IMG/VR virus record: IMGVR_UViG_3300031977_001791 | Location: 1 to 20,202 of that record | From: a virus | DNA: 20,202 nucleotides | Reading direction: 5' to 3' (one strand) | Shown here: positions 1 through 20,202 of the stretch, piece by piece | Layout: every line of letters begins with the position of its first letter | How positions within the stretch are numbered: the stretch's first letter is position 1 | Made by a program: the position numbers and the translations under genes | The notes under the pieces: generated by a model | Told to the model about the DNA's origin: nothing | The model's database searches: none | What the model saw: only the letters and a program-made list of their open reading frames with translations

Positions 1-1
1 C

Positions 2-91
2 AAGCTAGTGCCTTTATTAACAGCAGCTTTACAAGAAGCATTAGAACGAATTGAAACATTAGAAGCCACTGTAAACGGTGGAGGAGCATAA
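2..91 (+). CDS. Tail fibre/spike protein, C-terminal end only (partial)
   Basis: The reading frame is open from base 2 to a TAA at 89-91, so only the last 29 residues are in the window. They form an amphipathic helix with the pattern L-V-P-L-L-x-x-A-L-Q-E-A followed by I-x-x-L-E. This pattern is typical of the last helix of peptidase S74 (intramolecular chaperone) domains, which end many phage tail fibres and tailspikes, trimerise the fibre and are then cleaved off. Position fits, because podoviral ejection proteins follow directly, one base after the stop. The family call rests on a short motif only, and another coiled-coil tail protein is possible. Confidence 0.55.
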   Translation, partial: KLVPLLTAALQEALERIETLEATVNGGGA

Positions 92-92
92 C

Positions 93-911
93 ATGAGTAT
101 TTTTTCAGACGCTTTATCGAGTCTTTTAGGAGGCACGCAAGCAGCAGGCTTAATTTCTGGATTAGTAGGAGCAGGTGGCTTAGGTTACATCACAGAAAAA
201 GGGATTGATCAAGCTAGACAACTACCTTCTGATTTAGCCACAGCCGCTGAAGGTATTGGGGCAAGAGTAGGTCAAGCTGCTGAGTTTAGACCTTACTCTG
301 TAACAACAGGTGCAGGTGGTGCTCAGTTTGATAGTAGTGGTATGACACAGACTCTTGGTGCTGATGCTCAAGCCACTGTTGATGCTCTAATGCAACAGGC
401 TTCACAACAAGCAGGTATGATAGGTAGTGTTACTCCTGAACAGCTTATGTCTCAAATGACAGCCCTACGCCAACCTGAGCAGGAAAGAGCACAACTAGGA
501 CTAGAGAATAGACTAGCGGCTCAAGGTCGCTTAGGAGTCCAGACAGACGCTTATGGAGGCACTCCTGAGCAACTAGCTATGCAGAAAGCTATTCAGGAAC
601 AACAATCTGCTGATGCACTAGCGTCTATTCAAGGTGCTCGTCAGTTGCAAGGTATGGACATTCAGAATCTTACAGGTATGTTAGGTGCTGCAGGTATTCC
701 ACAGCAACAGCTCACAGCGGCTATGCAGCCTGCAATGACTGGTTTAGGTTTAGCTCAAAACCCTGCTCAGTTACAGGCACAAGCTATTGCTAACTTAGGA
801 CAGCAACAACTACAAGCTATTCCTTCTGCTATGAATGCTGAAGCGTTATTACGTCAAGCACAGGTTGAGGGTTTGATTAATATTCTTGGTTTAGCAGGAG
901 GTAAAAAATAA
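93..911 (+). CDS. Virion protein, probable DNA-ejection protein (first of three)
   Basis: This 272-residue protein starts at ATG 93. The SD GGAGGAG at 80-86, six bases upstream, decides against the in-frame GTG at 78. A glycine-rich hydrophobic stretch lies at residues 17-32, and the rest is rich in Gln and Ala with repeated G-x-x-Q patterns. It carries an F-R-P-Y-S-V-T segment near residue 71 and a later L-E-N-R-L-x-A-Q-G-R-L-G block, which I associate with virion proteins encoded beside the tail genes of marine podoviruses. By position and composition it is probably an internal or ejection protein that leaves the capsid with the DNA and helps span the host envelope, analogous to T7 gp14. 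This role is inferred. Its TAA overlaps the next ATG (TAATG). Confidence 0.6.
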   Translation: MSIFSDALSSLLGGTQAAGLISGLVGAGGLGYITEKGIDQARQLPSDLATAAEGIGARVGQAAEFRPYSVTTGAGGAQFDSSGMTQTLGADAQATVDALMQQASQQAGMIGSVTPEQLMSQMTALRQPEQERAQLGLENRLAAQGRLGVQTDAYGGTPEQLAMQKAIQEQQSADALASIQGARQLQGMDIQNLTGMLGAAGIPQQQLTAAMQPAMTGLGLAQNPAQLQAQAIANLGQQQLQAIPSAMNAEALLRQAQVEGLINILGLAGGKK

Positions 912-2197
912 TGCCTACAGCAAAAGAACAGTTATTGTCAATGATGAGCCCACAAGCGGCTCGTCTACTAGACCAACAAATGCGTAGCCAACAAGTAGCG
1001 CAGCGTTCTCAGGGGGCAGGAATGCTCTCTGGGCTTGTTCAGGCTTACACTGGTATGTCTGATGCGTTCCAAGGTATTACAAGTGGTATGCCTATGGGGG
1101 CTAATGAGCTAGATCAACAGCGCAAAGCAGAAGTTATTAAGAAAGCTGAAGATGAAAAGAAAACTCAAAGAGGTTTAGCCACTGCTGAAATATCTACACT
1201 TGTTAAGCAGAAGATTGCTTCAAAAGAAATCACACTGGAAGAAGGTACAGCTCTTGTTAGGCAAGTGGCTCAAGGGTTGATTTCTTTTGATGATGCCTTG
1301 AAAGCTTTCAATGTGGCAGACAGTGGGGAGTGGCGTTCACTTGGGGATGCTAAAACTATCTATAACACTAAAACTGGTGAAAAGAAAACTGTTGGTGATG
1401 CTAATAGCTACGATATGTTAACACCTAAAGACATTTTACAATATGGTGCATACTACACTACTGATAGTTTAGAGAAATGGCAAAATAGTATTTCTCCAGA
1501 AAATCCTTCAGGTGATGTATCTCTACTGAAAACTGTTTCTAAGGAAACTAAAACTACGGCAGGGGTTCAGAAGGCTTACGACTCTCGTCAACAAGAGATG
1601 AATCTTCACCGTTCTCGTGCAGGTAAGTTGGAAGGATTAGCCGCTAACTTAGAGATTAATGCTGAGGATATGTCGTCAGGTGCTAAAGCTACTGTAGAGG
1701 GTTTGGCTAAAGAGCTGTTTGGTACACAAGATTATGAAAGTATTTTGAGAACTCAAGTAGAGGAGATGAGAGCACAAGTGGCTATTTCTAACCTCCCCCC
1801 AGGGGTTGCTTCTGACGCAGACGTAGCTTTAGTATTACGTGGCACTCTCCCTGCTAACGCAGACCCTAGAACACAGGCTAGGTTTTTAAGAGGTATTGCT
1901 AAAATAGAAAAAGCTAAAGCAGAGGCTATTCAAGATATGCAGTTGTATGTAGATAGTCCTGATAATAAAGATAAAAGCCTTATTGGTTATGAAACACATA
2001 GGCTTAAAAGGTTAGCTGTGGAGACATTAGATTATGTTTCATTCAATAGTGATAAAATTCCTAAAGGTGCTGTTGATAAAGCCATTTCAATCATAGATAG
2101 TGGTAATACGTATCAAATTGAAAAAGCTAAGCAAGATTTTATATCAGCTTTTGGGGTTGACTTCGTAACAGCCTATAGAAACTTACAGAGAAATTAA
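911..2197 (+). CDS. Virion protein, probable DNA-ejection protein (second of three)
   Basis: This 428-residue protein starts at an ATG that shares one base with the previous stop, so translation is probably coupled. Residues 60-130 are charged and helical, and 215-345 are helical with a likely coiled coil. The segment L-P-P-G-V-A-S-D at 295-302, followed by G-T-L-P-A-N-A-D, recurs in my memory of podoviral internal virion or injection proteins, where it follows a long helix. There is no signal peptide and no clear membrane segment. The role, entry into the periplasm or cytoplasm with the genome, is inferred from position between two similar virion genes. No enzymatic motif is visible. Confidence 0.6.
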   Translation: MPTAKEQLLSMMSPQAARLLDQQMRSQQVAQRSQGAGMLSGLVQAYTGMSDAFQGITSGMPMGANELDQQRKAEVIKKAEDEKKTQRGLATAEISTLVKQKIASKEITLEEGTALVRQVAQGLISFDDALKAFNVADSGEWRSLGDAKTIYNTKTGEKKTVGDANSYDMLTPKDILQYGAYYTTDSLEKWQNSISPENPSGDVSLLKTVSKETKTTAGVQKAYDSRQQEMNLHRSRAGKLEGLAANLEINAEDMSSGAKATVEGLAKELFGTQDYESILRTQVEEMRAQVAISNLPPGVASDADVALVLRGTLPANADPRTQARFLRGIAKIEKAKAEAIQDMQLYVDSPDNKDKSLIGYETHRLKRLAVETLDYVSFNSDKIPKGAVDKAISIIDSGNTYQIEKAKQDFISAFGVDFVTAYRNLQRN

Positions 2198-2206
2198 GGA
2201 GTTGTT

Positions 2207-4456
2207 ATGTCAACAGATAATCTTTTTGGTGAATTTACAGCACAAACCCCTAGTCAACCTAACATGACTCCTCAAGAAGTACCTCAATTAAACAGTGGTA
2301 ATATGTTTGAGGAGTATGCACCGCCTAAAAGCTCTCCTGATTTAGCCTCAAGTCAGGAAGTTGAGGAGGTTGCAGATTTTGATGAAGTGGCAGGTGCGCT
2401 TGTGTTTCTTGAAGGTCTAACCTTTGGTTTTTCTGATGAGATTGGTTTAGGGGTTATGGCAGGTGTTCAGGCAATTACGTCTGATGAGGATATCGGTGAT
2501 ATATACGATAGAGAGCGTGCTGAGTATAAGGCTAGGTTGAAAGAGTTTGAAAATGCCAATCCTATAGCCGCCACTGCTCTAGAGGTGGGAGGTGCTATTG
2601 CAAACCCTCTAAACTTCATGGGGAAAATAAAGGGTGCTGTGCAGTTAGGCGCACGAGCTATGGGTGAAGGTGCTTTATACGGTTTGGGTAAGGGGGAGAG
2701 CTTAGAAGATAGAGCAACTAAAGCGGCTGAAGGTGCGGCTTACGGTTTAGCAGGTGCAGGAATTGTAAGTGCAGGTGGATTCCTGTTGAAAGGCGCTTTT
2801 GGGCGGAGAGTTGCAGAGGATTTAGAAAAAGCTGATGGCTCGTTCACTCCTATAACATTAGCTATAAAAGAAACAGATGGCGGTGTTGCTGATTTCGTAA
2901 GACGTGGGTACCGTGATGTAATTGCCCCTTCATTTGGTGGGAGTGTTGTTAGGGAGCAAGAGAATGTTTTCATTCAAGGTGTTCAAACTGCTGAGAGTGT
3001 AGCTAAGAAAAACCTAGAGGATTTAAAGGTTTTAGCTAAAAAAGAAATTGCTGAAGTTAACAATGGGCTTAGAACGGGTGTTGAAGACATAAATGAAAAG
3101 CTTGCACAGTCTAAGGCTATTGTAGCTGATGAGGCTGAAGACGCCAAAGATGTTATAACACGATTTTATTCCAATTTAGACCAAAATGTAGTTAATGGTG
3201 TATCTCGTCAAGCTAAGAAAGCTAAAGAGTTAAAGGAAGGGATGGAGACAGGGTTTAGGGTGCAGGCTTTCAATGCGTCATTACCTAGCGCAACTCTCAA
3301 AGCTGATAGGGACTTTATCCTTAATGCAACTACACCTAACCAACAGCTTGAGCGTCTAAGTCAAGTGTGGGCTAGTAGAGGATTTAGTTCTATTAAGGGT
3401 AAGAAGTATAAATTTAACATAGATGATTTAGCAAGCCGTATTCGTGGCAAGTTAGAAGGTCAAGAGTTTCTACGTTGGGTGGGTGAAACTAAGGATGGTA
3501 TTGGCACTTTTGTAAATAAGAATGTAGCTTTGATTGCTGATGACATTGTGGATGGTAAGATAGATGGAGCTAGATTAGCCGCTATTCGTTCAGGTGTTGG
3601 TAGAGCCGCAGGTCAAAAATCAGACGTTGTGGAAACTGCTGTGTTAGAGCAAGTTAGGGATGCTATTGATGATATCATCTTTAAACAACTTACACCTAAA
3701 CAACGTAAGGCTTTTAACGCAGATAAAAAGGCTTGGCAAACTAACACTGTGCTAAGAAAGGTTGTAGAGGATAACTCTGCTGAAGTAGGTAAGCGTGGTG
3801 TGTTCACACCTGAAGATTGGGTAAAGACAATTAAAAAGGTGAGTCCGTATTCGGCTCGTATAGGTAAAGGTGCTTTACGTGATGAGGCGGAGAGTATAGG
3901 TTTATCTATCAAGAAGCTCGATGAAGGTGTCAAGGCTAGTGCTAAATCACTTTCGGATAAACTCTCTATGCGTAAACAACGTGAACTTACTCGACAAAAG
4001 AAGATTAAGCAGGCTAAGCAAGCTAAGTTGAGAAGTGATGCTACAAAGTTGAAAAGACAAATGCGTCAAGAGGCTGAGTTTGCTAAAGATTTTGCCGATA
4101 ACAAAGTGGGGCAGGATAAGTTGGTTGCTGAGATAGCTTCTATTGACAGTGAGATTAAACGCCTTAACCAACTACGTTCACCTGCAAGACCTACTTGGTA
4201 TCACGTTATGGCGGCTAACAATATGTTGGGTGGTGGTATAGCGGCTATTGGAAATGTAGGTAAGGCTACAGGAATGACAGCTTTATCTGCTACAGGTTTA
4301 GGACGGGCTTTAGCTTCCCCAACAGGTCAGAAAGTAGTGGTAGGTCAGACAGCAACACAACAAGCATTGATGCGAGGTGTTGAAGGGGCTGAGCAGGGTG
4401 TGTTACGTATGTCTCCTTTACTGGCTAAGGGTATGTTGTCAGGTACTGAGCAGTAG
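2207..4456 (+). CDS. Large internal virion protein, probable DNA-ejection protein (third of three)
   Basis: This 749-residue protein starts at ATG 2207 with SD AAGGAG at 2196-2201. A disordered N-terminus (1-50) leads to the motif L-T-F-G-F-S-D-E-I-G at 71-80, then a charged helix, then a small-residue, Gly/Ala-rich region at about 125-200 that could insert in a membrane. This order is common in large internal virion proteins of phages and prophages. Lys/Glu-rich helices at about 260-320 and 585-660 look like coiled coils. A second Gly/Ala-rich hydrophobic stretch lies at about 670-700. No lytic transglycosylase motif is evident, unlike T7 gp16. It is the last gene of this rightward block and stops nine bases before a hairpin. 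Confidence 0.6.
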   Translation: MSTDNLFGEFTAQTPSQPNMTPQEVPQLNSGNMFEEYAPPKSSPDLASSQEVEEVADFDEVAGALVFLEGLTFGFSDEIGLGVMAGVQAITSDEDIGDIYDRERAEYKARLKEFENANPIAATALEVGGAIANPLNFMGKIKGAVQLGARAMGEGALYGLGKGESLEDRATKAAEGAAYGLAGAGIVSAGGFLLKGAFGRRVAEDLEKADGSFTPITLAIKETDGGVADFVRRGYRDVIAPSFGGSVVREQENVFIQGVQTAESVAKKNLEDLKVLAKKEIAEVNNGLRTGVEDINEKLAQSKAIVADEAEDAKDVITRFYSNLDQNVVNGVSRQAKKAKELKEGMETGFRVQAFNASLPSATLKADRDFILNATTPNQQLERLSQVWASRGFSSIKGKKYKFNIDDLASRIRGKLEGQEFLRWVGETKDGIGTFVNKNVALIADDIVDGKIDGARLAAIRSGVGRAAGQKSDVVETAVLEQVRDAIDDIIFKQLTPKQRKAFNADKKAWQTNTVLRKVVEDNSAEVGKRGVFTPEDWVKTIKKVSPYSARIGKGALRDEAESIGLSIKKLDEGVKASAKSLSDKLSMRKQRELTRQKKIKQAKQAKLRSDATKLKRQMRQEAEFAKDFADNKVGQDKLVAEIASIDSEIKRLNQLRSPARPTWYHVMAANNMLGGGIAAIGNVGKATGMTALSATGLGRALASPTGQKVVVGQTATQQALMRGVEGAEQGVLRMSPLLAKGMLSGTEQ

Positions 4457-4464
4457 TAGTGGGA

Positions 4465-4482
4465 GGGGGACACTCGTCCCCT
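4465..4482. terminator. Hairpin between convergent operons, possible bidirectional terminator
   Basis: Arms GGGGAC (4466-4471) and GTCCCC (4476-4481) pair perfectly around the loop ACTC, with a possible extra G-T pair at 4465/4482. The hairpin sits where the rightward virion operon meets the end of the leftward small-gene unit, and overlaps the stop of the latter. Neither strand has a clear T-tract, so intrinsic termination is likely but not certain. Confidence 0.45.
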
Positions 4483-4681
4483 ATTCCCCTAGTATCTCCA
4501 ACATCTCATCTCCGTTGAAGAAAGTTCCTAGCTTAATCTTGAAGAAGCCAATGTTAACCTCTACACCACTGTGGAAGTAGATGTCAAAACCCTCCTCCTC
4601 AAATGAAGCCCAGAAGGGAGCAAACTTACGCCTCTCAATACCAAACACAAAGCCATTGAATAAGCTCACTTGAATATCCAT
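4481..4681 (-). CDS. Small hypothetical protein
   Basis: This 66-residue protein starts at ATG 4681. The SD AGGAGA overlaps the stop of the upstream gene, which fits coupled translation. The sequence is rich in Phe (about ten) and acidic residues, with alternating hydrophobic positions that suggest a small beta-rich domain. I do not recognise a family. It is the last gene of a two-gene unit that lies beyond the main early terminator, and its stop touches the hairpin at 4465-4482. Confidence 0.6.
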   Translation of the reverse strand: MDIQVSLFNGFVFGIERRKFAPFWASFEEEGFDIYFHSGVEVNIGFFKIKLGTFFNGDEMLEILGE

Positions 4682-4690
4682 TACATTCTC

Positions 4691-4894
4691 CTAGTCTAAA
4701 TTCTCATCGTACAAGTCTTCTTCCTCCTCTTCCATACCATAGCCCATAACAAGCTCATGGAGTTTGTAATAATTTTCTTCAATGATGTAATCAAAGTTTT
4801 CCACTAAGTCTTCAGATGAAATCTCTAGGGCTTCCATAAGCGTTATCTCATCTACCTTTATCAGGTTTTCTTTCAATTCTTCTATAGTTAGCAT
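4691..4894 (-). CDS. Small, highly acidic hypothetical protein
   Basis: This 67-residue protein has 23 Asp/Glu and only 3 Lys by my count, so the net charge is about -20. The N-terminal 50 residues look helical, and the C-terminus carries a run of five Glu followed by more acidic residues. The start is ATG 4894, with GGAAA upstream as a modest SD. It is the first gene after a candidate promoter (4973-5002). Such acidity could mean a DNA mimic or an inhibitor of a DNA-binding host protein, but no family is recognisable. Confidence 0.6.
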   Translation of the reverse strand: MLTIEELKENLIKVDEITLMEALEISSEDLVENFDYIIEENYYKLHELVMGYGMEEEEEDLYDENLD

Positions 4895-4954
4895 ACTGTT
4901 TCCAAGTGTGTTGCGTATTGTTTGTGTTTGTTGTACAATTTTTCTCGTAAACCT

Positions 4955-4973
4955 TAGCTAAGTTTAATAGCTA
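4955..4973. repeat. Paired TAGCTA palindromes at a predicted transcription start
   Basis: The 6-bp palindrome TAGCTA occurs at 4955-4960 and 4968-4973, 13 bases apart, overlapping the edge of the -10 box and the predicted start. The position suits an operator, but the motif is short and could be chance. Confidence 0.3.
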
Positions 4974-5002
4974 TTATCTTTAAACTCAGTTGAAGTGTGC
5001 AA
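4973..5002 (-). promoter_or_regulatory. Sigma70-type promoter for the last two leftward genes
   Basis: On the minus strand, TTGCAC (4997-5002) and GATAAT (4973-4978) are separated by 18 bases. The promoter lies just beyond the terminator at 5011-5040 and upstream of the genes at 4894 and 4681, which would otherwise depend on readthrough. A duplicated TAGCTA lies at the predicted start. Confidence 0.5.
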
Positions 5003-5010
5003 ACATCATG

Positions 5011-5040
5011 AAAAATTTAAGGGGGTGTAGTGCCCCCCTT
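5011..5040 (-). terminator. Rho-independent terminator of the leftward replication operon
   Basis: Read on the minus strand, AAGGGGG and CCCCCTT form a 7-bp stem (5034-5040 with 5019-5025) around an 8-base loop. A further AAA is followed by TTTTT (5011-5015 on plus is AAAAA). It begins three bases after the TGA of the gene at 5044, an ideal place and form for an intrinsic terminator. Confidence 0.85.
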
Positions 5041-5043
5041 ATT

Positions 5044-5418
5044 TCATCCCTCAAGCTCAATAGAGCGTTTAATACTAGCAATAGCCTCCTCTTTATCCTG
5101 AACACTTCCTTTATGTCCACGTAAGCCACTACACAGCATTTTCTTTAAAGCATGTTGCATAGCAGGGCATGTTACATTAAAACCCTTTAGAACGTCATAC
5201 ACGTCCACTGAGACACCCTTAACAGTACGGATGTATTTGTTTGTATCTTGTTGAGGGAGAGAGTCTACATAAGCCTCCCATTCTAGATTGCGTTTAAGGA
5301 CAGGAGACTCTTTCTCAGGAATAAACTTGCCATATCTGTTCTCAATCTCCTTCAGGTGTTCACGCATATCCGCATCACAAGTGTATCGAGTGTCGTCATA
5401 ATATTTAGAATGTGCCAT
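5044..5418 (-). CDS. Conserved phage protein of unknown function
   Basis: This 124-residue protein has a charged N-terminal half. Its C-terminal half reads V-D-V-Y-D-V-L-x-x-F-N-V-T-x-P-A-x-Q-H-A, then L-x-x-G-x-R-G-H-K-G and a final amphipathic helix S-I-x-R-S-I-E-L. I recall this pattern at the end of many small early proteins of marine and enteric phages, but no function is established to my knowledge. The ATG at 5418 shares its T with the TAA of the upstream gene (TAATG). It is the last gene before the strong terminator. Confidence 0.7.
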   Translation of the reverse strand: MAHSKYYDDTRYTCDADMREHLKEIENRYGKFIPEKESPVLKRNLEWEAYVDSLPQQDTNKYIRTVKGVSVDVYDVLKGFNVTCPAMQHALKKMLCSGLRGHKGSVQDKEEAIASIKRSIELEG

Positions 5419-5594
5419 TACAGCTTCTCCTCTAATAGTTTAGCCATTGCATCAGTGATTGCTTCAGCTAAGTGTTCATCTTTTCCACATACAAAAGTGT
5501 ATTCAGTAGATATACCAACAAGTTTAATTTGAATAACGTGTCCATTACTCACCTTGTACACATCTACTTTCTCAATATAAGTTTGGTCTTTCAT
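5418..5594 (-). CDS. Small hypothetical protein
   Basis: This 58-residue protein starts at ATG 5594. SD GGAGG lies about 6-10 bases upstream, and the ATG overlaps the thyX stop as TAATG; both argue against the longer frame opening at 5618. It has an alternating hydrophobic N-terminal half (beta strands) and an amphipathic C-terminal helix. I recognise no family. It is coupled to thyX upstream and to the 124-residue gene downstream. Confidence 0.6.
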   Translation of the reverse strand: MKDQTYIEKVDVYKVSNGHVIQIKLVGISTEYTFVCGKDEHLAEAITDAMAKLLEEKL

Positions 5595-6241
5595 TATCTT
5601 TCCTCCAGTGCTTTCCACGAGATAGGGAACTTAGGCTCTACCTCCCTCTTTAACAACTCTGCAAAATCTTTAGCCTCAACCTGCGCCCCATCTCCACTGC
5701 GTAAACTATACACATGAAAGAAGGCTAGTAGATTACCAGACCATATAAAGTTCACCATCATGCTCTGTGGGAGTAACATACGTGCCATTTCAGGTGCTAC
5801 TCCGCTCTCTAAGAAGTTTCTATAATCTTCTAGGGAGTCCTCAATAATAACCTTATAGCTCTTTTGTAAATGGTTGTTAAAAGGGTGGGCACCTGCACTT
5901 CCCTGCTTTATAGACTTATCAGGACGTTCACGCCACTCTGTCACGTCATAGAACTCTGGTTCACTGTCTATGTAGCGTCTGCTTTCCTCATTCCATGTAA
6001 GACCTGCTTGGTGTTTCATGAGCTGTCGTGCTAAGAACAGTGGCACTTTACATTTAAGTTGAATGAAGTTGTGACGGAATGGTGTGTCGTGTCTGTGTTT
6101 AGCTAAATACTTAATCAGCTTTTCATCTTTCAGGTCTAGATCCTGCACTTCCCTAGCGAATGATACTCTAGCGGAGTTGACGACACTGAGGTCGCCTCCT
6201 GCACTGTTCACCAATTCTACTGATTGCTTTACTAATTTCAT
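5594..6241 (-). CDS. thyX: Flavin-dependent thymidylate synthase ThyX
   Basis: This 215-residue protein matches the family's usual 210-250. ThyX makes dTMP from dUMP with methylene-tetrahydrofolate, FAD and NADPH, acting as a cytoplasmic tetramer. R73-Q74, N84-E85, S87-x-R89-Y90 and the late R154 (M-A-R, LLP) and L-R181 with A-Q-x-E match the substrate- and FAD-binding positions of Thermotoga ThyX (Q75, S88, R90, R147, R174). The signature R-H-R-x7-S is altered: K76-H77-Q78 replaces R-H-R, and the gap to Ser is eight residues. I recall K-H-Q forms in other marine phages. The start at 6241 has SD GGAGG and overlaps the MazG-like stop (ATGA). Together these two genes supply thymidine nucleotides and clear other NTPs during replication. 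Confidence 0.93.
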   Translation of the reverse strand: MKLVKQSVELVNSAGGDLSVVNSARVSFAREVQDLDLKDEKLIKYLAKHRHDTPFRHNFIQLKCKVPLFLARQLMKHQAGLTWNEESRRYIDSEPEFYDVTEWRERPDKSIKQGSAGAHPFNNHLQKSYKVIIEDSLEDYRNFLESGVAPEMARMLLPQSMMVNFIWSGNLLAFFHVYSLRSGDGAQVEAKDFAELLKREVEPKFPISWKALEER

Positions 6242-6558
6242 TCTTCCTCCTTGACAAACACACCATCTACCATCTTGCCCTTACGGTCTTTGATGTCGTT
6301 GTATGCGTGTTCTAAACACTGTTCTAATGTTAAGCCGTTACGCTCTGCAATGTTGATTAAGACAACCATAATGTCTCCTATAGCGTCTTTGGCTTCGGTA
6401 TTTTCGATAGTGGACACAAATAATTTATCGTGTATTAAGGCTTCATGCAACTCCAATACTTCTTCCATTAACTTACTGAATTGCGCTAAGTCAGTAGACC
6501 AATCAATTAGATTACGGTCGTGATGCCATTGTTTTACTTGTTCAATTAGTTTATTCAT
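6238..6558 (-). CDS. MazG-like nucleotide pyrophosphohydrolase
   Basis: MazG-type enzymes hydrolyse NTPs or (d)NTPs, or alarmone in some phages, to monophosphate and pyrophosphate. This form has 106 residues from ATG 6558, chosen for its AAGGTG SD; longer in-frame ATGs at 6591 and 6576 lack one. Metal-binding E32-E33-x-x-E36 and D58-A-I-G-D62 are present, as is the I-K-D-R-K-G segment common near the C-terminus of phage MazG-like proteins. The canonical E of E-x-x-D is Ala here, preceded by D58, a form I recall from phages. It overlaps thyX by four bases. The first 15 residues are echoed by the small ORF at 6744-6821. Confidence 0.85.
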   Translation of the reverse strand: MNKLIEQVKQWHHDRNLIDWSTDLAQFSKLMEEVLELHEALIHDKLFVSTIENTEAKDAIGDIMVVLINIAERNGLTLEQCLEHAYNDIKDRKGKMVDGVFVKEEE

Positions 6559-6580
6559 TTTTTCACCTTTATACATTTCA

Positions 6581-6751
6581 TTACTGAACATCCCAATATT
6601 CTATCGTAACGTATGTACCTTTAATTCCTTTGCGTTGTTGTTTTTCTTTAAATACTTCAGCCTTAGTTAGCGTGTCGGTTACAGCTATAATCTGAGTTTC
6701 ACGCATTTCGTTATACTCAATCACTATAAGCACAGATTTTTGTTCACTCAT
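6581..6751 (-). CDS. Small hypothetical protein
   Basis: This 56-residue protein starts at ATG 6751. SD GGGAG with a six-base spacer decides against the longer frame that opens with TTG at 6811. A beta-rich N-terminus (V-L-I-V-I-E-Y) is followed by a helix and a final strand (T-Y-V-T-I-E-Y). I recognise no family. The start overlaps the end of the 25-codon ORF at 6744-6821 by eight bases, so the two are probably coupled. Confidence 0.6.
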   Translation of the reverse strand: MSEQKSVLIVIEYNEMRETQIIAVTDTLTKAEVFKEKQQRKGIKGTYVTIEYWDVQ

Positions 6752-6821
6752 CACACTCTCCCAACAATTCAAATAGTTTGCGGTCATAATGCCATTGTTT
6801 AATTTTTTCAATTACTTTCAT
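6744..6821 (-). CDS. 25-residue ORF resembling the MazG-like N-terminus (fragment or micropeptide)
   Basis: ATG 6821 follows an AGAAGGA SD-like stretch, and the frame ends at TGA 6744. Its residues V-I-E-K-I-K-Q-W-H-Y-D-R-K-L align with L-I-E-Q-V-K-Q-W-H-H-D-R-N-L at the start of the MazG-like protein encoded 263 bases downstream, and the two genes share a 12-base identity (AAACAATGGCAT). After about 17 residues the similarity stops. It is either a remnant of a duplicated mazG-like gene kept as a translated leader for the gene at 6751, or a functional micropeptide. It is too short for a database family. Confidence 0.45.
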   Translation of the reverse strand: MKVIEKIKQWHYDRKLFELLGECDE

Positions 6822-6850
6822 TTTATCTTATCCTTCTAAATTTAAAATAT

Positions 6851-6884
6851 CACAATAAGCTAATTATCGCTCGACACAATAAGC
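6851..6884. repeat. Direct repeat CACAATAAGC (x2) in an intergenic gap
   Basis: Identical 10-mers lie at 6851-6860 and 6875-6884, 24 bases apart, in the roughly 90-base gap between the genes at 6910 and 6821. This is one of the few real gaps in the leftward arm. No convincing promoter is visible here, although GATAAT occurs between the repeats on the minus strand. It may be a protein-binding or processing site. Confidence 0.3.
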
Positions 6885-6909
6885 GAATAGTGATACATCT
6901 TTAATTCTA

Positions 6910-7188
6910 CTAATGCCCCACTAAACCTGAACGGGGGTAGTATCTATCCTCTATGAATTCATTGTCACACCACTCAGCATAAACTAAGTAGATAAACCCC
7001 ACTCTAGCTAGAGCTTCTAGTTCTATTTCAAATGTGTCATCCCCCACAGGGAAGTCTGCATTAAAGTATTTAACGACAGGAGTACGCTGACCATGTAATT
7101 GAGAAACATCCTCTAACTTCACTGCGTAAATATCATCATCGAAGTGTTCAGCGTATGTGTTGTCATTACATACAACAAAGTACATCAT
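6910..7188 (-). CDS. Hypothetical protein
   Basis: This 92-residue acidic protein has alternating hydrophobic and charged residues and several aromatics (Y-L-V-Y-A-E-W), suggesting a small alpha/beta fold. The start at 7188 has GGAG upstream and overlaps the metallophosphoesterase stop as ATGA; a second ATG follows directly at 7185. I recognise no family. It is probably co-translated with the phosphoesterase. Confidence 0.6.
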   Translation of the reverse strand: MMYFVVCNDNTYAEHFDDDIYAVKLEDVSQLHGQRTPVVKYFNADFPVGDDTFEIELEALARVGFIYLVYAEWCDNEFIEDRYYPRSGLVGH

Positions 7189-7958
7189 TTATCTTCTCCA
7201 TATTTTTTCATTAAATAATCCATGTTAATGATACAAGGACTACAATCCCCATTCTTAACATCGTGTAACATAACAAGCCCTCTCCAATGGTCATTACCTT
7301 GATATCCAATATAGCCTTCATGATGAGTGTAGAAGCTACCTGCTACAATACCCCAATACTTAGTGCCGTCATTACCTGTGGCTGTAGCTATGTCTAAACC
7401 TTGTTGGTGTCCCATTACAAAGGATGTTTTCACCTTCTGTAGTTTAGCGTGAGCTGTGCCACCTAAAGGTCTACCTGACATAGGATTGTAGAAGTAGTGA
7501 GCAAACTGAATACCCTCAATCTCTACAGGCTTTAAAAACTCATGCACCTGCCATCCCCACAATTCTAAGTTAAAATCTTCAGGGTAGTCGATAACACCTG
7601 ACAGGCTAGGATTGTCTAAGATGTAGCGTTTTAAACGTTCTTCATGATTGCCTAAGCAGAAATGTAGCTCTGGTCTATAGAGCTTCTTCTTATCACGTTT
7701 ACGTTTAGCGTTATACATCTCAATAGGCTTCATTAGACGTTGCATACCCTCGATACCACTCTGTATATCTTTAATGATACGCTGTCCCTCTACCTCCATC
7801 TTCTTGCTATAGGATGATACAGCAGGCATATCGAAGTGATCACCAATATGTACAATAACATCTGGTTTCTTCTCTACGATGTAGCGTCCACAGGCTTCAA
7901 GGTGGTCTAAGTTAACACCATCTCTCACTTGCGTGTCAGGTATAACTAGAATTTTCAT
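7185..7958 (-). CDS. Calcineurin-like metallophosphoesterase
   Basis: This 257-residue protein has the metal-binding order of the family: D8-T-Q10 (for D-x-H), G39-D40-H-F-D43, G103-N104-H105-E106, a later H154, and G183-H184-Q-Q (for G-H-x-H). These enzymes use two metal ions to cleave phosphomonoesters or phosphodiesters. In phage replication operons the substrate is usually unknown, and a nucleic acid, cyclic nucleotide or nucleotide are all possible. The Gln replacements at D-x-H and G-H-x-H are seen in some phage members and may change the metal or substrate preference. It overlaps both neighbours by ATGA. Confidence 0.85.
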   Translation of the reverse strand: MKILVIPDTQVRDGVNLDHLEACGRYIVEKKPDVIVHIGDHFDMPAVSSYSKKMEVEGQRIIKDIQSGIEGMQRLMKPIEMYNAKRKRDKKKLYRPELHFCLGNHEERLKRYILDNPSLSGVIDYPEDFNLELWGWQVHEFLKPVEIEGIQFAHYFYNPMSGRPLGGTAHAKLQKVKTSFVMGHQQGLDIATATGNDGTKYWGIVAGSFYTHHEGYIGYQGNDHWRGLVMLHDVKNGDCSPCIINMDYLMKKYGEDK

Positions 7959-8143
7959 CAGATTTCTCCACGTTCTAACAAATCTTTTATATCATCGTAA
8001 AACCACTTAACAGCTGTCACGGCTTCTGAAGCATTCAAGAACCTATCCCTCACAAAACTGTCGAATTGCATCTGTTTAGCTTCTTCAATAAACACTCTTT
8101 GTAGAGGTGTTAATTCAACACCTAGTATATCGTCTAAAGTCAT
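7958..8143 (-). CDS. Small hypothetical protein
   Basis: This 61-residue protein starts at ATG 8143. It has SD GGAGGAG and overlaps the HNH stop as ATGA, so the longer frame opening at 8179 is unlikely. The sequence is helical, with alternating acidic and hydrophobic residues (F-I-E-E-A-K, W-F-Y-D-D-I-K-D-L-L). I recognise no family. It sits between the HNH nuclease and the phosphoesterase in a tightly coupled run. Confidence 0.6.
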   Translation of the reverse strand: MTLDDILGVELTPLQRVFIEEAKQMQFDSFVRDRFLNASEAVTAVKWFYDDIKDLLERGEI

Positions 8144-8508
8144 TTCTTTCTCTCCTCCTGCGTCTTGACGTGGTGGCATTCCTTACATAACACCTGTAGA
8201 TTGTCAGCTTCGCAGAATAGTCTTTGAACAAACGCAGGGAGGTCTTCGTAACACTTCAAACTACCTGCACTCACTATGTGGTCTACCTGCACGTCCTTAG
8301 CTTTAAACCACTTCTTACAGCAGTTGCACTGGTATTCCCACTTAGTTCTTTTATCAGTTCCCTTGTACGGTCTACGTGCATCATTTAGCACTTGATAACG
8401 TACAGGGTACTTACTCCACGCTTGTCTAAGAGCAGAACGGATGAACGTCCAATATCTGCTCTCAGTCCAAGTACCACCTGCTCTAATCTTCACCACTTTT
8501 CTTGGCAT
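8140..8508 (-). CDS. HNH endonuclease
   Basis: This 122-residue protein has an HNH (beta-beta-alpha metal) nuclease domain in its C-terminal two thirds: zinc pair C61-x-x-C64, V-D76-H77-I, N103, and L-C108-x-x-C111-H112-H113. The N-terminus is basic with several aromatic and Arg residues, probably for DNA binding. It overlaps the 3' end of the exonuclease gene by 26 bases and the next gene by four. Its place inside the replication operon suggests a role in host DNA breakdown, recombination or resolution of replication structures. A free-standing homing endonuclease is the alternative, but no intron or intein is visible nearby. Confidence 0.85.
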   Translation of the reverse strand: MPRKVVKIRAGGTWTESRYWTFIRSALRQAWSKYPVRYQVLNDARRPYKGTDKRTKWEYQCNCCKKWFKAKDVQVDHIVSAGSLKCYEDLPAFVQRLFCEADNLQVLCKECHHVKTQEERKK

Positions 8509-9274
8509 TTATCAATTCCTTACAGAAGTCTGTTTCACTAAACATAACAGGCTTACCATCAGGATGCAAATCCAACACCATCCACAAAAGATTACCGTTC
8601 TCTAACAGTGCGTCTAAATCTCCGTAGAGTTCTAAACACTTGTCGAACATTTGTTGTGGTGTATGCAGGACAGAGATTGCGTCATAGGCTTTCTTAGCAC
8701 CAATACCGTCAACACCTTGAATGTTGTCAGTTTTGTCTCCCATAAGGAGCTGTGCAAAGAACCACATTAAACCACCACCCTTACAGGTTTTTTCATATTC
8801 TAAATAACCTAGCTTATCTATAAAGCGCATAGCGTATTCAGGTTGTTTACCACAAGCATAACCGTAGTGCCACCCTCTCACCATACGTAAGTCTTTATCA
8901 CGAGAAACGATAACGCTATTACCTTTCTCCTGCATCTGTCTTATGGCTAATTGGTCATCCGCTTCCATCCCCTCAATCACCTGAGCATTGAATGAAAACT
9001 CCATCCACTCACGCATCTCTTGGTAGAAGTTTGGTTTCTTACCACGTCCTGCTTTGTATTCTTTAATTGTGGCTATGTCATTGCGAAAGTTTGTGCTTCC
9101 TGTCAGGTACACTTCCACATCACTACAACCAGTTTGCTCTAGTATGTGCGCCATACGTTGCTCACCTGCTGTAATACAATAATCAAAGTTTGGAGTGTCG
9201 CCTGATTCACAAGCAAAAGGAATGTCATAACACCACAAGTCCCCATCAATCAGGGCTATGTTTGGCTTCTTCAT
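8483..9274 (-). CDS. 5'-3' exonuclease of the flap-nuclease family (T7 gp6-like)
   Basis: This 263-residue protein starts at ATG 9274. SD GGGAG decides against the frame opening at 9307, which would begin inside the upstream terminator. Family acidic residues are D10-G-D12, E101-G-M-E104-A-D106-D107, S-R-D126-K-D128 and G-D180-K-T-D183, and the following G-V-D-G-I-G-A-K-K is a helix-3-turn-helix DNA-binding motif. In T7-like phages this enzyme removes RNA primers and degrades host DNA to feed nucleotide pools. It lies immediately downstream of a terminator that follows ssb, so its transcription needs partial readthrough. Confidence 0.9.
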   Translation of the reverse strand: MKKPNIALIDGDLWCYDIPFACESGDTPNFDYCITAGEQRMAHILEQTGCSDVEVYLTGSTNFRNDIATIKEYKAGRGKKPNFYQEMREWMEFSFNAQVIEGMEADDQLAIRQMQEKGNSVIVSRDKDLRMVRGWHYGYACGKQPEYAMRFIDKLGYLEYEKTCKGGGLMWFFAQLLMGDKTDNIQGVDGIGAKKAYDAISVLHTPQQMFDKCLELYGDLDALLENGNLLWMVLDLHPDGKPVMFSETDFCKELINAKKSGED

Positions 9275-9291
9275 AATTGTCTCCCAGAAAG

Positions 9292-9315
9292 AAAAAAGGA
9301 CTACCAAAGTAGTCC
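9292..9315 (-). terminator. Rho-independent terminator between ssb and exonuclease
   Basis: On the minus strand, GGACTAC and GTAGTCC form a perfect 7-bp stem with the loop TTTG, followed by TTTTTT (plus-strand AAAAAA at 9292-9297). It starts eight bases after the ssb stop. There is no room for a promoter between it and the exonuclease RBS, so it probably reduces rather than ends transcription into the downstream genes. Confidence 0.85.
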
Positions 9316-9322
9316 AGAAAGG

Positions 9323-10006
9323 TTAGCCCCAAGGGTCATCATCAACTGAATCTGACACCTCAGCTACAGCAGGCTCTTGGTTGGGAGTGGAGTCAAGAGC
9401 TTTTTGTAGGGGGCTATTGGGGAAGTCAACAGCACCAGTGATTTTTTCTTGTAACCATTTAGGCATACCTTTGAAGTTGTTAACAGTGTTTTCATCAACT
9501 ACACGAGTAGAGAACACCATCTTCTTCTCAGGATTAAAGATTTCAGGAACAGGCATACCTTTAGGAGCAGGCATGACGTCCTTAACATCATTATACCAGC
9601 GGCTAGGGTCTTTCTTACCCTGTGTCGCTGTGACAAATACTTGTAACTCTTTGCCTACAGCTTTAGCCCAATCACCACCAAGTTCATTAGTAGGGTCGAG
9701 CTTCTTCATCCACTTCACGCAGGTGGACATATCTGCACCAGAGAAAACCATCTCTTTAGAAAGCCAACGGGGTTGTGTCTCTACACCACCATCCTCAAGT
9801 TGACGTTCAATGGTTTCAAACGGTAGTTCAAAAGTAATACGGATGAAAGGTGCAGGTGGTTTAGCTTCCCCTTTAAAAGGTTGACGTTCCTGTACCCCTA
9901 AACCAATCACTTGAACGATACGAGCGACATAAGTGCCAGTCTCTAGGTGTCCATAATCAGGACGAGGTTTGTTGCTTGTTTGTTTCACTTCGTTAATATT
10001 AAACAT
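9323..10006 (-). CDS. Single-stranded DNA-binding protein (T7 gp2.5-like role)
   Basis: This 227-residue protein begins with a strand-rich region (Y-G-H-L-E-T-G-T-Y-V-A-R-I) typical of the phage OB-fold ssDNA-binding proteins I recall. It ends in a flexible linker and an acidic tail D-D-D-P-W-G. Such tails in T7 gp2.5 and bacterial SSB bind the polymerase and helicase. The SD AAGGAGG is strong. Position between polymerase and exonuclease fits. The leader contains two small hairpins, one holding the SD, and a terminator follows the gene, so its level seems to be set separately from its neighbours. The family call is from pattern and context; the central fold has no sharp motif. Confidence 0.75.
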   Translation of the reverse strand: MFNINEVKQTSNKPRPDYGHLETGTYVARIVQVIGLGVQERQPFKGEAKPPAPFIRITFELPFETIERQLEDGGVETQPRWLSKEMVFSGADMSTCVKWMKKLDPTNELGGDWAKAVGKELQVFVTATQGKKDPSRWYNDVKDVMPAPKGMPVPEIFNPEKKMVFSTRVVDENTVNNFKGMPKWLQEKITGAVDFPNSPLQKALDSTPNQEPAVAEVSDSVDDDPWG

Positions 10007-10011
10007 TTTTA

Positions 10012-10043
10012 ATGCCTCCTTACGGCATCAGGATAAGCTCCTG
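10012..10043 (-). promoter_or_regulatory. Two small hairpins in the ssb leader, one holding the SD
   Basis: ATGCC/GGCAT (10012-10016 with 10024-10028) encloses most of the SD AAGGAGG. Just upstream in the transcript, CAGGA/TCCTG (10029-10033 with 10039-10043) forms a second 5-bp hairpin. Both fill the 46-base gap between pol and ssb. They could modulate translation, for example by autoregulation, but short stems also occur by chance. Confidence 0.35.
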
Positions 10044-10052
10044 TCAGCTATG

Positions 10053-11939
10053 TTAATGAATATCTAGCCACGTTCTACCAATCGCACCTTCTCCCACTTG
10101 TTCAACATCTAGGTTGAGGTGTTTGCTTGCGTGATTGATAGCACGTTCAGCTAGTTGTTTACAATCTTCAGCAAGGTGTTCTCTCACTTCAATAGTAAAC
10201 TCGTCATGGGCAACGCCTACATAAGCATAGTCTTTCCACCATACCCATCCAAGTTGTGTCACCCACTTATTAAAGAATAATAAAGCGTATTGCATAAGTA
10301 TTGCTTCATCACTCTGTAATGTGTACACAAGACAGTCTTTCTCAATCCTTACACGAACAGGTGCGTTGTCTAAGGATGGTACATAACCGTTTTGCATCTC
10401 CATTTTACCATACATTTCATTGTATGATGGTTTTGCAGTTTTACTCCAAATATCTTTAAGATAGTCAGAGGTTTTCTTCTGTACAGAGAACAGTTTATCC
10501 ATCTCTGCACGTATGTCAACCCCTATTTTAAACTTATCTTTTACGGACGCATGAGCCATTTCTCCTAACTTTCCATCACCACAAGCAAACTTATAAGCGA
10601 AGTTGAAGTTCTTGGCAGTCTTACGATTAATCAAGGATAGTTTATTCTTGTCAAGTGCTTTGTTTATAGCAAGCATAGCCTGACTGTGGCTATCTGTCTT
10701 GTTAGCTTTGTCCCCATGTAATAGCATGTGTTCAAACTTAGGATCATCAAACCCATACTTCTTACCACGAGACAAGAGCATTCTATCCTGACAACCACTT
10801 GCATCTGTACCCACTAATACAAAACCATCTCTAGCAATAAACAAACTACGCATCTTCTTGCCAAAGAATGCTTCTTCACTAGGAACATTAACTAGGACGC
10901 CATGCTTCAACCGTCTAGTGTCAGCAAGTCCTCTAATCTGTTGTGACAGCCTACCCTTACGAGTGTTATCTATCCACCCTTGTATGATGGAGCGTCTTTG
11001 TACTGATTGAAAACGTCTAGCAATAAGTCTCCCTAGTTTACCATTCAGTCCCTCAAAAGGGTCGTCTTTGGATAGCTTAGGGGATGTTTGCTCCCCTTCA
11101 TCATTTTCATTCCAATACTTAGGCTTCCACCCAAGAGATAATAGATAGTCTTTTGTTTCGATAGGTTTGCCAAGGTCTAGCACTCTATGGGTGATACGGC
11201 AGAACATACCTGCAACAACATGGCTGTCATCTCCATACCAATCAATCACCATCTTAGAATAGCTACCGTCTTTCTTAAATGGTTTCTTCACCTCAACACC
11301 CTTGCTCTCAATGATAGTGGGGAGTTGTGGTGTAATAGCTCTGTCAATCCTACCTATCCAACGTGTAAGCATATCGACATAGAACCTAGCCTTGTCAACA
11401 TCAAACCTCCACCCTGCACGTTCTTGTAGCGACATTAGCTTGAAGTATTCGTAAGTCATGTCAAAGGCTTTCTGTGGGAATGGAAACTCCTGCTCCGCAA
11501 ACCACTTCAGCTTTTCCAACATCTTCTTGTAAATACCTAGCTGAATGTGTGTATCTTCTACACATCTGTGCATCATATCTTCTGAAAACTCTAGCCAGTT
11601 CTCATGTTTAGGCTTCTCACGTCCTAACTCCTTACCCCAACTATCAACACCGTGACGCATACGTTCCGAATACAACATTTGTGACATAATAAGGGTGTCG
11701 GATTGCTTACCTGCGTATTTATATCCCAACACCTTATGCAATAGAGGAAAGTCGTACATAATGCCATTGTGCATGATTAGCTCTGAACATGTGTCCATAA
11801 AGTCTTTCATCTCTTGCATCTGGTGGGGGTAGAAAGTGAATACTTCTTCAGTGTCTACGTCAATGAAACAACCACACCAAATGACAGTAGCTTCATGTAA
11901 CAAGCCGTTAGCTTCTAAGTCTGCAACACATCTACGCAT
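10053..11939 (-). CDS. Family A DNA polymerase with 3'-5' exonuclease (T7 gp5-like)
   Basis: This 628-residue polymerase copies the phage genome. Proofreading residues are D7-L-E9 (Exo I), H57-N58 to D63 (Exo II) and D129 (Exo III). Polymerase motif A is D379-A-S-G-C-Q384-D-R386; motif B is R439-x3-K443-x3-F447-x3-F451; motif C is H578-D579-E580. The motif A Glu (T7 E480, E. coli Pol I E710) is Gln, and the position of Pol I F762/T7 Y526 is Phe. Pol I Y766 is also Phe, followed by Ala rather than Gly. T7 gp5 has 704 residues; the shortfall of 76 roughly equals the thioredoxin-binding loop, so processivity may come from another factor. The start has SD GGGGAG. Confidence 0.95.
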   Translation of the reverse strand: MRRCVADLEANGLLHEATVIWCGCFIDVDTEEVFTFYPHQMQEMKDFMDTCSELIMHNGIMYDFPLLHKVLGYKYAGKQSDTLIMSQMLYSERMRHGVDSWGKELGREKPKHENWLEFSEDMMHRCVEDTHIQLGIYKKMLEKLKWFAEQEFPFPQKAFDMTYEYFKLMSLQERAGWRFDVDKARFYVDMLTRWIGRIDRAITPQLPTIIESKGVEVKKPFKKDGSYSKMVIDWYGDDSHVVAGMFCRITHRVLDLGKPIETKDYLLSLGWKPKYWNENDEGEQTSPKLSKDDPFEGLNGKLGRLIARRFQSVQRRSIIQGWIDNTRKGRLSQQIRGLADTRRLKHGVLVNVPSEEAFFGKKMRSLFIARDGFVLVGTDASGCQDRMLLSRGKKYGFDDPKFEHMLLHGDKANKTDSHSQAMLAINKALDKNKLSLINRKTAKNFNFAYKFACGDGKLGEMAHASVKDKFKIGVDIRAEMDKLFSVQKKTSDYLKDIWSKTAKPSYNEMYGKMEMQNGYVPSLDNAPVRVRIEKDCLVYTLQSDEAILMQYALLFFNKWVTQLGWVWWKDYAYVGVAHDEFTIEVREHLAEDCKQLAERAINHASKHLNLDVEQVGEGAIGRTWLDIH

Positions 11940-11955
11940 ACCTCTCCCCTATTAA

Positions 11956-13605
11956 TTAGTGTTGTTGTGGTTCTAGCAATCTACCAGTGTTTTTGTTAAA
12001 GAACAAAGGAATAATTGCGCTCTCTCCAAAGTTTCTGTCTTCGAGAATAACGAGCTTACGTGTGTTTCTTTCTTCTTCTGATAGCTCAGGGTCTTTGTTA
12101 CCCTCAATACCTATCATCATGTGACAGAAACGAGCCATAGCTCTACTACCTGCAAACTGACTTGACAGCACCTTACCGCCTCGGTCATGTGGCACACCTG
12201 ATTGCGGATTGTTTAAATGACAAAAAGCGTATGCTGTGAAGTCTAAGTCTTTAGCTAAAGATGCAAGCTCAGATGCAATCTTAATTAACATATCGTTAGC
12301 TTCTCCAGATGACATACCGACAGTGAAACATGTTAAGGGGTCTAGGATAACATCTTTACAGCCCAATACTGTGACATTGTAGCGTATCTCCTGCTTCACC
12401 TCCTCCCATTTAACATCTTGGTAGGTGTCATAGATTATTGCATTGCTCCCGATAATAGCTTTGCCTTTCTCGAAGTCCTCTTGAGATACTGCAATGTTAG
12501 GATCATAAAATATTCTGTCCACTGCTGTACCTGCTAGGCGTTTAAGTGTACCACCCATGCTTTCTTCTGGTTTACACAAGAATACAGGTGTTCCTGCTGT
12601 GCGTATCAAATGTGTAGCTATCTCATTTACAACAACACTCTTACCTATCTTAGGCGCACCACCGAAGTAGTACACTTCACCTCTACGAATGCCCCTACTC
12701 TTAGCGGTTAATGTGTCCCATACCCAAGGAATGCCATGCTCAGGTGTATATTCTGCTAAGTGCCAAATGTCACTGGAGCGAACACTCTTACCACTTGTGG
12801 GTGGCTGTGCATCCCATATACAGGCTTTAAACAACTCTTTTTGTCTGCCTGCTTTGTACATCTCATTTGCATCTTTAAGCGGTAGTTTAGCAACAAGTAT
12901 ATCAGGGAACATCTTTCCTACTTCTGTAGCAAACATACTACCTGCTTCGTCTTGGTCAGGTACTACTACAACATTCTTAAACGATGCCTTAATTTGTGAC
13001 AAGAAGGGATATAGTTTTTTAGCACTACTAGCACCTCCTTGAACACTTATTACACTAGCACTCTTTCCATCCTGTTCGTAGATAGTTTGCCAAAGTGCCA
13101 TTGCGTCGCATTCACCCTCTGTTATAAATAGCTTTGCAGATTGAGGAGCCGAGCGCAAAGCCTGTTCCCAACCAAATGGATCAGAACTCACAACACTACC
13201 AACGCAGAAGAAACGCTTATTTTCAACAAGTCTCACTTTATAACCCTTGATTTTCCCATTCATGGTGTAAGGGTAGTGGTGTGCAGTGATTGTTTGACCG
13301 TCAGACTCACTCAGAGCCACTGTAACGCCAAAATGCTCACTAGCCTTTAGCGGTAGTCCTCTGTCAATTAAAGCACGCTTAGGATGGTTGTACAGAGCTT
13401 TTAGCTCCGCCTGTATCTCTTCCTCAGTTTTAACTTGAGTTTTAGGGCGGTAATCTGCAGGTTTATCGTTGTAAGGATTAGCCACGTATGTGCGACATTT
13501 AAAGCAATATCCAGTATATTTGTCATTTTCTTCATCATAAAAAACATTCAAACCCTTAGTTGTTCCGCATTCGTGCGGTAGTCTATCTACAATTTGACTT
13601 GTCAT
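11956..13605 (-). CDS. DNA primase-helicase (T7 gp4-like)
   Basis: This 549-residue fused enzyme unwinds the fork and makes primers. It has an N-terminal zinc region (H11-x-C13 ... C34-x-x-C37), a TOPRIM domain with E163-G-E-C-D and D217-Q-D219, and a RecA-like hexameric helicase domain with Walker A G-G-A-P-K-I-G-K322-S323 and Walker B V-I-L-D422. T7 gp4 uses four Cys for zinc; here the first ligand would have to be H11 or be absent. The C-terminus lacks the acidic tail with terminal Phe that T7 gp4 uses to bind the polymerase. The start at 13605 has SD GGGAG, and the gene overlaps the upstream small gene by 23 bases. Confidence 0.94.
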   Translation of the reverse strand: MTSQIVDRLPHECGTTKGLNVFYDEENDKYTGYCFKCRTYVANPYNDKPADYRPKTQVKTEEEIQAELKALYNHPKRALIDRGLPLKASEHFGVTVALSESDGQTITAHHYPYTMNGKIKGYKVRLVENKRFFCVGSVVSSDPFGWEQALRSAPQSAKLFITEGECDAMALWQTIYEQDGKSASVISVQGGASSAKKLYPFLSQIKASFKNVVVVPDQDEAGSMFATEVGKMFPDILVAKLPLKDANEMYKAGRQKELFKACIWDAQPPTSGKSVRSSDIWHLAEYTPEHGIPWVWDTLTAKSRGIRRGEVYYFGGAPKIGKSVVVNEIATHLIRTAGTPVFLCKPEESMGGTLKRLAGTAVDRIFYDPNIAVSQEDFEKGKAIIGSNAIIYDTYQDVKWEEVKQEIRYNVTVLGCKDVILDPLTCFTVGMSSGEANDMLIKIASELASLAKDLDFTAYAFCHLNNPQSGVPHDRGGKVLSSQFAGSRAMARFCHMMIGIEGNKDPELSEEERNTRKLVILEDRNFGESAIIPLFFNKNTGRLLEPQQH

Positions 13606-13789
13606 TATTAACTTCTCCCATATTAACTTCTATAAAATCAATCGCATCATCATATATACTGAATGATGCAATCTTTCTATCGTCCAACAGAGTAACTTCT
13701 CGCACTTCATACGGAGTGTCCTCTTTGTTGGACGCATACCATATCTCAAAACCTTTATTTGTGCATCCCCTAAATTCTAAAAACTGCAT
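13583..13789 (-). CDS. Small hypothetical protein upstream of primase
   Basis: This 68-residue protein starts at ATG 13789 with AAGGTGATT as SD. The sequence alternates aromatic and charged residues early (F-L-E-F, F-E-I-W-Y-A) and has an acidic middle (Y-D-D-A-I-D-F-I-E). It resembles small early phage proteins with a single alpha/beta unit, but I recognise no family. Its 3' end overlaps primase by 23 bases, so translation is probably coupled. Upstream is a 164-base gap with an antisense promoter-like element. Confidence 0.6.
   Translation of the reverse strand: MQFLEFRGCTNKGFEIWYASNKEDTPYEVREVTLLDDRKIASFSIYDDAIDFIEVNMGEVNNDKSNCR
13606..13631. repeat. 11-bp direct repeat at the primase ribosome binding site
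   Basis: TATTAACTTCT occurs at 13606-13616 and 13621-13631 with a 15-base period. On the minus strand this gives AGAAGTTAATA twice, the downstream copy being part of the primase SD region. It lies within the end of the upstream small gene. It could have arisen by slippage. Confidence 0.35.
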
Positions 13790-13815
13790 ACAATCACCTT
13801 TTTTACCTTATACTG

Positions 13816-13844
13816 TTTACTTTATCCTAAAAATATGATATTAC
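13816..13844 (+). promoter_or_regulatory. Weak rightward promoter, a copy of the one at 16487
   Basis: TTTACT (13816-13821), 17 bases, then TATTAC (13839-13844). Over 29 bases it matches the promoter at 16487-16515 at 20 positions by my alignment. It points right, against the leftward operon and toward the 3' end of the HTH gene. No plus-strand gene follows, so any product would be a short or antisense RNA. Confidence 0.4.
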
Positions 13845-13872
13845 TAGAAAGCACTTCTAGGGAGTACTTCTA
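13844..13872. promoter_or_regulatory. Operator-like palindrome and shared ACTTCTA motif
   Basis: CTAGAA (13844-13849) and TTCTAG (13855-13860) are perfect inverted arms around a 5-base spacer. The motif ACTTCTAGGGAGTACTTC (13853-13870) matches ACTTCTAAGGAGTGCTTC at 16522-16539 in 16 of 18 bases. The site is about 90 bases downstream of the stop of a tandem-HTH regulator gene, a plausible binder. Confidence 0.45.
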
Positions 13873-13884
13873 ATAAAGAACATT

Positions 13885-13921
13885 AAGAAGGAGGTTGTTA
13901 CCTCTACTCCTATCTTCTTTT
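13885..13921. terminator. Bulged hairpin between HTH gene and primase operon
   Basis: Outer arms AAGAAG/CTTCTT (13885-13890 with 13914-13919) and inner arms GAGGT/ACCTC (13891-13895 with 13900-13904) stack with a 9-base bulge on one side. On plus it is followed by TTTTAA, and on minus by AATGTTCTTT. It could stop a short rightward RNA from the promoter at 13816, or attenuate leftward transcription after the HTH gene. The T-tracts are weak. Confidence 0.35.
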
Positions 13922-13953
13922 AATCCTCTTAACAACATTCTGTAACATCTCAT

Positions 13954-14334
13954 TTAAAATAATTCTTCTGGCAGTTCAGCTAAGAAGCTACTACTTCCTA
14001 GCATATCATCTATTGCGTATAGTACGCTCTTATACAAAAAGAATGAGCTCTTTCTTCCAAGTTTCCATTCAACAAATGTGTTGTAGCTAACACCACTTAG
14101 ATCAAACACTTTCTTCTTTTTATCCTTAGGTAGCATGCTATAACGCTCTAATAGATATTCTAGTGCGTTATCGGGTATACCACTATACCCTAACATCGCT
14201 AACACCTTTAAAGCGTCATCCGTCTTAGGGTACGCTCTCCTCCAGTTGTCAATAGTTGACACAGGAATACCAGTAGCATTCGTTACATCTTTATAACGAA
14301 ACCCTGATTTTTTAATCAACTCGTTAAATGTCAT
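13954..14334 (-). CDS. Putative transcription regulator with two HTH-like repeats
   Basis: This 126-residue protein has G22-I-P-V-S-T-I-D-N-W31 and again G81-V-S-Y-N-T-F-V-E-W90, both with the spacing G-(I/V)-x3-T-x3-W of a helix-turn-helix core, 59 residues apart. The first resembles XRE/Cro-type domains that follow with a basic Arg-Arg. No protease or ligand domain is present. A protein with two recognition helices could bind a palindromic operator as one chain, and a palindromic site lies about 90 bases downstream of its stop (13844-13860). It probably regulates the early-to-late switch, or is a host-directed regulator. The start overlaps the membrane-protein stop as ATGA. Confidence 0.65.
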   Translation of the reverse strand: MTFNELIKKSGFRYKDVTNATGIPVSTIDNWRRAYPKTDDALKVLAMLGYSGIPDNALEYLLERYSMLPKDKKKKVFDLSGVSYNTFVEWKLGRKSSFFLYKSVLYAIDDMLGSSSFLAELPEELF

Positions 14335-14429
14335 ACTAAACCCTCAACAGCTAATATCGTATAAAAAACCGTTACAACAACAATAGCAACTAGTAACTTT
14401 TGAAAAAATTCACATAAAAAATCTTTCAT
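14331..14429 (-). CDS. 32-residue single-pass membrane protein
   Basis: This 32-residue frame from ATG 14429 to TGA 14331 has SD GAGGAG and overlaps both neighbours by exactly four bases (ATGA), strong support for a real gene despite its size. A short polar N-terminus is followed by about 20 hydrophobic residues (L-L-V-A-I-V-V-V-T-V-F-Y-T-I-L-A-V), enough to cross the membrane once. Possible roles are a small early inner-membrane effector, superinfection exclusion or modulation of a host membrane protein. A holin is less likely given its early position, away from the lysozyme gene. The function is unknown. Confidence 0.65.
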   Translation of the reverse strand: MKDFLCEFFQKLLVAIVVVTVFYTILAVEGLV

Positions 14430-14686
14430 GCTCTAAACTCCTCTAATATCTTATCTAAAACACGTTCCGCATAGTCATCATATATAAGTTCTTTTACCTC
14501 ATCAGAAAAAAACACCTCATCACCATGTGATATGCATTCACACGTTACATAATCGACATCGAATTCAGCAGGGTAGCAATCTTCAGGCATACCACATATT
14601 TTAGCAGGAGTGTACGTGTAGTGCATAACACCCCAAAATTTTAATCCATGGATCTCCACCTCATAACCGTATTTTTCGTAACTCAT
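14426..14686 (-). CDS. Hypothetical early protein
   Basis: This 86-residue acidic protein starts at ATG 14686 with SD AAGGGG. The first half is strand-rich with a Y-T-Y-T-P-A ... C-Y-P-A-E-F-D-V-D pattern, and the second half forms an acidic helix. I recall similar small phage proteins with paired strands and P-x-E-F-x-V-D but no function. It contains four Cys (C31, C37, C49, C51 by my count), which could bind metal. It overlaps the small membrane gene by four bases. Confidence 0.6.
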   Translation of the reverse strand: MSYEKYGYEVEIHGLKFWGVMHYTYTPAKICGMPEDCYPAEFDVDYVTCECISHGDEVFFSDEVKELIYDDYAERVLDKILEEFRA

Positions 14687-14689
14687 AAT

Positions 14690-14998
14690 TTACCCCTTAT
14701 TAATTGCTTTCGATAGTTTTACTGTTGCGCTAATAGCTGACAGTGGTGGTGTGATTGGTTTGTCTGCATGGTTGTAGAATTGAAATTTTTTAACGTATTC
14801 ACCACGAATTAGCACATACACAATGTTTAAATGCACAATGTCATAACCATTGATACGTCTGTATGCGTCCCAATGGCTTTCTAAGGCACTTTCTACACTA
14901 TCCCAATATCTATGCACTAGGGGGCAGTTAAAAGCCCTCCTAGCGTGCTCTAGTGACTGCTCCCAACTAAACATTTTTCCGTTATTCAATACTCTCAT
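14690..14998 (-). CDS. Hypothetical early protein
   Basis: This 102-residue protein starts at ATG 14998. SD AGGGGGG, five bases upstream, decides against the frame opening at 15019, which would overlap the previous stop. It is Trp- and His-containing (W-E-Q-S-L-E-H-A, V-H-R-Y-W), with basic and aromatic residues in the first half and a beta-rich middle (I-V-Y-V-L-I-R-G-E-Y-V). I recognise no family. It belongs to the early cluster next to the control region, where phages usually keep host-takeover genes. Confidence 0.6.
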   Translation of the reverse strand: MRVLNNGKMFSWEQSLEHARRAFNCPLVHRYWDSVESALESHWDAYRRINGYDIVHLNIVYVLIRGEYVKKFQFYNHADKPITPPLSAISATVKLSKAINKG

Positions 14999-15008
14999 AA
15001 CAACCCCC

Positions 15009-15242
15009 CTAAAACGCACCAGTACTTTTCATAGCACTGACAACACCGTTAAACACTGCGGTTTCATAAGGTGAAAGGCTTCCACCTGAATTTATCTTGG
15101 TGTATATCTGCACCCTTTCATTCAATATGTCGCTGAATGTCTTTAATAAATCAGCATCAATAACATCCTTATTCAACTCGTTAGACAATAAAAAAGCTGA
15201 TGTTTGGATGCTGCCTAATAGATGTTTTATATCGTTATTCAT
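15009..15242 (-). CDS. Hypothetical early protein
   Basis: This 77-residue protein starts at ATG 15242 with SD AAGGGG. It looks all-helical: an N-terminal helix (I-K-H-L-L-G-S-I), a second acidic one (D-L-L-K-T-F-S-D-I-L), then a loop G-G-S-L-S-P-Y-E and a last helix. No motif is recognised. It lies three bases downstream of the preceding gene. Confidence 0.6.
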   Translation of the reverse strand: MNNDIKHLLGSIQTSAFLLSNELNKDVIDADLLKTFSDILNERVQIYTKINSGGSLSPYETAVFNGVVSAMKSTGAF

Positions 15243-15245
15243 AAT

Positions 15246-15584
15246 TCACCCCTTCTCTACTTCTAACAATAACTCTTCAAAATCCACTTGACACCCCGCA
15301 AAGAATACTAATTGATTCACAACATGTTCAGAGTTGCAATCATCAGGCAGTAAGATCACCTCACCTAGCATTTCTTCTTGTTGCTCTATCACGTAGCCGA
15401 TGGCATCCCAAGGGCTGACGCCATGCTTTTTGAGCCATTCATCAGCTTGATAGAAGCCAATGATGTAATAATCCTCATTGAATGCTATGTGGTGTGCATC
15501 ATCAATATTGTCTTGGTTAATGTGTCCACTCTCGATAAGGTCTTGAGCGTGTTCGATTAGTTCTGCGATAATTGATTGTTTCAT
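15246..15584 (-). CDS. Acidic early protein without arginine
   Basis: This 112-residue protein has 24 Asp/Glu, 4 Lys and no Arg by my count, net about -20. The start at 15584 has SD AGGAG. The middle reads D-Y-Y-I-I-G-F-Y-Q-A, then W-L-K-K-H and D-A-I-G-Y-V-I-E, a pattern I recall from small proteins of other marine and enteric phages, with no known role. Size, charge and early position resemble DNA-mimic antirestriction proteins such as T7 Ocr, but there is no sequence evidence for that function. Confidence 0.65.
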   Translation of the reverse strand: MKQSIIAELIEHAQDLIESGHINQDNIDDAHHIAFNEDYYIIGFYQADEWLKKHGVSPWDAIGYVIEQQEEMLGEVILLPDDCNSEHVVNQLVFFAGCQVDFEELLLEVEKG

Positions 15585-15610
15585 TTGTTGTCTCCTCAGA
15601 CTTTAATAAT

Positions 15611-15874
15611 TTATAGCTCGATTAATTGCTCGAAACGATAACCTTTTTGTAATTCTTTAATTTTAAACAGATCTAGATTATCACCCTCTAACGCTTCGAC
15701 AGCCTTCAGATGATTTTCATACGCATCTAGTGAGTAATCATACGCAGTTGTTTTTTGTTTAGAATTATATCTATTTCCTAAACCATCAAAACCAACGAGA
15801 AATGCCGTTATCGACTCCCCCTTTGTATCTGTAGCCTGATTGAAGCGTGTTCTAAATTCTTTTTTATATAGCAT
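15611..15874 (-). CDS. Hypothetical protein, first gene of the leftward arm
   Basis: This 87-residue basic-to-neutral protein starts at ATG 15874 with SD AGGAAA. The N-terminus is rich in Lys, Arg and Phe (Y-K-K-E-F-R-T-R-F-N), followed by a strand-rich part and an acidic C-terminal helix. I recognise no family. It is the first gene downstream of the leftward promoter at 15936-15964, so it is probably among the first proteins made after infection. Confidence 0.6.
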   Translation of the reverse strand: MLYKKEFRTRFNQATDTKGESITAFLVGFDGLGNRYNSKQKTTAYDYSLDAYENHLKAVEALEGDNLDLFKIKELQKGYRFEQLIEL

Positions 15875-15894
15875 AATAATATTTCCTATTAGAT

Positions 15895-16003
15895 GACCAG
15901 TCAGGGCTTATTCCCTACACTGCTTTGATGTGTTTATAATAGTGATATTTACTTGATAATACAAGTCCGACCAGTGAGATATTTTAGTGGTCGTACCAGT
16001 GAC
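15895..16003. repeat. ACCAGT repeats around the leftward promoter
   Basis: GACCAGT occurs at 15895-15901 and 15969-15975, and ACCAGT at 15995-16000. An inverted TGGTC lies at 15988-15992, forming GACCA...TGGTC with the second copy. The copies flank the promoter at 15936-15964, as repressor or activator half-sites would. Confidence 0.4.
15936..15964 (-). promoter_or_regulatory. Leftward early promoter (sigma70 type)
   Basis: On the minus strand, TTGTAT (15959-15964) and TATTAT (15936-15941) are 17 bases apart, 60-90 bases upstream of the first leftward gene. The inverted repeat ACTTG-N6-CAAGT (15951-15966) covers the -35 box and could be an operator. It is the best candidate promoter for the whole leftward arm. 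Confidence 0.55.
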
Positions 16004-16130
16004 TATTTAGTACCTTTATATATGCGTGTGTGCGTAGCAATAACTATGCCAACTATTCAGTACTGCTTAGCTGTATAACTGTATAGGGTAATGGAAGTAT
16101 ATGACAGTATAGGGTGCATCACTCACTCTC

Positions 16131-16242
16131 ACTCTTAGCCTTCTAGACTTCCAGATGTATAGACGTCTAGATGTATAGCCTTCTAGCCTTCTAGGTGTCT
16201 AGACTTCCAGACTTCTAGACGTATAGCCGTTTAGACGTCTAA
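16131..16242. repeat. Tandem array of degenerate 8-bp repeats (13-14 units)
   Basis: From 16139 to 16242 the sequence is thirteen uninterrupted octamers, for example CCTTCTAG, ACTTCCAG, ATGTATAG, ACGTCTAG, GTGTCTAG. A fourteenth, ACTCTTAG, precedes at 16131. In the 13 strict units position 4 is T and position 7 is A in all, position 8 is G in 12, position 6 is T in 11 and position 2 is C in 10. Position 3 is always T or G. The recurring TAG closes all three plus-strand frames, so this is not coding. The unit length and conserved core suggest a protein-binding array, either a replication origin, a regulatory site or a packaging-related site. Confidence 0.85.
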
Positions 16243-16300
16243 ATAAACGCATAGAGGTAGGGGGAGGGGGATTGTCTAGTGTGATTTATGTAGGTAGGCA

Positions 16301-16344
16301 CTCAGATTTGCAAGAGGAGGTTTTCTAAAACCTCTCAGATTTGC
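16301..16344. repeat. Palindrome between 11-bp direct repeats
   Basis: GAGGTTTT and AAAACCTC (16317-16324 and 16327-16334) form a near-perfect hairpin. It lies between two copies of CTCAGATTTGC (16301-16311, 16334-16344), the second sharing one base with the hairpin. Each copy is followed by a related AGAGG/AGAAGG stretch. There is no T-tract, so it is probably not a terminator; a binding site or recombination remnant is possible. Confidence 0.5.
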
Positions 16345-16486
16345 TAGAAGGTAAATTTCGCTTTTATTGGTGAAAAACCCTAATAATTATCCTAATAAGC
16401 CACCCCTAAATCTAACGCACAAGTGCATGATTTCTAAAGGTAAATTATAAAAAAGAAATTATTTTAGAAAAACCTAGTAAAAGGTA

Positions 16487-16515
16487 TTGACTTTTTCAAT
16501 TAAATATGTTATAAT
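16487..16515 (+). promoter_or_regulatory. Strong rightward sigma70-type promoter
   Basis: TTGACT (16487-16492), a 17-base spacer and a perfect TATAAT (16510-16515) make this the best promoter in the window. Transcription would start near 16522, run through a leader of about 135 bases and enter endonuclease VII, terminase, lysozyme and portal. The predicted start coincides with the ACTTCTA motif, so a protein bound there would block it. Confidence 0.8.
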
Positions 16516-16521
16516 CAAGCA

Positions 16522-16545
16522 ACTTCTAAGGAGTGCTTCCTAGAA
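16522..16545. promoter_or_regulatory. Operator-like inverted repeat at the rightward start
   Basis: TTCTA (16524-16528) and TAGAA (16541-16545) are inverted arms around AGGAGTGCTTCC. The first part, ACTTCTAAGGAGTGCTTC, repeats the motif at 13853-13870. It directly overlaps the predicted start of transcription, the usual place for a repressor site. A further hairpin (AGGAG/CTCCT, about 16577-16595) follows in the leader. Confidence 0.45.
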
Positions 16546-16657
16546 TTAATAGCTTTTTATTAAGAAGTATTATTCAGGAGGAGGAGACACTCCTAATTCC
16601 TCTCCTTAGCAATTAAATGTTAGTTGCCCACAATATGCCTGTTAAACAGAGAACATT

Positions 16658-17056
16658 ATGTCAGAAGAAAAAGTATGCACAAAGTGTGGAGAGTCTAAGT
16701 CTACATTAGAGTTCCATAAAAACTATAAGAACAATGACGGTTTACACTACCATTGTAAAAAGTGTCGTAAGAATGAGTCGTTAAAGCAGTACGATATGAC
16801 ACTATCTGATTATGACAAGATGTTAGAAAAGCAAGGTGGTAGGTGTAAGATATGTTCAACAGATACCCCTCGTGGTCAAAGTACAGCGGGTCGTTTTTAT
16901 GTTGACCATAACCATGAGACAGGTGAGGTTAGAGGTTTGTTGTGCAATGACTGTAATACAGGTATTGGTTTATTAAAGGACAGCCCTTTGATTTTAAGCA
17001 AGGCTATAGAATATTTAATGACTAATGGACATTACGGTGACAGTCATGACTTCTGA
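16658..17056 (+). CDS. Recombination endonuclease VII-like HNH nuclease
   Basis: This 132-residue protein has an N-terminal zinc finger (C7-x-x-C10 ... C33-x-x-C36) and then the endonuclease VII domain with C63-x-x-C66, Y-V-D83-H84-N85-H86 and G-L-L-C96-N-D-C99-N100. D83 and N100 match the catalytic D40 and N62 of T4 endonuclease VII. Such enzymes cut Holliday junctions and branched DNA before packaging, and here the gene is the first of the packaging operon, just before TerS. The SD is poor (only AGAGAAC upstream), so translation may be weak or controlled by the structured leader. Confidence 0.88.
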   Translation: MSEEKVCTKCGESKSTLEFHKNYKNNDGLHYHCKKCRKNESLKQYDMTLSDYDKMLEKQGGRCKICSTDTPRGQSTAGRFYVDHNHETGEVRGLLCNDCNTGIGLLKDSPLILSKAIEYLMTNGHYGDSHDF

Positions 17057-17444
17057 AGTAGAAAAGCCTAGAAAAAGAGGCAGACCTCGTAAAGAGGATA
17101 TCGTAGCTAAGACACCTAACAAGGGCAAAAGACCTGTTGGCAGACCCAAAGGGGATGCGGCAATCATTAATGAATATAAAGCAAGAATGCTTGCTAGCCC
17201 AAAAAGTAAGAAGGTGTTAGAAAGCATTTTTAATGCTGCTCTTGATGACGAACATAAACACCAAGCCAGTGCATGGAAGCTTGTAATGGATAGGATTTTA
17301 CCTGTTGCAGCATTTGAGAAGGATGTTGCAGGTAGTAGTGGTAGGAGTGCTATACAGATTAACATTACAGGTGTTGGTGAGACAAAGATAGTGTCCTCTG
17401 ATGATGATAATAATGTGATAGATGCAGACTATGAAGAAAAATAA
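17046..17444 (+). CDS. Probable terminase small subunit (TerS) with AT-hook-like motifs
   Basis: This protein has 132 residues from ATG 17046, chosen for GGTGA at 17036-17040 with a five-base spacer; the alternative ATG at 17025 has no SD. The basic N-terminus carries K-R11-G-R-P14 and V-G32-R-P-K, both AT-hook-like minor-groove binders. The middle is helical (A-A-L-D-D-E-H-K-H-Q-A-S-A-W-K-L), a segment I recall from small subunits in marine podoviruses, and the C-terminus is acidic. TerS recognises phage DNA and loads TerL. The assignment rests on position before TerL plus this pattern. The genes on both sides overlap it. Confidence 0.65.
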   Translation: MTSEVEKPRKRGRPRKEDIVAKTPNKGKRPVGRPKGDAAIINEYKARMLASPKSKKVLESIFNAALDDEHKHQASAWKLVMDRILPVAAFEKDVAGSSGRSAIQINITGVGETKIVSSDDDNNVIDADYEEK

Positions 17445-17898
17445 AGTATTGCACGGTATGGCAGCTATCAGGGCTATTGAGGCTAAAGAAGGAAAGTTGT
17501 CTCCTGTTGAGCGTTATGTTGCGTTAAAAGAAGGGTATGTTGATGGTGAATACCTAGACCATAAAGGTATTCCTACGAGGGGTGTTGGTCAGACTGGTAA
17601 GTTTAAATGTATGCCCTACAAAGAAGCCTTCGCTATATTAGAGAAAGAATGCGCTAAGAAGTTTATTCCTGCATATCCTTTTATGTCTGAGAAGATGCAA
17701 TGTGTCATTATGTCTGCGTTCTATCGTGGGGATATACAGCAGTCTCCTAAGTTTAGACGTTTGTTTAACGAGCATAGGTATGAGGATGCGGCTAAGGAGT
17801 TTCTTAACCACAAAGAGTATTTAGCTAATAGTACACCTTCTCAAATTAAAAAAAGAATAAAAGAGGTGGCTGACGCTATTGTGGAGCATATCTCTTGA
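17422..17898 (+). CDS. T4-type lysozyme (endolysin)
   Basis: This 158-residue muramidase-like protein has E37, D46 and T52 at the same spacing as the catalytic E11, D20 and T26 of T4 lysozyme, within E-G-Y-V-D-G-E-Y-L-D-H-K-G and T-R-G-V-G-Q-T-G. A C-terminal helical part (F-Y-R-G-D, then S-P-K-F-R-R-L-F) completes the fold. It degrades the host cell wall at lysis; there is no signal peptide, so a holin is needed. The start is uncertain: ATG 17422 or 17431, neither with a clear SD, so it is probably coupled to TerS, which it overlaps. Its place between TerS and TerL is unusual. Confidence 0.85.
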   Translation: MQTMKKNKVLHGMAAIRAIEAKEGKLSPVERYVALKEGYVDGEYLDHKGIPTRGVGQTGKFKCMPYKEAFAILEKECAKKFIPAYPFMSEKMQCVIMSAFYRGDIQQSPKFRRLFNEHRYEDAAKEFLNHKEYLANSTPSQIKKRIKEVADAIVEHIS

Positions 17899-19160
17899 CA
17901 CAGTTGAACGTAGAGCTATTGAAATGGCAGCAGTCTGTCTTTAATGATGATACACGTTTTAAGGTGGTAGCGGCAGGAAGACGTTGTGGTAAGAGTAGGC
18001 TTGCGGCATGGACAATGATTATTCGTGCGCTACAAGCAGAGAAGTGTACAGTGTTTTATGTTGCGCCTACACAAGGACAAGCTAGAGATATTATGTGGGG
18101 ATTGCTAGAAGAGCTAGCTTTCCCCATTTTAACAGGTAAGCACGTTAACAACATGGAGATGAAGCTAGTGAATGGCTCACGTATATGTTTAAAGGGTGCT
18201 GATAGACCTGACACGATGCGTGGTGTGTCTCTTGAATATCTTGTGATGGATGAATATGCAGATATGAAACAGCAGGTGTGGGAAGAAATTCTGCGCCCTG
18301 CTCTTGCAGATAGAAAGGGTGATGCCCTGTTCATTGGAACCCCCAAAGGACGTAACCACTTCTATGATTTATTTGTATATGCAGACAAAACTGAAGACGA
18401 TAAGAGTTACAAAGCGTGGCACTTTACATCCTATGACAACGAAAAGTTAGACCCAGAAGAAATCAACCTAGCTAAACAATCTATGTCTTCTTATGCGTTC
18501 CGTCAAGAATTCCTAGCGTCCTTTGAAGCATTAGGATCTGAAATATTTAAAGAAGAATGGATACAGTTTGACGAGGAAGAACCTAGCACTGGTGATTATT
18601 ACATAGCAGTAGATTTAGCAGGCTTTATAGACAACAGCTCTACAGGTAAAAAGAACAAAAGATTAGATAACACAGCGATTAGTGTTGTTAAGGTTAACGA
18701 GCATGGGTGGTACGTTAAAGAAGTTATTTATGGTCGATGGACGTTGGACAAAACAGCTGAAAAAATATTTAATGCCGTTGAACGCTATAGACCTATTAGT
18801 GTTGGCATTGAGCGTGGTATTTCTAAACAGGCTGTTATGTCTCCCTTAATGGACTTGATGAAGCAGCGTAGCCGTTACTTTAGAATTGAAGAGCTTACCC
18901 ACGGCAATCAGAAAAAAGTCGATAGGATTGTTTGGGCGCTACAAGGTAGATTTGAGAATGGACGTGTCACATTGAACAAAGGCGAGTGGAACGGTGAGTT
19001 CTTAGACCAACTATTTCAGTTCCCTAATCACTTAGTACACGATGACTTAATAGACTCTTTAGCCTACATCGACCAACTAGCGGTTGTGTCCTACAATACA
19101 GACTTACTGGACATGATAGACAACGAATATGAACCTATGGACATTACAGCAGGATATTAA
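17895..19160 (+). CDS. Terminase large subunit (TerL)
   Basis: This 421-residue packaging motor has Walker A A27-G-R-R-C-G-K33-S34, Walker B L-V-M-D119-E120, motif III F-I-G-T-P-K-G (147-152) and a C-terminal RNase H-like nuclease with D240 (Y-I-A-V-D), E306 (G-I-E-R-G) and D384/D387 (H-D-D-L-I-D). It uses ATP to pump DNA through the portal and cuts concatemers. The start is TTG 17895, overlapping the lysozyme stop as TTGA, with GGAG nine bases upstream; no ATG precedes Walker A. T7 gp19 is longer (586), and this size is nearer the P22/terminase-6 type. Confidence 0.95.
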   Translation: MTQLNVELLKWQQSVFNDDTRFKVVAAGRRCGKSRLAAWTMIIRALQAEKCTVFYVAPTQGQARDIMWGLLEELAFPILTGKHVNNMEMKLVNGSRICLKGADRPDTMRGVSLEYLVMDEYADMKQQVWEEILRPALADRKGDALFIGTPKGRNHFYDLFVYADKTEDDKSYKAWHFTSYDNEKLDPEEINLAKQSMSSYAFRQEFLASFEALGSEIFKEEWIQFDEEEPSTGDYYIAVDLAGFIDNSSTGKKNKRLDNTAISVVKVNEHGWYVKEVIYGRWTLDKTAEKIFNAVERYRPISVGIERGISKQAVMSPLMDLMKQRSRYFRIEELTHGNQKKVDRIVWALQGRFENGRVTLNKGEWNGEFLDQLFQFPNHLVHDDLIDSLAYIDQLAVVSYNTDLLDMIDNEYEPMDITAGY

Positions 19161-19161
19161 T

Positions 19162-20202
19162 ATGGCAGACTATGACGATTTTAAACTTGAGCAATCCTTA
19201 GAAAGTTGGGTGCTCGATAAATGCGAAGAGTGGCGTGAACACTACGAGTCAAACTATGAAAACAAACATGAAGAATATTTCCGCCTTTGGCGTGGTATTT
19301 GGGATGGCTCGGACTCTATGCGTGAATCTGAGCGCTCACGTCTTATTGCTCCTGCTTTACAGCAGGCTGTTGAATCCAGTGTTGCGGAAGTGGAAGAAGC
19401 CACTTTTGGGCGTGGCAAGTGGTTTGATATTCGTGACGATATTGCTGACCAAAACCCCTTAGACATTCAACAGATTCGCAACCAGTTACAAGAGGACTTC
19501 TATTTTACCAAGACACGTAAGAGTGTTGCTGAGTGTATCCTTAATGGCGCTATCTATGGTACAGGTATCGGTGAGCTTGTTATTGAAGAAGTAAAAGAGA
19601 TGCGCCCTGCTACACAGCCCATTATGGAAGGTGCTATGCAGGCTGTAGGTGTTAACATTGAAGACCGCTTTGTTGTTAAACTAAACCCTGTGCTTCCTCA
19701 AAACTTCCTTATTGACCCTGTAGCTACGTCTGTAGATGATGCGCTAGGTGTAGCAGTAGACCAGTTTGTTTCTACGCACCAAGTAACTATACTACAAGAA
19801 CAAGGTGTCTACCGTAATGAAGATATTGGTAGTGCACATACAGACATTAGCCTAGAAGCTGACAAAGAACTCCTGCATCATCCAGAGGACAAAGTACGCC
19901 TAACAAAATACTACGGTTTAGTCCCTCGTTATATGCTAGAAGCTGCCTTAGCAGAGGATGATGAAGAAGTAGTAGAACTGAGCGCTTCAGAAGAAAAGAG
20001 TGAATACGTAGAAGCAATCGTTATCATTGCTAACGGTGTCTTGATGAAAGTAGAGGAAAACCCCTACATGATGCAAGACCGTCCTATTGTTGCATTCCCT
20101 TGGGATATTGTTCCTAACCGTTTCTGGGGGCGTGGTGTTTGTGAGAAGGGCTATAACAGCCAGAAAGCACTCGATACAGAGCTTAGAGCACGTATTGATG
20201 CC
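19162..20202 (+). CDS. Portal protein (partial, runs off the window)
   Basis: The frame is open from ATG 19162 to the window end (347 codons), with AGGA ten bases upstream of the start, one base after the TerL stop. The protein begins with acidic helices, has D-P-V-A-T-S-V-D-D near residue 185, and then F-W-G-R-G-V-C-E-K-G-Y-N-S-Q-K-A near 321-336 followed by L-R-A-R-I-D, which is typical of podoviral portals (the G-x-G-V-x-E ... Q segment). It forms the ring at the capsid vertex through which TerL drives DNA and to which the tail attaches. The C-terminal part is outside the window. Confidence 0.88.
   Translation, partial: MADYDDFKLEQSLESWVLDKCEEWREHYESNYENKHEEYFRLWRGIWDGSDSMRESERSRLIAPALQQAVESSVAEVEEATFGRGKWFDIRDDIADQNPLDIQQIRNQLQEDFYFTKTRKSVAECILNGAIYGTGIGELVIEEVKEMRPATQPIMEGAMQAVGVNIEDRFVVKLNPVLPQNFLIDPVATSVDDALGVAVDQFVSTHQVTILQEQGVYRNEDIGSAHTDISLEADKELLHHPEDKVRLTKYYGLVPRYMLEAALAEDDEEVVELSASEEKSEYVEAIVIIANGVLMKVEENPYMMQDRPIVAFPWDIVPNRFWGRGVCEKGYNSQKALDTELRARIDA

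Follow-up and report, generated by a model that had tools for sequence, protein, structure and literature searches.

Introduction

Arbiol et al. reportedly described, in 2010, mobile regulatory cassettes of T4-type phages, in which a unit of promoter plus stem-loop is repeated in intergenic gaps. In phage lambda, the CII-activated antisense promoter paQ acts against Q (PMC2327240), and seven antisense late promoters are found in the giant phage AR9 (PMC5312081); these two precedents indicate that phages use antisense promoters. The put RNA of phage HK022, which is approximately 70 nt long and has two stem-loops, is located behind a phage promoter and binds RNA polymerase (PMC9378689). For antisense promoters under shared late control, the literature offered broader parallels alone.

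Here we describe an element, el1, located at 13816-13872 inside the leftward operon of a virus contig, and compare it with the late promoter-operator of the same contig at 16487-16545. The window analyzed is the entire contig of 20,202 bases (IMG/VR record IMGVR_UViG_3300031977_001791, positions 1-20,202).

Results

Gene layout and relatives

The contig is probably a fragment, because that of a relative has 36,950 bases. According to the ORF list and HMM scans, the leftward block, which runs from 15874 down to 4481, carries, besides small genes of unknown function and the gene of an HTH protein, those of a primase-helicase (11956-13605), of a family A DNA polymerase (10053-11939) and of ThyX. 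The small genes at 13954-15874, including that of the HTH protein (13954-14334), are on the minus strand and are taken as early from the layout. Reading leftward, el1 is closely followed by a 68-aa gene, g68 (13583-13789, minus strand), which has a 48% identical ortholog in the relative. The rightward block starts at 16658; its first gene is endonuclease VII-like, and it also encodes an AT-hook-like protein and the large terminase. No RNA polymerase gene was recognized in the window. We infer the early and late classes from this layout and from gene content.

Among cultured phages, the best identity of the polymerase was 43% and the terminase match was partial or weak, but terminases 67-82% identical to that of the window were found in at least 80 IMG/VR loci. 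On these grounds, the phage can be assigned to a large family of viral metagenome contigs without a close cultured member. The family looks marine, uncultured and widespread, and the window phage looks lytic. The closest relative is an uncultured contig (IMGVR_UViG_3300035070_001339; L002, also listed as L005, L008, L095, L105 and L116), whose helicase is 91% and terminase 82-83% identical to those of the window, with 79% identity in the late promoter region. It is the sole retrieved relative with both the g68 and the helicase genes of the window. In a third genome, L004/L011, the late promoter carries two clear 13-bp boxes, and the contig is too short to include the el1 region.

The late promoter and el1

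The late promoter, TTGACT-17-TATAAT with an extended -10 TG (16487-16515, plus strand), scores 11/12 and is the best promoter-like site of the region; it is conserved in the closest relative and in L004/L011. Its start-site motif, ACTTCTAAGGAGTGCTTCCTAGAA (16522-16545, plus strand), contains a complete box at 16526-16539 followed by another CTAG at 16540-16543, and its ACT lies 6 nt past the -10, a distance found both in the clade of the window and in the wider family. Approximately 60 nt upstream of the -35, AAATCTAACGCACAAGTGCATGA (16408-16430), which includes a GCAC-AA-GTGC palindrome, is nearly unchanged in the window, the relative and L011, and is a candidate upstream activator site. The only occurrence found was the one at the late promoter, with none at el1, so that the control of the two need not be identical.

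Other features were noted around the late promoter. Upstream, the noncoding segment 16136-16255 consists of at least 10 successive in-register copies of the tandem 8-bp unit TAGACTTC and its variants, a possible protein-binding array or replication origin; none was noticed at the matching place in the relative. The stretch TGTTAGTTGCCC(C)ACAATATGCCTGTTAA.CAGAGAACAT (16618-16660), which immediately precedes the first start codon of the late genes, is nearly identical in the window, the relative and L011, and the gene behind it differs, being endonuclease VII-like in the window and AT-hook-like in the other two.

Within the leftward operon, el1 separates the small early genes from the replication genes, lying in the gap between the two groups. 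Its promoter-like half (13816-13844, plus strand) consists of TTTACT (13816-13821), a 17-nt spacer ending in an extended -10 TG, and TATTAC (13839-13844), and points rightward while every gene over 13954-15874 is leftward, so that it is antisense to the operon; the orientation is the same in the relative. With 8/12 to consensus, the hexamers are weak and fall below the threshold of the promoter scan, and alone would not draw notice as a promoter. Behind them lie two tandem 13-bp operator-like boxes on the plus strand (13844-13869), CTAGAAAGCACTT (13844-13856) and CTAGGGAGTACTT (13857-13869), the first of which overlaps the -10, an arrangement that would suit a repressor. A leftward sense promoter hidden within el1 was considered and rejected, since neither the helicase promoters of the wider family nor the general sigma-70 score revealed a comparable one in the gap of the window or of the relative.

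Likeness of el1 to the late promoter

The initial annotation had counted by hand 20 identities in the 29 bases of the promoter part and 16 in the 18 of ACTTCTA(G/A)GGAGT(A/G)CTTC, and both counts proved exact. ACTTCTA follows the -10 hexamer after 8 nt at 13.8 kb and after 6 nt at 16.5 kb. The expectation that the alignment would exceed shuffled controls was also borne out: the local score was 34, dinucleotide shuffles averaged 18.4 (sd 2.9), and 3 of 5000 reached 34. With another scoring scheme, the observed score was above that of every shuffle.

A less biased test than aligning the two segments is a promoter plus operator matrix trained on late promoters only, those of the window, the relative and L011 (n = 3). 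El1 ranked directly below the late promoter, with 42.2 bits, and the maximum in 100 shuffled windows, both strands included, was 18.0; the best other site in the window, not overlapping el1 or the plus-strand hits of the late promoter itself, scored approximately 17. Because the matrix score lies above all the shuffles, we regard el1 as a diverged copy of the late promoter-operator unit and not as a chance resemblance. Of the features by which we recognize such units, el1 has a promoter-like sequence with a CTAG-box motif within approximately 3-10 nt and an above-chance matrix score, and lacks the upstream motif AAATCTAACGCACAAGTGCATGA.

Counterpart in the closest relative

When the window was compared with the relative by blastn, no match was found between 13,620 and 16,362. 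The motif was nevertheless present when sought there, a search of relatives having been suggested by the initial annotation. At the matching place the relative has TTGACTTTTATAAAAATTTATGCTAAAATCAAATCTCTAGAGAGTACTTCCTAGAAAGCACT, antisense and upstream of its g68 ortholog, which is a much better sigma-70 promoter than el1 of the window. Its sequence, TTGACT-17-TAAAAT with TG, is near-consensus with an extended -10 (11-point) and, with a spacer inside the 16-18 nt range, qualifies as sigma-70 type. In the late-promoter matrix scan of this locus the counterpart ranks second, at 32.6 versus a shuffle maximum of 21.5. Both box types, at 13-14 bp, are present at the start site in swapped order relative to the window, and in both genomes the boxes are close behind the -10.

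The neighbors of the element differ in the relative: the early side has another gene, and the 68-aa ortholog is separated from the helicase by an additional one. This additional gene (L002:7141-8001), absent from the window, encodes 286 aa and, by eye, looks like a DNA cytosine-5 methyltransferase. Because blastn finds no other similarity across 13,620-16,362, the element appears to be all that was kept, its place and strand persisting between the two genomes while the flanking DNA changed. El1 is thus a copy whose similarity is not due to chance and whose place, strand and boxes are conserved in one relative, and its support comes from two genomes.

The box motif and further members of the clade

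The consensus box is CTAGRRAGYACTT, which together with the next CTAG is nearly palindromic. Tandem repeats of it, at 13-14 bp, occur in el1 of the two genomes and also in the late promoters of the relative and of L011, where the second box is less exact. A scan for the tandem pattern over 2.9 million viral contigs, a set from which the record of the window itself may be excluded, yielded ten stretches, and a promoter stood in front of it in L004 and L005 (the closest relative) alone. Scans with the helicase, the polymerase, g68, the operator pattern and the late-promoter pattern for further clade members returned the relative, short contigs without the el1 region (L004/L011 and L106) and distant relatives alone. 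The HTH protein of the window gave no match in such a scan, and a late-promoter-pattern match in L006, located inside coding DNA, was rejected as chance.

The paired copy in the wider family

Many wider relatives have TTGACAaatcctaaaaagtatgcTATAAT as their late promoter; ACTWWAGAG..ACGCAAGAG comes after it, in most cases at exactly 6 nt, the spacing also seen in the late promoter of the window. Six of them (L013, L033, L035, L058, L068 and L076) have a second, weaker copy upstream of the helicase, directed leftward and hence in sense, which scores above shuffled controls in at least one of two tests. An antisense copy inside the leftward operon was not found above its control in any of these wider relatives. 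Because the six pair in sense and none has an antisense copy above control, two promoters paired by one start-site element look like the rule of the family, and the antisense orientation would so far be a peculiarity of the small clade of the window. The helicase of this clade is of a different type, approximately 25% identical to that of the wider relatives.

In L022 (11291), L043 (11313), L079 (11312) and others, a further rightward promoter, of the TTGACAAATGAATAAAATTGTGGTATAAT type, is located approximately 3.3 kb past the terminase gene start. It is a recurrent feature of the wider family, and its start-site sequence is a different one.

The hairpin and the leader

The start of el1, deduced from the -10, would be near 13851, and the leader (13851-13911, plus strand) has a small three-helix minimum-energy fold, in which 13860-13866 pairs with 13905-13911 and GAGG (13891-13894) with CCTC (13901-13904). 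The initial annotation had noted that both elements are followed by ATTAAGAAG and a GGAGG hairpin. This held for the window, where ATTAAGAAG occurs exactly twice (13882 and 16559) and the stem-loop is real but small; it did not extend further, as ATTAAGAAG is absent from both relatives examined. The accompanying proposal of a short RNA ending at the hairpin 13885-13921 was rejected. The terminator scan found no intrinsic terminator with a U-tract on the plus strand there, and just a 5-bp stem on the minus strand; the leader of the window folds no more stably than shuffled sequence, and ATTAAGAAG is missing in the relatives.

Discussion

We propose, with a probability of about 0.5, that el1 is a rightward phage-regulated promoter controlled like the late promoter and opposing the early operon at the late stage. 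El1 would belong to the sigma-70 type and carry a tandem operator where transcription starts. Because the boxes are shared, co-regulation with the late promoter is the natural reading, and the regulator, or RNA polymerase state, that activates the late promoter would also act on el1. At the late stage, transcription would then proceed rightward, antisense through 13954-15874, toward the early promoter, whose expected position near 15.9 kb follows from the layout and from a weak promoter-like site. Early shut-off could be aided by antisense RNA, by collision or by promoter interference, much as paQ of lambda acts on Q. Shared regulation, timing, firing and silencing by el1 are what we infer from the sequence. 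Because the paired copy in the wider relatives is in sense, antisense silencing would not be the general use of the element in the family.

Several sequences near these genes may be of regulatory interest. Near the presumed early leftward promoter, GTCCGACCAGTGA / GTCGTACCAGTGA is repeated at 15965-16002, a candidate early operator; GGTCGTACC is found in the matching noncoding regions of the relatives as well. The HTH gene adjacent to el1 was rejected as a conserved regulator, since the relative lacks an ortholog at the matching position, and is left as a candidate; its sole match was to another HTH protein, at 23% over 35 residues. The relative has two small HTH proteins between helicase and polymerase (L002:10452-11102), one of which has a diverged second copy, 37% identical, at L105:14569-14934. 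These small proteins are late-regulator candidates.

Other explanations of el1 were weighed against this proposal. That the likeness arose by chance in A+T-rich DNA is scarcely credible. The promoter half alone would fit such an origin, and 10 sites of at least 9/12 were found in the region versus 13 expected, el1 not among them; however, the alignment shuffles, the matrix shuffles and the syntenic same-strand copy in the second genome contradict it, and it was rejected on the two independent shuffle tests and this copy. The boxes might instead bind a late-stage regulator that blocks or represses leftward transcription where the early genes adjoin the replication genes, the promoter half in the window being vestigial and no promoter active. 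The well-kept boxes of the window, its weak hexamers and the position of the first box over the -10 agree with this, and near-palindromic boxes could act either way. We consider it rather unlikely, as the near-consensus rightward promoter kept before the boxes in the relative would be needless for a pure roadblock, and the box-to-promoter spacing is roughly conserved.

The decayed promoter of the window could also be that of a re-oriented relic, left without a present role when an ancestral sense helicase promoter was replaced or inverted as the clade gained a different helicase-polymerase module. The sense copies at the corresponding boundary in six wider relatives and the divergent helicase of the clade are consistent with such a history. 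Conservation of place, strand, boxes and promoter spacing in the relative, despite unalignable flanks, is unexpected of a relic and makes this quite improbable. A structured RNA leader is likewise unlikely to account for the element. In that case the shared sequence would be the 5′ end of a transcript, serving stability, processive antitermination as in HK022 put or translation control, and the el1 product would be a structured, possibly termination-resistant antisense or small RNA. The leader folds are strong for el1 of the relative (z -4.2 to -4.9), the late promoter of the window (z about -3) and that of L011 (z -3.4); 13 of 20 late leaders of the wider family show start-site/downstream pairing beyond shuffles (p 0.023 or less), and the family has two copies behind two promoters, like put sites (PMC9378689). 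Against this, the el1 leader of the window does not stand out from shuffles in folding (z about -1) or in pairing (p 0.21), double-sided compensatory changes are absent from the conserved arms of 12 wider-family late leaders, an Rfam search gave no match of any kind, and a palindromic DNA site yields hairpins for free. Because the boxes are tandem and near-palindromic, a DNA-binding regulator would be the simpler reading.

If el1 fires as an antisense late-class promoter, it would illustrate how a phage without a recognized RNA polymerase gene in the window could go from early to late expression, namely with a promoter of the late class aimed against the early genes, and the sense copies in relatives, set beside el1, would form a ready-made evolutionary series for promoter re-orientation. 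The shared start-site motif would offer a handle for finding the late regulator of the family. More speculatively, the family may steer its replication and late operons by one shared promoter and start-site element, of which one clade reversed the replication-side copy, turning co-activation into antisense early shut-off; we hold this only tentatively. It would amount to a natural rewiring of a phage switch by a change in the direction of one promoter.

Comparison with known systems

The T4-type cassettes resemble el1 and the late promoter-operator in combining a promoter with a stem-loop in intergenic gaps. They differ in that the copies in the window are only two, in fixed places and with an operator in common, and the stem-loop is at most a putative terminator. 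HK022 putL and putR (PMC9378689) are likewise two related elements, each past a phage promoter and with stem-loop potential, but they serve two sense early operons as antiterminators, whereas in the window one copy is antisense. Neither a put-like fold nor an Rfam match was found. In AR9 (PMC5312081), as proposed for el1, promoters of the late class give antisense transcripts, for the most part late in infection; the multisubunit RNA polymerases at work there are the phage's own, whereas the hexamers of el1 are sigma-70-like, and el1 differs also in being a conserved promoter-operator unit at an operon boundary.

Lambda paQ differs from el1 in that the partner of el1 is the late promoter of a seemingly lytic phage and its site is at the start site, not at the -35. 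No sequence relation is claimed, and the regulator and activity of el1 are predictions. The likeness is one of design: lambda pI, pE (pRE) and paQ are several promoters with the site of one regulator, one of them antisense to a gene that it helps silence (PMC2327240), and el1, similarly, lies antisense to the genes that it would oppose and has its boxes in common with the late promoter.

Follow-up and report, generated by a model that had tools for sequence, protein, structure and literature searches.

A 13-unit met-box array in a phage genome as a candidate sink for the host repressor MetJ

In structures of the repressor MetJ, the dimers sit side by side every 8 bp, with the DNA wrapped. MetJ operators are built of tandem 8-bp met boxes (PMC4239095), for which a matrix with thresholds has been derived from 832 half-boxes (PMC3228920). 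The protein is limited to the Enterobacterales, Pasteurellales, Vibrionales, Aeromonadales, and Alteromonadales (PMC3228920, PMC4239095). By destroying SAM, certain phages upregulate the met regulon of the host (PMC7877911); derepression of met genes by phages is thus already known. The paper on the MetJ regulon touches prophage only in passing (PMC3228920), and searchable open-access papers contained no report of phage met boxes, with subscription papers lying outside the search. The components are known, and the use of met-box arrays by phages appears to be new as far as the searchable open-access literature goes.

The DNA analyzed here, referred to as the window, is a viral sequence of 20,202 nucleotides (IMG/VR record IMGVR_UViG_3300031977_001791, positions 1 to 20,202). 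Its noncoding island between the divergent gene arms harbors 13 gapless 8-bp octamers at positions 16137-16240, all in the single phase AGnnnTnn. The features of the island and its surroundings are as follows.

15614..15874, minus strand: first gene of the leftward arm, 87 aa, no assigned function; its start is 262 bp off the array
15875..16657, no strand: noncoding island between the divergent arms, containing the array (from the ORF list and relatives)
16137..16240, no strand: met-box array of 13 contiguous boxes (published metbox matrix and E. coli operator PWM)
16400..16549, no strand: A+T-rich stretch, G+C 0.24-0.28, including the rightward promoter
16487..16515, plus strand: sigma-70-like promoter TTGACT-17-TATAAT with TG before the -10 element, 11/12 match, for the terS arm
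16658..17056, plus strand: Endonuclease VII family gene, first of the rightward arm; its start is 417 bp off the array
17049..17444, plus strand: presumed small terminase gene, preceding TerL and conserved in relatives
17895..19160, plus strand: large terminase (TerL), used as the query for finding relatives

At positions 5594-6241, the window also encodes a ThyX-like, flavin-dependent thymidylate synthase; this enzyme belongs to one-carbon metabolism and draws on the methylene-THF pool also used by MetF.

The octamers follow each other in the order AGCCTTCT AGACTTCC AGATGTAT AGACGTCT AGATGTAT AGCCTTCT AGCCTTCT AGGTGTCT AGACTTCC AGACTTCT AGACGTAT AGCCGTTT AGACGTCT. Their consensus, AGACGTCT, is near-palindromic; A1, G2, and T6 are present in 13/13 units, and the variation is confined to positions 3, 4, 5, 7, and 8. 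The first-pass annotation of this DNA had described the repeats in the phase NNNTNNAG, which places them at 16139-16242, and had added a diverged fourteenth unit upstream; the latter fails as a met box. TRF called a period-8 array at 16136-16220, and the whole 20.2-kb window holds no second array of such octamers. The best 6-unit score was 47.7 bits at the array and 4.3 elsewhere in the window, and 60 Markov-shuffled versions of the window yielded no more than 16.5 bits. When the octamer columns were permuted in 5000 trials, the real score was matched in 0.02% of them.

For scoring with the published matrix, the single-box threshold was set to one quarter of the consensus score (3.145) and the site threshold to the consensus score itself (12.58). 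Every one of the 13 boxes exceeded the single-box threshold, with scores of 5.5-12.6 each, and the site total amounted to 104.4 bits. On the same scale, the E. coli metA, metB/J, metC, metE/R, metF, metK, and metN operators reach 15-31 with 2-4 boxes. Shuffled sequence, which the earlier annotation had named as a possible source of equally long phased arrays, did not produce them: in 200 shuffles scored with the met-box matrix, the longest run was 4 boxes and the best total 22.9, compared with 13 boxes and 104.4. The array of octamers is thus confirmed as real, as first described. Among the possible single substitutions, 36% push a box under the threshold; nevertheless, 13/13 boxes pass, which fits maintenance by selection and not recent slippage, in agreement with the first reading of the preserved phase.

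A PWM derived from E. coli operators only scored the array at +96.5 bits in its actual phase, and the remaining seven phases came out at -27 to -157. Several boxes of the window also occur unchanged in E. coli operators, namely AGATGTAT (metB/J) and AGACGTCT (metN), and AGCCATCC, a box of the E. coli metK operator, occurs in the arrays of other phages. We conclude that the octamers are, judged from their sequence, almost certainly MetJ sites. The 20.2-kb phage record contains no MetJ gene; hence, the ligand would be the host's MetJ, which very probably occupies the boxes during infection. The suggestion that a spacing of 8 bp would fit a protein that wraps DNA or forms filaments agrees well with MetJ, whose dimers bind side by side at this spacing.

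Pattern matching by itself is less informative. When viral contigs were searched with a loose 5-unit pattern, AGNNNTNN, most of the matches listed were simple repeats, and a 3-unit pattern run against genome contigs picked up period-8 repeats in numerous bacteria that lack MetJ. Such a pattern match is therefore unspecific, and it is the matrix score together with the degeneracy of the units that discriminates. Looser repeats of this kind, found in many viruses and in bacteria lacking MetJ, would speak for a fortuitous resemblance to met boxes, with the octamers binding another protein such as a phage-encoded regulator or TerS; a small HTH-like gene at 13954-14334 of the window, with a weak HTH_23 match, would provide one candidate. 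We regard this explanation as very improbable, because an independently published matrix assigns 104 bits to the array and because the hosts of array-bearing phages, described below, track the range of MetJ almost exactly.

BLAST searches covering 50,697 phage records revealed that such arrays are not restricted to the window. The window array matched 60 phage records; when the query array was taken from Vibrio phage Pontus or from Aeromonas phage AhSzq-1, the matches numbered 74 and 72, respectively. A reversed array used as a control had zero matches among the phage records, and a plasmid search with the array yielded a single, chance-like match in Corynebacterium. Similar noncoding arrays are present in T5-like phages (Demerecviridae) of Vibrio, Aeromonas, and Providencia, in jumbo phages of Enterobacterales (genera Asteriusvirus, Eneladusvirus, and Mimasvirus), and in Pseudoalteromonas phage PH1; Thalassavirus, Shenzhenvirus, Jesfedecavirus, and phage D164 are among the array bearers. 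The initial remark that no such array was known from T7-like phages has to be revised, since phiKT and KPV811, Autographiviridae of Escherichia and Klebsiella, carry arrays, albeit shorter ones than the window's. Every array checked passes the published matrix. The passing boxes number 6-37, stand mostly in a single phase, and comprise diverse units. The numbers of passing boxes are given below.

Pontus: 16
AhSzq-1: 28
PBECO4: 16
Sharanji: 14
GAP32: 13
SNUABM_12: 14
JSF10: 16
phiKT: 9
KPV811: 6
PH1: 33, over three stretches
Viral contig L173: 37

The array of contig L173 (L173:7257-7560) is the longest and most uniform one found; nearly all of its 37 boxes read AGATGTCY, and it lies beside a terminator-like repeat.

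Eight large proteins of the window had no match in PH1, which indicates that the PH1 arrays arose separately. The TerL and the polymerase of the window are less than 60% identical to those of catalogued phages in all matches. The recorded hosts of array phages comprise Vibrio, Aeromonas, Providencia, E. coli, Salmonella, Erwinia, Serratia, Cronobacter, Pectobacterium, Klebsiella, and Pseudoalteromonas. All recorded hosts but one belong to MetJ-bearing orders, the exception being Xanthomonas, the host given for phage XbC2; this phage is a Mimasvirus, and its congeners CBB and GAP32 infect Enterobacterales. Phages of Pseudomonas, Acinetobacter, or Gram-positive bacteria numbered zero in these tallies, which are raw counts that carry no base rate of hosts. 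The polymerase relatives of the window phage are phages of Vibrio, Klebsiella, and Citrobacter, and its own host presumably belongs to a MetJ-bearing order of the Gammaproteobacteria.

The position of the arrays bears on their function. One alternative is that the array, once occupied by MetJ-SAM, governs a phage promoter in the island and lets the phage read the SAM state of its host. The location between divergent arms would suit such local control, the array facing gene starts at distances of 262 and 417 bp, as would the PH1 array, which lies 197 bp upstream of a gene. Host metboxes, however, are found on average ~75 bp from the start codon (PMC3228920), and the E. coli operators manage with two to four boxes. 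A promoter scan of the window island, the overall outcome of which was near shuffle expectation, showed no promoter-like site overlapping the array; the strongest site, at 16487-16515, starts 246 bp to the right of it. As no promoter or near gene start overlaps or adjoins the boxes, the window array does not qualify as an operator of an adjacent promoter. In the tabulated phages, ~90-1800 bp separate the array from the closest gene start that faces it, and the arrays of AhSzq-1 and JSF10 are located between two gene 3' ends according to the deposited annotation, which may lack small genes. Since most arrays are distant from gene starts and some lie between convergent genes, they are not ordinary operators. 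We therefore consider local control unlikely. The distance from gene starts and the missing overlap with a promoter argue instead for a role set by the number of sites alone, and we lean, with some reserve, toward titration rather than local regulation as the purpose of the array.

We then compared the island with those of relatives, located through a match to the presumed small terminase gene, which itself matched no PHROG and hit only AT-hook, weakly, in Pfam. The nearest relatives covering the island, L001, L002, and L004, have no met-box array. The TerL proteins of L001 and L002 are 95-96% identical (amino acids) to that of the window; the L004 island contains nothing comparable to the array. 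Relatives whose TerS is 64-76% identical are likewise devoid of it. The array is thus dispensable in the lineage of the window phage, and since the closest relatives keep terS and not the array, it is neither a conserved pac site nor a conserved origin. The proposal of a pac site for TerS was rejected on these grounds.

An origin with very short iterons, the reading preferred in the first-pass annotation, was rejected as well, the repeats not being conserved at this place in L001, L002, and L004. It would draw on the noncoding nature of the island, on the A+T-rich stretch nearby as an unwinding element, and on DnaA boxes that occupy the array's place in relatives. The A+T-rich stretch does exist; it houses, however, the near-consensus sigma-70 promoter, which is enough to explain its composition. 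Moreover, the octamers are met boxes, close relatives of the same layout lack them, and the phage encodes its own primase-helicase and polymerase. An origin is thus very unlikely. A period-8 signal in related phages had been named as the touchstone for the first reading. In close relatives the signal is lost or replaced, and in many unrelated phages it is present independently, a combination that refutes a conserved origin and not the array.

At the place of the array, the islands of L001 and L002 contain 11 perfect and 2 relaxed DnaA boxes (TTATCCACA). In the island before terS of another relative (L013:4208-4434), 3 perfect and 3 relaxed DnaA boxes were found, and the DnaA-box motif is enriched in the L012 island. 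Site arrays for different proteins thus appear to come and go in the island. We take this turnover as support for the reading of the whole island as a sponge; it is not decisive, because DnaA boxes could also mean replication. The DnaA boxes of L001 and L002 (L001:621-906 and L002:4556-4841) are irregularly spaced and may represent a DnaA sink or an origin. A further island before terS, at L027:4190-4560, carries an array in which AACACAAG, a CTTGTGTTA-like motif, is present in 9 copies.

A role in DNA entry could be indicated by the location of several arrays, which lie close to genome ends or within the terminal repeat of the T5 type. A MetJ-coated stretch might then serve structurally, as a stop or dock during DNA entry, as an insulator, or as protection of the genome end. 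The arrays of CBB, SNUABM_12, XbC2, Pontus, KPV811, and PGT2 lie near the ends of their records, and the T5-like array appears to lie within the region that matches the T5 injection stop signal, by DnaA boxes and a LexA-like site. An abundance of repeats and DnaA boxes has been described for that signal (PMC13250531). T5 itself, however, has no array according to the published matrix, the PH1 arrays are situated mid-genome, and the record ends are arbitrary in several phages. A structural role is hence improbable.

The T5-like phages share a conserved cluster of 1-2 DnaA boxes and, ~30 bp after them, a LexA-like site, CTGTWWN4WWACAG. This cluster starts roughly 50-115 bp from the met-box array and was found at the following positions.

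L042:704-799: DnaA/LexA-like cluster
L303:2635-2731: DnaA/LexA-like cluster
L307:2761-2807: DnaA/LexA-like cluster
L043:5259-5305: DnaA/LexA-like cluster
L170:4877-4972: DnaA/LexA-like cluster

In Pontus, a ATTTGCACCT-like motif recurs about nine times in the same noncoding region as the array (L042:1-460).

As the window array far exceeds the E. coli operators in length (13 boxes versus two to four in each), has no tie to a promoter, and multiplies with the genome, a sink for MetJ is the most likely explanation. A regulator sink had been the third alternative in the earlier annotation and is now the favored reading, with MetJ as the regulator. With moderate confidence, and from sequence evidence, we propose that the array is a SAM-dependent MetJ sink that would derepress the methionine and SAM synthesis of the host. 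MetJ dimers, together with the corepressor SAM, would load cooperatively onto the array, one per 8 bp, and wrap the DNA. As the phage genomes multiply, the copies of the array would draw MetJ-SAM off the host met operators, and the level of free repressor would fall. The derepressed met regulon could then feed phage growth through methionine, SAM, and one-carbon synthesis. Our literature search found no infection transcriptomes with raised met genes and no paper giving the number of MetJ molecules per cell. Asteriusvirus phage Sharanji, the recorded host of which is MG1655, bears a 14-box array, which makes the idea testable in E. coli K-12.

More tentatively, and with slightly less than even confidence, we suggest that many unrelated lytic phages have evolved, independently of each other, DNA sponges titrating a host metabolic repressor, that is, MetJ, with DnaA as the counterpart at the relatives' island. 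If the sponge reading is true, phages possess a protein-free means of taking over host metabolism and replication control, and DNA sites alone would rewire the methionine and SAM metabolism of the host. The trick would have emerged among T5-like, jumbo, and T7-like phages, and the arrays, which escape gene-based annotation, would predict the host range of uncultured phages to the level of the MetJ-bearing orders.

Compared with known systems, the window array most closely resembles the E. coli met operators. Both consist of head-to-tail 8-bp boxes with the consensus AGACGTCT and similar degenerate positions, and some boxes are identical; the window array differs in having 13 boxes instead of 2-4, in being phage-borne, in lying off a promoter, and in adjoining no met gene. 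With the arrays of other phages it shares the long one-phase runs of 8-bp boxes, the diverse units, and the noncoding location. Their positions are different, however, and PH1 shares none of the eight large window proteins. A further parallel is datA, a DnaA titration locus. Like loci of the datA type and the DnaA boxes in the terminal repeat of T5-like phages, the window array comprises clustered sites that possibly lower the amount of a free host protein; it differs from datA-type loci in the protein concerned, in being phage-borne, and in its regular 8-bp spacing. Finally, T3 SAMase and Svi3-3 share with the proposed sink an expected outcome, namely that the met regulon escapes repression by MetJ-SAM (PMC7877911). 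These are enzymes that remove the corepressor, whereas the window array would be DNA that takes up the repressor itself.
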